Shown here: positions 1 to 64,000 of the stretch, piece by piece
Layout: each line of letters opens with the position of its first letter
Numbering within the stretch: position 1 is the stretch's first letter
Origin: Actinoplanes sp. KI2
Lineage (GTDB): Bacteria; Actinomycetota; Actinomycetes; Mycobacteriales; Micromonosporaceae
Direction of reading: 5' to 3'
DNA: 64,000 bases
Assembly: GCF_025630775.1 (NCBI RefSeq)
Contig: NZ_JAOSZE010000005.1
Location: 124,001 to 188,000, forward strand
Notes under the pieces: model-generated
The model's input: the letters and a program-made list of their open reading frames with translations, nothing else
What the model was told of the DNA's origin: nothing
The model's database searches: none
Position numbers and translations under genes: made by a program

Positions 1-270
1 GAAGGCATGATCGTCGGCGAGAACTCCCGCCAGGACGACATGGACGTCAACATAACCAAGGAGAAGAAGCTCACCAACATGCGCTCGTCGACCGCCGACG
101 AGACGGAGAAGCTGATCCCCCCGCGCAAGCTCTCCCTCGAGCAGGCCCTCGAGTTCTGCCGCGAGGACGAGTGCGTCGAGGTCACCCCCTCGGCGGTCCG
201 CATCCGCAAGGTCATCCTCGACCAGCAGACCCGCGGTCGCCAGGCCGCCCGGCGCAAGCACCAAGCCTAA
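1..270 (+). CDS. typA: Translational GTPase TypA/BipA, C-terminal end (5' truncated by window)
   Basis: The reading frame is open from base 1 and ends with TAA at 268-270, so only about the last 89 residues are present. They read like the TypA/BipA C-terminus, including [20 protein letters not shown], then the run [20 protein letters not shown] and a basic tail. In the family this C-terminal domain is unique to TypA and contacts the ribosome; the protein is a GTPase that acts in ribosome assembly and stress adaptation. The GTPase and EF-G-like domains lie outside the window. It converges on terC, with a shared terminator hairpin between them. Identification rests on the tail only, but that tail is distinctive. 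Confidence 0.93.
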
Positions 271-342
271 AAACATTCAGAGGTACGCCCGGCGGGCTCC
301 CCAACCGCATCGAGGCCGTACCCGATTCACCTCGCGAGCTCT

Positions 343-375
343 CCCGGTGGTCGCGCCTTTGCCGCGACCGCCGGG
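343..375. terminator. Bidirectional terminator hairpin between typA and terC
   Basis: The arms at 343-355 and 363-375 are 13 bases each, complementary except for one wobble position, around a 7-nt loop containing TTT. The hairpin lies between the two convergent stop codons, so it could end transcripts from both sides. There is no long U-tract, as is usual in high-GC actinobacteria. Confidence 0.6.
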
Positions 376-404
376 CTGAGCTGCCCACTCAAGCTTTCCA
401 ACCC

Positions 405-1406
405 TCAGGCTTTCGCGTGGTTCAGTTCTCTTTTGCGGTCGCGGCTCGACTTCGCCAGGCTGGCCAGCGTCGCGAAGGCCAGCGTGCCGATGATGATCAG
501 CAGGCTCAGCCAGATCGAGATCTCCGGCGCCCAGTCCACCCCCGCTCCGCCGTTGATGAACGGCAGGGTGTTGGTGTGCAGCGCCTCGGAGAAGAGCTTG
601 ACGCCGATGAAGGCCAGCACCGCGGCGAGGCCGTAGTTCAGGTAGACCAGGCGCTCGAGCAGGCCGCCGAGCAGGAAGTAGAGCTGACGCAGACCCATCA
701 GGGCGAAGACGTTCGCGGTGAAGACCAGATACGGCTCTTTGGTGATGCCGAAGATGGCCGGGATCGAGTCGAGGGCGAACAGCAGATCGGTGGTCCCGAT
801 CGCGATCATCACGATCAGCATCGGGGTGAACAGGCGCTTGCCCGCCGAGGTCACCGTGGTCAGCCGCCCGCTGCCGAACGAGGAGGAGACCGGCAGGGCC
901 CGCTTCGCCCACCGGATCAGCACGTTCTCCTTGAAGTCCGACGCGTCGGCCTCACCCTCCTTCAGCAGCGTCACCGCGGTATACACCAGGAACGCGCCGA
1001 AGATGTAGAAGACCCAGGAGAACTGCGTGATCATCGCCGCGCCGGCCGCGATGAACAGGCCGCGCATCACCAGCGCCAGCACGATGCCGATGAGCAGCAC
1101 CTTCTGCTGGAACTGCCGGGGCACCGCGAACCGGGCCATGATGATGACGAAGACGAAAAGATTGTCGACGCTCAATGAGTATTCGGTGAGCCAGCCGGTG
1201 TAGAACTCGCCCGCGTAACTACCGCCCGCAACGATCCAGACGCCGACCCCGAAGAGAACCGCCAAGCCGACGTAGAACGCGACCCAGGCGCCCGACTCCT
1301 TCATCGAGGGTTCGTGCGGTCGCCGGCCGATGATCAGCAGATCGACGGCCAGGACGGCGACGAGGGCGACAAGGGTGGCGATCCACACCCAGGCGGACAC
1401 AATCAA
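405..1406 (-). CDS. TerC/Alx family integral membrane protein
   Basis: This TerC-family protein of about 333 residues has several hydrophobic segments and the family signature region around GWLTEYSLSVDNLFVFVII, where acidic residues sit inside a membrane segment. TerC/Alx proteins are linked to manganese efflux and metal homeostasis, in some cases serving metalation of exported enzymes. The frame stays open upstream to 1538, but those extra residues are not TerC-like and fall inside the predicted riboswitch. I choose the TTG at 1406, which has GGAGG six bases upstream (1413-1417). A GTG two codons downstream (1400) is the alternative. The gene stands alone and converges on typA. Confidence 0.88.
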   Translation of the reverse strand: MIVSAWVWIATLVALVAVLAVDLLIIGRRPHEPSMKESGAWVAFYVGLAVLFGVGVWIVAGGSYAGEFYTGWLTEYSLSVDNLFVFVIIMARFAVPRQFQQKVLLIGIVLALVMRGLFIAAGAAMITQFSWVFYIFGAFLVYTAVTLLKEGEADASDFKENVLIRWAKRALPVSSSFGSGRLTTVTSAGKRLFTPMLIVMIAIGTTDLLFALDSIPAIFGITKEPYLVFTANVFALMGLRQLYFLLGGLLERLVYLNYGLAAVLAFIGVKLFSEALHTNTLPFINGGAGVDWAPEISIWLSLLIIIGTLAFATLASLAKSSRDRKRELNHAKA

Positions 1407-1480
1407 CGAGGACCTCCGGCAGACACGGGTCATCGCCGTGAACGCCCGAGGTCGAGCGAGCACAGCGACGTGCGGCTGTC

Positions 1481-1578
1481 GGAGGTCTCTTCCGCCGCCT
1501 GAGCGACCACCGGCCCCGGGTAGCCCCACCAGGGACATTCCGTGCTGACGAGACCGGTGCGAGGGAATACTCCCCTCC
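1481..1578 (-). promoter_or_regulatory. Candidate yybP-ykoY manganese riboswitch in the terC leader
   Basis: Read on the minus strand, the terC leader begins with a GGAGG stem strand (1578-1574) followed by the conserved GGGGAGTA-type loop (1575-1568). It continues with a GTCAGCACG segment and ends with GCGGAAGAGACCTCC, whose CCTCC (1485-1481) closes the basal stem. This arrangement matches my knowledge of the yybP-ykoY class (Rfam RF00080), which senses Mn2+ and typically precedes terC/alx-type genes. No covariance search was run. The element ends about 75 bases before the TTG start. Confidence 0.68.
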
Positions 1579-2273
1579 TACGGCAGCCATTGTGTCTCAT
1601 CCCGAGACCAATGGCACGGCACCACGAAAAGGCATGTCCCGGCCGACGACCGAAACCACCCATCCAGTTAGGTTCCGCTAACCAGTCTAGCGCGCCGCCG
1701 ACGGACCTCGTTCATCCCCAGCTGACGACCAGGTCACCCCCGCTGTGACCAGCGCCGCCCCGCTCAAGCTTCCTAGGAGGCTAGCTCACTCGCCCCGACC
1801 ACCCGCACCCCGCACCCGACGGCCACCCGCACCGCATGAACCGCAGTCGCCCGCACCGAAACACGCAACCAGCGACAGCCACCCACCCCGCCGGACCGCA
1901 CCGGGCCCCCGCCCGGCCGCACCGCACCGTGCCGATCCTGGCCGCACCGCACCGCCGGGCCGCACCGCGCCGCCGGGCCGCACCGCACCGGGCCGGACCG
2001 CACCGCGCCGCTCCTGATCGCACCACGCCGCACCGCCGGGTCGGACTGGGCCGCACCGCACCGCGCCCGGCCGCACCGCGCCGCCGGGCCGGACTGCATC
2101 GCACCGGACCGCGCCTGGCCGCACCGCACCGCACCGCACCACCGGGCACCGGGCACCGGGCACCGGGCACCGGGCACCGGGCACCGGGCACCGGGCACCG
2201 GGCACCGGGCACCGGGCACCGGGGCGAACGACGACCGCCCGCGCCAGGGCACCGGGGCGAGCGACTGCCGTCC
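1579..2273. other. Long intergenic region rich in GCACC-type simple repeats
   Basis: About 700 bases separate the terC leader from the 3' end of uvrB. From roughly 1800 the sequence is dominated by degenerate repeats of CGCACC and CGCCGGG type, and it ends in a perfect 7-bp tandem array (separate entry). Open frames exist on both strands, but their translations are repetitive (for example PVPGARCPVPGARC), which is what a 7-bp unit gives in any frame. I see no credible gene. The terC promoter should lie in the first 200 bases; I could not place it with confidence. Confidence 0.7.
2140..2223. repeat. Perfect 7-bp tandem array, 12 copies of CACCGGG
   Basis: Twelve uninterrupted copies of CACCGGG run from 2140 to 2223, about 50 bases past the uvrB stop codon. 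A degenerate copy follows around 2246-2260. The perfection suggests recent expansion by slippage, so copy number is likely to vary between strains. Confidence 0.97.
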
Positions 2274-4391
<2,118 letters not shown>

Positions 4392-4992
4392 GGGGACAAC
4401 CGTACGTCGGGGGTATGACAAGTTCTCCGGGTCGCGGGACCCTCTCGGCGAACCTCTGTGCTGAGGGTGCACATTCGCCGTGTTGTCCGGCCTTGCGGGC
4501 CTCGCCTAGCCTGTTCGGGTAGGCCGCTCGCGGCGGCCGCCCGGCACGATGACGGATCACCACACGGTCCGTCCGTCCGGACCGTGGTCGATGCGCCCCG
4601 GACTCTTCCGGGCATGCGCACCCACGGGGGTCGCGCTGAGCGCTGACCGGCCGCCGCGAGCGCCCTTCTCGTCTCGGCACAGGTACGGCCTGGGCCGCGC
4701 CCGCCGCCTATCCACCCGCGCACCGTCGGGCACCCGCGCGGCCGTCACGCCACCTCGCGCACCATCGGGCACCCGCACGGCCGTCACGCCACCCCGCGCA
4801 CCCGCGCGGCCGTCACGCCACCCCGCGCACCATCGGGTACCCGCACGGCCGTCACGCCACCCCGCGCACCCGCACGGCCGTCACGCCACCCCGCGCACCA
4901 TCGGGCACCCGCGCGCCCGTCACGCCACCCCGCCCACCGTCGGGCACCCGCGCGGCCGTCGGCCAGCGACTCGTCGACCAGGCCGGGCCGGG
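4392..4992. other. Intergenic region between uvrB and coaE, partly tandem repeats
   Basis: About 600 bases without a credible gene. The left part should carry the uvrB promoter. The right part (about 4717-4960) is a tandem array described separately. Frames that cross it translate to repetitive Arg/Pro/Ala strings and I treat them as spurious. Confidence 0.65.
4717..4960. repeat. Alternating 39/29-bp tandem repeat array downstream of coaE
   Basis: The anchor GCCGTCACGCCACC recurs at 4741, 4780, 4809, 4848 and 4877, with degenerate copies near 4916 and 4955. Spacings are therefore 39, 29, 39, 29, 39 and 39. The 29-bp form lacks the CATCGGGCAC part of the 39-bp form, so the array looks like a composite 68-bp unit that was duplicated. 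It lies within about 30-280 bases of the coaE stop codon. Confidence 0.9.
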
Positions 4993-6177
4993 TTACTCGC
5001 CGGGCTCCCAGCCGGTTTCCTCCGCCCAGTCGTCGGCCGCCCGCGCCTCCGCGTCGAACCACGGCTCCTTGGCCTCGCCGTACGCGAAACGGTCTTGGTG
5101 CTCGCAGGACCACTCGGCCTTCGCCGCGGCATAGGCGTCCCGCGCCGCCGGGATCGCGCGCAGGTGGTCCCGCATGAGCAGGGCGAACCGCCAGCCCGGC
5201 GAACCGGCCACCCGGACGTGCAGGTTGACCGGGCGACCGGGGTCGGCGTTGCCGTGCAGCCTCTTCGGCCAGGTCTCGCCGGGCACTCCGCGCGCGTTGT
5301 CGGCCCACTCCCCCGCGCGCCGCGGGAAACCGGCCTCGGCCAGCCGGTCGGCCAGCGCGTCGGCCTCGTCGAGGGTGCGCACGGCCAGCATCAGGTCGAT
5401 GACGTCCTTGGCCGGCAGCCCGGGCACCGCGGTCGAGCCGATGTGCTCGATCGCGGCCTCCGCGCCGATCGCGTGCCGGATCCGGGCGATCAGCCGAGCC
5501 GCCTGCCCGGGCCAGCTCGGGTCGGGCTCGGCGATCACCAGCTCGTGGCCGGCCGGGGCGGCGACGTGCAGCCGCAGGTGCTGCTCGAACGGCACGAGCC
5601 GCTCCCGGTAGAGCAGGTCGACCTGCCCGTGCAGTTGCTCCATCGTGCCGTTGTTGTCCACCACGACGTCGCAGGCGGCCCGGCGCCGGGCGTCGTCGGC
5701 CTGCGCGCCGATCCGCGCGGTCGCCTCCTCGGCGGTCATCCCGCGGGTCTGCTCGAGACGCCGCAGGCGCAGCTCATGCCGGGTCTCCACGACCAAGACC
5801 AGGTGGTACGTGGGTGGCAGCCCCGTCTCGACCAGGAGCGGCACGTCGTTCACCACGATGGCGTCGGGCGCGGCCGCCCGGGTCATCTCGACGGTCCGCT
5901 CGCGCACCCGGGGATGGATGATCCGCTCGAGCCGGCGGCGGGCTTCCTCGTCGCCGAAGACCTTGGCCGCCAAGGCCGGCCGGTCGAGGTCACCCGCGCC
6001 GGTGAGCACGCCGGACCCGAACACCTCGACGATCTCGGCGAGCCCCGGCGTCCCGGCCGCCACGACCTCGCGGGCCAGCTTGTCCGCGTCGATGATCACC
6101 GCACCGCGCTGCGCGAGCCGCCGCGCGACCGCACTCTTGCCCGCCCCGATCCCGCCCGTCAACCCGACCCTCAGCAC
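4993..6177 (-). CDS. coaE: Dephospho-CoA kinase fused to a GrpB (UPF0157) domain
   Basis: CoaE phosphorylates dephospho-CoA, the last step of coenzyme A synthesis. The 394-residue product starts with a P-loop (GGIGAGKS, about 8-15) and the CoaE features DADKLAREV and HPRVRER. From about residue 215 a GrpB/UPF0157 domain follows, with the nucleotidyltransferase-like motif IEHIGSTAVPGLPAKDVIDL. This fusion is the usual actinobacterial form; CoaE alone is about 200 residues. The start is the GTG at 6177. The frame runs further upstream into low-complexity DNA, but a GATAAT hexamer six bases before this GTG suggests a leaderless transcript. Confidence 0.94.
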   Translation of the reverse strand: MLRVGLTGGIGAGKSAVARRLAQRGAVIIDADKLAREVVAAGTPGLAEIVEVFGSGVLTGAGDLDRPALAAKVFGDEEARRRLERIIHPRVRERTVEMTRAAAPDAIVVNDVPLLVETGLPPTYHLVLVVETRHELRLRRLEQTRGMTAEEATARIGAQADDARRRAACDVVVDNNGTMEQLHGQVDLLYRERLVPFEQHLRLHVAAPAGHELVIAEPDPSWPGQAARLIARIRHAIGAEAAIEHIGSTAVPGLPAKDVIDLMLAVRTLDEADALADRLAEAGFPRRAGEWADNARGVPGETWPKRLHGNADPGRPVNLHVRVAGSPGWRFALLMRDHLRAIPAARDAYAAAKAEWSCEHQDRFAYGEAKEPWFDAEARAADDWAEETGWEPGE

Positions 6178-6183
6178 CGCCCA

Positions 6184-6189
6184 ATTATC
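6184..6189 (-). promoter_or_regulatory. Candidate -10 element of a leaderless coaE mRNA
   Basis: On the minus strand GATAAT occupies these bases and ends six nucleotides before the GTG start at 6177, so transcription would begin at or next to the start codon. There is no Shine-Dalgarno sequence and no clear -35 box. Confidence 0.5.
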
Positions 6190-6289
6190 GCCGTTGAACG
6201 CGGCCTGAGCCCGTCCGCCCCCGCCCGCACATGCCCAAGGCCACCCGGGCCGCCCGCGCATGGCGAAGGCCCGGACACCCACCCAACGC

Positions 6290-6358
6290 GGCCCGGACAC
6301 GGCGAACTGCCGCCGCCCGGACACGGCGAACGGCCCCCGCGGCCCGGACACGGCGAAG
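6290..6358. repeat. Short direct repeats (CCCGGACACGGCGAA) downstream of rpsA
   Basis: Three copies of CCCGGACACGGCGAA, spaced by about 23-26 bases, lie just before the rpsA terminator hairpin, which contains part of the last copy. They resemble the other unit-specific arrays found past gene ends in this window. Confidence 0.75.
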
Positions 6359-6385
6359 GGCCGCCCCTAACCGGGACGGCCCTTC
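6355..6385 (-). terminator. rpsA terminator hairpin
   Basis: A 9-bp perfect stem (GAAGGGCCG at 6355-6363 with CGGCCCTTC at 6377-6385) lies 22 bases past the rpsA stop codon. Its position and GC-rich stem fit an intrinsic terminator. Confidence 0.65.
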
Positions 6386-6406
6386 GTGCTGCTGCTACGT
6401 GCTACC

Positions 6407-7915
6407 TCAGTTCTTGCCGCCGGCCAGCTTCTCGCGCAGGGCAGCGAGAGCCTCGTCGGTGGCCAGGGTGCCGGACGGCTCCTCGGCGGCGCGCGCCGGA
6501 GCCGGCGAGCTCGACGAGGTGGCCGAGGCGGCGGCAGGGCCACCAGCGGCGGCCGGCGCCGGGTTGAGCGCGGCCTCGGCGTCGGCGTCGCGGGACGCCT
6601 GCACCTGCTTGGTGTGGGCCTCCCAGCGCTCGCGGGCGTCGGCGTACTGCTTCTCCCACGTCTCGCGCTGCTTCTCGAAGCCCTCGAGCCACTCGCCCGT
6701 CTCGGGGTCGAAGCCCTCCGGGTAGATGTAGTTGCCCTCGGCGTCGTAGGTCGCGGCCATGCCGTAGAGGGTCGGGTCGAAGTGCTCCTCGCCCTCGACG
6801 AAGCCCTCGTTGGCCTGCTTGAGCGACAGCGAGATGCGCCGGCGCTCCAGGTCGATGTCGATGACCTTGACCAGGACGTCGGAGCCCACCTGGACGACCT
6901 GCTCGGGCAGCTCGACGTGCCGCTCGGCCAGCTCGGAGATGTGCACCAGGCCCTCGATGCCGTCGTCGACGCGGACGAACGCGCCGAACGGAACCAGCTT
7001 GGTGACCTTGCCCGGGACGATCTGGTTGATCGCGTGGGTGCGGGCGAACTGACGCCACGGGTCTTCCTGGGTCGCCTTCAGCGACAGCGAGACACGCTCG
7101 CGGTCCAGGTCGACGTCGAGCACCTCGACCTCGACCTCCTGGCCGACCTCGACGACCTCGGAGGGGTGGTCGATGTGCTTCCAGGAGAGCTCGGAGACGT
7201 GCACCAGGCCGTCGACGCCGCCGAGGTCCACGAACGCGCCGAAGTTGACGATCGAGGAGACGACGCCCTTGCGGACCTGGCCCTTCTGCAGCTTGTTGAG
7301 GAACTCGGTGCGCACCTCGGACTGCGTCTGCTCGAGCCACGCACGGCGGGACAGGACCACGTTGTTGCGGTTCTTGTCCAGCTCGATGATCTTCGCCTCG
7401 AGCTCGCGGCCGACGTACGGCTGCAGGTCGCGGACGCGCCGCATCTCGACCAGCGAGGCCGGCAGGAAGCCGCGGAGGCCGATGTCGAGGATGAGACCAC
7501 CCTTGACGACCTCGATGACGGAGCCACGCACGACGCCGTCGTCTTCCTTGATCTTCTCGATCGTGCCCCAGGCCCGCTCGTACTGAGCGCGCTTCTTGGA
7601 CAGGATCAGGCGGCCTTCCTTGTCCTCCTTGGTGAGAACAAGAGCCTCGATGTGGTCACCGACCGACACCACTTCCGCGGGGTCCACGTCATGCTTGATC
7701 GACAACTCGCGCGAGGGGATGACGCCCTCGGTCTTGTAGCCGATGTCGAGCAGGACCTCGTCCCGATCGACCTTGACGACGGTGCCTTCGACAATGTCGC
7801 CGTCGTTGAAGTACTTGATGGTCTCGTCGATGGCGGCGAGGAATGCTTCCTCGGACCCGAGATCGTCGACGGTGACCTTGTTGGCGCTCGAGGTGGCCTC
7901 GATGCTGCTCGTCAT
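6407..7915 (-). CDS. rpsA: 30S ribosomal protein S1
   Basis: S1 binds mRNA on the small subunit and helps initiate translation. The 502-residue product contains four S1 (OB-fold) repeats between about residues 30 and 370. They carry characteristic motifs such as GDIVEGTVVKVDRDEVLLDI, GFLPASLVE, NFGAFVDLGGVDGLVHVSEL and PFGAFVRVDDGIEGLVHISEL. The C-terminal 130 residues are variable and rich in Ala, Ser and Pro, as in other actinobacterial S1 proteins. The ATG at 7915 begins the family N-terminus; in-frame sequence further upstream is not S1-like. The neighbour polA lies beyond the methyltransferase/arsR insertion, and coaE follows downstream. Confidence 0.97.
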   Translation of the reverse strand: MTSSIEATSSANKVTVDDLGSEEAFLAAIDETIKYFNDGDIVEGTVVKVDRDEVLLDIGYKTEGVIPSRELSIKHDVDPAEVVSVGDHIEALVLTKEDKEGRLILSKKRAQYERAWGTIEKIKEDDGVVRGSVIEVVKGGLILDIGLRGFLPASLVEMRRVRDLQPYVGRELEAKIIELDKNRNNVVLSRRAWLEQTQSEVRTEFLNKLQKGQVRKGVVSSIVNFGAFVDLGGVDGLVHVSELSWKHIDHPSEVVEVGQEVEVEVLDVDLDRERVSLSLKATQEDPWRQFARTHAINQIVPGKVTKLVPFGAFVRVDDGIEGLVHISELAERHVELPEQVVQVGSDVLVKVIDIDLERRRISLSLKQANEGFVEGEEHFDPTLYGMAATYDAEGNYIYPEGFDPETGEWLEGFEKQRETWEKQYADARERWEAHTKQVQASRDADAEAALNPAPAAAGGPAAASATSSSSPAPARAAEEPSGTLATDEALAALREKLAGGKN

Positions 7916-8237
7916 GTGGACAGTTGCTCCGAACGGATGGTTTTGTGGTGTCTCTCGCGCTCCACGAAACTGCCGACGGGCACGACACAACCGAGCGAGA
8001 AAGACCGGACCGGGAAAGATCAGATCCTTGCAGTCGATCGTGCTGCGACCGACGACCACGGAGCCTGCTCCCTGCCGAGGCACACGATCCGCGAGCGCAT
8101 CGACTAGCTTACCGTGCGCATTACCACAGGTTGCAAGCCCTCCCGACGACCGCGGCACAATGTTCGGAGGAAACCCCCCAGTCTGCCCGAAATATGCCGA
8201 ATCAGGACCGCGACACGCCCTCGCGTACCGTGGTTGT
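7916..8237. other. Divergent promoter region between rpsA and a methyltransferase gene
   Basis: This 322-base region holds the rpsA leader and both promoters. For rpsA a weak candidate is TTGCAA (8136-8131) and TAAGCT (8111-8106) with a 19-nt spacer, which would give a leader of about 185 nt, long enough for translational feedback by S1 (inference). The methyltransferase promoter lies at the right edge. I see no gene here. Confidence 0.45.
8226..8231 (+). promoter_or_regulatory. Candidate -10 element of a leaderless methyltransferase mRNA
   Basis: TACCGT lies six bases before the GTG start at 8238, and no Shine-Dalgarno sequence precedes the gene. This fits transcription starting at the start codon. 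Confidence 0.45.
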
Positions 8238-9086
8238 GTGATCGATGTTCCGAGTCCCGGGACGGCTGTCCCGGCCACCGAGACGACGGTGCTGCGCCGG
8301 CCGGTTACCGACGACGAGAGCCGACATGCCAGCCGCGCCTGGTGGGATCTCGACGCCGACGCCTACCAGGGCGAACACGGCGCTTTCCTGGGCGACAACG
8401 ACTTCGTCTGGTGCCCCGAGGGGCTTCGCGAGGCGGATGCCCGGCTGCTCGGCGACGTGCGCGGCAAACGGGTGCTCGAGTTGGGCGCCGGTGCCGCCGC
8501 CGGCGCGCGCTGGCTGGAGGGGCAGGGCGCCGACGCGGTGGCCATGGACCTTTCCGCGGGCATGCTGCGCCAGGCGCGGGGCGGGGAGGAGCGGTCCGGC
8601 GTACGCGTGCCGCTCGTGCAAGCCGACGCACTGGCCCTCCCGTTCGCGGAGAGCATATTCGACATCGTCTGCACCGCCTTCGGGGCGATCCCGTTCGTGG
8701 CCGACTCGGGTGCCGCGATGCTCGAGGTGGCCCGGGTGCTCAAGCCCGGCGGCCGATGGGTGTTTTCGATCACTCACCCGATGCGCTGGATCTTCTGGGA
8801 CGAGCCGGACGAGAGCGGCCTGATCGCGCGGAACTCGTATTTCGACCGGCGGCCGTACGTCGAGGTCGACGAGCAAGGCCGGCCGACCTACGTCGAGCAG
8901 CACCGCACGCTCGGCGACCGGGTGCGCGAGCTGGTCGCGGCCGGCTTCGTGCTGCGCGACCTGATAGAGCCCGAGTGGCCCCCCGGCCACGACCAGATCT
9001 GGGGCCAGTGGAGCCCCCTACGAGGCCGCCTGTTCCCCGGCACCGCCATCTTCATAGCCACCCTGCCAACAGCCCAACCCACCTAA
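8238..9086 (+). CDS. Class I SAM-dependent methyltransferase
   Basis: The 282-residue product has a class I methyltransferase fold. Motif I is VLELGAGAAAGARWL (about 79-93), motif II has VAMDLSAGML, the acidic region is VPLVQADALALPFAE, and EVARVLKPGGRWVF is the typical post-motif III segment. A tail with ARNSYFDRRPYVEVDEQG follows. Related actinobacterial proteins are annotated only as class I SAM-dependent methyltransferases and I cannot name the substrate. The GTG at 8238 is chosen because the upstream in-frame part is antisense to rpsA, and because a -10-like hexamer lies six bases before it. It is divergent from rpsA and converges on the ArsR gene. Confidence 0.85.
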   Translation: MIDVPSPGTAVPATETTVLRRPVTDDESRHASRAWWDLDADAYQGEHGAFLGDNDFVWCPEGLREADARLLGDVRGKRVLELGAGAAAGARWLEGQGADAVAMDLSAGMLRQARGGEERSGVRVPLVQADALALPFAESIFDIVCTAFGAIPFVADSGAAMLEVARVLKPGGRWVFSITHPMRWIFWDEPDESGLIARNSYFDRRPYVEVDEQGRPTYVEQHRTLGDRVRELVAAGFVLRDLIEPEWPPGHDQIWGQWSPLRGRLFPGTAIFIATLPTAQPT

Positions 9087-9180
9087 GGCCCAGCCCACCA
9101 AGGAGCCGCCCCGCCCAGAGGCCAACCCACCCAGAGCCGACCCACCAGAGCCGACCCGCCCAGGAGCCGACCCCGTCCGG

Positions 9181-9270
9181 GGCCAACCCGCCCGGGGCCA
9201 ACCCGCCCAGGGCCAACCCGCCCAGGGCCAACCCGCCCGGGGCCAACCCGCCCGGGGCCAACCCGCCCGG
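9181..9270. repeat. 15-bp tandem array, six copies
   Basis: Six copies of GGCCAACCCGCCCRG start at 9181, 9196, 9211, 9226, 9241 and 9256. They differ only by an A/G change near the end of the unit. Looser, related sequence extends upstream towards the methyltransferase stop codon at 9086. Confidence 0.95.
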
Positions 9271-9324
9271 GGACCACAATTCACCCCGGTGTCTGCGGGG
9301 TGCCCCCCATCCGGCAACGGCCCG

Positions 9325-9421
9325 CGATCGCCCCGCTGATGAGGAGAGGCCGCTTTTCGGCACCGCGGGGTTTGCGGTACCGAAAAGCGGCCTCTCCTCA
9401 TCAGCCTCGAAGGGGCGATCG
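9325..9421. repeat. Long hairpin element (32-bp near-perfect stem plus 10-bp outer stem)
   Basis: Bases 9335-9366 and 9374-9405 are inverted copies with a single mismatch, around a 7-nt loop (GGGGTTT). After a 6-nt bulge the outer arms CGATCGCCCC (9325-9334) and GGGGCGATCG (9412-9421) also pair. It sits between two convergent genes and may be a bidirectional terminator. The length and nested arms would also fit a small palindromic mobile element. No target-site duplication is evident. Confidence 0.9.
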
Positions 9422-9433
9422 CCCGCGGAGCGA

Positions 9434-9660
9434 AGCGAAGCCAGCCAGCTCAGCCGCACGTGACAGTCCCCCCACGCGACTCATCCGGTCAACCGCACCC
9501 ACCCGGCCAAGCCAGAGCAAAGCGAAGCCAGCCAGCTCAGCCGCACGTGACAGTCCCCCCACGCGACTCACCCGGTCAACCGCACCCACCCCGCCAAGCC
9601 AGAGCAAAGCGAAGCCAGCCAGCTCAGCCGCCGGTCAACCGCACCCACCCGGCCAGCCAG
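9434..9660. repeat. 87-bp direct duplication abutting the arsR stop codon
   Basis: The segment beginning AGCGAAGCCAGCCAGCTCAG occurs at 9434, 9521 and 9608, a period of 87 bases. The first two copies are nearly identical. The third has an internal deletion and runs up to the arsR stop codon at 9662, where the CCAGCTCAGC part is repeated once more. Confidence 0.93.
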
Positions 9661-9661
9661 C

Positions 9662-10027
9662 TCAGCCCAGGAAGTTCTGCCCAGCGTCGAGAAGGGCTGC
9701 CAAGACCGTGAGACCCGCCGGTATCAGCCGGTAGTAAACCCACGTACCCCGCCGGTCCGCGTCGACCAGGCCGGCCTCGCGCAGCACCCGCAGGTGGTGC
9801 GAGATGGTCGGGCCGGTCAGGTGGAAGGCGCCGGTCAGGTCGCAGACGCAGACCTCGCCGCCGCCCGCGGAGGCGATCATCGAGAGCAGCCGGAGGCGCA
9901 CCGGATCGCCGAGTGCCTTGAACATCGGAGCAAATCTGCTCGCCTGCGCCGGGTCCATCGGGCCCTGCGCGATCGGAGCGCCGTCGGCCGGCACGACCGC
10001 GGGCTCCCCGCTCGATTTTCTCAGCAT
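9662..10027 (-). CDS. ArsR/SmtB family metal-responsive transcriptional regulator
   Basis: This 121-residue winged-helix repressor has the ArsR fold (MFKALGDPVRLRLLSMI) and the metal-binding signature CVCDL at the start of the recognition region (Cys60 and Cys62), followed by GPTISHHLRVLREAGLV and a wing ending GTWVYYRL. Cysteine ligands at this place are typical of sensors of arsenite, cadmium or lead. No transporter or reductase gene adjoins it, so the target is unknown. I choose the ATG at 10027, which has GGAAAGG about ten bases upstream; a GTG 33 bases earlier lacks this. A partial palindrome upstream (10148-10160) may be its own operator. Confidence 0.85.
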   Translation of the reverse strand: MLRKSSGEPAVVPADGAPIAQGPMDPAQASRFAPMFKALGDPVRLRLLSMIASAGGGEVCVCDLTGAFHLTGPTISHHLRVLREAGLVDADRRGTWVYYRLIPAGLTVLAALLDAGQNFLG

Positions 10028-10147
10028 CGGCCCAGCCTTTCCACGGGCCACCAGCCGCACACACGCCGGTCAGTCGTGTTCCGCAACCGGCACTCATCGC
10101 CGCCCACGACACCTCCGCTCTCCGAACAAGCCGCGCCGACCATACAT

Positions 10148-10160
10148 CTACAACCTGTAG
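10148..10160. promoter_or_regulatory. Possible ArsR operator palindrome
   Basis: CTACAACCTGTAG is an interrupted palindrome (CTACA/TGTAG) in the 171-base gap between polA and arsR, both on the minus strand. A palindrome upstream of an ArsR gene is a reasonable autoregulation site, but the arms are only five bases. Confidence 0.3.
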
Positions 10161-10198
10161 GGGGGAATCGCACCCGCCAAGCGGCCGAATCGCGTGTC

Positions 10199-12895
10199 CT
10201 AGTGATCGGCGCCGTTCCAGTCGCGGCCGGAGCCCACCGAGACCTCCAGCGGCACCGACAGCGGGTGCGCGCCGCCCATCTCGCGGCGGACCAACTCTTC
10301 GAGCACCTCTCGTTCGCCCGGGGCCACGTCGAAGACCAGCTCGTCGTGCACCTGCAGCAGCATCCGCGAGCGCAGGCCGGACTCCCTGATGGCGGCGTCG
10401 ACCCGGAGCATCGCGACCTTGATGATGTCGGCCGCCGAGCCCTGGATCGGCGCGTTGAGGGCCATCCGCTCGGCCATCTCGCGGCGCTGACGGTTGTCGC
10501 TGGACAGGTCGGGCAGGTAGCGGCGCCGGCCGAGGATGGTGGCCGTGTAGCCGTCCTGCACCGCGCGCCGCACGACCGCCTGCAGGTATTCGCGGACGCC
10601 GCCGAACCGCTCGAAGTATTCCTCCATCAGCCCGCGGGCCTCGTCCACCCCGATGGTGAGCTGGTTGGACAACCCGTACGCGGAGAGGCCGTACGCCAGT
10701 CCGTAGTTCATTGCCTTGATCTTGCGACGCTGGTCGGGCACGACCTCCTCCACCGGGACGTGGAAGACCGACGAGGCGGTGGCGGCGTGGAAGTCGAACG
10801 CCGAGTTGAACGCCGCGATCAGCGCCTCGTCGCCGGAGAGGTGCGCCATGATACGCATCTCGATCTGGCTGTAGTCGGCGGTCATCAGCTGTTCGAAGCC
10901 CTCGCCGACGACGAACGCGCGACGGATCCGCCGGCCCTCCTCGGTGCGGATCGGGATGTTCTGCAGGTTCGGGTCGGTCGAGGAGAGCCGGCCGGTCGCG
11001 GCGACGGTCTGGTTGAACGTGGTGTGGATGCGCCCGTCGTCGGAGACCGACTTGAGCAGACCGTCGACAGTGGATTTGAGCTTGGCGACGTCGCGATGCC
11101 GTAGCAGGTGCGCCAGCAGCGGGTCCGCGGTCTGCGCGTACAGGCTCTGCAGGGCGTCGGCATCCGTTGTGTACCCGGACTTGATCTTCTTGGTCTTGGG
11201 CAGGCCGCGCTCGGTGAACAGGATCTCCTGCAGCTGCTTGGGCGAGCCGAGGTTGAACTCCCGGCCGACCACCTCGTGCGCGGCCTGCTGCGCCGCCTTG
11301 ACCTCGGCCGCGAAATGCGCCTCGAGCTCGGAAAGGTAGTGCGTGTCGGCGGCGATGCCCAGGTGCTCCATCTCGGCGAGCACGCGGGACAGCGGCTGCT
11401 CGACCTCGGTCAACAACAGCTGGGAAGCGCCGCCATCGCGGGACAGCTCCTCGGTCAGCACGTCGGCCAGGTCGAGGGTGGCGCGGGCCCGCAGCATCAG
11501 GCCCTCCTCCGCCGCGGAGTCGTGATCGTCGAGACCGGCCAGCAGGTCGAGCTGACCGCTCGGCGGCTCCTCGACGCGCAGCTCGCGCTTGAGGTAGCGC
11601 AGGGCGAGGTCGGTCAGGTCGTACGCCCGCTGGTCGGGTTTCGCCAGGTAGGCCGCGAGGGCGGTGTCGACGCGGACGCCCTCGAGGCGCCAGCCGTGCG
11701 CGCGCATGGCCAGCGACGCGGGCTTGGCGTCGTGCACCACCTTGGGCCGGTCGGGGTCGGCCAGCCACGCCGCGACCGCGGTCTCGTCGGCCTGGTCGAG
11801 CGCGGCCGGGTCGAACCACCCGGCCGGGCCGTCGCCGGTGGCGACCGCGATGCCGGTGAGGGTGCCCGTGCCGCGGCCGAAGGTGCCGGTGACGGCGACG
11901 CCGACCGGCGCCTCGGCGGCGTGCCGGGTGAGCCACGCGGCGACCTCGCCGGCGCGCAGTTTTTGCCCGGACAGGTCGAACCCGGCCTCGGCCTCGGGCT
12001 CGACCGCGTCGAGGTACGAATACAGCCGCTCCCGCAGGACCCGGAACTCGAGCGCGTCGAAGACCTGGTGGACCGCCTCGCGGTCCCACCCGTGCCATTT
12101 CGCGTCGGCCGGCGTCAGCGGCAGGTCGAGCTCGCGCTTGAGCGCGTTGACCTCGTAGTTGCGCAGCACCCCGGCCAGGTGGGCGCGCAGGTTGTCGCCG
12201 GCCTTGCCCTTGATCTTGTCGACGTTGGCGACGATGCCGTCGAGACCGCCGAACTCGGTGATCCACTTGGCGGCGGTCTTGTCGCCGACGCCGGGCACGC
12301 CGGGCAGGTTGTCGCTGGCCTCGCCGACGAGCGCCGCCTTCTCCCGGTAGCGGGACGGGGGCACGAAGTATTTCGCCTCGATGGCCTCGGGGGTCATCCG
12401 CCACACCTCGGAGACGCCGCGCACCGGGTAGAGGATCGTGGTGTGCTCGTCGGCCAGCTGGAACGCATCCCGGTCGCCGGTCGAGATGATCACTTCCATG
12501 CCGGCCTCACGGCCCTGGCGGGAGAGGGTGGCGATCACGTCGTCGGCCTCGAAGCCCTCCTTTTCCACCACCGGGATGCGCAGAGCGTCGAGGACCTCCT
12601 TGATCAGGCTGACCTGGCCCAGGAACGGCTTCGGCGTCTCGGAGCGGCCGGCCTTGTACTCCGGGTAGATCTCGGTGCGGAAGGAGATGCGGGAGACGTC
12701 GAACGCGACCACGATGTGCGTCGGCTTCTCGTCGCGCAACATGTTGATCAGCATTGAGGTGAAGCCGAACACCGCGTTCGTCGCCTGGCCGGTGGCGGTG
12801 CTGAAGTTTTCCACCGGCAACGCGAAGTAGGCCCGGTATGCCAGCGAGTGGCCGTCGAGCAGCAGCAAACGGGGGGTCAGGGCGTCGTCGCTCAC
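10199..12895 (-). CDS. polA: DNA polymerase I
   Basis: Pol I fills gaps in repair and removes Okazaki-fragment RNA. The 898-residue product has an N-terminal 5'-nuclease domain (LLLLDGHSLAYRAYFAL, FEADDVIATL, VIISTGDRDAFQL, GVPGVGDKTA). A middle 3'-5' exonuclease-like domain follows without an obvious full set of catalytic acidic residues, as in mycobacteria. The polymerase domain has motif A TADYSQIEMRIMAHLSGD, motif B RRKIKAMNYGLAYG and motif C LQVHDELVF. Length and order are normal. The start at 12895 gives the expected N-terminus. It lies 55 bases upstream of the ABC transporter's 3' end on the same strand. Confidence 0.98.
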   Translation of the reverse strand: MSDDALTPRLLLLDGHSLAYRAYFALPVENFSTATGQATNAVFGFTSMLINMLRDEKPTHIVVAFDVSRISFRTEIYPEYKAGRSETPKPFLGQVSLIKEVLDALRIPVVEKEGFEADDVIATLSRQGREAGMEVIISTGDRDAFQLADEHTTILYPVRGVSEVWRMTPEAIEAKYFVPPSRYREKAALVGEASDNLPGVPGVGDKTAAKWITEFGGLDGIVANVDKIKGKAGDNLRAHLAGVLRNYEVNALKRELDLPLTPADAKWHGWDREAVHQVFDALEFRVLRERLYSYLDAVEPEAEAGFDLSGQKLRAGEVAAWLTRHAAEAPVGVAVTGTFGRGTGTLTGIAVATGDGPAGWFDPAALDQADETAVAAWLADPDRPKVVHDAKPASLAMRAHGWRLEGVRVDTALAAYLAKPDQRAYDLTDLALRYLKRELRVEEPPSGQLDLLAGLDDHDSAAEEGLMLRARATLDLADVLTEELSRDGGASQLLLTEVEQPLSRVLAEMEHLGIAADTHYLSELEAHFAAEVKAAQQAAHEVVGREFNLGSPKQLQEILFTERGLPKTKKIKSGYTTDADALQSLYAQTADPLLAHLLRHRDVAKLKSTVDGLLKSVSDDGRIHTTFNQTVAATGRLSSTDPNLQNIPIRTEEGRRIRRAFVVGEGFEQLMTADYSQIEMRIMAHLSGDEALIAAFNSAFDFHAATASSVFHVPVEEVVPDQRRKIKAMNYGLAYGLSAYGLSNQLTIGVDEARGLMEEYFERFGGVREYLQAVVRRAVQDGYTATILGRRRYLPDLSSDNRQRREMAERMALNAPIQGSAADIIKVAMLRVDAAIRESGLRSRMLLQVHDELVFDVAPGEREVLEELVRREMGGAHPLSVPLEVSVGSGRDWNGADH

Positions 12896-12950
12896 GTCCA
12901 GGAACTCTAGCCCTGGGGTACGACAGAAACTCCGACCGCCCCGGTCGCCT

Positions 12951-13712
12951 TTACAACACCTTGCTGAGGAACGCCTTGGTCCGGTCCTGCTTCGGATTCG
13001 CGATGACCTCGGCCGGCGGCCCCTGCTCGACCACGACGCCGCCGTCCATGAACACGACGGTGTCGCCGACCTCCCGGGCGAAGCCGATCTCGTGGGTCAC
13101 CACCAGCATGGTCATCCCGTCCCGGGCCAAGTCCTTCATCACGTCGAGGACCTCGCCGACCAGTTCCGGGTCGAGCGCGCTGGTCGGCTCGTCGAACAGC
13201 ATCAGCTTGGGCCGCATCGCCAGCGCGCGGGCGATCGCCACCCGCTGCTGCTGTCCACCGGAGAGCTGGCCGGGGTAGTTGTCCTTCTTCGCACCGAGCC
13301 CGACCCGCTCGAGGAGGCCGGCCGCGCGGTCGCGTACGGCAGCCTTGTCCTCCTTCTTCACCCGGCACGGCGCCTCCATGACGTTCTGCAGGACGGTCAT
13401 GTGCGGGAAGAGGTTGAACCGCTGGAACACCATGCCGATCTGCTGGCGCTGGCGGGAGACGTCGCTGTCCTTCATCTCGTGCAGCTTGCCGCCGCGCTCG
13501 TGGTAGCCGACCAGGTCGCCGTCCACGAAGATCTTGCCGGCGTTGATCTTCTCGAGGTGGTTGACGCAGCGCAGGAACGTCGATTTGCCGGAGCCGGACG
13601 GGCCGAGCACGCAGCACACCTCGCCCGACTTGACGACCAGGTCGATGCCCTTGAGCACCTCCAGCGAGCCGAACGACTTGTGCACGTTGTCGGCCCTGAC
13701 CATCTCGGTCAT
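12951..13712 (-). CDS. Polar amino acid ABC transporter, ATP-binding protein
   Basis: The 253-residue ATPase of the GlnQ/GluA type has Walker A GPSGSGKS (about 38-45), the Q-loop [14 protein letters not shown], the signature LSGGQQQR, Walker [15 protein letters not shown] and the H-loop TH. It powers uptake through the adjoining permease. The stop codon of the permease overlaps its start as ATGA, which supports the start at 13712. An ATG three codons in (13703) is possible. A frame that stays open upstream reaches into the permease and is not real. Substrate is inferred from family: glutamine, glutamate or another polar amino acid. Confidence 0.93.
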
Positions 13713-14716
13713 GTGGACCCCCCTCCGTCGGCGGCGATCCGGCCGCTCTGCTCGGCCTCGATGTCGCGCAGCTTCTGCCGGGCGCGACCGGTAGCGCCGT
13801 AGCCCTTGCCGAAATGCCGCTCCAGGAAATACTGACCGATCATCAGGATCGTGCACAGGATCAGGTACCAGATCACGGCGGCGACCAGCACCGGGAACAC
13901 CACGAACGTCCGGGCCGCCACCGCGTTGAGCTGGAAATACAGCTCGAACGTGACCGGCACGTAGGCCACCAGCGAGGTGTCCTTGACCATCGCGATGACC
14001 TCGTTGCCGGTCGGCGGCACGATCACCCGCATCGCCTGCGGCAGCACCACCCGGCGCAGCACCTGCGCCCGGGACAGGCCCAGCGCGGTGGCCGCCTCGG
14101 CCTGACCGGAGTCGACCGACTGGATGCCGGCCCGGACGATCTCGGCCATGTACGCGGCCTCGGACAGGCCCAGCGCGAGCATGCCGGCCACGAACCCGGC
14201 CAGCAGGTCGCTCGCCTTCACGCTGAAGAACTGCGCGTTCAGGTCGTCGATGCCGAACAGCTTGCCGATCTGATGGTCGAACGGCAGGCCGAACCCGATC
14301 CGGGTCCACAGGATGTTCAGGTTGCCGAACAGCACGGCGAGCACGAGCCGTGGCACCGCCCGGAAGAACCAGGTGTAGACGAACGCGACCGACTTCAGGA
14401 CCGGGTTGTCCGACAACCGCATGATCGCGATGAAGACGCCCAGGACGATGCCGATCAGCATCGACGTGATGGTCAGCAGGATCGTGCCGCGCAGGCCCTC
14501 GAGCACCGGTTCGGTGAACATCACGCCGCGCTTGCCCGGCGCGTACGAGACGAAGATGAACTTCCAGTTGAACTGGTGGTTCGTCAGCAGCACGTGCACG
14601 AACATCGCGGTCAGCACGCTCATCACCGCGATGAGAACCCAGCGGCCGGGGTGCCGCACGGGCACGGCCTTGATCGGTTCAGGCCGTGCCCGCTCGGTGG
14701 TTGTCTGGTCGGTCAT
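13709..14716 (-). CDS. Polar amino acid ABC transporter, permease
   Basis: The 335-residue HisM/GlnP-type permease begins with a 25-residue basic cytoplasmic tail. It has about six membrane segments, the first near 28-45, and the EAA loop [21 protein letters not shown] near residue 225 that docks the ATPase. Between the second and third helices it has an insertion of about 50 residues ([20 protein letters not shown]...), seen in permeases that act without a second permease subunit. No partner permease gene is present here. It lies seven bases downstream of the binding-protein gene and overlaps the ATPase start by four bases. Confidence 0.92.
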
Positions 14717-14723
14717 CGACGGA

Positions 14724-15632
14724 TCAGACGGTCGGGTTCACCGCGGGGTCGGTGATCCCGCCCGCGTCGACGCCCCATTTCGCCAGGATCGTCTTGTAGG
14801 TGCCGTCGGCGATCAGCGCCTTCAACGCGCCCTGGACCGCCACCGCCATCGTGTCGGCCTGGTCCTTGGGCAGCACGTAGCCGTACGGCGCCGAGTCGTA
14901 GATGGAGCCGAGCAGGGCCAGCTGGCCGTTGGTCTGCTTCACCGCGTACGCGCAGACCGGCGAGTCGGCGAGCATCGCGTCGTCCTTGCCGGTCACCACG
15001 GCGTTGGTGGCGTCCGACTGGGCCTGGTACTGGTCGACGGTGATCTTCGCCTTGCCGCCGTCGGTGCACTTCTTCGACCGGGCCGCGATGTCGTCGGCCT
15101 GGACCGTCGAGGTCTGCACGGCGATCTTCTTGCCGCAGGCGTTGTCCGGGTCGATCGTGGCGCCGGCCTTGGCCGCCCACTGGGTGCCGGCGCTGAAGTA
15201 GCTCACCATCGTGACCTCCTTCAGCCGATCCTTGTTGATCGTGAAGGAGGAGACGCCGGCGCCGTACTTCTTGCTGTTCACGCCCGGGATGATGCTGTCG
15301 AACTTCGCCGACTGCCACTCCGCCGTCAGGCCCAGCTTCTGGGCGACGGCGTTGAACAGGTCCACGTCGAAGCCGATGACGGTCTTGCCGTCGGCGTCCA
15401 GGAACTCACTGGGCGCGTACGTCGAGTCGGTGCCGATGACGAGCTTGCCGGCCGCCTTGATGTCGGCCGGGACCTTCTCGGCCAGGCTCGTGTCGGCCGA
15501 GGCGCTGGTCGTCGGCGTCGTGCCGCTGCCGGTGCTGCCGGACTCCGAACCGCAGGCGGCCACGGAGGTCGTCAGCGCCACCGCGACGGCCAGCCCGAGG
15601 ATCGCCCGACGGCCTGAGGGGGTGCGGAACAT
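14724..15632 (-). CDS. Polar amino acid ABC transporter, substrate-binding lipoprotein
   Basis: This 302-residue extracellular binding protein starts with a lipoprotein signal (basic n-region, hydrophobic core LGLAVAVALTTSVAAC) with a lipobox cysteine at residue 27. A Ser/Thr/Gly linker follows, then a type II periplasmic-binding fold with VIGTDSTYAPSEFLDADGKT and GFDVDLFNAVAQKLGL. It should capture a polar amino acid at the membrane surface for the downstream permease and ATPase. GAGGAG lies about six bases before the ATG at 15632. It is the first gene of a three-gene operon, immediately downstream of livF on the same strand with a 31-base gap. Confidence 0.92.
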   Translation of the reverse strand: MFRTPSGRRAILGLAVAVALTTSVAACGSESGSTGSGTTPTTSASADTSLAEKVPADIKAAGKLVIGTDSTYAPSEFLDADGKTVIGFDVDLFNAVAQKLGLTAEWQSAKFDSIIPGVNSKKYGAGVSSFTINKDRLKEVTMVSYFSAGTQWAAKAGATIDPDNACGKKIAVQTSTVQADDIAARSKKCTDGGKAKITVDQYQAQSDATNAVVTGKDDAMLADSPVCAYAVKQTNGQLALLGSIYDSAPYGYVLPKDQADTMAVAVQGALKALIADGTYKTILAKWGVDAGGITDPAVNPTV

Positions 15633-15663
15633 AAAAAACTCCTCTGTTGCAAGAAATATCGGG

Positions 15664-16374
15664 TTAAGCGACGCCCAGGTAAGCGTCCTTGACCGCCGGG
15701 TCGTGCAAGAGCTCGGCCCCGGTGCCTTCCTTCACGATCCGTCCAGTTTCCAGAACGTACGCCCGGTGTGCGCGGGAAAGCGCCTGCTGAGCGTTCTGCT
15801 CGACCAGCAGGATCGTCGTGCCCTGCTGGTTGATCTCCACGACGATGTCGAAGATCTGCTGGATCAGCATCGGTGCCAGACCCATCGACGGCTCGTCCAG
15901 CAGCAGCAGCTTCGGCCGGCTCATCAGGGCCCGGCCCACCGCGAGCATCTGCTGCTCGCCGCCCGACAGCGTGCCCCCGGACTGCTTCTCCCGCTCCTTC
16001 AACCGCGGGAACAGGCCGAACACCCGCTCCATGTCCTCGTCGATCTCGGCGCGGACCCGGCGCGTGTAGGCGCCCATCTCGAGGTTTTCCCGCACCGTCA
16101 TGCCGGGGAAGATGCCCCGTCCCTCCGGCGACTGCGACACCCCGCGGACCACGCGCAGGTCGGCGCGCATCTTCGTGATGTCCTGGCCGTCGAACTTGAT
16201 CGTGCCCTGCGACACCGGCCGCAGGCCCGAGATGGCCCGCATGGTGGTCGACTTCCCGGCGCCGTTGGCGCCGATCAGGGCGACGATCTCGCCCTCGCCG
16301 ACGGTCAGGTTGATCCCGTGCAGGGCCTGGATCCGGCCGTACGCGAGGGAGATGTTGTCCAGCTCAAGCAGCAT
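15664..16374 (-). CDS. livF: Branched-chain amino acid ABC transporter, ATP-binding protein LivF
   Basis: The 236-residue LivF-type ATPase has Walker A GANGAGKS (about 35-42), the LivF-typical SQSPEGRGIFPGMTVRENL, signature LSGGEQQM, Walker B LLLLDEPSMGLAP and the H-region ILLVEQNA. It is one of two ATPases of the Liv/HAAT importer. Its start overlaps the end of livG by 11 bases. It is the last gene of the livJ-H-M-G-F cluster. The family transports Leu, Ile and Val, but some members import other hydrophobic amino acids or urea. No urease genes are nearby, so I favour amino acids. Confidence 0.93.
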   Translation of the reverse strand: MLLELDNISLAYGRIQALHGINLTVGEGEIVALIGANGAGKSTTMRAISGLRPVSQGTIKFDGQDITKMRADLRVVRGVSQSPEGRGIFPGMTVRENLEMGAYTRRVRAEIDEDMERVFGLFPRLKEREKQSGGTLSGGEQQMLAVGRALMSRPKLLLLDEPSMGLAPMLIQQIFDIVVEINQQGTTILLVEQNAQQALSRAHRAYVLETGRIVKEGTGAELLHDPAVKDAYLGVA

Positions 16375-17251
16375 CGGTGGGCACCCCCAGATACGCGGCG
16401 ACGACCGCCGGGTTGTCCCGCACCTCGGCCGGAGTCCCCTCGGCGATCTTCTTGCCGAACTCCAGCACCACGATCCGGTCGGTCACGCCCATCACCAGGC
16501 GCATGTCGTGCTCGATCAGCAGCACCGTCACGCCGAGATCCCGGATCCGGCGGATCAGCTGCAGCAACTCCACCTTCTCGGCCGGGTTGAAGCCGGCCGC
16601 CGGCTCGTCCAGGCAGAGCAGGGTCGGGTTCGTCGCCAGGGCCCGCGCGATCTCCAGCCGGCGCTGCTCGCCGTACGAGAGATTGCGGCTGACGTCCCCG
16701 GCCCGGTGCGCGATGCCGACGAAGCGCAGCAGCTCGAGCGAGCGTTCCCGGCCGGAGCGCTCCTCCTGCCAGTGCCGTGGCAGCCGGAACAACGCGCTGA
16801 TCACGCTCGTCTTGTGGTGCGCGTCCGCGCCCACCATGACGTTCTCCAGCGCGGTCATCTCCGGGAACAGCCGCACGTTCTGGAAGGTACGGGCGATGCC
16901 ACCGCGGGTGATCTCGTGCTTCTTCTTGCCGACGATCGACTCGCCGTTGAACCGGATCCCGCCGCTGGTCGGCCGGTACACCCCGGTCATCGCGTTGAAG
17001 CAGGTCGTCTTCCCGGCGCCGTTCGGCCCGATCAGGCCGAAGATCTCGCCCTTGCGCAGCGAGAAGCTGACGTCGTTCAGCGCGACCACACCGCCGAACC
17101 GCAGCGTCACGTGATCGACCTCGAGAAGAACATCCGGATCGTGTACGCCGGAATCCTCGCCACCGGTGCCGCCCGTCGGAGCGGGCTCGTCGATCGGGCG
17201 AGCGTTGAGACGGTCGAGCTCCTCGGGAGTCTCCATATGCGGCTCACTCAC
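16364..17251 (-). CDS. livG: Branched-chain amino acid ABC transporter, ATP-binding protein LivG
   Basis: The 295-residue LivG-type ATPase carries an N-terminal extension of about 40 residues rich in acidic residues, Pro and Gly. The ATPase core has GPNGAGKT, the LivG insert GESIVGKKKHEITRGGIARTF, signature LSYGEQRR (a family-typical LSYG variant), Walker B LLCLDEPAAGFNP and VLLIEHD. The GTG at 17251 overlaps the livM stop as GTGA, and GGAGG lies ten bases upstream. An internal ATG at 17236 is the alternative. An open frame extends further upstream into livM and is discounted. Confidence 0.93.
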   Translation of the reverse strand: MSEPHMETPEELDRLNARPIDEPAPTGGTGGEDSGVHDPDVLLEVDHVTLRFGGVVALNDVSFSLRKGEIFGLIGPNGAGKTTCFNAMTGVYRPTSGGIRFNGESIVGKKKHEITRGGIARTFQNVRLFPEMTALENVMVGADAHHKTSVISALFRLPRHWQEERSGRERSLELLRFVGIAHRAGDVSRNLSYGEQRRLEIARALATNPTLLCLDEPAAGFNPAEKVELLQLIRRIRDLGVTVLLIEHDMRLVMGVTDRIVVLEFGKKIAEGTPAEVRDNPAVVAAYLGVPTDAA

Positions 17252-18378
17252 TGCGGAGCCACCTCCTTCTCCCGGTCCTTGAGCTCCATGGCCCGGCGCC
17301 GGCTCGGGATGAGTCCCTGCGGCCGCAGAATCATGATGACGATGATGATGACGCCGAACATCGCGAACCGGTACTCGTAGAGGTCCGTGCCGCCCAGCGA
17401 GATGCCCCGCAGCCGGTCCGGGATGTACGAGATCAGCGCGCCACCCAGGATCGCGCCTGCCATGTTGCCGGAACCGCCCATGACCACGCCGGCCAGCACC
17501 AGGATCGAGAACTGCAGGATGAACGTCGACGAGTTGATGAAGCCCTGCTCGCCGGCGAACAGCACGCCGCCCAGGCCACCGATGAACGCGCCGACCGAGA
17601 ACGCCCACAGCTTGAACTTGGTGGTCCGCACGCCCATGATCTCGGCGGCCTCCTCGTCCTCCCGGATCGCCAGCCACGACCGGCCCACCCGGCTGCGGTC
17701 GAGGTTTCGCACCCCGAAGACCACCGCGATGATGACCACCAGACCCAGCCAGAAGTACGGCGTCGCGTCGGTCACGCCGAAGATCGGCCTACCGCCCGAC
17801 GAGCCCGGCGGGTGCGGCAGCTCGGTGAAGCCCCGGTCGCCGCGGAACGTCTGCGTGTTCGTCGCGACGATCCGGATGATCTCAGCGAAGCCCAGCGTCA
17901 CGATCGCCAGATAGTCGCCGCGCAGCCGCAGCGTCGGCCAGCCCAGGATCAGGCCCGCCAGCATCGTCGCCGCCAGCGCCACCGGCGCCGCGGCCAGCCA
18001 CGCCCACCCGGTGTGCGAGTACAGCACGCTGTCCTTCGAGGTCAGCAACGCCGTCCCGTACGCGCCGATGGCGAAGAAGCCGACATACCCCAGGTCCAGC
18101 AGGCCGGCGTAGCCGACCACCACGTTCAGGCCCAGCGCCAGCAGCACGTAGTAGGACATGTTGAACAGCGACGACGGCCAGTCAATGCCCGTGGTGACGA
18201 TCTGCGGGCCGATCACCGGGATGTCCCCGGCGTACGGCAGCAGGAACGCCAACGCCGTGAACGCCAGGATCACGATCCAGCGCACCCACACCGGCAGCCG
18301 GCCGAACCAGCCCCGCACCCCACCGTTCGCCCGGAAGCTCGCCTTCTCCTTCTCCGGGGCCACCGCAGTGTCGCTCAT
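17248..18378 (-). CDS. livM: Branched-chain amino acid ABC transporter, permease LivM
   Basis: The 376-residue LivM permease has a 30-residue cytoplasmic start and then about nine to ten hydrophobic segments. Conserved blocks include LGLNVVVGYAGLLDLGYVGFF, TLRLRGDYLAIVTLGFAEI and VGRSWLAIREDEEAAEIMGV, the last being the cytoplasmic loop that couples to the ATPases. It ends in a basic tail. It overlaps livH upstream (ATGA) and livG downstream (GTGA), so the four genes are probably translationally coupled. Confidence 0.94.
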   Translation of the reverse strand: MSDTAVAPEKEKASFRANGGVRGWFGRLPVWVRWIVILAFTALAFLLPYAGDIPVIGPQIVTTGIDWPSSLFNMSYYVLLALGLNVVVGYAGLLDLGYVGFFAIGAYGTALLTSKDSVLYSHTGWAWLAAAPVALAATMLAGLILGWPTLRLRGDYLAIVTLGFAEIIRIVATNTQTFRGDRGFTELPHPPGSSGGRPIFGVTDATPYFWLGLVVIIAVVFGVRNLDRSRVGRSWLAIREDEEAAEIMGVRTTKFKLWAFSVGAFIGGLGGVLFAGEQGFINSSTFILQFSILVLAGVVMGGSGNMAGAILGGALISYIPDRLRGISLGGTDLYEYRFAMFGVIIIVIMILRPQGLIPSRRRAMELKDREKEVAPQ

Positions 18379-19325
18379 GCTCGCGCCCTTCCGAGAGACT
18401 CACCCAACAGACCCGTCGGACGGAACATCAGGATCAGCACCAGCAGCACGAACGCCGCGCCGTGCAGCCAGCTCGAGCCGAACAGGCCGGCCGCGTAGTT
18501 CTGCAGCACACCCAGCAGCAGGCCGCCCAGCAGTGCGCCGCGCAGGTTGCCGATACCGCCCAGCACCGCCGCGGTGAACGCGTCGATGCCGAGCAGGAAG
18601 CCCGCGTCGTACTTGGTCACGCCGATCTTCAGGTCGTACATCACCGCCGCGATGCCCGCCATCAGGCCGCCCAGCAGGAAGACCAGCGAGATCACCCGCG
18701 ACTTGTTCACACCCATCAGGGCCGCGCTGTCCGGGTTCTGCGCCACCGCGCGAATGCCCCGGCCCAAACGCGAACCGTTGATGAAACGATCCAGGACGAA
18801 CATCATCACCAGCGCCAGCACCACGATCAGGATCTGCAGGTTCGTGATGTGCGTGTGGCCGATCGTGATGACCGTCCGCGCCTCGATGATCGGCGGAACA
18901 CCCCGCTGGACCCGGTGCGTCGCCACACCCACGGTCTCCGAGATGGCCAGCGACGCGCCGATGGCGGTGATCAGGAACGCCAAGGGCGGCGCGTTACGGC
19001 GCCGCAGCGGCCGGTATGCCACCAGCTCCACCAGCAGCGCCAACAAGCCCGAGGCGATGATCGCCACGACCAGGCCCAGCGCCATGTAGCCAAGCATCGC
19101 GCCAAAACTCGGAGGGGCTGAGTTCTGGTCGAGACCGAACCATCCCCAAGCGATCAGACACGCGTACGTGCCGATCAGAAAGACCTCGGAGTGGGCAAAG
19201 TTGATGAGCCGCAAAACACCGTAGACCAGGGTGTATCCCAGGGCGAACAACGCGATGATCGCGCCCTGCGCCAGACCGGCGACGGTGAGCGGCCCGAAAT
19301 TGTCAATCAGACCGGAGAAGTTCAC
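18375..19325 (-). CDS. livH: Branched-chain amino acid ABC transporter, permease LivH
   Basis: The 316-residue LivH permease has about eight hydrophobic segments, with LAQGAIIALFALGYTLVYGV near the start, LINFAHSEVF, the cytoplasmic loop RLGRGIRAVAQNPDSAALMGV and FTAAVLGGIGNLRGALLGG near the end. I choose the GTG at 19325, preceded by GGAG at about seven bases. A frame open to 19376 adds residues unlike the family. It follows livJ by 77 bases and overlaps livM by four. Confidence 0.93.
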   Translation of the reverse strand: MNFSGLIDNFGPLTVAGLAQGAIIALFALGYTLVYGVLRLINFAHSEVFLIGTYACLIAWGWFGLDQNSAPPSFGAMLGYMALGLVVAIIASGLLALLVELVAYRPLRRRNAPPLAFLITAIGASLAISETVGVATHRVQRGVPPIIEARTVITIGHTHITNLQILIVVLALVMMFVLDRFINGSRLGRGIRAVAQNPDSAALMGVNKSRVISLVFLLGGLMAGIAAVMYDLKIGVTKYDAGFLLGIDAFTAAVLGGIGNLRGALLGGLLLGVLQNYAAGLFGSSWLHGAAFVLLVLILMFRPTGLLGESLGRARA

Positions 19326-19402
19326 GGGGGGCTCCAAACAACGAGGTCGGTGCGGCCGGAGATCATCCGGCCACACCGGCCCTACGAAGAGTTACGACGC
19401 GT

Positions 19403-20569
19403 TCAGGAGACCTTGATCTCCTGGTCCTTCACCGGGTTACCGGTCGCGTCGAACTTGAACGCCCACACCTTGATCAGGGACGGGTCCAGCTCGCCGGTCG
19501 ACGTGAACTTGTACGTGTTCGCGATGCCCTTGTAGTTCACCGTGGACAGGTAGTCGTTCAGCTTCTGCGGCGTGGTGTTACCCGCGTCGATACCCTGCAG
19601 CAGGATGTTCGCCGCGTCGAACGCCACGTCCGAGTACGTGCCGGCGTCCTGGTTCCACTTCGCCTTGTAGTCGTTCACGAAGGTGCCGCCGGCCGCCTCG
19701 GGCGGCGAGCACGGGCAGGTCACCACGGTGCCGACCGCAGCGGCCGTGCCGGACGCCTTGGCCAGACCCGGGTCCTTCATGCCGTCGCCGCCGAGCAGCG
19801 TGCCCTTCCAGCCCGCCGCCGACAGCTGCTTACGGATGATGCCCGCGTTCGTGTAGTAGCCGCCGTAGAACAGCGCGGTTGCGCCGGACTGCTGCACCTT
19901 CGTCACCAGCGCCGAGAAGTCCGACTGCTTGCCGTCGCCCTCGGTCTTGTCCGTCTGCACGACGAGCGAGCCGAGCTTCGACTTCACCACGTCGGCCAGA
20001 CCCGCGCCGTACGCCGACTGGTCGTCCGCGACGAACACCTTCTGCGCCTTCAGCACATCCTTGATGTACGAAGCGGCCGCCGGGCCCTGCGCGTCGTCGT
20101 TCGCCACCGCGCGGTGGAAGACCTTCCAGCCGCTCGACGACAGCGACACCCGGGTCGCCGACGGGGTGATCGTCGGGATACCGGCTTCCTGGAAGATCGG
20201 GTCGGCCGCCTCGGACTCACCCGAGAACGGCGGGCCGACGATGCCGAGGATCTTCTTGTCCGCCACCAGGCTCCGTGCGACACCGGGAGCGACCTCGGCC
20301 GCGCCCTGCGAGTCGAACTTCGCGACCGTGATGCAGTCGGAGCCCTTCTGCTTGTTGAACTGATCCACAGCCAGCTCGAAGCCCTGCTCGATGTTGACAC
20401 CGAGGTTGGCAGCCGAGCCGGTGAGAGCGCCGAAGAATGCGAGCTTGTAGCCGCAGTTCGAGCCGCCCGCCGTGTTGTCGCTGCTCGAAGACTTATTGCA
20501 AGCAGCGGCACCGGCGATGAGCCCGATGATGGCCACCCCGCCGATGGCTCGTGCGAGAACCTGCCTCAA
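19403..20569 (-). CDS. livJ: Branched-chain amino acid ABC transporter, substrate-binding lipoprotein LivJ
   Basis: The 388-residue binding protein has a lipoprotein signal (TTG start, hydrophobic run GGVAIIGLIAGAAAC with the lipobox cysteine near residue 24), a Ser-rich linker, then the type I periplasmic-binding fold (LAFFGALTGSAANLGVNIEQG, ILGIVGPPFSGESEAADPIF). It delivers branched-chain amino acids or related substrates to LivHM. The TTG at 20569 has an excellent GGAGGAGGGG eight bases upstream, which decides the start. Two extra cysteines (CPC near residue 290) are unusual and may form a disulphide. It is the first gene of the liv operon; its promoter should lie in 20570-20782. Confidence 0.93.
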   Translation of the reverse strand: MRQVLARAIGGVAIIGLIAGAAACNKSSSSDNTAGGSNCGYKLAFFGALTGSAANLGVNIEQGFELAVDQFNKQKGSDCITVAKFDSQGAAEVAPGVARSLVADKKILGIVGPPFSGESEAADPIFQEAGIPTITPSATRVSLSSSGWKVFHRAVANDDAQGPAAASYIKDVLKAQKVFVADDQSAYGAGLADVVKSKLGSLVVQTDKTEGDGKQSDFSALVTKVQQSGATALFYGGYYTNAGIIRKQLSAAGWKGTLLGGDGMKDPGLAKASGTAAAVGTVVTCPCSPPEAAGGTFVNDYKAKWNQDAGTYSDVAFDAANILLQGIDAGNTTPQKLNDYLSTVNYKGIANTYKFTSTGELDPSLIKVWAFKFDATGNPVKDQEIKVS

Positions 20570-20782
20570 GGTTGGAACCCCTCCTCCATACCGAACCCAC
20601 CGAGCCACCGGCGGCCGATTGGCACTTGCGTGCGCTCACGACCGCACCGCGCTCGTCATGGGGCGGGACGCTATCCCAGTTCTCGGGCCTGCCAAAAGAC
20701 TTCGATCGGGCTTTCACCGAACCGTTACGTCAGGTCATTCGCAGGCGGGAGCAGGTGTTACAACATGAGTGTTACGCCAAGG

Positions 20783-21406
20783 TCAACTGGTGGCCGGCTG
20801 GGCGCCCCCCGCTTCCTGACTCTCCGCCAGGATCCGATCCGCCACCTCACGCATCGTCATCCGGTGGTCCATCGCCGTCCGCTGAATCCACTTGAACGCC
20901 TGCGGCTCGGTCATCTGGTACTTGGTCATCAGCTCGCCCTTGGCGCGCTCCACCGACTTGCGCGTCTCCAGCCGCTCGCTCAGGCCGGCGACCTCGGACT
21001 CCAGCGCCGCGATCTCCGCGTACCGGGACAGGGCGATCTCGATCGCCGGCACCAGGTCCGACTTCTGGAACGGCTTCACCAGGTACGCCATCGCGCCCGC
21101 CGCCCGCGCCCGCTCCACCAGGTCACGCTGGCTGAACGCGGTCAGGATCACCACCGGTGCGATCCGGCCACCGGCGATCCGCTCGGCGGCCGCCAGGCCA
21201 TCCATGATCGGCATCTTGATGTCGAGAATCACGAGGTCCGGCCGGAGATCCTCGGCCAGGCGCACGGCGGTCTCGCCGTCACCGGCCTCCCCGACCACGT
21301 CGTAGCCCTCCTCGACCAGCATCTCGGCCAGGTCCAGACGGATGAGGGCTTCATCCTCGGCGATCAGCACCCGCTTGCGATCGGCCCCAGCCTGCGTGTC
21401 GGCCAC
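20783..21406 (-). CDS. pdtaR: ANTAR-domain response regulator, PdtaR type
   Basis: The 207-residue protein has an N-terminal receiver domain with acidic pocket EDE (17-19), phosphoacceptor Asp62 in ILDIKMP, and Lys in LVKPFQKSDL. A short coiled segment follows, then a C-terminal ANTAR RNA-binding domain (SVERAKGELMTKYQMTEPQAFKWIQRTAM). It matches mycobacterial Rv1626 (PdtaR), which prevents termination at specific two-hairpin RNA sites when phosphorylated by the PdtaS kinase. The kinase is not in the window. It starts with GTG at 21406. Its position between pyk and polA agrees with mycobacterial gene order. Confidence 0.93.
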   Translation of the reverse strand: MADTQAGADRKRVLIAEDEALIRLDLAEMLVEEGYDVVGEAGDGETAVRLAEDLRPDLVILDIKMPIMDGLAAAERIAGGRIAPVVILTAFSQRDLVERARAAGAMAYLVKPFQKSDLVPAIEIALSRYAEIAALESEVAGLSERLETRKSVERAKGELMTKYQMTEPQAFKWIQRTAMDHRMTMREVADRILAESQEAGGAQPATS

Positions 21407-21535
21407 GGAACCCCTACCCCCAACGCTCCCGAAGTCGCGACACCCCGGTATGTGGGTACCGCCGCCCTAAGCGTAGTAGGTAGGCTGTGGGAAGCTCATC
21501 GTGGCGTGGACAACTCGCGCGGGATGAGTTTGCTG

Positions 21536-21609
21536 GCCCCTGTATTCCAACCGGCAGAGAAGATGGTCTCAAACACCATACAGTGTGGGTTCGAATCCCA
21601 CCGGGGGCA
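21536..21609 (+). tRNA. tRNA with anticodon CAA (leucine codon UUG) but short variable loop
   Basis: A full cloverleaf can be drawn. The acceptor stem GCCCCTG (21536-21542) pairs with CGGGGGC (21602-21608), with A73 as discriminator. The D arm has a 3-bp stem and a loop containing GG. The anticodon stem ATGGT/ACCAT surrounds loop CTCAAAC, so the anticodon is CAA at 21570-21572. The T arm is GTGGG-TTCGAAT-CCCAC. CCA is not encoded. The variable region (21580-21584) has only five bases, whereas bacterial tRNA-Leu normally has a long variable arm. Either this is an atypical tRNA-Leu or a tRNA of unknown charging. Its stems are intact, so it does not look decayed. Confidence 0.85.
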
Positions 21610-21639
21610 CAAAAACCGTCGTACCCACGCGCAATGATT

Positions 21640-22263
21640 TCCGCGTGCGCCCTTCTCTCTTGCGTCTCGCAGCGCTCGGACTGCGCGCCGAGGGTGCGCC
21701 ATTCCGCGAGATCCGCCGCGAGCCGGGATTGTCGCGCACCACGGTCGCCGGCGGGCTCCACAACCGGCGCGCCGCGCACGTAAAGATCGACAAGAGGTGC
21801 CCGCGATGTGATCGACCGCCCCGGCCGATCGACGAACCGCGGGCGTATGCCTACCTCTCGGGGCAGTTTCTCGGCGATAGCCATCTGCTCACCACCCAAC
21901 GCGTGCCACTGCTGACGGTCACCTGCGACGTGCGCTGCCCGGGCTCATCCGTGCGGAGCCGCCCGCGATGCAGGCGTGCGGCGCCCGGACGGTCGGATAT
22001 CCGGAGCGCGTCGGCTGCATGAGCGTTCGCGCACATTTGGATGCATTGGCCGTGCCCATTTCCGCAGCACCGCCCCGGCGCCCAAACATCTTCCGAAGAT
22101 CGAGTTGGTGGATTGGCGGACAAATTGGTCGCCGTCGAGCAGAAAAGATTTCTGCGCGGCCTTTCCACTCCGACGGCAGCCGGTTCACCAATGGAACCGT
22201 CCGGAAGGGCACGACTAACACCTGTCCGCGTTACACCTTGGTTAACGAATCCACGGACATCAT
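21640..22263 (+). pseudogene. Frameshifted remnant of an actinobacterial HTH/LAGLIDADG-type protein
   Basis: Protein-like segments in collinear order lie in different frames. An HTH-like part (LGLRAEGAPFREIRREPGLS), a CPRC finger and AYLSGQFLGDSHLL are in one frame up to about 21945. Then follow WPCPFPQHRPG and, in another frame, KHLPKIELVDW; the first frame returns with VAVEQKRFLRGL, and a third frame gives HSDGSRFTNGTVRKG and CPRYTLVNESTDI. These match, in order, the common actinobacterial family that joins an HTH, a zinc finger and a LAGLIDADG-type endonuclease-like domain (usual motif YLLGLYLGDG). At least four frameshifts make it non-functional. It begins about 30 bases after the tRNA. 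Confidence 0.75.
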
Positions 22264-22531
22264 GGCCCGGCCCGACGTGGTGGACGACGACCGACGTGCC
22301 CGATCCCACACCGGCCGGCGGCAATCGGGCACCACCCGGTCACGCTGCGCGGTCTTGCTCTCGGCAAGGTGCTGAGTTGGTAATGACCGGCCAAGACCGC
22401 TGGTGCTCACCGCCGCGGCCTGGCCCAGGTTGTCGGAGGGACCGCTCGGCGCCGGTGAATCTGGGCGAACGGCGGATCGCCGCCGGACCCGGATGTTGTC
22501 ATGGCAGGGGACACCTTCGGCAGGAGGCCTC
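22264..22531. other. Intergenic sequence before the DUF308 membrane protein gene
   Basis: About 270 bases follow the recognisable end of the remnant. I see no gene or clear regulatory motif apart from AGGAGG (22522-22527), four bases before the downstream ATG. Confidence 0.4.
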
Positions 22532-23398
22532 ATGTTGTGGTCTGGTTCCTCCCCCATGACGGTCATTCGCGACAGCATGTGGGGTGTTCTGCTGTTCGCG
22601 GGGGTGGCGTGGCTGGCGATCGGGTGGACCGTGTTGCGGCTGGAGCCCGCCGTGACGCAGGTGGCCGGGCCGGTGGTGCTGTTCGGGGCGTTGTGCGAGG
22701 CGGTCCGGGCGCTGTCCGGGACGCGTACCTGGTGGTTGAGCGCGGGGATGGCGGTGCTGTTCACGGCGACCGCGGCGATTCTGCTGCTCGATCAGGACGC
22801 CACGTACGCCACGTGCGCCTCGCTGGTCGGCTGGTTCCTGATGGTGCGGGGCGCGATGGACGTCGCGGTGTCGACGATGAACCGCGGGATCGACCGCACC
22901 TGGGGGCTGATGCTGGCGGTCGGGATGGCGGAGGTGGCGCTGGGCTACTACGCGGCCGGGCCGCTGGCGCGTACGTCCGACTCGCTGATCCTGGTGCTCG
23001 GCGCGCTGGCCGTGCTGCGGTCGGTGGCGGATCTGGTCACGGCGCTGCGACTGCGGGAGGTGTCCGTCGGCCGTGACATCTTGCATCTGACGCCGGAGCG
23101 GATGGCGGGCGTGGTCGGGTACTCGGCGGGGCTGGCCGATTTCGAGGAGAACCCGCCGACGAAGGCGAAGCACCGGGCCGACTCGCCGCGGCCGAAGTCG
23201 TTCCACGAGGAGGTCCTGCGCAGCACGATGGACCTGGATGCCAAGATCGCGCAGGCCGGTGTGATCGGCACCGGCAAGCCGCCGCCGATACCGAAGGAAT
23301 GGCCGCCGGTGCCGGACTCACCCGCGGGAGTCGAGTCGGCAAAGAAGATCGAGCCGGCCAAGACCACCGAGCCGGCGAAGAACATCACTGAGGAATGA
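22532..23398 (+). CDS. HdeD/DUF308-like multi-pass membrane protein
   Basis: The 288-residue product has about six hydrophobic segments in its first 190 residues (for example MWGVLLFAGVAWLAIGWTVL and LVGWFLMVRGAMDVAVS) in three helix-pair repeats, as in HdeD/DUF308 proteins. A 95-residue cytoplasmic tail follows that is rich in Pro and Lys and ends with KKIEPAKTTEPAKNITEE. HdeD proteins are implicated in acid resistance in enterobacteria; in actinobacteria the role is unknown. AGGAGG four bases before 22532 supports this ATG. A second ATG at 22556, just before the first helix, has no ribosome-binding site. Confidence 0.72.
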   Translation: MLWSGSSPMTVIRDSMWGVLLFAGVAWLAIGWTVLRLEPAVTQVAGPVVLFGALCEAVRALSGTRTWWLSAGMAVLFTATAAILLLDQDATYATCASLVGWFLMVRGAMDVAVSTMNRGIDRTWGLMLAVGMAEVALGYYAAGPLARTSDSLILVLGALAVLRSVADLVTALRLREVSVGRDILHLTPERMAGVVGYSAGLADFEENPPTKAKHRADSPRPKSFHEEVLRSTMDLDAKIAQAGVIGTGKPPPIPKEWPPVPDSPAGVESAKKIEPAKTTEPAKNITEE

Positions 23399-23480
23399 AA
23401 TGTCCCCCGCTCCGCCGGGCGGGATCCGCGATTCGGCCAGTCGCCAGGCCGGCGTCCCGTCCGGCGGGGCCGGCAATCGG

Positions 23481-24365
23481 TCAGGCCCGGGAGCCGACCC
23501 GGCGCAACAGACCCTCCTGCACCGCGCTGGCGATGTGCCGCCCGTCCTGGGTGAACATCCGCCCCATGGCGAGCCCTCGGCTCCCGCTGGCCGACGGGCT
23601 GGTGCAGTCGTACAGGAACCACTCGTCGGCTCGGAACGGCCGGTGCAACCACAACGCGTGGTCGAGGCTGGCACCGATCACCCCGCCGGGCCCCCAGACC
23701 TCGCCGTGCGCCGAGAGTACCGAGTCGAGCAGCGACAGGTCCGACGCGTACGTGAGGGCACAGGCGTGGATCAGCGGGTCGTCCGGCAGGACGCCGTTGA
23801 TCCGCATCCACACCCGCTGCTGCTCGCTGACCACCCGGTCGCCCGGCGGCACCCAGCCCGGCACCCCGACGTACCGGACGTCGATGGCCTGCGGCGACGT
23901 CGCGAAGATCCCGGCCCGCGAGGGGTACCGCTCCACCCAGTCGGCCATCGTCGGCACCTCGTCCGGGCCGGGCACGTTCGCCGGGGCGGGCAGATAGTGG
24001 TCGAGGCCCTCCTCGCGCACCTGGAAGGAGGCCGACATGAAGAAGATCGTCCGCCCGTGCTGCTGGGCCACCGAGCGCCGCACCGAGAAGGATCGGCCGT
24101 CGCGGATGTTCTCCACGGTGAACCGGATCGGCTCGTTCGGGTCGCCGGGGCGCACGAAGTAGCCGTGCAGCGAGTGCACGAACCGGTCCGGCTCCACCGT
24201 GCGGCCGGCGGCGACCAGGGCCTGGCCGGCGACCTGGCCGCCGAAGACGCGTTGCGCACCGGTCTGCGGGCTCTCGCCCACGAACGTGGCCGCGTCGACC
24301 TGCTTGAGGTCGAGGATCTCGAGCAGCTGGTCGACGGCGGCCTGTCCGCGAAGAGGCGCATTCAC
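23481..24365 (-). CDS. tesB: Acyl-CoA thioesterase II
   Basis: The 294-residue double hot-dog thioesterase hydrolyses acyl-CoA to fatty acid and CoA. Visible TesB features are RVFGGQVAGQALVAAGRTV, SLHGYFVRPGDPNEPI, RTIFFMSASFQ and, near the end, the DHALWLHRPFRADEWFLYD and GLAMGRMFTQDGRHIASAVQEGL blocks with the catalytic Asp and Gln region. The start is GTG at 24365, inside a strong inverted repeat downstream of pyk (separate entry). The gene follows pyk on the same strand after 63 bases, as in mycobacteria. Confidence 0.94.
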   Translation of the reverse strand: MNAPLRGQAAVDQLLEILDLKQVDAATFVGESPQTGAQRVFGGQVAGQALVAAGRTVEPDRFVHSLHGYFVRPGDPNEPIRFTVENIRDGRSFSVRRSVAQQHGRTIFFMSASFQVREEGLDHYLPAPANVPGPDEVPTMADWVERYPSRAGIFATSPQAIDVRYVGVPGWVPPGDRVVSEQQRVWMRINGVLPDDPLIHACALTYASDLSLLDSVLSAHGEVWGPGGVIGASLDHALWLHRPFRADEWFLYDCTSPSASGSRGLAMGRMFTQDGRHIASAVQEGLLRRVGSRA

Positions 24366-24399
24366 GCCCCTGAGCCTAAGCCGCGGTCAGGGGCGTGAA
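24361..24399 (-). terminator. Hairpin downstream of pyk that includes the tesB start codon
   Basis: TTCACGCCCCTGA (24361-24373) and TCAGGGGCGTGAA (24387-24399) form a perfect 13-bp inverted repeat around a 13-nt loop. It lies 30 bases past the pyk stop codon, so it looks like the pyk terminator. It contains the tesB GTG and the preceding GGGGC, so in a read-through transcript it would hide the tesB ribosome-binding region. Confidence 0.7.
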
Positions 24400-24428
24400 A
24401 CCGGCCGAGTGGCCCGCGATGATAGCGA

Positions 24429-25865
24429 TCACACCGTGGCCGGGTCGACCAGCGAGCCCAGCTGGTGCACCCGGAGCGTGTTGGTGGAGCCCGGCGCGTT
24501 CGGCGGGGAGCCGGCCACGACGAGCACGTAGTCGCCGGGCTTGGCCAGCCCGAGACCCAGCATCTTCGCGTCGACCTGCCGGAACATGTCGTCGGTGTGC
24601 TGCACGAAGTCGGTGAGGAAGGTCTCCACGCCCCAGCTGAGCGCCAGCTGGTCGCGCACCGCGGGGACCGGGGTGAACGCGTACAGCGGGAGCTCGCAGT
24701 GCAGCCGGGCCAGCCGCCGCACGGTGTCGCCGGTCTGCGAGAACGCGACCAGCGCCTTCGCACCGATGTTGCGGGCGATCTGGGACGCCGCGACGGTCAG
24801 CGCGCCGCCGTGGGTGCGCGGGTCGTGCTGCAGGCGCGGCACCGGGATCGAGCCGGCCTCGGTGGTCGAGACGATCTTCGCCATCGTGCTGACCGTGAGC
24901 ACCGGGTACTTGCCGACCGAGGTCTCGCCGGAGAGCATCACCGCGTCGGTGCCGTCGAGCACGGCGTTGGCCACGTCGGAGGCCTCGGCGCGGGTCGGCC
25001 GGGAATTCTCGATCATCGAGTCGAGCATCTGGGTCGCCACGATGACCGGCTTCGCGTTTTCCCGGCACAGCTGCACGGCGCGCTTCTGCACCAGTGGCAC
25101 CTGGTCGAGCGGCAGCTCGACGCCGAGGTCGCCGCGGGCCACCATGACGCCGTCGAAGGCGAGCACGATCTGCTCGAGGTGGTCGACCGCCTCGGGCTTC
25201 TCCACCTTGGCGATGACCGGGATGGTGCGGCCTTCCTCGGCCATCACGTTGTGCACGAGCTTGATGTCGTCGGGCGAGCGGACGAACGACAGCGCGATCA
25301 GGTCGACGCCGAGGCCGAGGGCGAACCGCAGGTCCTCCTCGTCCTTGTCGCTCATCGCCGGGACACTGACCGCGACGTTCGGCAGCGAGACGCCCTTGTT
25401 GTTGCTGACCGGGCCACCCTCGATGACCAGGCAGCGGATGTCGTTGCCCTCGACGCCGGCGACCTCGACGGCCACCTTGCCGTCGTCGATCAGCAGCCGG
25501 TCACCGGTCTTGACCTCCTGCGGGAGCTTCCGGTAGGTGCAGGAGACGCGGTCGACGGTGCCCGGGATCTCGTCACTGGTGATGGTCACCAGGTCGCCCG
25601 TGTTCCACACGTGCGGCCCGTCGGCGAACTTGCCCAGGCGGATCTTCGGACCCTGCAGGTCGGCGAGGACGGCAACCGCGCGGCCGGTCTGCCGGGCGGC
25701 CTCGCGCACGAGGTCGTACACCTTCTGGTGGTCCTCGTGGCTGCCGTGGCTGAAGTTCATGCGGGCCACGTCCATGCCCGCCTCGACGAGCCCGAGCATG
25801 CGCTCTGCCGATGCGGTGGCGGGACCCATGGTGCAGACGATCTTTACGCGGCGTGTCACAGCCAT
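24429..25865 (-). CDS. pyk: Pyruvate kinase
   Basis: Pyruvate kinase makes pyruvate and ATP from phosphoenolpyruvate and ADP at the end of glycolysis. The 478-residue product has the N-terminal RRVKIVCTMGPATAS, ARMNFSHGSHE, DLQGPKIRLG, the active-site block VIAKVEKPEAVDHLEQI with catalytic Lys, MVARGDLGVELPLDQVPL, and a C-terminal allosteric domain. In the region corresponding to the K+-site glutamate, the motif is SRPTRAEASDVANAV, as in common bacterial enzymes. Length is normal. The ATG at 25865 is preceded by GGAAGAGAG at about ten bases. Confidence 0.97.
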   Translation of the reverse strand: MAVTRRVKIVCTMGPATASAERMLGLVEAGMDVARMNFSHGSHEDHQKVYDLVREAARQTGRAVAVLADLQGPKIRLGKFADGPHVWNTGDLVTITSDEIPGTVDRVSCTYRKLPQEVKTGDRLLIDDGKVAVEVAGVEGNDIRCLVIEGGPVSNNKGVSLPNVAVSVPAMSDKDEEDLRFALGLGVDLIALSFVRSPDDIKLVHNVMAEEGRTIPVIAKVEKPEAVDHLEQIVLAFDGVMVARGDLGVELPLDQVPLVQKRAVQLCRENAKPVIVATQMLDSMIENSRPTRAEASDVANAVLDGTDAVMLSGETSVGKYPVLTVSTMAKIVSTTEAGSIPVPRLQHDPRTHGGALTVAASQIARNIGAKALVAFSQTGDTVRRLARLHCELPLYAFTPVPAVRDQLALSWGVETFLTDFVQHTDDMFRQVDAKMLGLGLAKPGDYVLVVAGSPPNAPGSTNTLRVHQLGSLVDPATV

Positions 25866-26198
25866 CAGGCTAGTCTCTCTTCCGGATCGGCCCTCTGACC
25901 GACCCCCGTCATGCGGATGAACGGTTGGCGAGGCCTTCCCACCAGGATCTTCCGGTGGACGCGCTGCGCCTTCGAGCGGGCTTCGACGACCGCGCGCAAC
26001 AGCTTAATCGGTTCCGATTTGTGTTTCCTACGACAACCCCATATCCCGTACGAGGCGGTCGCCGTCACCGACCGCAACAACGGCCGTCCCCGCCTCGCCA
26101 ACGCGAGCCGGGTGCATGGGGACGCCGTGGACGCGAGTCTCGCGTGTGGCGGTTGGTCACCCGACACAGGCCGCCCGCCGGAGCGGGCGGCACCCGTG
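25866..26198. other. Intergenic region between pyk and gltD
   Basis: These 333 bases hold the pyk leader and promoter and, at the right edge, the gltD terminator. The middle is relatively AT-rich. A 100-codon frame on the minus strand lacks a recognisable product or good start, and I do not call it. Confidence 0.4.

Positions 26199-26200
<2 letters not shown>
26163..26200 (-). terminator. gltD terminator hairpin
   Basis: GCCGCCCGC (26170-26178) and GCGGGCGGC (26183-26191) form a 9-bp stem with a CGGA tetraloop, and GACAC/GTGTC outside extends it. It begins within the gltD stop codon region and ends the gltBD transcript. Confidence 0.75.
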
Positions 26201-32244
<6,044 letters not shown>

Positions 32245-32436
32245 CGGGCCTCCTGTCGTCTCTGGTGTTACAGATCAAGGTCGGGACGACGTCGGCCCTG
32301 CAGAGTCTCTAGAGTCTACGTTAAGGGGGACCGATCTCCGCCAGTTCGGATGGATCACACTTGGATCGGGGCGAACTCGCACGTACGCGGGCAATTTGCT
32401 AAGGAGTTCTCGGCGGCGCTTCGTCGCGCCATTCGA

Positions 32437-32442
32437 TAGTCT
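32437..32442 (+). promoter_or_regulatory. Candidate -10 element of a leaderless GNAT mRNA
   Basis: TAGTCT lies exactly six bases before the GTG start at 32449 and there is no Shine-Dalgarno sequence, which fits a leaderless transcript. Confidence 0.45.
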
Positions 32443-32448
32443 CGCGCG

Positions 32449-33354
32449 GTGGCGTACCCGGATTCCGACGTCTTCGTCAGGCTCGAGCGTTTCTACGACG
32501 CTCTCCCCCGACCCTACGCACGGGTGGAGAACGTCGGGGGGCTTGTGCTGTTCATCCGCGAGGGCGAGGGGTGGCCCTATTACGCCCGGCCCCGGATAGG
32601 GGCTCCGACGCCATCCGCTGCTGATATTACTGCCGTCCGGCGCAGACAGCGAGAATTAGGGGTTCCCGAGGCTTTCGAGTGGGTTCACGAGACCAGCCCC
32701 AACCTGCTGGCCGTGGCCCGCTCGGCCGGGCTCGAGGTGCTGCTCGCCCCGCTGCTGGTGCTCGACCCGGCCGCGCTCGTGCCCGACCTGCCGGTCCCCG
32801 GCGCCACGGTCAGCCTGCTCGACCCGTCCTCCCCGGCGTACGCGAGCGACCTGGCGGCCTCGCGCGCGGTGGCCCAGCTGGGGTTCGCCTACCCGCCGGC
32901 CGCGACCCCGCTCGAGGAGGTCGCCATCGCCTCCGAGTCCGCCCAGCCGTTCGAGCCGGCCCTGCTGGTCGAGCCGGCCGGCCCCGCCGAACGCGACGCC
33001 GCGACCGAGGTGCTGAGCGGCGCCCTGGTCGAGGGCTTCCGTACCCGGGCGGAGGCCGGCTCCTATCTCACCGCCGTGGTGACCTCGCCGGGCGAGGGCG
33101 TCCTCGCCAGCGGCGTCCTGATGCGGGTGGACGACGTCGCCGAGATAGCCGGCGTGGCCACCCTGCCGTCGGCGCGCGGCCGGGGTTACGCCTCCCAGCT
33201 CACCGCCACCCTGGCCCGCCGGGCGCTGACCGACCGGGTCTCCCTGATCTTCTTGTCGGCCGGCGACGACGACGTGGCCCGCCTCTACACGCGGGTCGGC
33301 TTCCGCCGCATCGGCACCGCCTGCATCGCCGAGCCCGCCGCCGCCTCGCTCTGA
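32449..33354 (+). CDS. GNAT family N-acetyltransferase
   Basis: The 301-residue protein has a GNAT domain in its C-terminal half: VDDVAEIAGVATLPSARGRG contains the acetyl-CoA-binding RGRGYA motif, followed by LTATLARRAL and a terminal VARLYTRVGFRRIG block. The N-terminal 140 residues are less conserved and may be a degenerate second GNAT fold (inference). The acceptor is unknown. It starts with GTG at 32449. It is divergent from gltB and converges on the GH15 gene with a 15-base gap. Confidence 0.82.
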   Translation: MAYPDSDVFVRLERFYDALPRPYARVENVGGLVLFIREGEGWPYYARPRIGAPTPSAADITAVRRRQRELGVPEAFEWVHETSPNLLAVARSAGLEVLLAPLLVLDPAALVPDLPVPGATVSLLDPSSPAYASDLAASRAVAQLGFAYPPAATPLEEVAIASESAQPFEPALLVEPAGPAERDAATEVLSGALVEGFRTRAEAGSYLTAVVTSPGEGVLASGVLMRVDDVAEIAGVATLPSARGRGYASQLTATLARRALTDRVSLIFLSAGDDDVARLYTRVGFRRIGTACIAEPAAASL

Positions 33355-33369
33355 GGCCCGGCGGCGGGA

Positions 33370-35196
33370 CTACAGCTGGGCGTCCAGCACCAGGGCCGCG
33401 TTGATCAGCGCCAGATGCGTGAAGGCCTGCGGGAAGTTGCCGATCTGCTCGCCGGTCAGGGCTATCTCCTCGGAGTAGAGGCCCAGGTGGTTGGCGTAGG
33501 TGAGCATCTTGGCGAAGGTCATCCGGGCCTGGTCGACCCGGCCGGAGCGGGCCAGGGCCTCGGCGTAGTTGAAGGTGCACAGGGAGAAGGTGCCCTCGGA
33601 GCCGCGCAGGCCGTCCGGCGAGGCCGCCGGGTCGTAGCGGTAGACGAGGCTGTCGGTCACCAGTTCGGCGGACATGGCGTCCAGGGTGGAGAGCCACATC
33701 GGGTCGGTGGGCACGATGAACCCGCTGCTGGACATGCGCAGCAGGGACGAGTCCAGGACGTCGGACGCGTAGTGCTGGCGGAAGGCCTGGCGGGACGGGC
33801 TCCAGCCGAGCTGCATGATCTGGTCGTAGAGGGCGTCCCGTTCGCGGATCCAGCGGGACAGCGGCGCCGGGCGGCCGCGCTCGGTGGCCAGGCGGATGCC
33901 GCGGTCGAGGGCCACCCAGCTCATCAGGCGGCCGTAGGTGAAGTCCTGACGGCCGCCGCGGGTCTCCCAGATGCCCTCCTCGGGCTGGTCCCAGTTGTCG
34001 CAGAGCCAGGAGAGCAGGTCGCAGATCTTGCGCCAGCCCAGGTGGCCGGCCGAGATGCCGTGGCGGTCGGCGAAGTAGAGGCTGTCCATCGCCTCGCCGT
34101 AGATGTCGAGCTGCAGCTGGCCGGCGGCGCCGTTGCCGATCCGGACCGGCGCGGAGTCGCGGTAGCCGCGCCAGTGGTCGAGGGTCTCCTCGGAGAGGTC
34201 GCTGGAGCCGTCGACCCGGTACATGATCTGGAGTGGGCCGCCGGCCGTGGCGCCGTCCTGCTCGTCCACCCGGTCGGCCAGCCAGCGGCCCAGGTCCAGC
34301 GCCTCCTCGGTGAAGCCCAGGCCGAGCAGCGCGTAGACGGAGAAGGACGCGTCCCGCACCCAGGTGTAGCGGTAGTCCCAGTTGCGTTCGCCGCCGATCT
34401 GCTCGGGCAGCGCCGCGGTGGGCGCCGCCACCAGGCCGCCGGAGGGTGCGTAGGTCATCAGTTTGAGGGTGATCGCGGACCGCTCGACCGCCTCCCGCCA
34501 TCGGCCCCGATAGGTGGATCTGTCGAGCCAGTTCGTCCAGTACGCGACGGTGTCGTCGAGCAGGCGGCGCGCCTCGGCCACCCGGACCGGGCGGACCGGA
34601 CCGGCCGTGCCCGTCGCCAGCACCAGGCCGCGCAGTTCCCCGTGCCGCAGGGTGACCTCACCGTGGACATCGCCGCCGTCGTCGACCCAGGTGCGGGCCA
34701 GCCGAGGGTCGTCGGGTTCGCGAACCAGGTGGACGGTGATCGCGTCGCCGCCGGCCTCGAAGACCGCGCCGTCGTCGGTGGTGTGGGTCTCGTGCTGCCG
34801 GCGGCCGTAGTCGAAGCGGGGGGCGATGTCGATCGCGAAGGTCATCGCGCCGCGGACGCAGCGGACCAGGCGGACCAGGCGGTGGACGTCCGTCCGGGTC
34901 TTCCCGGCGACGGGCATGAAGTCGATGACTTCGCCGACGCCGGCCTCGGTCAGGAACCGGGTGACCAGGATGGCCGTGTCGGGGACGTAGAGCTGCCGGA
35001 CCGTCACCTGCCCGGCTTGCGCCGGTCGAATCCGGAAGTAGCCGCCGGAGTCGGCGTCGAGCAGCGCGCCGAAGATGCTGGGTGAGTCGAAACGGGGGGC
35101 GCAGAACCAGTCGACCGAGCCGTCGGTGGCGACCAGTGCGGCCGTTTGCAGGTCGCCGATCAAGCCGTGCTCGGCGATGGGCGGAAAATCAGCCAT
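33370..35196 (-). CDS. Glycoside hydrolase family 15 protein (glucoamylase/trehalase-like)
   Basis: The 608-residue protein belongs to the bacterial GH15 group whose mycobacterial members are trehalases. An N-terminal beta-sandwich domain starts with IAEHGLIGDLQTAALVATDG. The (alpha/alpha)6 barrel has RNWDYRYTWVRDASFSVYAL, DIYGEAMDSLYFADR and the two acidic active-site regions EEGIWETRGG and GLYSEEI. No signal peptide is visible, so it is probably cytoplasmic. Likely substrates are trehalose or short alpha-glucans; the sequence alone does not decide. It stands alone, 36 bases from the downstream end of the YihY gene on the same strand. Confidence 0.9.
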   Translation of the reverse strand: MADFPPIAEHGLIGDLQTAALVATDGSVDWFCAPRFDSPSIFGALLDADSGGYFRIRPAQAGQVTVRQLYVPDTAILVTRFLTEAGVGEVIDFMPVAGKTRTDVHRLVRLVRCVRGAMTFAIDIAPRFDYGRRQHETHTTDDGAVFEAGGDAITVHLVREPDDPRLARTWVDDGGDVHGEVTLRHGELRGLVLATGTAGPVRPVRVAEARRLLDDTVAYWTNWLDRSTYRGRWREAVERSAITLKLMTYAPSGGLVAAPTAALPEQIGGERNWDYRYTWVRDASFSVYALLGLGFTEEALDLGRWLADRVDEQDGATAGGPLQIMYRVDGSSDLSEETLDHWRGYRDSAPVRIGNGAAGQLQLDIYGEAMDSLYFADRHGISAGHLGWRKICDLLSWLCDNWDQPEEGIWETRGGRQDFTYGRLMSWVALDRGIRLATERGRPAPLSRWIRERDALYDQIMQLGWSPSRQAFRQHYASDVLDSSLLRMSSSGFIVPTDPMWLSTLDAMSAELVTDSLVYRYDPAASPDGLRGSEGTFSLCTFNYAEALARSGRVDQARMTFAKMLTYANHLGLYSEEIALTGEQIGNFPQAFTHLALINAALVLDAQL

Positions 35197-35232
35197 GGTG
35201 CCGAGCGTTCGGGGTGGCCGGGCGATCGCGCA

Positions 35233-36180
35233 TCATGCGTCGCGGATGATGCGCGACTCGATCACCTGCCCGGGGATCCGCTCCTGCTCCCGGGCGAGCA
35301 ACGCGAGCGCCCGCTCGTCCGCCTCGGTCGGGTTCGCGTTGTCGAGGGTGCGCGGCCACAGCCGGCCGTGCCGGACGGCGGCGACCTCGGCCACCGCGAC
35401 CAGCGCCTGGCTGACCAGATAGAGCAGGGTGAACAGGCCGGCCACAGTGGCGAACGCGCCGTACACCGGGCCGGCCTTGCGGACCAGGAGGCTGAGCACG
35501 GGGGCGCCCACGTGCAGGACCACGGCCAGCAGCAGCGCGCCGGAGGCGGCCGGGCGCCACAGCGCGGACAGCGGCGCCGGGCGCAACAGAAGGATCTTGA
35601 CGCCGAGGAGCAGGACGCCGAACGCGGCGATGCCGGTGCCGAGCGCGGCGAACAGCCGGTCGGGCAGGCCGAAGTCCGGCAGCGCGGCCGCCGCCACGGT
35701 GAGGCCACCGCCGGCGATCACGCCGGCCAGGGTGAGCAGGGCGACGCCGATGACCCGGGTGTAGGCGCCGATCGGGTACGGCAGGTCGCGCATCCGCACC
35801 CCGGCCACGTGGTTGACCGTGCGGTACGACGCGTACACCACGCCGGTCGCCGACCAGATCAGGCCGATCGCACCGATCACGAACGCCACCGGCGAGGTGG
35901 GCAGGGCCGCCGCGGCCGCGTCCACCGTCGGCTGCAGCGCGGGCGGGACGATCGCGGTGATCACGTCGTGCCGCAGCTCGGGGTCGGTGGCCAGCAGGCG
36001 GGAGACGACCGCGACACCCAGCAGCAGCAGCGGGAAGATGCTGAGGAATCCGTAGTAGGTGATCAGCGCGGCGTGGCGGAAGCCGTCATCGTCGAGGTAC
36101 TTGATGATCACCGCGTACGGGAAACCGATCGCGCCGTGCTCCCGCTGGAACCGGTCTAGGCGGGCCAGCACACCAGTCAT
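35233..36180 (-). CDS. YihY/BrkB family integral membrane protein
   Basis: The 315-residue protein has about six membrane segments with the YhjD/YihY/BrkB family blocks: ALITYYGFLSIFPLLLLGVA, IGLIWSATGVVYASYRTVNH, a TVAGLFTLLYLVSQALVAVAEV segment and a conserved acidic/basic C-terminal tail. The family was once called ribonuclease BN in error; its function is not settled, with export roles proposed. It starts with ATG at 36180 and lies downstream of the monooxygenase gene, separated by the 27-bp repeat array. Confidence 0.88.
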   Translation of the reverse strand: MTGVLARLDRFQREHGAIGFPYAVIIKYLDDDGFRHAALITYYGFLSIFPLLLLGVAVVSRLLATDPELRHDVITAIVPPALQPTVDAAAAALPTSPVAFVIGAIGLIWSATGVVYASYRTVNHVAGVRMRDLPYPIGAYTRVIGVALLTLAGVIAGGGLTVAAAALPDFGLPDRLFAALGTGIAAFGVLLLGVKILLLRPAPLSALWRPAASGALLLAVVLHVGAPVLSLLVRKAGPVYGAFATVAGLFTLLYLVSQALVAVAEVAAVRHGRLWPRTLDNANPTEADERALALLAREQERIPGQVIESRIIRDA

Positions 36181-36233
36181 GGTCCGGTCGCCGAGGCCCT
36201 GCCGGTGTCATCCGGGCGGGATGAACCTGTCCC

Positions 36234-36341
36234 TCCGGTGGCATCCCGTCGGCCGATCACTCCGGTGGCATCCCGTCGACCGAGCCCTCCGGTGGCATCC
36301 CGTCGGCCGATCACTCCGGTGGCATCCAGTCGGCCGAGCCC
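36234..36341. repeat. 27-bp tandem array, four copies, covering the 3' end of a monooxygenase gene
   Basis: Copies starting TCCGGTGGCATCC begin at 36234, 36261, 36288 and 36315, a period of 27. The fourth copy overlaps the last codons and stop of the monooxygenase gene (stop at 36311-36313). The three downstream copies therefore look like duplicates of the gene's own 3' end (encoding ADWMPPE). Confidence 0.95.
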
Positions 36342-37561
36342 AGCACGTTGCCGCCGAGGATGCGCGGGCGCATGTGGTTGAGCGCGGCGTCCCGGGCGCG
36401 CAGCGCGAGCCGGCCGCGAGCCTGCACGACCGCGGACATCCGCCGGGTCTGCCGGACCACGCTGGTGGTCCGCGGACGGCGCAGCCGGCTGTACTCGTCG
36501 ATCGCCGCGACCAGGGCCTCGCCGGGCGCCGCGTCGGCGGCCAGCGAGCGCAGCGTGGCCGCGTCCTCGAAGGCGAGGCAGGCACCCTGGCCCAGGTGGT
36601 GCGGCATGGCGTGGGCCGCGTCGCCGAGCAGCACCACGCCGCCCGGGCCGGAGCGGAACCCGTACGCCCGGGGCAGCGGCCGCAGCTCGCGCACCTCCTG
36701 CGGCACCAGGTCGTCGGCGTGCGTCGCCTCGATCAGCGCGGCCACCGGCGAGTGCCAGTCGGCGAACCAGCGGCGCAGCAGCGCGAGCTGGGTCGCGGGC
36801 GGCTCGGGCCGGGGCGCGCCGGCCGCGGTCGCCACCCAGTAGACACCGCCCCGGCCGGCGGCGCGCTCGCCGAGCGGGATGGAGACGAACCGGTAGCCGG
36901 CGCCGAGCGTCTCGCCGCCGGCCGCCTCCTCCGCGGACAGGTGCGGCACCCGGTACGCCGGGATCACCGCCTGCCAGGCCGCGAAGCCGGAGCCGACCGC
37001 CACCGACTCGGGAGCGAGCGCGCGGCGCACCTGGCTGTCGATGCCGTCGGCGGCCACCACGAGGTCCGCCTCGATCGCGGTGCGGCCGACCGCGACCACC
37101 GGCCGCCGCCGGGTGCTGATGCGGACCGACGACACCGCGCAGCCGGTGCGGATCTCGACGCGGTCGCCGAGGCCGGCGACCAGCGCGTCGTACAGGTCCT
37201 GGAGGTGTACGACGGCGGGTGCCGGTCCGGACCCGGAGGGGTTTGGGTGCTCCGCGCCGTCGGTAGGACCAGGCGCCGGCTGCAGCACAGTGCCGTTGCG
37301 GGCGCGGGGAGCGACCAGCCACTGACCGTCCGGGCGGCGCACCCCGCCGTCGGGCAGCGGCGCGGCGATCGCCGACCAGCCGCCGTCCGGGTCGAGCGAC
37401 TCCAGGGCGCGGCGGCCGTTGGACCAGAGCACCAGGGCGGTGGGCGAGGCGGCGATCCGCTCGCCCCGCTCCAGCAGGATCACCTGCCAGCCGGCGCGCG
37501 ACAGGGCCCCGGCGGTGGCCAGCCCCGCCATCCCCGCGCCCACCACCACCGCCGTGCGCAC
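36311..37561 (-). CDS. FAD-dependent monooxygenase (PHBH-type)
   Basis: The 416-residue group A flavin monooxygenase has an N-terminal dinucleotide motif VVVGAGMAGLATAGALSRAGW, the DG motif VVAADGIDSQVRRAL (about 175) and the FAD-ribityl motif VVLLGDAAHAMPHHLGQGACLAFEDA (in two parts; GDAAH near 305). Such enzymes hydroxylate aromatic or polyketide substrates with NAD(P)H; urate and salicylate types look similar. It begins with GTG at 37561, only 12 bases after the lgt stop codon, so it is probably the last gene of the trpC-trpB-trpA-lgt transcript. Its C-terminus lies in a tandem repeat. Confidence 0.87.
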   Translation of the reverse strand: MRTAVVVGAGMAGLATAGALSRAGWQVILLERGERIAASPTALVLWSNGRRALESLDPDGGWSAIAAPLPDGGVRRPDGQWLVAPRARNGTVLQPAPGPTDGAEHPNPSGSGPAPAVVHLQDLYDALVAGLGDRVEIRTGCAVSSVRISTRRRPVVAVGRTAIEADLVVAADGIDSQVRRALAPESVAVGSGFAAWQAVIPAYRVPHLSAEEAAGGETLGAGYRFVSIPLGERAAGRGGVYWVATAAGAPRPEPPATQLALLRRWFADWHSPVAALIEATHADDLVPQEVRELRPLPRAYGFRSGPGGVVLLGDAAHAMPHHLGQGACLAFEDAATLRSLAADAAPGEALVAAIDEYSRLRRPRTTSVVRQTRRMSAVVQARGRLALRARDAALNHMRPRILGGNVLGSADWMPPE

Positions 37562-37573
37562 GACGACCGCGCG

Positions 37574-38872
37574 TCAGTGCTCGTCGGAAGGACGCTTGTC
37601 CACCTCGGCGTCGCCGCCGGGGCCGGTGATCTCGGCCGTGCCGGTGGCGAAGACCGCCTCGGTGTCACCGTCCGGCTTCGTGTCGCCGTCCGGCTTCGTG
37701 TCGCCGTCCGGCTTCGTGTCGCCGTCCGCCTCCGTGTCGCCGGCCGGGCCGGCCTCTTCCGAAGCGGCATCGGCCGGGCTGGGATCGGCCAGTTTGGCGT
37801 CGACCACGGTGGCTTCGACCGCAGTGGCCTCGACCGGAGGGGCTTCGATCAGCTCGGGCTCGGCCGGGTGGCCGCCCGCGGCGATCTCCAGCGCCCGGTC
37901 CGCCGGCGTGTCGGGCGGGAGGACGCCGGTCTTCCGGTACGCCTCGAACCGCGCCTCGCTGACCACCTGGTAGCCCTTGGGCGCGCGCCGCGGAGCCTCC
38001 TCGCCCGGCTCGGGCGCGGTCGTCGGCGCGTCGTCGGGCACCACGTACGCCCGCGGGCCCCGCACGATCACGAAGTAGGCCAGCGCGCCGGCGAAGACGA
38101 TCCCGGCGGTGAACACGTTGAGCCGGACGCCGAAGATGTGGTTGGCGTCGTCGATGCGCAGCATCTCGACCCAGAACCGGCCGACCGTGTACGCCATGAC
38201 GTACAGCGCGAACGCCCGCCCCCGCCCGAACTTGTACTTGCGGTCGAGCGCCCAGACCAGCGCCGCCACACCCAGGTCCCAGACCAGCTCGTAGAGGAAG
38301 GTCGGCTGGTACAGCCCGGCCTTGGTGACCGGCTGGCCGTCGATGGTCAGCGCGTGCCCGGGGTTGTTCGAGTCCATGTCGTGCACGCGCAGGCCCCACG
38401 GCAGGGTGGTGGCCTTGCCGTACAGCTCGTTGTTGAACCAGTTGCCGAGCCGGCCGATCGCCTGCGCCACCGGCAGGCCGGGGGCGAGCGCGTCGGCGAC
38501 CAGGCCGAACGGCAGCCGCAGCTGACGGGCGCCGATGTACGCACCGAGCGCACCGAACGCCACCGCGCCCCAGATGCCCAGGCCGCCCTTCCAGATGTAC
38601 AGCGCGTCGATCGGGTGCCCGCCGGAGCCGAAGTAGTCCTGCGGCGAGGTGATCAGGTGATATATGCGGGCGCCGATGATGCCGAACGGCACCGCCCAGA
38701 CCGCGATGTCGAGCGAGGCCCAGGGGGCCACGCCGCGGTTACGCATCCGCTGTTCCATGATCAGGACGGCGGCGACGATACCTACGACGATGCAGAGCGC
38801 GTACGCCCGGACGGGGAGGCCGAGCACGTGCCAGACGGACGTCGTCGGGCTGGGGATGGCGGCAACTATCAC
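37574..38872 (-). CDS. lgt: Prolipoprotein diacylglyceryl transferase
   Basis: Lgt adds diacylglycerol to the lipobox cysteine of prelipoproteins at the membrane, the first step of lipoprotein maturation; livJ and the polar amino acid binding protein here are candidate clients. The product has about seven membrane segments, IPFG-like VPFGIIGARIYHLITSP, WKGGLGIWG and the signature AIGRLGNWFNNELYG. After about residue 275 a 155-residue cytoplasmic tail follows, rich in Pro, Ala and Glu, with three GDTKPD repeats near the end (18-bp DNA repeat). The GTG at 38872 starts the family N-terminus. It lies downstream of trpA, the usual actinobacterial arrangement. Confidence 0.93.
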   Translation of the reverse strand: MIVAAIPSPTTSVWHVLGLPVRAYALCIVVGIVAAVLIMEQRMRNRGVAPWASLDIAVWAVPFGIIGARIYHLITSPQDYFGSGGHPIDALYIWKGGLGIWGAVAFGALGAYIGARQLRLPFGLVADALAPGLPVAQAIGRLGNWFNNELYGKATTLPWGLRVHDMDSNNPGHALTIDGQPVTKAGLYQPTFLYELVWDLGVAALVWALDRKYKFGRGRAFALYVMAYTVGRFWVEMLRIDDANHIFGVRLNVFTAGIVFAGALAYFVIVRGPRAYVVPDDAPTTAPEPGEEAPRRAPKGYQVVSEARFEAYRKTGVLPPDTPADRALEIAAGGHPAEPELIEAPPVEATAVEATVVDAKLADPSPADAASEEAGPAGDTEADGDTKPDGDTKPDGDTKPDGDTEAVFATGTAEITGPGGDAEVDKRPSDEH

Positions 38873-38910
38873 GGGTGCACACGCTACCGTCGCGTCGCTC
38901 GCGCGGAAGT

Positions 38911-39017
38911 ACCAGGGCGCATTACTTTTCGTGCACACCCCCGGCCGAGTTCGGCCCTCCGGCGCAAGCACCACGGCGCGTTACTTCGCGCGCACACCCT
39001 CGGCGAGTTCGGCGCTC
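38911..39017. repeat. Imperfect duplication of the trpA 3' end
   Basis: The last 37 bases of trpA plus flank (about 38968-39017) recur in degenerate form at about 38911-38960, a period of about 57 bases. Shared blocks include TTACTT, GCACACCC and CGAGTTCGGC. The duplicate lies between trpA and lgt and contains no stop-to-start function that I can see. Confidence 0.8.
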
Positions 39018-39778
39018 AGCGCGCGCAGCCGGCCCAGCCCGGAGGCCCGGTCCGGCGCCTCCAGCACACAGCGGATCAGCGCGCTGCCCACGATCACCCC
39101 GTCGGCGAACGCGGCCACCTCGGCGGCCTGCTTGCCGTTGCCGACGCCGAGGCCGACCCCGACCGGCATCTCCCGGTCGGCGTCCCGCACCCGGGCGACC
39201 AGCTCGGGCGCCTGCTGCGACACCGAGGTGCGGGCGCCGGTGACCCCCATCAGCGCGGTGGCATAGACGAAGCCCCGGCAGTTCGCCACGGTCATCGCGA
39301 TCCGCTCGTCGGTCGAGGACGGCGAGACCAGGAACGTGCGATCAAGGCTTTGCTCGTCGGCGGCGGCGATCCACTCCTGCGCCTCGTCCGGGATCAGGTC
39401 GGGCGTGATCATCCCGGTGGCGCCGGCCGCGGCGAGGTCGCGGGCGAACGCGTTCACCCCGTACTTCTCGATCGGGTTCCAGTACGTCATCAGCACGACC
39501 GGGGCGCCGGCCTTCGCCACCGACTCGATGATGTGCAGCGTGTCCCGGGTACGCACGCCGGCGGCCAGGGCGATGTCGCTCGCCTTCTGGATCACCGGGC
39601 CGTCCATCACCGGATCGGAGTAGGGCAGCTCGACCTCGATGACGTCGCAGCCGGCCTCGTGCATGGCGATCATCGAGGCGATGCTGTCCTCGACGGTCGG
39701 GAACCCGGCCGGCATGCAGCCCACAAGGACGGCACGACTCTCCGCGCGCGCTTTGTGGAAGACGTCGGAAATGCTCAC
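38981..39778 (-). CDS. trpA: Tryptophan synthase alpha chain
   Basis: TrpA splits indole-3-glycerol phosphate into indole and glyceraldehyde 3-phosphate and passes indole to TrpB. The 265-residue TIM barrel has the catalytic Glu in [20 protein letters not shown] (about 44-63) with the catalytic Asp region, loop 6 [14 protein letters not shown] and the phosphate-binding [27 protein letters not shown] region. The GTG at 39778 overlaps the trpB stop as GTGA, which fixes the start. Confidence 0.96.
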
Positions 39779-41016
39779 TCTTGCTCTCCCGGGACCAGCG
39801 TCTCGACCTGGTCGAGGATGCCGAAGTAGGCGCCCGCGGTGTGCACGTCTTTGTCCCCACGGCCGGACAGGTTGATGACGATCGTCGGTGGCCGGCCGAT
39901 TTCGGCCGACAGCTCCGGAATGATCCGGATCGCGCCGGCGACCGCGTGCGCACTCTCGATCGCCGGAATGATCCCCTCGGTGCGGCACAGCAACTGGAAC
40001 GCCGCCATCGCCTCGGCATCGGTCACCGGCTGGTACTCCGCCCGGCCGGTGTCGTGCAGCCAGGCGTGCTCGGGGCCGACACCCGGGTAGTCCAGGCCCG
40101 CCGAGATCGAGTGCGACTCGACGGTCTGGCCGTCCTCGTCCTGCAGCACGTAGGTGCGGGCGCCGTGCAGCACGCCGGACGAGCCACCGGTGATCGAGGC
40201 GGCGTGCCGGCCGGTCTCGACGCCCTCGCCGCCGGCCTCGAAGCCGTACAGCCGGACGTCCTCGTCGGGCACGAACGCGTGGAAGATGCCGATCGCGTTG
40301 GAGCCGCCGCCGACGCACGCCGCCACCGCATCGGGCAGCCGGCCGAGCTGGTCGAGGCACTGGGCCCGGGCCTCGGTCCCGATCCCGCCCACGAAGTCGC
40401 GGACGATCTCCGGGAACGGGTGCGGGCCGGCCGCCGTACCGAGCAGGTAGTGCGTGGTGTCGACGCTGGCCACCCAGTCGCGCAGGGCCTCGTTGAGTGC
40501 GTCCTTGAGGGTGCGGGAGCCGTTGGTCACCGGCACGACCGTGGCGCCGAGCATCCGCATCCGGGCGACGTTCAGCGCCTGCCGCTCGGTGTCCATCTCG
40601 CCCATGTAGACCACGCACTCGAGGTCGAGCAGGGCGGCCGCGGTCGCGCTGGCCACGCCGTGCTGCCCGGCGCCGGTCTCGGCGATCACCCGGGGCTTGC
40701 CCATCCGCTTGGCGAGCAGGGCCTGGCCCAGCACGTTGCGGACCTTGTGGGCGCCGGTGTGGTTCAGGTCCTCCCGCTTGAGCAGGATCTCGGCGCCGAC
40801 CGCCCGGCTCAGCCGCTCGGCGCGGTAGAGCAGCGACGGCACGCCGGCGTAGTTCGTGAGGAGATTTCCGAACTCCGCCTGGAAGGCCGGATCGGTCTTG
40901 GCGCTCCGGTAGGCGGCATCCAGCTCGTCGAGCGCCCGGACCAGGGCCTCCGGAACGAACCGGCCGCCGTATCGACCGAAATGCCCGGAGAGGTCGGGAA
41001 GAACCGGCGCGCTCAC
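39775..41016 (-). CDS. trpB: Tryptophan synthase beta chain
   Basis: TrpB condenses indole with serine using pyridoxal phosphate. The 413-residue product has [12 protein letters not shown], the PLP lysine in [14 protein letters not shown], the indole-site GAGQHGVA and the phosphate-binding glycines in [15 protein letters not shown]. This is the classical TrpB1 form that works with TrpA. It starts with GTG at 41016 and overlaps trpC by four bases (GTGA) and trpA by four. Confidence 0.97.
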
Positions 41017-41864
41017 CGCACCGGCCTCGGGGTAGCCGGGTGGTTGCCCGCGTTCACCAGTTCGGCGACCGCGTCGCGCGGCGACTTCTGGGTCACCAGG
41101 CCCTCACCCACCAGGACGGCGTCGGCGCCGGCCGACGCGTACCGAATGAGGTCGTGCGGCCCGCGCACCCCCGACTCGGCGATCTTCACGACGTTGTTCG
41201 GCAGGCCCGGGGCGATCCGCTCGAACACCGACCGGTCCACCTCCAGCGTCCGCAGGTCCCGGGCGTTCACCCCGATCACCTTCGCGTTCGCCTCCAGCGC
41301 CCGATCGGCCTCTTCCTCGTTGTGCACCTCGACCAGCGCGGTCATGCCCAGCGACTCGATCCGCTCCAGGAGGCCCACCAGAACGTTCTGCTCCAGCGCC
41401 GCCACGATCAGCAGGACCAGGTCGGCGCCGTGCGCGCGGGCCTCGTGCACCTGGTACGCGGAGACCACGAAGTCTTTCCGCAGCACCGGGATGCGCACCG
41501 AGGCACGCACCGCGGCCAGGTCGGCCAGCGAGCCGCCGAACCAGCGGCCCTCGGTGAGCACGCTGATGCAGCGGGCGCCACCCGCCGCGTACTCGCCGGC
41601 CAGCTCGGCCGGGTCGGGGATGTCGGCGAGCGCGCCCTTCGACGGCGACGACCGCTTCACCTCGGCGATCACCGCCACGCCGGGCTTGCGCAGCGCCGCG
41701 TAGGCGTCGATGGCCGCCGGGGCCGCCGCCGCCGCCTTGCGAACCTGCTCCAGCGGCACCCGCTCCTGCCGGGCCGCCACGTCCTCGCGCACTCCGGCGA
41801 GAATCTCCTCCAGCACGTTCTGCGGCCCGCCAGTGCCCGCTTCCGCCTGCTGATCGGATGTCAC
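41013..41864 (-). CDS. trpC: Indole-3-glycerol phosphate synthase
   Basis: TrpC closes the indole ring from CdRP in tryptophan synthesis. The 283-residue TIM barrel has a short Gln/Gly-rich N-terminal extension, then [16 protein letters not shown], the catalytic [33 protein letters not shown] and [14 protein letters not shown]. The GTG at 41864 has GGAG about eight bases upstream. It is the first gene of trpC-trpB-trpA-lgt and carries its own promoter candidate about 100 bases upstream. Confidence 0.95.
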
Positions 41865-42189
41865 GAAATGACTCCCCTCTCCGGGTGTCCTCCGCCCGAT
41901 GCTAGGAGGTCGCGGTACCCGGCAAGCCCCCGGGGTATGGCGCGCCTCACGAGGTGGGCTGCGGCATAATGCCGCCTGCTCGCGCATCTTGTCAGCTCAG
42001 TCACAGGGCTCCCACCGGCCTGCGCAGGCATACCTCATCTGTTCGGTGGATGCCGAAACCCGTTGACGCGGCCGTCATGATGCGGAAACAGGGCTCCGCC
42101 ATGCTTGCTGCAGGGCACACTTGTTCGCGGCGTACCCGACCGGTGTCCCGAAGGTGACCAGGCAAACAGTGATCGACGTGGAGTAGACC
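41865..42189. other. Divergent intergenic region between trpC and a small gene
   Basis: These 325 bases contain the trpC leader and promoter (separate entry) on the left. The right half should contain the promoter of the small plus-strand gene, which I could not place. I looked for a Trp-rich leader peptide that would indicate attenuation of trpC and found none. Confidence 0.4.
41961..41995 (-). promoter_or_regulatory. trpCBA-lgt promoter with palindrome over the -10 box
   Basis: On the minus strand CTGACA (41995-41990) and CATTAT (41971-41966) are separated by 18 bases, a reasonable housekeeping promoter. The -10 box lies in a perfect 15-bp palindrome, GCGGCATAATGCCGC (41961-41975), which would be a natural repressor operator. 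Transcription would start about 95-100 bases before the trpC GTG. Confidence 0.6.
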
Positions 42190-42471
42190 GTGGCCTCTGT
42201 GCAATCCAGTCCGGCCCAGCCGGCCGGCCTCGCAGCCGTCTCCCGAGTCGTCGTCTCCACCGCCGCCGATCTGATCAGCACCGTGCAGCGCGCGGTGGTC
42301 GGCGACGAGAACGTCCGCACCGCCCGGGACAACGCATGGGACGCGATGCTCGCCGACCGCGCCCGCAACCAGGCCCGCGCCGATCTCACCCGCGAGGTCG
42401 CCGCCATGGTCGCCCGCCGCGCCCCCCGCGCCCGCAAAAGGACCAAAACCCCGCATATCGTACGCGGCTGA
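42190..42471 (+). CDS. Small protein of unknown function
   Basis: I do not recognise this 93-residue protein. The codon third-position GC is very high and in register, GGAG lies about eight bases before the GTG at 42190, and it ends ten bases before the convergent TetR gene, so I think it is real. It begins with Ser/Pro/Ala, has a helical middle (DLISTVQRAVVGDENVRTAR and then RDNAWDAMLADRARNQARAD) and a very basic end (VARRAPRARKRTKTPHIVRG). No membrane segment or signal peptide is visible; the basic tail could bind nucleic acid (speculative). It sits in the segment that splits the tryptophan genes. Confidence 0.55.
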   Translation: MASVQSSPAQPAGLAAVSRVVVSTAADLISTVQRAVVGDENVRTARDNAWDAMLADRARNQARADLTREVAAMVARRAPRARKRTKTPHIVRG

Positions 42472-42481
42472 AGCTCGCCCG

Positions 42482-43096
42482 TCAGGAGCACTCTTGCAGG
42501 TGGGCGATCAAGCGGCCCAACTGCTCCCGGTAGTTCTCGCGGAACTCGGGTGACTCCGGGGACAGCCCGGTGAAGTCCTCGGCGAACTGGGCCAGCACCA
42601 TCGGCGCCAGCGCCGCCCCGAACAGCGCCAGCTGCAGGTACGCCGGGTCGAGATCGGCCGCGATCTCCCCCGCGTTCCGTCGGCGCCGCAGATCGTCGAC
42701 CATCGCGCGCCGATACTCCGCGTCCCCCTCGTCGCGGTGGCCGGCCAGCGCCTGCCAGATCAGCAGCCGCACCCAGTGCCGCTGCTCGGCGCTCACTCGC
42801 ACGAAACCGGCGACGACCTCGGCCAGCGGCGCGTCCGGCGGGTTCAACGCGGCGCTCAACCGCCGCCACCGCTCGATCAACGCGGCGTGCAGGCCCGCCT
42901 TGCCGTCGAAATAGTACGAGATCAGCTGCTGGTTGACCCCGGCCCGGCGGGCGATCGCCCCGATCCGCGCCCCGGCGAACCCGTGCTCGCCGAACTCGAC
43001 CAGCGCCGCGTCCAGGATCCGCTCCCGGGTCCGTTCGGCGTCGCGCACCCGCTCGCCCGCGGACGGCGAACGCCGCGGTCTCCGCTCCTCAGTCAC
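42482..43096 (-). CDS. TetR family transcriptional regulator
   Basis: The 204-residue regulator has an N-terminal TetR DNA-binding domain (RTRERILDAALVEFGEHGFA, IGAIARRAGVNQQLISYYF, then GKAGLHAALIERW) and a ligand domain with a C-terminal region resembling TetR_C family members. It is divergent from the flavin monooxygenase gene with a 20-bp palindrome between them, so it probably represses both. The GTG at 43096 is seven bases after a -10-like TAAGAT; residues encoded further upstream belong to the operator region, so I exclude them. Confidence 0.87.
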   Translation of the reverse strand: MTEERRPRRSPSAGERVRDAERTRERILDAALVEFGEHGFAGARIGAIARRAGVNQQLISYYFDGKAGLHAALIERWRRLSAALNPPDAPLAEVVAGFVRVSAEQRHWVRLLIWQALAGHRDEGDAEYRRAMVDDLRRRRNAGEIAADLDPAYLQLALFGAALAPMVLAQFAEDFTGLSPESPEFRENYREQLGRLIAHLQECS

Positions 43097-43103
43097 GTGC
43101 CTG

Positions 43104-43109
43104 ATCTTA
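43104..43109 (-). promoter_or_regulatory. Candidate -10 element of a leaderless TetR mRNA
   Basis: On the minus strand TAAGAT ends seven bases before the GTG at 43096, with CTGTCA 17 bases upstream as a possible -35. No Shine-Dalgarno sequence is present. Confidence 0.45.
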
Positions 43110-43129
43110 TCAATCAAACGTTTGGTTGA
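43110..43129. promoter_or_regulatory. Probable TetR operator
   Basis: TCAATCAAACGTTTGGTTGA is a 20-bp palindrome with one mismatched pair, centred on CAAACGTTTG. It overlaps the spacer of the TetR promoter and the -35 of the monooxygenase promoter, the usual place for a TetR repressor of a divergent pair. Confidence 0.75.
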
Positions 43130-43154
43130 CAGAGTCACTGATTCGTATGACAGT
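43126..43154 (+). promoter_or_regulatory. Monooxygenase promoter
   Basis: A consensus TTGACA (43126-43131) is followed after 17 bases by GACAGT (43149-43154). Transcription would start at about 43161, next to the ATG at 43162, giving a leaderless or nearly leaderless mRNA. The -35 box overlaps the TetR palindrome. Confidence 0.5.
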
Positions 43155-43161
43155 GGGAGGC

Positions 43162-44349
43162 ATGACGAACCTGAGCGTGACGATCATTGGTGGCGGCATC
43201 GGCGGTCTGGCCCTCGCGCACGGCTTGCGGCGGGCCGGCGTCCGGGTCGGTGTCTACGAACGCACCCACGAGCGCACCGACTGGCTGCAGGGCTACCGCA
43301 TCCACATCAGCCCGGCCGGCGCGCACGCCCTGCACGACTGCCTGCCCCCACCCAACTGGCAGGAGTTCCTCGCGGCGGCGACCTCCGGCGGCGGCTTCGG
43401 TTTCCTCACCGACCGGGCGACGGCCCTGCTGGCCTTCGACGAATCCGAGATCAACCGGCCCGGCGCGCCGGAGACCGACCGGCACTACGGCATCGGCCGC
43501 ATCCCGCTGCGCGCCGCCCTGCTGTCCGGGCTGGACGACTCGCTGCGCCTCGGCAAGACCTTCATCCGGTACGAATCGGCCGACGACCGGGTGACCGCCC
43601 ACTTCGCCGACGGCACGACCGCGACCGCCGACGTCCTGATCGGAGCGGACGGCGCCAACTCCGCCGTTCGCGCCCAACTGCTTCCGCACGCCCACCGCGT
43701 CGACACCGGCGTCCTCACCATCGCCGGCCGCAACCCACACGCCGCGGCCCTGGCGCCCGTCCTCTCCGCCCGCGCCAACATCGTGATCCCGCGTTCCCGG
43801 GGTTCCCTGTTCACCGCGGTCGAGTCCGGCCAGGCCATCTGGGGCTACTCGGACGCGGCGACCCGTTTCCCCATCGACGTGACCGGCTACGACGGCCCGG
43901 CGCTACGCACCCTGGTCCGCTCCCGCATCGGGTCGTGGTCGCCGGCCTTCCACGCCCTGATCCAGGAGAGCGACCCGGCAACCATCAATGCCTTCAACGT
44001 GAAGAGCGCGAGCCCGGTCACCCCGTGGCCGACCACCCGGGTGACCCTGCTGGGCGACGCCATCCACAACATGACCCCGATGGCCGGCATCGGCGCCAAC
44101 ACCGCCCTGCGCGACGCCGCCCTGCTGACCCGCGAACTGACCGCGGCCGCCACGCCGATCGCCGCACTGCACCGGTACGAGGCGGCGATGCTCGACTACG
44201 GCTTCCAGGCCGTCCGCCGGTCGCTGCGCAACGCCCGCCAATCGGCGACCTCGTCCTACCTCGGCCGCGCCGCCTTCCGCAGCACCCTGCGCGCGACCGC
44301 CGCGATCCCGCCGATCCGGCACGCGATGGCCCGCGCGCTCGGCCGGTAG
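43162..44349 (+). CDS. FAD-dependent monooxygenase (TetR-controlled)
   Basis: The 395-residue flavoprotein has the N-terminal VTIIGGGIGGLALAHGLRRAG, the DG motif ADVLIGADGANSAVRAQLLP, and VTLLGDAIHNMTPMAGIGANTAL as the FAD-ribityl motif. It resembles group A aromatic or polyketide hydroxylases and Tet(X)-like proteins that inactivate or modify drugs. Pairing with a divergent TetR gene suggests induction by its substrate or a related xenobiotic. The start is uncertain: the frame is open from 43126, with ATGs at 43147 and 43162. I favour 43162 from promoter position and family N-terminus. Confidence 0.85.
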   Translation: MTNLSVTIIGGGIGGLALAHGLRRAGVRVGVYERTHERTDWLQGYRIHISPAGAHALHDCLPPPNWQEFLAAATSGGGFGFLTDRATALLAFDESEINRPGAPETDRHYGIGRIPLRAALLSGLDDSLRLGKTFIRYESADDRVTAHFADGTTATADVLIGADGANSAVRAQLLPHAHRVDTGVLTIAGRNPHAAALAPVLSARANIVIPRSRGSLFTAVESGQAIWGYSDAATRFPIDVTGYDGPALRTLVRSRIGSWSPAFHALIQESDPATINAFNVKSASPVTPWPTTRVTLLGDAIHNMTPMAGIGANTALRDAALLTRELTAAATPIAALHRYEAAMLDYGFQAVRRSLRNARQSATSSYLGRAAFRSTLRATAAIPPIRHAMARALGR

Positions 44350-44386
44350 CCCTCGGGCCCACGCCCCGGGACCGCGCGGCGACCGG

Positions 44387-44950
44387 TCAGCCGGCTGTCG
44401 GGTCGTCGCCTCGGTCGAGGGCATCCCAGGCGGCTCGATGGTCGGCGACCGCAGCCGATTTGTCGCGCTCCTCGCCGGTCGGCGGCTCGGAGCGGGGCGG
44501 TGGAACCGGTTTGCGGTCGTACCGGGCCGACATGCGCGGCCAGCGATGGCCCTGGCGCACCGCGGTCACCCCGCCCGCCAGGATGATGACGCCGCCGGCG
44601 ACGCAGAGGATCGGCCACGTCGTGCCGCCCCGAGCCGAGCCGGGGTCGAGACCGACTCGGCCGGCGATCGCGCCGACGATGACGCCGAGACCGGCCAGGG
44701 AAAGCAGCACGCCGACCGCCTGGCGGAGCCGGCCGGACGTGGCCAGCAGGGCGCCGGTGCCGGCCAGGGCGACCACGGCCAGGCCGGTGACCCACGGCTG
44801 AAGGTCCGTGCCGGTCTGCACGTCGCGCAGGTCGGACATGCCGGTACGCGGGGTGAGGTGGACCGACCAGGTGCGGGTGATCGCGTACAGGGCGACGGCC
44901 GCGCCGGCCAGGCAGGCAGCCAGCGACAGCAGGTAGGAACGGCGGCTCAT
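44387..44950 (-). CDS. TIGR02234 family Trp biosynthesis-associated membrane protein
   Basis: The 187-residue membrane protein has four hydrophobic segments (for example YLLSLAACLAGAAVALYAIT and VGVLLSLAGLGVIVGAIAG), with TRTW after the first, and ends in a charged tail. It is found beside trpE in actinobacteria and named for that association; its role in tryptophan synthesis is unproven. It overlaps trpE by four bases (ATGA at 44947-44950). In relatives trpC follows; here the next 2 kb are an inserted TetR/monooxygenase pair and a small gene. Confidence 0.9.
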   Translation of the reverse strand: MSRRSYLLSLAACLAGAAVALYAITRTWSVHLTPRTGMSDLRDVQTGTDLQPWVTGLAVVALAGTGALLATSGRLRQAVGVLLSLAGLGVIVGAIAGRVGLDPGSARGGTTWPILCVAGGVIILAGGVTAVRQGHRWPRMSARYDRKPVPPPRSEPPTGEERDKSAAVADHRAAWDALDRGDDPTAG

Positions 44951-46479
44951 CGGGCGGCGCGCAAGGTTTCCGCGGAGGCTATCGCGGCCAGCACGGCGGC
45001 CGCCTTGTTGCGGGACTCGGTCTCCTCGGCGGCCGGGTCGGAGTCGGCGACGATGCCGGCGCCGGCGCCCACGTAGGCCGTGCCGTCCTTGAGCAGGGCG
45101 GTGCGGATCGCGATCGCCATGTCCATGTCGCCGGCGAAGCCGAAGTAGCCGACCGTGCCGCCGTACAGGCCGCGGCGGGTGGGCTCGAGCGACTCGATGA
45201 TCTCCATGGCGCGGACCTTCGGAGCGCCGGAGAGCGTGCCGGCCGGGAAGGTGGCGGCGAGCGCGTCGAACGCCGAGCGGTCGTCGCGCAGCTCGCCGGT
45301 CACCGTCGAGACGATGTGCATGACGTGGCTGTAGCGCTCGATCCGGGCGAACTCCGGCACCTCGACCGTGCCCGGCTTGCACACCCGGCCCAGGTCGTTG
45401 CGGCCCAGGTCGACCAGCATGACGTGCTCGGAGCGCTCCTTCGGGTCGGCCAGCAGCTCGGCGGCGAGCGCGGTGTCCTGCTCGGGCGTGGCGCCGCGCC
45501 AGCGGGTGCCGGCGATCGGGTGCAGCAGCGCCCGGCGTACCCCGGCCTCGTCGGCGTTGACCTTGAGGTGCGCCTCCGGGGACGAGCCGACGATGTCGAA
45601 GTCGTCGAAGCGCAACAGATACATGTACGGACTGGGATTGGTCGCCCGCAACACCCGGTAGACGTCCAGCGAGTTCGCGTCGGTCGGCCGCTCGAAGCGC
45701 TGAGCCACCACGATCTGGAAGCACTCGCCGGCCCGGATCGCCTCCTTGGCCTCCTCGACCGCCTTCTGGTACTCCCCCGGCGCGGTGCGGCTGACCGGCT
45801 CGCCGGCCGGTCGGCGCTCCACAGTGGAGATCATCGGCGGGGTGGGGCGGGACAGCGCGGTGGTCATCGCATCGAGCCGGCCGACCGCGTTGTGGTACGC
45901 CGCGAGCCGGGCCCTGTCGTCGGCGTCCTCGGCGAGCAACGCGTTCGCCACCAGGATCGCCGAGCCGTCGTAGTGGTCGAGCACGACCAGGTCGGTGGCG
46001 AGCATCATGCCCAGCTCGGGCAGCGACAGGTCGTCCTCGGCGGTCGCCGGCAGCCGCTCGAACCGGCGGACCAGGTCGTAGCTCAGATATCCGACCATGC
46101 CGCCGGTCAGCGGGGGCAGGCCCGGCTCGGCCGGGCCGTCGGCGAGCGCGGCCACCGTCTCGCGCAGGGCGGTCACCGGGTCGCCGTGCAGCGGCACGCC
46201 GGCCGGGGGCGCACCCAGCCAGGCCGCCTCGCCGCCCCGCTCGACCAGGGTGGCGGCGCTGCGCACGCCGATGAACGAGTACCGCGACCAGGCCGCACCG
46301 GACGGGCCGGCACCCTGCTCGGCGGACTCCAGCAGGAAGGTGCCGGGGCCGCCGGCCAGCTTGGTGTAGACGCCGACCGGGGTCTCGCCGTCGGCCAGCA
46401 GCCGCCGGGTCACCGGCACGACCCGCCGGCGCTGCCGCAGGAAGGTCGCCTCGTCGGGACTCACCGCACCGCTGGTCAC
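44947..46479 (-). CDS. trpE: Anthranilate synthase component I
   Basis: TrpE converts chorismate to anthranilate using ammonia from the TrpG glutaminase. The 510-residue product has an N-terminal domain with [10 protein letters not shown] and the SRYSFIGV region (the Trp-feedback site LLES is present) and a C-terminal chorismate-binding domain with [65 protein letters not shown] and [17 protein letters not shown]. The GTG at 46479 overlaps the hisI stop codon as GTGA. trpG and trpD are not in the window. Confidence 0.96.
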
Positions 46480-46844
46480 TGATCCTCCCTCGGGGCCGAG
46501 ACCGGAAGCTGTGTAAAGAAGCAGTCGTGCGCGCCGGTGTGGCAGGCCGCGCCGACCTGCTCGACGGTGACCAGCAGGGCGTCGCCGTCGCAGTCGAGCG
46601 CCACCCCGCGCACATATTGATAGTGGCCTGAGGTGGCGCCCTTCACCCAATACTCCTGGCGGCTGCGCGACCAGTAGGTGGCCCGGCCGGTGGTGAGGGT
46701 GCGATGCAGCGCCTCGTCGTCCATCCAGGCGAGCATCAGCACGTCGCCGGTGCCGTGCTCGCGCACGATCGCCGCGACGAGCCCGTCGGGGGTGCGCTTG
46801 AGCCGGGCCGCGATCGCCGGATCCAGGTCGGTCTTGACTGCCAC
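46476..46844 (-). CDS. hisI: Phosphoribosyl-AMP cyclohydrolase
   Basis: HisI opens the purine ring of phosphoribosyl-AMP in histidine synthesis and needs Zn2+ and Mg2+. The 122-residue product has the expected [36 protein letters not shown], the metal-binding DCDGDALLV and the zinc cysteines in [12 protein letters not shown]. It is the monofunctional cyclohydrolase without the HisE domain. I choose the GTG at 46844, with GGAG about nine bases upstream. It is the first gene of hisI-trpE-TIGR02234, an arrangement also known in mycobacteria. Confidence 0.95.
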
Positions 46845-47053
46845 GCTCCGATTCTCCACCCCGCCGGAACCGGGGTCGGCACGGCCCGCGGCGCGGCCCA
46901 CGATCCGGGCACGGGGGATGACCCCGGACGTCCAGGACGGTACCGTCGTCGTGCGCCGCGCCCGGCCCAGGACGCGGCCGCCCGCCCGCCGGATGGGGTC
47001 TGCGCAGCTCACGGGCGCGGGTGGGGCAGCCTCGCGACGGGAGTCTTAAGCCC

Positions 47054-49510
47054 ATGGAGCCCACGTCCAACCCCGACAACACCCGGTCGTCGCGCGGTCT
47101 CTCGCGCTTCTGGCCGGTTCATCGGGAGGGCGAAGACCCGTCCAGCGACGCCGAGCATCCCGAGATAACCATCGCTCATCCGGGTGAAACTCAGATGGTT
47201 GCGCTCGGTTCGAGACGTCTGCCCGATCCCGCGACGGCCGCCGAGGGCGGCCCGATCCCGGTCGCGGCGGTGCACGGCACGCCGGTGCCGACCACATCGC
47301 CCTTTTCCGGTACGCCCTTTTCCGGTACGCCCGTCGCGTCGGCGACTCGCGGACCGGTCGGCGGTCCGGACGGTCCCCCGCCGAACGGCCCGGGCTCCTC
47401 ACCGGCGTCCAGCGGAGCCAGCGGCGGCCTCGGCCCGGTGGGGGCGTCAGGCGGGCCGGGATCGCGGGGCGGCCCGGAAGGGTCCGGCGGCCCAGGAGCA
47501 TCCGGCGGATCGGGAGGGCCGGGCGGATCGGGAACGGCGGGGCTCGGCGGGGACGAGACAGGCCCCGGAGGCGGTGGGCAGCACCAGGTACGGGATGGCG
47601 ATCCAGATCACTCCGGCGCGTCGGAGCCCGGCGAAGGCGCAGCTCAGGCCGTAGAGTCCTCGCGACCTAATCCGTGGGACCGGGACACCGGCACGTTCGG
47701 CGGCTTCGGGCTCGGCGGGCGCAACGGGCGCTTCCTGTTCGGCGGGCGGACCATCGCCGGCGAGCATCAGCCCGGTCTGAACGGGCACCGCGGTCCCGAG
47801 GCGAACGGACGGCCGACCAAGCCGAAGGCCGATCCGTCTACTGTGGATAACCCGGCCGCGAAGACCACCGAGCCGGCGACGACGGCAAGCGACGAGAACG
47901 GGCGTGACGACATGAACGGACGGGCCGGCGTTTCCGGTTTCCCCGCACCCGGCTTCGCGGCACCCGGCTTCGCCGCGCCCGGCGACACCCACGTCGACGG
48001 CGACGCCGACGCGCCGCCGCCCGGTCGGCCGGGCGCGTCCGACCAGCCCGGCGCCGACCCCGGCCGGCAGACGGCCGGCTGGGCGTCCATGCCGACCTCC
48101 ACCAACCCGATCGTCACGCCGACCTCGGGCGCCCCAGCCTCGGGCACGCCCTCCCCCGGCTCTCCGGCCTTCGGCACGACCAACCCCGGCTCTCCGGCCT
48201 TCGGCACGACCAACCCCGGCTCACCGGCCTTCGGCACGACCAACCCCGGCTCATCGGCCTTCGGCAGCCCGGCGCCGGGCGCCCCGGCCTTGGGCGGGCC
48301 CGTCTCGGGTGCCCCCGGTTCGGGCGGCCCGGCCTACGGCTCGCCCGCCTCGGCGGCCCCGATCTCGGGCGGGCCGACCCTTGGCGGGTCCACCTCCGGC
48401 GCCCCGGCCCTGGGCACACCCACTTCTGGCGCGCCGACCTTCGGCACACCCACCTCGGGGTCTCCGGCCTCGGGCGGACCTGCCACGGGCGGGTCGGCCA
48501 TCGGCGCATCCACCTCCGGGGCTCCGACCCCCGGCCTGCCCGCCTCCGGAGCTTCGGCCCTCGGCACGTCCACTTCGGGCGTGCCCACCCAAGACGCTCC
48601 GGCCGAAGGGACGCCCGCCTCAGGCACGCCGGCCCAGGGCACGCCCACCCTCGGCACGCCGGCCCAGGGCACGCCCACCCTCGGCGCGGCGGGCTCGGTG
48701 CAGCCGCTCTCCCCCGGTTTCACTCCCGCCTACGGCCAGCCTCCGTCCTATGTGCCCGCGCTGCCCGACCCGGCGGCCGGCCCGGTCTCCGGCGTCCCGG
48801 CCCCGCGTGCGGCCGCCGCCCTGCCGCCGGCGCCGTCCGTGCCGCCGCAGCAGTCCCTGCCACCGCAGCAGTCCCTGCCACCGCAGCAGTCCCTGCCACC
48901 GCAGCAGTCCGTGCTGCCGGCGCAGCCCGTGCTGCCCGTGCCGTCCGGGCCGTCCGGGCCGTCCGGGCCGGCGTCGGCCAAGGCGTCGGTGAGGGCCGCC
49001 GAGCAGCCCTCGCCGCTGGTCACGCCGCCGGGCGAGCCGCGGATCGCGTCCCTATCGGCCGGCCTGCGGATCAGCGACGACGATCTGCGGCCCTGGGACG
49101 ACCAGAACGCCCTGCGGCCGCCGTCACCGCGCCGGTCGGCCAGCCTCGAGGACGCCGAGCCGATCCGGCGTGGCCGCCGCGCTGCGCCCGACGACGGGCC
49201 GGGCGGCGCCGAGGCGCTGCGCCCGGGTGACGTCGCGGCGGGGCACATCGCGTTCTGGGACGACGACGCGACCCGGCACTTCCGGGCGGCCTGGCACGAG
49301 GTGAAGGCCGAGTTCGTGGACGACCCGGTGCAGGCGCTGACCCGGGCGCACGACCTGCTCACGGACGCGGTGAACGAGTTGACCGAGGCGCTGCTGGCCG
49401 AGCGGGACGAGCTCGACCCGCTGCGCGGCACCGCCACCCCGGACACCGAGAGCATGCGGATGGCGATGCGCGGCTACCGGGAGTTCCTGGACCGCATCCT
49501 TTCCCTGTAA
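47054..49510 (+). CDS. Large Pro/Gly/Ser/Ala-rich repeat protein with a conserved C-terminal domain
   Basis: The 818-residue product is mostly low complexity. Residues about 365-410 carry three to four copies of a decapeptide NPGSPAFGTT; then degenerate SGAPALG-type units run to about 545, and three PPQQSL hexapeptides follow near 600. The last about 90 residues are ordinary: HIAFWDDDATRHFRAAWHEV, KAEFVDDPVQALTRAHDL, then a helical, acidic stretch ending GYREFLDRILSL. This resembles a C-terminal domain found in many actinobacterial proteins of unknown role. No signal peptide or membrane segment is seen. ATG at 47054 has GGGAG about 11 bases upstream; a GTG at 47021 is the alternative. Function unknown. 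Confidence 0.75.
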   Translation: MEPTSNPDNTRSSRGLSRFWPVHREGEDPSSDAEHPEITIAHPGETQMVALGSRRLPDPATAAEGGPIPVAAVHGTPVPTTSPFSGTPFSGTPVASATRGPVGGPDGPPPNGPGSSPASSGASGGLGPVGASGGPGSRGGPEGSGGPGASGGSGGPGGSGTAGLGGDETGPGGGGQHQVRDGDPDHSGASEPGEGAAQAVESSRPNPWDRDTGTFGGFGLGGRNGRFLFGGRTIAGEHQPGLNGHRGPEANGRPTKPKADPSTVDNPAAKTTEPATTASDENGRDDMNGRAGVSGFPAPGFAAPGFAAPGDTHVDGDADAPPPGRPGASDQPGADPGRQTAGWASMPTSTNPIVTPTSGAPASGTPSPGSPAFGTTNPGSPAFGTTNPGSPAFGTTNPGSSAFGSPAPGAPALGGPVSGAPGSGGPAYGSPASAAPISGGPTLGGSTSGAPALGTPTSGAPTFGTPTSGSPASGGPATGGSAIGASTSGAPTPGLPASGASALGTSTSGVPTQDAPAEGTPASGTPAQGTPTLGTPAQGTPTLGAAGSVQPLSPGFTPAYGQPPSYVPALPDPAAGPVSGVPAPRAAAALPPAPSVPPQQSLPPQQSLPPQQSLPPQQSVLPAQPVLPVPSGPSGPSGPASAKASVRAAEQPSPLVTPPGEPRIASLSAGLRISDDDLRPWDDQNALRPPSPRRSASLEDAEPIRRGRRAAPDDGPGGAEALRPGDVAAGHIAFWDDDATRHFRAAWHEVKAEFVDDPVQALTRAHDLLTDAVNELTEALLAERDELDPLRGTATPDTESMRMAMRGYREFLDRILSL
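48147..48260 (+). repeat. 30-bp coding repeats (decapeptide NPGSPAFGTT)
   Basis: About four near-identical 30-bp units encode NPGSPAFGTT within the low-complexity gene. Codon use is nearly the same in each, so the copies are recent. Confidence 0.9.
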
Positions 49511-49545
49511 CCCCGCTCTCCGGAGCCCCTGTCACCTCGTTCTCC

Positions 49546-49579
49546 GAAGCGCCCGCCGTCGATCGACGGCGGGCGCTTC
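49546..49579. terminator. Strong intrinsic terminator after the repeat-protein gene
   Basis: A perfect 34-base palindrome (arms of 17, starting GAAGCGCCCGCCG) is followed by GTTTTGG. It lies 36 bases past the stop codon at 49510 and is the clearest rho-independent terminator in the window. Confidence 0.9.
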
Positions 49580-49726
49580 GTTTTGGGCCATGCAGGACAA
49601 CCCGGCGGCCGGGGTCGGGGCGCAACCATGCACCCGGGCCGTCCGCTGCACCGGGGACTTGTCATATCCCGTACATCTTGGTGTTTTGCTCTTGCCGTCG
49701 AATTCAACATGCGGTGAAATCAACGT

Positions 49727-50458
49727 GTGATGAATTACCAGAGTGCGATCGAGGTGTCCGGCCTCGTGGTGGAGCGGGGGAGGCGGCGCGTGCTCCACGG
49801 GATCGACTGCTCGATCCCGGTGGGGAGCGTGACCGGGTTGCTCGGGCCGAGCGGCAGCGGCAAGACGACGCTGATCCGGGCGGTCGTCGGGGTGCAGATC
49901 GTCAAGGCGGGCACCGTGACGGTGCTCGGGCAGCCGGCCGGGAGCGCGGCGCTGCGGCGCACGGTCGGGTATGTGACGCAGGCCCCGAGTGTTTATGCGG
50001 ATCTGTCGGTGCGGGAGAACGCGCGGTACTTCGCCTCGCTGTACGGGCTGGGCGCGACCGAGGCCGACCAGGCGATCGCGGATGTCGGGCTCGCCTCGGC
50101 GGCGCGGCAGCTGGTCGGGAACCTGTCCGGCGGGCAGCGCAGCCGGGCGTCGCTGGCCTGCGCGATGGTCGCCTCGCCGGAGGTACTGGTGCTGGACGAG
50201 CCGACGGTGGGGCAGGATCCGGTGCTCCGCGCCGACCTGTGGGCGAAATTTCATGAGATGGCGGCTCGGGGGACGACCCTCCTCGTGTCCAGCCACGTGA
50301 TGGACGAGGCCGGTCGGTGCGACCGGCTGCTGCTGATCCGGGACGGCGAGATGATCGCCGACGACACCCCGGCCGGGGTCCGCGCCGCGGCCAGCACCGA
50401 GGACCTGGACGAGGCGTTCCTGCGCCTGATCCGCGAGCGCGAGGAGGTTGCGGCGTGA
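49727..50458 (+). CDS. ABC-2 type transporter, ATP-binding protein
   Basis: The 243-residue ATPase has Walker A GPSGSGKT (about 40-47), the Q-loop YVTQAPSVYADLSV, signature NLSGGQRSR, Walker B VLVLDEPTVGQDPV and H-loop VSSHVMDE. It resembles the DrrA/NatA-type exporters of drugs or lipids. The start is GTG-ATG at 49727-49732. It overlaps the permease gene by GTGA (50455-50458), and a TetR gene follows, so the three genes form an operon, probably for inducible export; the cargo is unknown. Confidence 0.92.
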   Translation: MMNYQSAIEVSGLVVERGRRRVLHGIDCSIPVGSVTGLLGPSGSGKTTLIRAVVGVQIVKAGTVTVLGQPAGSAALRRTVGYVTQAPSVYADLSVRENARYFASLYGLGATEADQAIADVGLASAARQLVGNLSGGQRSRASLACAMVASPEVLVLDEPTVGQDPVLRADLWAKFHEMAARGTTLLVSSHVMDEAGRCDRLLLIRDGEMIADDTPAGVRAAASTEDLDEAFLRLIREREEVAA

Positions 50459-51192
50459 GTATCGGGATCACCCTGTCGACGTCCGGGCGCATCGTCCGGC
50501 AGCTGCGGCACGACCGCCGCACGGTGGCGCTGCTCATCGTGGTGCCGGCCGTGCTGCTGACGATCCTCTACTACATGTACGAGGACGTGCCGCTGCTCTT
50601 CGACCGGATCGCGCTGACCATGCTGGGCATCTTCCCGTTCGTGATCATGTTCCTGGTCACCAGCATCGCGATGCTGCGCGAGCGGACCAGCGGCACCCTG
50701 GAACGGCTGCTCACCACCCCGCTCGGCAAGGTCGACCTGCTGTTCGGGTACGGCATCGCCTTCTCGGTGGCGGCGGCGGTGCAGGGCGCGGTCGCCACCG
50801 GCGTGGCCTACTGGCTGCTCGGGCTGGACACCGCGGGCACCGCCGGGCTGGTCCTGCTGATCGCCGTGGTCGACGCGGTGCTCGGGGTGGCGCTCGGCCT
50901 GTTCTGCAGCGCCTTCGCCCGCACCGAGTTCCAGGCCGTACAGTTCCTGCCGGTGGTGGTCATCCCGCAGCTGCTGCTCTGCGGGCTGTTCGTGCCGCGC
51001 GAGGCGATGGCCGGCTGGTTGCAGGCGATCTCCAACGTGCTGCCGCTGACCTACGCGGTCGACGCGCTCCTGCAGGTCGGCAAGTCGGCCGAGGCCACCG
51101 CCACGATGTGGCGCGACGTGATCATCGTGGCCGGGGCCGCGGTGCTCGCGCTGGTCCTGGCCGCCGCGACGCTACGGCGCCGCACACCCTAG
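50455..51192 (+). CDS. ABC-2 type transporter, permease
   Basis: The 245-residue membrane protein has six hydrophobic segments and the ABC-2 features: an N-terminal cytoplasmic part, TVALLIVVPAVLLTILYYMY, the loop RERTSGTLERLLTTPLGKVD and a final LPLTYAVDALLQVGKSAEA block. It is the membrane subunit for the preceding ATPase, likely acting as a homodimer. It begins with GTG at 50455 and ends nine bases before the TetR gene. Confidence 0.92.
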   Translation: MSIGITLSTSGRIVRQLRHDRRTVALLIVVPAVLLTILYYMYEDVPLLFDRIALTMLGIFPFVIMFLVTSIAMLRERTSGTLERLLTTPLGKVDLLFGYGIAFSVAAAVQGAVATGVAYWLLGLDTAGTAGLVLLIAVVDAVLGVALGLFCSAFARTEFQAVQFLPVVVIPQLLLCGLFVPREAMAGWLQAISNVLPLTYAVDALLQVGKSAEATATMWRDVIIVAGAAVLALVLAAATLRRRTP

Positions 51193-51201
51193 GAGAGGTC
51201 G

Positions 51202-51822
51202 TTGGTGAAGCGGAGCGGGCGGCGCCCCGGCAATCAGGACACTCGATCGTCCATTCTGGACGCCGCCCGCCGGAACTTCGCGGAGAAGGGCTTCGACAAG
51301 GCGTCGATCCGCGCCATCGCGGGCGACGCCGGGGTCGACCCGGCCCTCGTGCACCACTATTTCGGTACGAAGGAGAAGCTGTTCCTGGCTTCGATGAACG
51401 CGCCGATCAACCCGGGCGAGTTGATCCCCGAGGCCCTCGCCGGCCCGCGCGCGCAGGCCGGCGAGCGGCTGATCCGGCTCGCCCTGACCGTCTGGGACTC
51501 GCCGGCCGGCTCGGCGGCGCTGGGCATGTTCCGGTCGGCGCTGTCCAACGAGTGGACGGCCCGGCTGCTGCGCGAGTTCGTGATCACGCAGATCCTCCGG
51601 CGGGCGATCGGCGAGCTGATCGTCGATCCGGCCGAGGCGCCGATGCGCGCGTCGCTGGTGGCCACCCAGATCGCCGGCGTCCTGGTCGCGCGGTACGTCC
51701 TGAAGATCGACCCGCTGGCGGGCGCCGACCGCGAGGTGATCGTGGCCGCCATCGGGCCGAACATCCAGCGGTTCCTCGACGACCCGATGCCCGAGGTGTT
51801 CAAGCGGGACGCCGCCACCTAG
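51202..51822 (+). CDS. TetR family regulator of the ABC-2 exporter
   Basis: The 206-residue protein has an N-terminal TetR domain (DTRSSILDAARRNFAEKGFD, IRAIAGDAGVDPALVHHYFG) and a C-terminal ligand domain with the TetR_C_17-like ALGMFRSALSNEWTARLLRE segment. AGGAGAGG precedes the start, which is TTG at 51202 or GTG at 51205. Being third in the exporter operon, it probably controls the operon and itself. I did not find a clear palindrome before 49727. Confidence 0.9.
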   Translation: MVKRSGRRPGNQDTRSSILDAARRNFAEKGFDKASIRAIAGDAGVDPALVHHYFGTKEKLFLASMNAPINPGELIPEALAGPRAQAGERLIRLALTVWDSPAGSAALGMFRSALSNEWTARLLREFVITQILRRAIGELIVDPAEAPMRASLVATQIAGVLVARYVLKIDPLAGADREVIVAAIGPNIQRFLDDPMPEVFKRDAAT

Positions 51823-51855
51823 GATCTCTCCCGCCGATCGCGCGGGCGGACAGAC

Positions 51856-52581
51856 CTAGCCGGCGCAGCGGTGGCAGAGCACCGGGTGCAGCAGGTGGGC
51901 CAGGTCGTGGCGGTCGGTGACCGGGCGCGGGAAGGCGAGCCGGGCCAGCCTGTCGTCGAGGCGTACCAGGAAGCCGTACCGGTCCATCCGGACCACCCGG
52001 GGCTCGCTCTCGGGCTGGAACGCCGAGCCGAGCTGGCGGCGCACGTACGCGCTCATCTCGGCCAGGTGATGGTCGGCCAGGTCGGCGATCAGGTCGAACT
52101 CGATCTGCCGCAGCGGGTCCGGGGTGGCCGCCGCGAACTCGTCGGGGTCCACGTCGACCAGCTTCTCGCCGCGCTCGTGCCGGACCTCGGCGACGTCCAT
52201 CCGGTGCAGCACCTGGGACTCGCCGACGTCGAGCAGGTCACCGGAGGCGTCGATCTCGGCGTAGGCGAGCGCGGCCTGCCGGGCCTCGTCACCGTCGAGC
52301 CGGGTCGCCCAGCCGGAGACCCAGACCCGGCCGAACGCGGGCGAGCCGGCGACCGGCGGCACGTCGGTGACGTCCAGCACCAGCGCCGTGTCCCCGGCGC
52401 CCGGCTGCGGCCGGAGCGCGGTCGCGACGGCCCCGCCGGCCGGGGAGAGCAGCAGCACCCGGCCCTGAGCGTCGGTCACGTGGCGCACCGGGATCGGGCC
52501 CGGGCGGCAGGCGATGTGCGCGACCGCCGGCAGGTGGCCGGCCGCGATCGTGCGGGCGACCTCGGCAGTAGTGGGCTGCAT
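51856..52581 (-). CDS. DUF2470 domain protein, likely heme/iron related
   Basis: The 241-residue protein has an N-terminal split-barrel-like region (AAGHLPAVAHIACRPGPIPV, LVLDVTDVPPVAGSPAFGRVW) and a C-terminal DUF2470 domain (VVRMDRYGFLVRLDDRLARL, then FPRPVTDRHDLAHLLHPVLC). The order is that of HugZ/HutZ-like heme-utilisation proteins, but I cannot confirm heme binding. Two iron boxes lie 18-56 bases before its ATG, so it is probably derepressed in iron starvation. GGAGG is eight bases before the start. A terminal CHRC could bind metal. Confidence 0.8.
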   Translation of the reverse strand: MQPTTAEVARTIAAGHLPAVAHIACRPGPIPVRHVTDAQGRVLLLSPAGGAVATALRPQPGAGDTALVLDVTDVPPVAGSPAFGRVWVSGWATRLDGDEARQAALAYAEIDASGDLLDVGESQVLHRMDVAEVRHERGEKLVDVDPDEFAAATPDPLRQIEFDLIADLADHHLAEMSAYVRRQLGSAFQPESEPRVVRMDRYGFLVRLDDRLARLAFPRPVTDRHDLAHLLHPVLCHRCAG

Positions 52582-52598
52582 GGCTGGTACCTCCGCGG

Positions 52599-52617
52599 AC
52601 GGGTTAGGCTTGCCTTA
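52599..52617. promoter_or_regulatory. Iron box 1 (DmdR/IdeR-type)
   Basis: GTTAGGCTTGCCTTA within these bases matches the actinobacterial iron box consensus (TTAGGTTAGGCTAACCTAA) at about 13 of 19 positions. It is next to the DUF2470 gene start. Confidence 0.6.
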
Positions 52618-52618
52618 G

Positions 52619-52637
52619 TAAGGTGAGGCTAACCGTA
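52619..52637. promoter_or_regulatory. Iron box 2 (DmdR/IdeR-type)
   Basis: TAAGGTGAGGCTAACCGTA matches the iron box consensus at 15 of 19 positions. It is 39 bases before the rpsD ATG and is spaced 20 bases from box 1, so two repressor dimers could bind the same helix face. Confidence 0.75.
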
Positions 52638-52675
52638 GCACCGGCCTCGAGCGCAAGTGACCCTTCGGAGACTTC

Positions 52676-53284
52676 ATGAACAACTCTCGGCCCAAGGCCA
52701 AGCTGTCCCGTGCCCTCGGCATCCCGCTGACGCCCAAGTGCGTGAAGTATTTCGAGAAGCGGCCGTTCCCGCCCGGCGTGCACGGCCGCGCCCGCCGCAA
52801 GGCCTCGGACTACCAGGTGCGACTGCTGGAGAAGCAGCGCCTGCGGCACCAGTACAACATCAGCGAGGCGCAGATGCGCAAGGCGTACGAGGACGCCCAC
52901 CGCGCCGAGGGCAAGACCGGCGAGGCCATGGTCACGCTGCTGGAGCGCCGGCTCGACGCTGTGGTGCACCGGGCCGGGCTGGCCCGCACCATCTACCAGG
53001 CGCGCCAGCTGGTCGTGCACGGCCACTTCACGGTCGACGGCAAGAAGGTGGACCGGCCGGGCTTCCGGCTCAAGCCGGGGCAGGTCGTGCAGGCGCGCGA
53101 GTCGAGCCGGGCGAAGCCGCCGTTCCAGGTCGCCGCGGCCGGCGCGCACCTGGACGGGCCGACCGCGCCGTACCTGTCCACCGCCCTCGAGGAGCTGCGC
53201 ACCACCCTGCTGCGCGTCCCCGAGCGCAGGGAGGTCCCGGTCCTCTGCGACGAGCAGCTGGTCGTGGAGTTCTACGCCCGATAG
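52676..53284 (+). CDS. rpsD: 30S ribosomal protein S4 (paralogue lacking zinc cysteines)
   Basis: The 202-residue product is an S4 protein: an N-terminal domain ([39 protein letters not shown]), the S4 RNA-binding domain ([40 protein letters not shown]) and the end [14 protein letters not shown]. Only one Cys is in the N-terminal domain, so it is of the zinc-free type. The rpsD of the alpha operon is not in this window, so whether this is a second copy is inference; in several actinobacteria two exist. GGAG is six bases before the ATG. It is divergent from DUF2470 across two iron boxes. Confidence 0.93.
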
Positions 53285-53326
53285 CCGCGGCGGTGGAGTC
53301 GGCCGGATCGTCGGCCAGAGCGCGTC

Positions 53327-55123
53327 CTACTGACCGGCGCCTTGGCCAGGGCCATGGGACGAGCGGGTCTGCTCGAGCCAGGACGCGTAGAGCTTGGCGT
53401 AGATCGAGCCCTCCTCGGCGACGAGCACGGCGTGCGGGCCGCGTTGCACGACGCGGCCCGCGTCCACCACGATCACCTCGTCGGCCGCCTGCGCGGTGGA
53501 GAGCCGGTGCGCGATCGCCACCGTGGTCCGGCCGCGGGTCACCAGGTCGAGGGCGCGCTGCAGGCGTACCTCGGTGGCCGGGTCGACCGCGCTGGTCGCC
53601 TCGTCCAGCACCAGCAGGTCCGGGTCGGCGACGTAGGCGCGGACCAGCGCGACCAGCTGCCGCTCCCCCACGCTGAGCGCCTCGCCACGCTCGCCCACCG
53701 GGGTCTGGGTCCCGGCGGGCAGGCCGGCCAGCCAGTCGGCGAGACCCAGCTCGTCGAACGCGATCCGCAACTGCTCGTCGGTGAGCGACGGCTCGGCGAA
53801 CCGGATGTTCTCGGCGATGGTCGCGTCGAACAGGAACCCGTCCTGCGGCACCATCACCACCCGCGAGCGCAGCGACGAGAAGCGCACGCTCGTCAGCGGC
53901 GTGCCGGAGAGCAGCACCTCACCGGAGGCCGGGTCCATCAGCCGGGTGAGCAGCTTCGCGAACGTGGTCTTGCCGCTGCCGGTCTCGCCGACGACCGCGT
54001 ACTTCTTGCGCGCCTCCATCGTCAGGTCGACGTCGGCGAGCACGATCGGCCCGCCCGGATAGCGGAACGACACGTCCCGGAACCGCACCGACAGCGGGCC
54101 GGGCGGCAGCGCGACCCCCTCGTCGTCCGGGTCGGCGACATCCGGCGAAAGATCAAGCACATCGAGGACGCGACGCCAGCCCGCGACCGCGTTCTGCGCC
54201 TCGTTGAGCATGTCGGTCGCGATCTGCACCGGCTGGATGAACAGCGTCACCAGGAACAGGAACGCGGTCAGCTCGCCGACCGTGAGGTGACCGCCGACGC
54301 CGAGCAGCGTGCCGACCACCACCACCGCGGCCAGCGCCAGACCGGCGCCCAGCTCGCCCGAGGAGAAGCTGGTCACGCTGGTGCGCAGGGCCCGCTGCTG
54401 TGCCACCCGCAGGCTCTCGATCGAGGTGTCCAGGCGCTTGCCGGTGCGGCCGGAGACCCCGTACGCCCGGATCACCATCGCGCCGACCACGCTCTCCGCG
54501 ACCGCGCCGAGCATGACGCCGGTCCGCTCGCGGACCGCGCGGTAGACGGCCGCCAGCCGCTTCTGGAAGAGCCGGATCACCGCGACCGCCGGGCCGAAGG
54601 CGAGCAGCACGACGATGGTCAGCTGCCACGAGTAGAAGAGCATGACCACGGTGGACACCAGCAGCTGACCCGAGGAGAGCAGCAGTTGCACGCCGCCGAA
54701 CTGCAGGAACTGGGAGATCTGGTCGACGTCGCTGGTCACCCGGGACACCATCGAGCCGCGCCGTTCGGACTGCTGGTGCAGCATCGACAGGTCGTGGATG
54801 TGCCGGAAGGTGCGCGAGCGCAGGGCGCCGAGCGCGGTCTCGCTGACCGTGAACAGCCGGCGGGTCATCAGGTAGCCGGCCCCCGTGGAGATCATCAGGA
54901 CCACGAGGCAGGCCGCCACGACCTCGAAGACGTAGCCGAGGTCGGGGCCGCCGGCGGCCCGGATGCCGTGGTCGATGCCCTGCTGCACGGCGATCGGGAC
55001 GGCCACTTTGCCGAGCATCTGCACGATGGCCAGCGCGATCGTGCCGGCCAGCCCGGGACGCAGCTCGGGCGAGAGCGACAGCCCTCGCTTGACGGTCGCA
55101 AAGGTGCCCTCGGCGCTGCTCAT
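53327..55123 (-). CDS. ABC exporter, membrane-ATPase fusion subunit B
   Basis: This 598-residue half-transporter has a six-helix type IV exporter membrane domain and an ATPase domain with Walker A VVGETGSGKT (about 385), Q-loop MVPQDGFLFDATI, a changed signature LSVGERQL (LSGGQ in the consensus), Walker B LLVLDEATSAVDP and H-loop AHRL. It overlaps its upstream partner by four bases (ATGA). The pair resembles heterodimeric multidrug or siderophore/lipid exporters in which one ATP site is degenerate. Substrate unknown. It converges on rpsD. Confidence 0.92.
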   Translation of the reverse strand: MSSAEGTFATVKRGLSLSPELRPGLAGTIALAIVQMLGKVAVPIAVQQGIDHGIRAAGGPDLGYVFEVVAACLVVLMISTGAGYLMTRRLFTVSETALGALRSRTFRHIHDLSMLHQQSERRGSMVSRVTSDVDQISQFLQFGGVQLLLSSGQLLVSTVVMLFYSWQLTIVVLLAFGPAVAVIRLFQKRLAAVYRAVRERTGVMLGAVAESVVGAMVIRAYGVSGRTGKRLDTSIESLRVAQQRALRTSVTSFSSGELGAGLALAAVVVVGTLLGVGGHLTVGELTAFLFLVTLFIQPVQIATDMLNEAQNAVAGWRRVLDVLDLSPDVADPDDEGVALPPGPLSVRFRDVSFRYPGGPIVLADVDLTMEARKKYAVVGETGSGKTTFAKLLTRLMDPASGEVLLSGTPLTSVRFSSLRSRVVMVPQDGFLFDATIAENIRFAEPSLTDEQLRIAFDELGLADWLAGLPAGTQTPVGERGEALSVGERQLVALVRAYVADPDLLVLDEATSAVDPATEVRLQRALDLVTRGRTTVAIAHRLSTAQAADEVIVVDAGRVVQRGPHAVLVAEEGSIYAKLYASWLEQTRSSHGPGQGAGQ

Positions 55124-56910
55124 GCCTCGACCCGTTCCTGCTCGGCCTTCTCGTACGCGGTCACCAGGTCGGCGTACCCGGGGTGGGTGGCCAGCAGATC
55201 GGTGTGCGTGCCGGTGGCGACCACCTTGCCCTGCTCCAGGTAGATCACCTCGTCGGCCAGCGCGATCGTGGCCCGCCGGTACGCCACCACCAGGATCGAG
55301 GCACCGGCGTCCCGGCCGCGCAGCGAGCCGAGAATGGCCGCCTCCACCCGCGGGTCGACGGCGCTGGTCGCGTCGTCGAGCACCAGCAGCCGGGGCCGGC
55401 CGGCCAGCGCCCGGGCCAGGGTGATCCGCTGGCGCTGGCCGCCGGAGAGGGACGTGCCGCGCTCGCCGACCGCGGTGTCCAGGCCCTCGGGCAGCTTCTC
55501 GACGAACCGGTCGGCCTGGGCCAGGCGCAGCGCCCGCCAGGCGTCGTCCTCGCCGACCCCGTCCCGCTCGAGGGTCACGTTGCCGCGCACGGTGTCATCG
55601 AAAACAAACGGAATTTGCGGTACGAGCGCGGCCGTGCCCGCCAGCGACGCCTCGGTCAGCGACGGCAGCGCTTCGCCGTCCAGCCGGATCGTGCCGTCGG
55701 CCGGGTCGACCAGGCGGATGGCCAGCGAGGCGATGGTTGATTTGCCGGATCCGGTCGGGCCGACCAGGGCGACGGTCTTCCCCGCCGGGACGGTGAAGGA
55801 CACGCCGTTCAGGACCAGCGGGCCGTCCCCGTACCGGAAATCGACGTTCTCAAACGCCAAAGCCGCCGCTTCGCCCGATTTTTCCAGCTTTATCGGGCCG
55901 TAGTGCAGATCGCCGGTGCTACTCAAAACCGCCTGCACGCGATCCCAGCCGGCGACGCTGCGCGGCAGCTCGGCGACCACCCAGCCGATCGCCCGCACCG
56001 GGAACGCCAGCACGGTGAACAGGAACGCGACGGTGACCAGCTCGGACACGCTGATCGCCCCGGATTGCAGCCGCCACGCCCCGAGCAGCAGCACCGCCAG
56101 GGTGCCGACGCTGGGCAGGCTGTCCATCACCGGGTCGAACAGGCCGCGCAGCCGCCCCACCGAGATCAGAGCGTCGCGCAGCTCGGTCACGAACACCGCG
56201 AACCGGCGGGACTCGTCCTCCTCGCGGCCCATCGTCTTGACCACGAGCGCGCCGTCGAAGCTCTCGTGCGCCACCGCACTGACCTTCGCGCGCATGTGCT
56301 GGGCCCGGATCTGCCGGGGCGACATGTGCCGGGAGTAGACCACGTTCAGCCCGAACAGGGCCGGGAACAGCGCCACCCCGACCAGCGCCAGCACCCAGTC
56401 GGTGAGAAACAGCGCGAGCACCGCGGCCAGCACCATCACGATCGTGCCGACCGCGAACGGCAGCGGCGCGATCGGCACGAACGCGGCCTCCACGTCCGAG
56501 TTCGCGTTGGACAGCAGGGTGCCGGTGGCGTGCGACTGGTGCCAGGACGGCGGCAGCGACAGGTAGCGGCGGGTCACCGCGCGGCGATAGCGGGCCTGCA
56601 GCCGGAACTGCATGAACCCGGCGCCGAGCCGGCGGCCGAAGATGCTGGCCACCCGCAGCGCGCTGATCCCGAGGAAGACCGCGGCGACCAGCGCCAGCGT
56701 GCCGGCCCGGACGTGCTGATCGGCGAAGGCGGGCACCACCACGTGCCCGACGACCGCGCCGACGACGTACGAGTTGGCGATGATCAGCAACCCGAAGAGG
56801 CTGCTGCCGACGACCCCGACGGTGAACAGGCGCGGCTCGTCCCGAATCGCTTGCCCGAGCACCCGCAGTCCCCGTCCCAGCACGTCCCGGCTGGCCCTGC
56901 TGCTGCTCAA
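55120..56910 (-). CDS. ABC exporter, membrane-ATPase fusion subunit A
   Basis: This 596-residue partner has six membrane helices, Walker A VGPTGSGKS, Q-loop VPQIPFVFDDTV, a consensus signature LSGGQRQR and Walker B LLVLDDATSAVDP, where the usual catalytic Glu is replaced by Asp, and the H-loop His is replaced by Tyr (VVAYRRAT). Since its partner has a weak signature and intact Glu/His, the dimer should have one active and one degenerate ATP site. The start is uncertain; I use TTG at 56910, after which the sequence fits the family. The operon has only these two genes. Confidence 0.9.
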   Translation of the reverse strand: MSSSRASRDVLGRGLRVLGQAIRDEPRLFTVGVVGSSLFGLLIIANSYVVGAVVGHVVVPAFADQHVRAGTLALVAAVFLGISALRVASIFGRRLGAGFMQFRLQARYRRAVTRRYLSLPPSWHQSHATGTLLSNANSDVEAAFVPIAPLPFAVGTIVMVLAAVLALFLTDWVLALVGVALFPALFGLNVVYSRHMSPRQIRAQHMRAKVSAVAHESFDGALVVKTMGREEDESRRFAVFVTELRDALISVGRLRGLFDPVMDSLPSVGTLAVLLLGAWRLQSGAISVSELVTVAFLFTVLAFPVRAIGWVVAELPRSVAGWDRVQAVLSSTGDLHYGPIKLEKSGEAAALAFENVDFRYGDGPLVLNGVSFTVPAGKTVALVGPTGSGKSTIASLAIRLVDPADGTIRLDGEALPSLTEASLAGTAALVPQIPFVFDDTVRGNVTLERDGVGEDDAWRALRLAQADRFVEKLPEGLDTAVGERGTSLSGGQRQRITLARALAGRPRLLVLDDATSAVDPRVEAAILGSLRGRDAGASILVVAYRRATIALADEVIYLEQGKVVATGTHTDLLATHPGYADLVTAYEKAEQERVEA

Positions 56911-56974
56911 TGTCCCAACCCGATGTGTAAGCCTTCGCCGGGAGCACCGGCCTTACCGAACAATCCTGCCGCCG

Positions 56975-57002
56975 TTTACACCCGTGACAATGTGTCTACC
57001 AT
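56975..57002 (+). promoter_or_regulatory. Promoter of the TIGR03085 gene, leaderless
   Basis: TTTACA (56975-56980) and TACCAT (56997-57002) are separated by 16 bases, and seven bases later comes the GTG at 57010. There is no Shine-Dalgarno sequence, so the mRNA is probably leaderless. Confidence 0.6.
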
Positions 57003-57009
57003 CACGTTC

Positions 57010-57642
57010 GTGACTGCGTTTGCCCGAGAAGAGCGTCAGCGCCTCGCCGACCTCCTGCTTCAGGTCGGCCCCGACCAGCCGACACTCTGCACCGGCTGGA
57101 CCACCCGCGACCTCGCCGCGCACCTGGTCGTGCGCGAGCGCCGGCCGGACGCGGCGGCCGGGGTGATCCTGCCACCGCTGCGCGAGCACGGCGAGCGCAT
57201 TCGGCGCGCCACCGCCGCCCGCCCGTTCCCCGAGATCGTCGCCGACGTGCGGAACCCACCCTGGTGGAGCCTGGTCAGCAACCCGCTGCTGGACGAGCTC
57301 ACCAACACGGTGGAGTTCTTCGTCCACCACGAGGACGTACGCCGGGGCGTGGCCGGCTGGCAGCCGCGCGACCTGGCCGAGGACCACGCCCGAGCGATCT
57401 GGCGGGCCGTGCAGTTCACCGGCAAGATGGCGCTGCGCCGGGTGCGGATGCCGGTGCGGATCCGCGAGGCGAACGGCTACGGCGAGTTCACGGTCGGCGG
57501 CGAGAGCGCTCAGCTGATGGTCGTCGCGCCGGCCGGCGAGCTGGCCCTGTTCCTCTCCGGCCGGCAGGGGGCGGCCCGGGCCGAGGTCGAGGGCCCGGCC
57601 GAGCAGGCCGAGCGGCTGCGCGCGGCGAATCTCGGGGTCTAG
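57010..57642 (+). CDS. TIGR03085 family (DinB-like, mycothiol-dependent) protein
   Basis: The 210-residue protein belongs to the actinobacterial TIGR03085 family, related to the DinB/maleylpyruvate isomerase superfamily, some of which use mycothiol and a metal. It starts with RQRLADLLLQVGPDQPTLCTGW and the TRDLAAHLVVRERRPDAAAG region, which has the first His ligand, then ELTNTVEFFVHHEDVRRG with two more histidines. These fit a three-His metal site. Enzymatic role unknown. The start GTG at 57010 lies seven bases after a good -10 box. It is divergent from the ABC exporter. Confidence 0.85.
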   Translation: MTAFAREERQRLADLLLQVGPDQPTLCTGWTTRDLAAHLVVRERRPDAAAGVILPPLREHGERIRRATAARPFPEIVADVRNPPWWSLVSNPLLDELTNTVEFFVHHEDVRRGVAGWQPRDLAEDHARAIWRAVQFTGKMALRRVRMPVRIREANGYGEFTVGGESAQLMVVAPAGELALFLSGRQGAARAEVEGPAEQAERLRAANLGV

Positions 57643-57644
57643 CT

Positions 57645-57691
57645 ATTGGACCAAGCCACTGGCACCGGATTGGCCCAGACGTCGAGCCAAT
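57645..57691 (+). promoter_or_regulatory. Candidate MocR operator upstream of the permease gene
   Basis: ATTGGACCA (57645-57653) and ATTGGCCCA (57669-57677) are direct repeats 24 bases apart, and an inverted CCAAT follows at 57687-57691. Such half-site arrays are typical for MocR/GntR regulators, and a MocR gene lies downstream of the permease gene. Confidence 0.4.
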
Positions 57692-57710
57692 CGGGCCGTA
57701 GGTTCGACCC

Positions 57711-58994
57711 ATGAAACTCACCGTGGCGCAGGGCACCGCGCTCAGCGTCGGCGCCGTCCTCGGCACCGGCGTGATCTCGATGCCCGCCCTCGCGGCCGGC
57801 GTGGCGGGCCCGTCCTCGCTGGTCAGCTGGGCCGCGCTGATCCTGCTCTCGGCGCCGCTGGCCCGGACGTTCGCGGCGCTCGGCGCGCGGTACCCGGACG
57901 GCGGCGGCGTCGCCACGTACGTCCGGCTCGCCTTCGGTGCCCGGGCGGCGGCCGCGGTCGGCTGGTGTTTCTACTTCGCCGTGCCGCTGGGCGCGCCGGC
58001 CGCGGCCGCGTTCGCCGGCAACTACGTGGCCGACGTGCTCGGCGGCGGCCGCCGTACGGTGATCGCCACCTTCCTGGCGATCGTCGGCGTGGTCTATCTG
58101 ATGAACTGGTTCGGCCTGCGGGTCTCCGGCCGGGTCCAGCTGTGGCTCACCGGAACGCTGGCCGTCCTGCTGCTGGTCACGGTGGTGACCGCGCTGCCGC
58201 ACACCAACTGGCACAACCTGACCCCGTTCGCGCCGCACGGCGTGGCCGGGATCGGGGCGGCCGCGGCGGTGCTGGTCTGGGGCTTCGCCGGGTGGGAGGC
58301 GGTGTCGTCGCTCTCGCCCGACTACCGCAACCCGCGGCGGGACGTGCCGCGGGCCACCGCGATCGCGGTCGCCGTGGTCGGGGTGCTCTACCTGGCCGTC
58401 GCGGCGACCAGCGTGCTCGTGCTCGGGCCGGCCCTGGGGCAGAGCCCGGCGCCGCTGGCCGACCTGCTCGCGGTCGGCGTCGGCGGCCCGGTCCGGATCG
58501 TCACGGCGGTCGTCGCAGTGCTGCTCACGGTCGGCGCGGTCAACGCGTACCTGGCCGGCGCGTCCCGGCTCGGCGCGGCGCTGGCCCGGGACGGCGCGCT
58601 GCCGCCGAGGGTGTTCGGCACCACCCGGCGGTCGCTGACCTTCGTGCTGGTGGCGAGCCTGGGCGCGGTGGCGCTGCCGGTCCGGCTGCAGACCTCGATG
58701 CTGCTGGTCACCGGGTGCTTCACGCTGGTGTACGTGCTGGGCACGGCGGCGGCGCTGCGGCTGCTGCCGGCCGGACCGTCCCGGACGTGGGCCGCGGTGG
58801 CGTTCGCGGCGGTGCTCGGGCTGCTGGTGCTGACCGGGAGGCCGGCGCTGCTCAGCCTGGCGGTGGCGGCCGGGGCGGTCGCCTATCAGGCGTGGCGGGC
58901 GAGGAGACCGGCGAAGATCGCCATCCCCTCGCCGATCAGCGCGGGGTCGATCGCGCCGAACCCGACCACAAAGCCCTCCTGCGAGGTGGCGTAG
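57711..58994 (+). CDS. APC family amino acid permease
   Basis: The 427-residue transporter has about 12 hydrophobic segments and the APC N-terminal motif GTALSVGAVLGTGVISMPAL with the helix 1 glycine break, plus WGFAGWEAVSSLSPDYRNPR near residue 190, which is typical of the family. It likely imports or exports amino acids by proton or substrate exchange. The last about 36 codons are antisense to the 3' end of the MocR gene (109-bp overlap), so the tail AKIAIPSPISAGSIAPNPTT may be recently acquired. No ribosome-binding site stands out before the ATG at 57711. Confidence 0.88.
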   Translation: MKLTVAQGTALSVGAVLGTGVISMPALAAGVAGPSSLVSWAALILLSAPLARTFAALGARYPDGGGVATYVRLAFGARAAAAVGWCFYFAVPLGAPAAAAFAGNYVADVLGGGRRTVIATFLAIVGVVYLMNWFGLRVSGRVQLWLTGTLAVLLLVTVVTALPHTNWHNLTPFAPHGVAGIGAAAAVLVWGFAGWEAVSSLSPDYRNPRRDVPRATAIAVAVVGVLYLAVAATSVLVLGPALGQSPAPLADLLAVGVGGPVRIVTAVVAVLLTVGAVNAYLAGASRLGAALARDGALPPRVFGTTRRSLTFVLVASLGAVALPVRLQTSMLLVTGCFTLVYVLGTAAALRLLPAGPSRTWAAVAFAAVLGLLVLTGRPALLSLAVAAGAVAYQAWRARRPAKIAIPSPISAGSIAPNPTTKPSCEVA

Positions 58995-60289
58995 CGGCCG
59001 AGGTCCTCGATGGCCAGTCCGCTCTTCCCGGCCGCTGCCACCACCGGAGCCGCGTGGCCCCGCCGCAGCAGCGCGGTCACGTGCAGGCCGGCCGACGCCG
59101 GCAGCACCTCCAGTTCCGGCATCGCCGACAGGTGCGCGCAGATCTCCGCATGCCGCCGGCCGTAGTTCCGCCCGGCCCGCCGGACGTGCCGGGCGAGCAG
59201 ACCCTCGTCGATGAACCGGGCCAGGGCCGCTTGCAGCGGCGGCGACCCGTACCCGTCGTTCAGCTGCCGCGCCGCGGCCACCGCCGCCCGCAGCCCCGGC
59301 GGAACGAGGACGAACCCCGTGCGTACGGCCGGAATCATGCTCTTGGAAAAGGTGCCCGCGTAGATCACCCGCCCGGCTTCGTCCAGGCTGAACAGCGGCT
59401 CGAGCGGCCGGGCCGAGAACCGGAACTCGCTGTCGTAGTCGTCCTCGACGATCGCCACCGGCCGGCGGGCGGCCCAGTCGAGCAGCTCCCGCCGCCGGGC
59501 GAGGCTCATCGCCCGGCCGAGCGGGAACTGGTGCGACGGCGTCGCATAGACGAGCCGGCACCCCGCCGGCAGCGCCGTCACGACCAGGCCCTCCTCGTCG
59601 ACCGGCACCCCCACCACGCGGCAGCCGAGCGCCTCGAAGAGCCGTCGGGGCGGCGGATATCCCGGCTCCTCGACGGCCACCACGTCGCCGGCTCGCAGCA
59701 GCACCCGCGCCACCAGGTCGAGCGCGTGCTGCGTGCCGTTGGTGACCACGACGTCGTCGGCCGACACCCGCACCGACCGGGCGTACCCGAGATAACGCGC
59801 GATCGCCGCCCGCAGCGCCGGATGCCCCTCCGGCCCGGCGTAGACCCCCGGGTGGTTCGCGCCCGGCCGCATCTCGGCGGCCACCAACCGGCGCCAGGTG
59901 TCGAACGGGAACAGCCGCGCGTCCGGAATCCCGGTGCGGAAGTCGTACCGGGGCGTCGCCGTGTCCGCGCTCGCCGGCGCCGGTTCGATCGCCCATCCGC
60001 GGCGCGGCCGCAGCGGATCGGCCGCCGCTGCGCGGGCCGGCCGGGACGCGGCCACCGAGGCCACGAACGTGCCCGACCCGACCCGCGACGTCAGGTAGCC
60101 CTCCGCCACCAGGCGTTCGTAGGCGGTCGCCACGCTTCCCCGGGAAACCCCGAGATCGATCGCGAGGGTACGGGTGGCGGGCAGCCGATGCCCGCGCGGC
60201 AGCCGGCCGTCCACAATGGCCGCCCGCAGCGCACGATAGACGGCCACGGTCTTCTCGCCCGCCGGGAACGCCTCGATGACCAGATCCAC
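58886..60289 (-). CDS. MocR/PdxR family regulator (GntR HTH with aminotransferase domain)
   Basis: The 467-residue protein has an N-terminal GntR winged helix (AVYRALRAAIVDGRLPRGHR, LPATRTLAIDLGVSRGSVAT, then YERLVAEGYLTSRVGSGTFV) and a fold type I aminotransferase-like domain with PLP features (GTQHALDLVARVLL, VEEPGYPPPRRLFEA, IVEDDYDSEFRF, and YAGTFSKSMIPAVRTGFVL with the PLP lysine). MocR proteins bind PLP and an amino acid and control nearby transport or vitamin B6 genes. Its convergent neighbour is the permease, a likely target. I choose the GTG at 60289, preceded by CAGAAT at six bases. The frame extends 47 codons further. Confidence 0.93.
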   Translation of the reverse strand: MDLVIEAFPAGEKTVAVYRALRAAIVDGRLPRGHRLPATRTLAIDLGVSRGSVATAYERLVAEGYLTSRVGSGTFVASVAASRPARAAAADPLRPRRGWAIEPAPASADTATPRYDFRTGIPDARLFPFDTWRRLVAAEMRPGANHPGVYAGPEGHPALRAAIARYLGYARSVRVSADDVVVTNGTQHALDLVARVLLRAGDVVAVEEPGYPPPRRLFEALGCRVVGVPVDEEGLVVTALPAGCRLVYATPSHQFPLGRAMSLARRRELLDWAARRPVAIVEDDYDSEFRFSARPLEPLFSLDEAGRVIYAGTFSKSMIPAVRTGFVLVPPGLRAAVAAARQLNDGYGSPPLQAALARFIDEGLLARHVRRAGRNYGRRHAEICAHLSAMPELEVLPASAGLHVTALLRRGHAAPVVAAAGKSGLAIEDLGRYATSQEGFVVGFGAIDPALIGEGMAIFAGLLARHA

Positions 60290-60295
60290 CGCCCC

Positions 60296-60301
60296 ATTCT
60301 G
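60296..60301 (-). promoter_or_regulatory. Candidate -10 element of a leaderless MocR mRNA
   Basis: On the minus strand CAGAAT lies exactly six bases before the GTG at 60289. No Shine-Dalgarno sequence is visible. Confidence 0.35.
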
Positions 60302-60489
60302 ATATGGGCAAAGCGATATGCCGGGCGCCCGGCAAAGGTCAAATAGGCTCCGTGCATACGGAACGGGGGTCGTCGCGCTGACGTGCCACGAACACGGAGA
60401 CGGCCCGCCGACCGCTCCCGGCTGTTGCATTAATCGGCGTCGGTAAATACCTTACGCTAGGTGACCCTTCTGCCACCGAGCGGCGTGCC

Positions 60490-61707
60490 GTGACCACCAC
60501 TCTCTGGCGTAACCGGGAGTTCAACCTCCTGTGGTCCAGCCAGTCGCTCTCCGACCTCGGCAGCGCCGTCGCCCAACTGGCCGTCCCGCTGCTGGTGCTC
60601 GAACGGACCGGCTCCGCGGTCAAGGCCGGCGCGGTCGGCACCACCGCCCTGGTCGTCAAGCTCGCCATGCGCCTGCCGGCCGGCGTCCTCGCCGACCGGA
60701 TCGACCGCCGCCGCGCCCTGCTCGCCTGCGACGTGGTCCGCCTGATCGCGTTCCTGCTGCTGGCCGCCGCGGTCGTGACCGGCCGCGCCGACCTCGCGGT
60801 GATCATCGCGGTCACGGTCCTGGACGCCTGCTGCACCGCGCTGTTCAACACCATCGAGCTCGCCTCGATCCGCAGCATCGTGCCCAGGTCCCAGCTGCCC
60901 TCCGCGGTGGCCCGCAACGAGGCCCGCAGCTACGGCGCCTCGCTGGCCGGCCCTCCGCTGGGCGGCGTGCTCTTCGGCATCGCCCCGGCACTCCCCTTCG
61001 TCGGCAACGCCCTGTCCTACCTGGTGTCGTTCGCCGGCGTCGCGCTGATCCGCCGCCCGCTCCAGGCCGAACGCGACGATCGGCCGCCCGGCCACGCCGC
61101 CGCCCTGGCCGAGGGACTGCGCTTCGTCTTCGGCAACCCGTTCCTGCGCGCCGTCCTGATCATCGCCGCCCCACTGAACTTCGCCCTGAACGGCGCCATC
61201 TTCACGATCATCGTGACCCTCCAGCACCACCGCGTCGAACCCGGCGTGATCGGCCTGACCGAGACGATCGTCGGCGTCGGCGGCCTGGCCGGCGCCTTCG
61301 TGGCCCCGGCGCTCCAGCGCTGGCTCCCGTTCACCCGCCTGATCCGCGTCATCTGCTGGGCCGCCGCCGGCGTCCTGGTGGCCAGCGCGTGGCTCACCGG
61401 CATCGCCGCCGCCGTCCCGGTGGCGCTCGCGGTGTTCCTCGGCCCGTCCTGCAATGCCGCCCTCTTCGGCTACCAGGCCGCCATCACCCCCGACCACCTG
61501 CAGGGCCGAGTCCTGAGCGTCATCTTCCTCGCCGCCATGTCCGCCTCCGCCGCGGCCCCGCTGCTCTCCGGCGTCTTCGTCACGGCCTGGGGCAGCTCTC
61601 GCACGATCCTCGTCTTCGCCGCGTCGGTGGCCCTGGCCGCCTTGACCGCCACCCTGGCCGCCGGCATCCGGACCATGCGCCCCCTGGAGGAGCCCGCACC
61701 TACCTAG
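60490..61707 (+). CDS. Major facilitator superfamily transporter
   Basis: The 405-residue MFS protein has 12 hydrophobic segments, the N-terminal FNLLWSSQSLSDLGSAVAQL, and the loop 2-3 motif RLPAGVLADRIDRRRALLAC, which is a standard MFS motif A. It resembles DHA3-type (enterobactin-efflux-like) exporters. Cargo unknown. The start is GTG at 60490. Its TAG stop overlaps the CTAG shared with the convergent PfkB gene. It is divergent from the MocR gene. Confidence 0.9.
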   Translation: MTTTLWRNREFNLLWSSQSLSDLGSAVAQLAVPLLVLERTGSAVKAGAVGTTALVVKLAMRLPAGVLADRIDRRRALLACDVVRLIAFLLLAAAVVTGRADLAVIIAVTVLDACCTALFNTIELASIRSIVPRSQLPSAVARNEARSYGASLAGPPLGGVLFGIAPALPFVGNALSYLVSFAGVALIRRPLQAERDDRPPGHAAALAEGLRFVFGNPFLRAVLIIAAPLNFALNGAIFTIIVTLQHHRVEPGVIGLTETIVGVGGLAGAFVAPALQRWLPFTRLIRVICWAAAGVLVASAWLTGIAAAVPVALAVFLGPSCNAALFGYQAAITPDHLQGRVLSVIFLAAMSASAAAPLLSGVFVTAWGSSRTILVFAASVALAALTATLAAGIRTMRPLEEPAPT

Positions 61708-62597
61708 GCGTCCGCCAGCCGGCCGTCGACCCGGGCCCGCAGCGTCGCCCGGTCGATGAAGCTTTCCGCACCGACCGCCCGGGTACAGGCGAAGGCCCCC
61801 GCAACCGCCGCCTCCCGCAGGCAGACCTCGTCCGCCGCACCCGCCAGGAAGGCCGCCAGAAAGGCGGCCGCGAAGGCGTCGCCCGCCCCGTTGGTGTCCA
61901 CCACCGGCGCCCCCGGATCCGCGGCGGCCTGATGCCGGGACCCGGCCCGGGTGTACAGCGTCGCCCCCTCGGCCCCGTCGGTGACCACCACGTGCGACGC
62001 CACCCCGTCGGCCAGCACCCGCTCGGCCGCGCCCGCAGCCAGCTGGACCGCGCTCATGAACACCAGGTCGGCGCCGAGCGCGAAATCCCGGTGGTACGGG
62101 TTCACCCCGTCCCAGTCGTGCAGATCGGTGGAGATCGTGCACCCCGCCTCGCGCAGCACCGGCAGCAGGAACCGGGCCCAGTCCATGATTGTCACGTGGG
62201 CGTGGCGGGCGGCGGCGAGCGGCTCCGCGTACGTCTCCGGCGGCAGGCGGTAGCCGGGGACGTCGCGGCCGTCGTAGATCGACAGGCGGCGCCCGTCGGG
62301 GCTCATCAGGTTGACCGCGCGACGGGTGCCGCCCGGCGAGACCGCCGCGTGCAGGGGTATCCCCCAGGCGGCAAAGGCCGAGGTCACCCGGCGTCCGGCG
62401 TCGTCGTCGCCGATCGCGTCGGCGAGCGCCACCGGTACGCCGAGCGCCCGCAGCGCCAGCGCCACGCAGGTACCCGTGTGGGACACGTCGTCGTGGATGG
62501 GTCCGGTCGGCCGGGCCGAGTCGGCACCCAGCACGGGAAGGCCGGGCACCGGGACGACGGTGTCGATCCCGGTACCGCCTAGCACAATGACGCTCAT
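61704..62597 (-). CDS. PfkB family carbohydrate kinase
   Basis: The 297-residue ribokinase-like protein has the glycine pair region HTGTCVALALRALGVPVALA, a middle alpha/beta domain, VVVTDGAEGATLYTRAG and the C-terminal PfkB signature VVDTNGAGDAFAAAFLAAFL with the catalytic Asp. It phosphorylates a sugar or nucleoside, but the substrate cannot be told from sequence. It starts with ATG at 62597. Its stop overlaps that of the MFS gene. It is divergent from the acyl-CoA synthetase gene. Confidence 0.9.
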   Translation of the reverse strand: MSVIVLGGTGIDTVVPVPGLPVLGADSARPTGPIHDDVSHTGTCVALALRALGVPVALADAIGDDDAGRRVTSAFAAWGIPLHAAVSPGGTRRAVNLMSPDGRRLSIYDGRDVPGYRLPPETYAEPLAAARHAHVTIMDWARFLLPVLREAGCTISTDLHDWDGVNPYHRDFALGADLVFMSAVQLAAGAAERVLADGVASHVVVTDGAEGATLYTRAGSRHQAAADPGAPVVDTNGAGDAFAAAFLAAFLAGAADEVCLREAAVAGAFACTRAVGAESFIDRATLRARVDGRLADA

Positions 62598-62737
62598 ACT
62601 TCGCGAGGCTACCGGCGGGTTCGTCGATAAACTGACCAGCGTGGCGTGGTACTAGCCTGTTGACCGCACTTTCAATACTCTGCGGTAACAAACGCTTAAC
62701 CCCCGTCCCCCGGCTCAAGTGCAAAAGGCGGCGCCCG

Positions 62738-64000
62738 ATGGCTCTCGAGGTTCCTTACCGATCGATTCCCGACATGTTCTTGAAGCGCGTGGCGGCGACT
62801 CCGAACGGTCAGGCGTTCGCGACGCCGACGGCGGACGACACCGGCATGGTCTGGCACACCTGGTCGCAGGTGGGCGAGCGGGCCAAGGCGATCGCGGCCG
62901 GCCTGCACGAGCTGGGCGTGGGCCTCGAGGACCGGGTCGCGATCCTGGCCGGCACCCGGTACGAGTGGGTGCTCGCCGACCTCGGCATCAACTGCGCCGG
63001 GGGCGCCACGACGACGGTGTACCCGACCACCGAGCCCGAGGACGCGAGCTACATCGTGGCCAACTCGGGATCAAAGGTGCTGATCGCGGAGAACCCGAAG
63101 CAGGCCCTCAAGATCTCCGGCGCCGAGACCAGCGTCACCCACGTGGTGCTGCTCGACGGCCCGGCCGACGCGGGCGCCACCCCGCCGCAGCTGACCCTCG
63201 CCGAGCTGGAGGAGCGCGGCGCCGCGGCCCTGCGCGACAACCCCACGATGATCGACGAGATCGTCGCCGGGGTCGGCCCCGACCACCTCGCCACGCTCAT
63301 CTACACCTCCGGCACCACCGGCCGGCCCAAGGGCGTCCAGCTGCTGCACAAGGGCTGGACCTGGGAGGGCGTCGCCCAGGAGGATCTCGGGCTGTTCGAG
63401 TCGACCGACCTGCAATACCTGTGGCTGCCGCTGTCGCACTCGTTCGGCAAGACGCTGCTCTGCGGCATCATCCACGTCGGCGTGCCCACCTACATCGACG
63501 GCCGGGTCGACAAGCTGGTCGACATGCTGGCCATGGTCCAGCCGACGCTGATGTGCGCCGCGCCCCGCATCTTCGAGAAGGTCTACAACAAGACCGTCAC
63601 GACCGCGCTGGAGGCGGGCGGCGCCAAGGCCAAGATCTTCAGCTGGGCGGTGGCCACCGGCAAGCAGAAGGTCGCGCTCGAGCAGGCCGGCAAGCCGCTG
63701 CCGGCAGCCCTCAAGCTGAAGTACGCGGTGGCCGAGAAGCTGGTCTTCTCGAAGCTGCAGAACCGGCTCGGCGGCAAGCTGCGGGTGCTGGTCAGCGGTT
63801 CGGCGCCGCTGAGCCGGGACATCGCCGAGTTCTTCGCGGCCGCGAACCTTCCGATCATGGAGGGGTACGGCATGACCGAGACCAGCGCCGGCAACTTCGT
63901 GAACCGGATGGGCAAGCTCAAGATCGGTACGGTCGGGCAGGCCCTCGGCGACCTGGAGTGCAAGATCGACTCGGACGGCGAGGTCCTGCTGCGTGGCGCG
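62738..64000 (+). CDS. Long-chain acyl-CoA synthetase (FadD15-like), 3' truncated by window
   Basis: The frame is open from ATG 62738 to the end of the window (421 codons) and reads as an AMP-forming acyl-CoA synthetase of the FadD15 type. It has MALEVPYRSIPDMFLKRVAA at the start, the P-loop-like motif LIYTSGTTGRPKGV (about residue 190), the YLWLPLSHSFGK block and the A5 motif MEGYGMTETSAGN near residue 380. It activates fatty acids with ATP and CoA. The C-terminal domain lies outside. A GGCGG-type site precedes the ATG; the promoter should lie in the 140-base divergent region. Confidence 0.93.
   Translation, partial: MALEVPYRSIPDMFLKRVAATPNGQAFATPTADDTGMVWHTWSQVGERAKAIAAGLHELGVGLEDRVAILAGTRYEWVLADLGINCAGGATTTVYPTTEPEDASYIVANSGSKVLIAENPKQALKISGAETSVTHVVLLDGPADAGATPPQLTLAELEERGAAALRDNPTMIDEIVAGVGPDHLATLIYTSGTTGRPKGVQLLHKGWTWEGVAQEDLGLFESTDLQYLWLPLSHSFGKTLLCGIIHVGVPTYIDGRVDKLVDMLAMVQPTLMCAAPRIFEKVYNKTVTTALEAGGAKAKIFSWAVATGKQKVALEQAGKPLPAALKLKYAVAEKLVFSKLQNRLGGKLRVLVSGSAPLSRDIAEFFAAANLPIMEGYGMTETSAGNFVNRMGKLKIGTVGQALGDLECKIDSDGEVLLRGA

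Follow-up and report, generated by a model that had tools for sequence, protein, structure and literature searches.

A leucine tRNA gene of Actinoplanes with a class I variable loop, very probably the ordinary reader of UUG

The gene at positions 21536-21609 of the analysed stretch of Actinoplanes sp. KI2 DNA (64 kb in length, referred to below as the window) is very probably an ordinary UUG-reading leucine tRNA gene, belonging to a bacterial group in which the long extra arm of this tRNA is absent. Judged from its sequence, the product would be an elongator tRNA that receives leucine from the ordinary LeuRS and reads UUG, and we assign this interpretation a probability of roughly 0.9. Leucylation, UUG decoding and any history of arm loss are what we infer; the gene itself is already annotated in public genomes. 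According to the standard rule, bacterial leucine tRNAs are class II (PMC7609411).

Structure of the tRNA

Read base by base, the forward strand at 21536-21609 holds an intact tRNA of 74 nt with anticodon CAA and a five-base variable loop. The features of the locus are:

21536..21609, + strand: class I-shaped tRNA-Leu(CAA) (base reading, ARAGORN, Rfam)
21536..21542, + strand: 5' strand of the acceptor stem GCCCCTG/CGGGGGC, partner 21602-21608, with one U-G pair (base reading; pairs counted in the covariation test)
21545..21561, + strand: D arm with a 3-bp stem TTC/GAA (10-12 with 23-25)
21549, 21550, 21553-21554 and 21556, + strand: A14, A15, G18G19 and A20a, a leucine-type D arm (base reading)
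21563..21579, + strand: anticodon arm, stem ATGGT/ACCAT, loop CTCAAAC
21570-21572, + strand: anticodon CAA, followed by A37 (21573) and C38 (21574) (base reading, ARAGORN)
21580..21584, + strand: variable loop ACAGT, 5 nt, positions 44-48, with U48 at 21584
21585..21601, + strand: T arm GTGGG-TTCGAAT-CCCAC (base reading)
21609, + strand: discriminator A73 (base reading)
20783..21406, - strand: divergent neighbouring open frame, presumably pdtaR, a name that follows the original prediction

ARAGORN calls a tRNA-Leu with anticodon caa at 21536-21610, and Rfam family RF00005 matches 21536-21609 at 54.1 bits, well above its gathering score of 29. The variable loop is of class I length (4-5 bases) and falls short of the 10 or more bases of a class II variable arm. 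The combination of a CAA anticodon with a short class I loop, which had been proposed from the letters of the DNA, is thus borne out by both programs and by the base reading. A D stem of four base pairs is typical of class I tRNAs; here, three pairs are clear in the covariation set, and RNAalifold adds a fourth, C13 with G, across a bulge. The 3' CCA is not encoded. By ARAGORN and Rfam the gene is the sole tRNA of the window, which therefore holds no dense tRNA cluster, and no further RNA of a known family was found there at the Rfam threshold. Position 38 is a C, so the molecule does not carry the complete A36A37A38 motif that PMC9336784 gives for targets of MiaA.

The only CAA tRNA of its genome

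We ran the stretches of all 66 Rfam tRNA matches of the genome through ARAGORN, and the window tRNA is the only CAA tRNA among them. Neither this inventory nor a search with a pattern for long-armed CAA tRNAs found a long-armed tRNA-Leu(CAA) in the genome. The window tRNA is therefore not a second one, and the original prediction, which saw in it a second and non-canonical reader of UUG, is not supported. The long-armed leucine tRNAs of the genome have the anticodons UAA, CAG, GAG and UAG, and the variable arms of these class II molecules measure 15-17 bases, as against five in the window tRNA. In seven genes of the window, 14 of 252 leucine codons are UUG and none is UUA. Two further short-armed leucine tRNAs, with anticodons CAG and GAG, lie beside a tRNA-Thr on contig C165 (L057); since the assembly consists of 201 contigs with 7.05% contamination, this contig could be foreign in origin. 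A short-armed GAG and CAG pair also occurs among other tRNAs in five genomes of the same genus (G001, G002, G003, G006 and G011).

Inventories of three other genomes gave the same picture for CAA. Planktophila (38 tRNAs in a 1.3 Mb genome) has short-armed CAA and UAA tRNAs next to long-armed UAG and GAG; M. rhizamassiliense (47 tRNAs) has short-armed CAA and UAA and long-armed UAG, GAG and CAG; and in S. aureocirculatus (67 tRNAs by Rfam, 66 by ARAGORN) the CAA tRNA is short-armed and the other four leucine anticodons are on long-armed tRNAs. None of the three has a CAA tRNA besides the short-armed one, whose uniqueness is thus shown in four genomes.

Streptomyces provides a further argument for decoding. 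A single Leu CAA gene is listed for each of six Streptomyces genomes, in a table that also gives TAA as able to read TTG (PMC4932002), and S. coelicolor can grow without bldA, its only UUA tRNA (PMC2000904); UUG should consequently be read there by the CAA tRNA. The CAA tRNA is short-armed in the six Streptomyces-titled records among the matches listed, which are other records than the S. coelicolor gene itself.

Distribution in the order and the phylum

In a set of 20 genomes, own genome included, a DNA similarity search found a match in 13, and a pattern for tRNA-Leu(CAA) of either shape combined with ARAGORN found the short-armed form in 15; G006 has a long-armed CAA tRNA, and the pattern found none in G001, G002, G003 and G011. 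A pattern scan of public genomes returned at least 119 stretches. Among the matches listed (80 titles), 78 are Actinobacteria, and the remaining two are metagenome bins of a planctomycete and of Treponema; ARAGORN recognises tRNA-Leu(CAA) in 113 of the 119 stretches and makes no call in six, and the 113 called loci comprise 66 distinct sequences. The tRNA of Actinoplanes locus L106 is identical to that of the same-genus genome G005 (L006). Two metagenome bins labelled Bifidobacterium breve and Streptomycetaceae (L129 and L131) carry a Planktophila-like tRNA, and may for that reason be mislabelled or mixed.

We made a covariance model, R1, from 55 sequences. Four of 50 diverse picks (L108, L125, L147 and L151) do not enter it, as they stem from tRNA arrays or non-actinobacterial records; nor do L014 and the alignment A1 rows with anticodon UAA, CAG or GAG. 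Within the order, R1 detects the window tRNA or a close relative of it in 183 of 199 genomes at an E-value of 1e-15, and 26 new loci fetched from this search comprise 24 CAA and 2 UAA tRNAs. The tRNA-Leu(CAA) of this order is usually short-armed. Across the phylum, at the same E-value, a match is present in at least 79 of 298 genomes, a lower bound because only 16 candidates were scored per genome; alternatively, the short-armed trait may not be phylum-wide.

In the own genome and the loci of three relatives, R1 gives short-armed leucine tRNAs 73.7 bits or more, and the next tRNA, a tRNA-Lys, 65.4 bits. In other relatives the scores go down to 65.3 for short-armed tRNAs that have other anticodons or come from arrays. 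The tRNA-Lys score bears on how the molecule arose. A class I tRNA may have been recruited to leucine identity, rather than a class II tRNA having lost its arm, with the same function as a result; R1 indeed places the tRNA-Lys well above the class II leucine tRNAs of the own genome, which score 47.7 bits and below. However, the D arm is in the leucine layout, with the one extra base A20a found in class II leucine tRNAs, and 74 bases are few for a tree that would separate recruitment from arm loss. We regard recruitment as possible, at odds well short of even.

Long-armed UUR readers and genomes without the gene

The long-armed CAA pattern matches in 7 of the 199 genomes; six of the matches, from two genera, are tRNAs by ARAGORN and one has no ARAGORN call. 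A long-armed CAA tRNA is present in G006 (L214) and in six genomes belonging to genera g37 and g23 (L221-L226). Retention, reversal and transfer are possible explanations for a long-armed CAA tRNA in these few relatives. By pattern only, a long-armed UAA tRNA is present in 43 of the 199, comprising 38 of the 40 genomes of the own family, all four of family f12 and one other. An R1 match together with neither a long-armed UUA nor a long-armed UUG reader was found in 148 of the 199, a count over three tables; divergent genes may have escaped the patterns. At least two R1 matches occur in 135 of these 148, and where the second short-armed copy was read (G013, G019, G120, G187 and M. rhizamassiliense) it is UAA.

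At an E-value of 1e-15, R1 has no match in 16 of the 199 genomes. By pattern, 14 of the 16 have a long-armed UAA tRNA, which we infer may wobble to UUG in genomes lacking an R1 match; G138 and G032 have no R1 match and no long-armed CAA or UAA pattern. With a looser cut-off applied to five of the 16, four again had no match and G166 gave only a UAG tRNA. Among genomes of the own genus, no CAA tRNA was found in G001, G002 and G011 by pattern and ARAGORN or by an R1 recheck; the CAA copy of G003 is solely inside a tRNA array (L261), and in G006, beyond its long-armed CAA tRNA, the cut-offs applied revealed no short-armed counterpart. Genomes without an R1 match, the array-only copy of G003 and the long-armed CAA tRNA of G006 together indicate that the short-armed CAA gene is replaceable.

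Covariation and genomic neighbourhood

In 54 distinct relatives, 98.5% of 1080 cells pair. Of the 20 pairs, 17 change on both sides, compared to a mean of 10.1 in shuffles, and pairing falls to 35-52% when the partners are slid. The stems had been taken to be maintained, with compensatory substitutions in relatives named as support for function, and these figures bear that out.

Conservation near pdtaR in other Actinobacteria was found as well. In 99 of the 113 loci among the matches listed, the tRNA has a pdtaR homologue nearby (identity of 45% or more across 120 residues), at distances of 316-1006 bases centre to centre, and some of the 14 loci without one sit near the ends of fetched stretches. 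Such very stable closeness to pdtaR, which we take to carry an RNA-binding ANTAR domain, would fit a main role of the tRNA outside translation, for instance in donating aminoacyl groups or in acting together with this regulator. Several results speak against such a role and make it improbable: even the small Planktophila genome has no other CAA tRNA, and long-armed CAA tRNAs replace the short-armed one in some genomes, which fits decoding. Long inverted repeats upstream (at least 8 pairs) are not commoner than chance either, occurring in 6 of 111 loci against 7, 7, 4, 6 and 3 in five shuffle sets (two of the 113 loci were dropped, their upstream stretch being too short). An inverted repeat at 21437-21462, between pdtaR and the tRNA, has 7 of 9 pairs in the window and 9 of 9 in L002; it is common to genomes of the genus and not general. 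Scans for sigma-70-like promoters and for terminators returned none.

Leucine identity features

In E. coli, leucine identity is conferred by A73, A15-U48, G18G19 and A20a, and the long arm is unneeded, whereas leucine identity in the archaeon H. volcanii includes the long arm (PMC9976931). The window tRNA has A73, as do all 66 distinct relatives among the matches listed; A15 with U48 and U8 with A14; and G18G19 with A20a, which a simple parse recovers in 65 of the same 66 relatives. Among the DNA similarity matches and the C165 pair taken together, U48 is invariant in 14 of 14. The constancy of U48, A37 and loop length in the 66 relatives is no test, because these were built into the search pattern.

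We surveyed the tRNAs of four genomes for the full identity set (including U8, A14 and the extra D-loop base). It occurs in 18 of 21 distinct leucine tRNAs and in none of 190 distinct non-leucine tRNAs. The three leucine tRNAs that lack it, all by the D-loop criterion, are the C165 CAG tRNA and the Streptomyces CAA and UAA tRNAs. The smaller set of A73, A15 and U48 is present in 10 of the 190 non-leucine tRNAs, tRNA-Lys, tRNA-Ala and tRNA-Arg among them. By its bases, the molecule thus combines a class I loop with a core of the leucine type (D stem of 3 bp, A15 opposite U48, A20a, A73). Since the E. coli determinants sit in A73 and the core formed by D, T and hinge, not in the long arm, LeuRS would be expected to accept the short-armed tRNA despite its class I shape, and charging by LeuRS is probably the route by which it is aminoacylated. 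Charging with another amino acid, which would make UUG ambiguous or reassigned, would suit the class I shape, and the closest non-leucine tRNA by R1, the tRNA-Lys of the own genome, shares A73, A15 and U48. This is very unlikely, however, given that none of the 190 non-leucine tRNAs has the full set and that the short-armed tRNA is the sole CAA tRNA in four genomes.

Relation to known leucine tRNAs

The window tRNA shares A73, U8, A14, A15, U48, G18G19 and A20a with the class II tRNA-Leu of the E. coli type, and differs from it by the missing long variable arm. M. tuberculosis leuV (Leu_CAA) and leuX (Leu_TAA), readers of UUG and UUA, are both listed at 74 bp, like the window tRNA, and the CAA transcript is modified by MiaA in vitro (PMC9336784). 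The comparison is by listed length alone, their class being unremarked in the part of that paper available; the M. rhizamassiliense counterparts are short-armed as read. Human mitochondrial tRNA-Leu(UUR) likewise has no long arm, and its identity rests essentially on A73 and A14 (PMC9976931). It differs in being served by a mitochondrial LeuRS and in the partly unfolded anticodon arm of its transcript, and no common origin is implied. A cluster-borne tRNA-Leu(TAG) of M. mucogenicum and relatives has a short variable loop too (PMC6582537); in contrast to the window gene, which stands alone and is the only CAA copy found, it is a cluster copy beside a normal long-looped one.

In the openly accessible literature searched, we found no description of class I tRNA-Leu as a lineage-wide trait or of class I chromosomal UUR tRNAs of Actinobacteria, and none is contained in the available parts of PMC7609411, PMC5700317, PMC6985099, PMC12772374, PMC6265470, PMC12803027 and PMC5966550. 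This silence is a weak sign that the shape change is new as a lineage trait. If the UUR leucine tRNAs of a large actinobacterial lineage do break the class II rule, recognition by LeuRS there would have to work without the long arm, the lineage would offer natural variants for testing what the arm does, and shape-based tRNA annotation would need an exception. The finding also bears on why mobile tRNA arrays carry oddly shaped leucine tRNAs.

Short-armed leucine tRNAs in arrays and phages

Relatives carry short-armed leucine tRNAs with anticodons GAG, CAG, CAA and UAG, in arrays or alone. Similar DNA is present in 28 phage records, and the 15 among the matches listed are annotated as tRNA-Leu; phage Bonray has annotated leucine tRNAs of 74 and 75 bases, GAG and CAA, beside an 86-base CAG. 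There are two matches in plasmid records, one of them 11.9 Mb long. That such tRNAs occur in arrays and phages might suggest that the window tRNA is a decayed relic or a stray array copy, which its lone position in a conserved place, its intact stems and their covariation render most improbable.

The tRNAs of arrays frequently show differences in their variable arm, and the arrays have been described as a putative antidefence system (PMC12803027). Building on these remarks, we tentatively suggest that the actinobacterial LeuRS serves two architectures; that in most of the order UUA and UUG depend on short-armed tRNAs; and that the type moved to phages and arrays with GAG, CAG, UAG and UAA anticodons, where it would form a parallel leucine set that may escape nucleases directed against long-armed host tRNAs. 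We consider this doubtful, though possible.

The arrays in C165 (L057) and at L253-L264 contain short-armed tRNA-Leu(GAG) and tRNA-Leu(CAG), and several of them also hold oddly shaped tRNA-Thr(CGT) and tRNA-Pro(TGG). A lone short-armed tRNA-Leu(UAG) lies at L265 (G006) and at L258 (G166), each in a fetched stretch without another tRNA. A dense tRNA array of the own genome (C122:70951-72126, L051) includes a tRNA-Cys(GCA) of 85 bases by ARAGORN, whose variable arm is apparently long, a swap in the opposite direction to that of the leucine tRNA.
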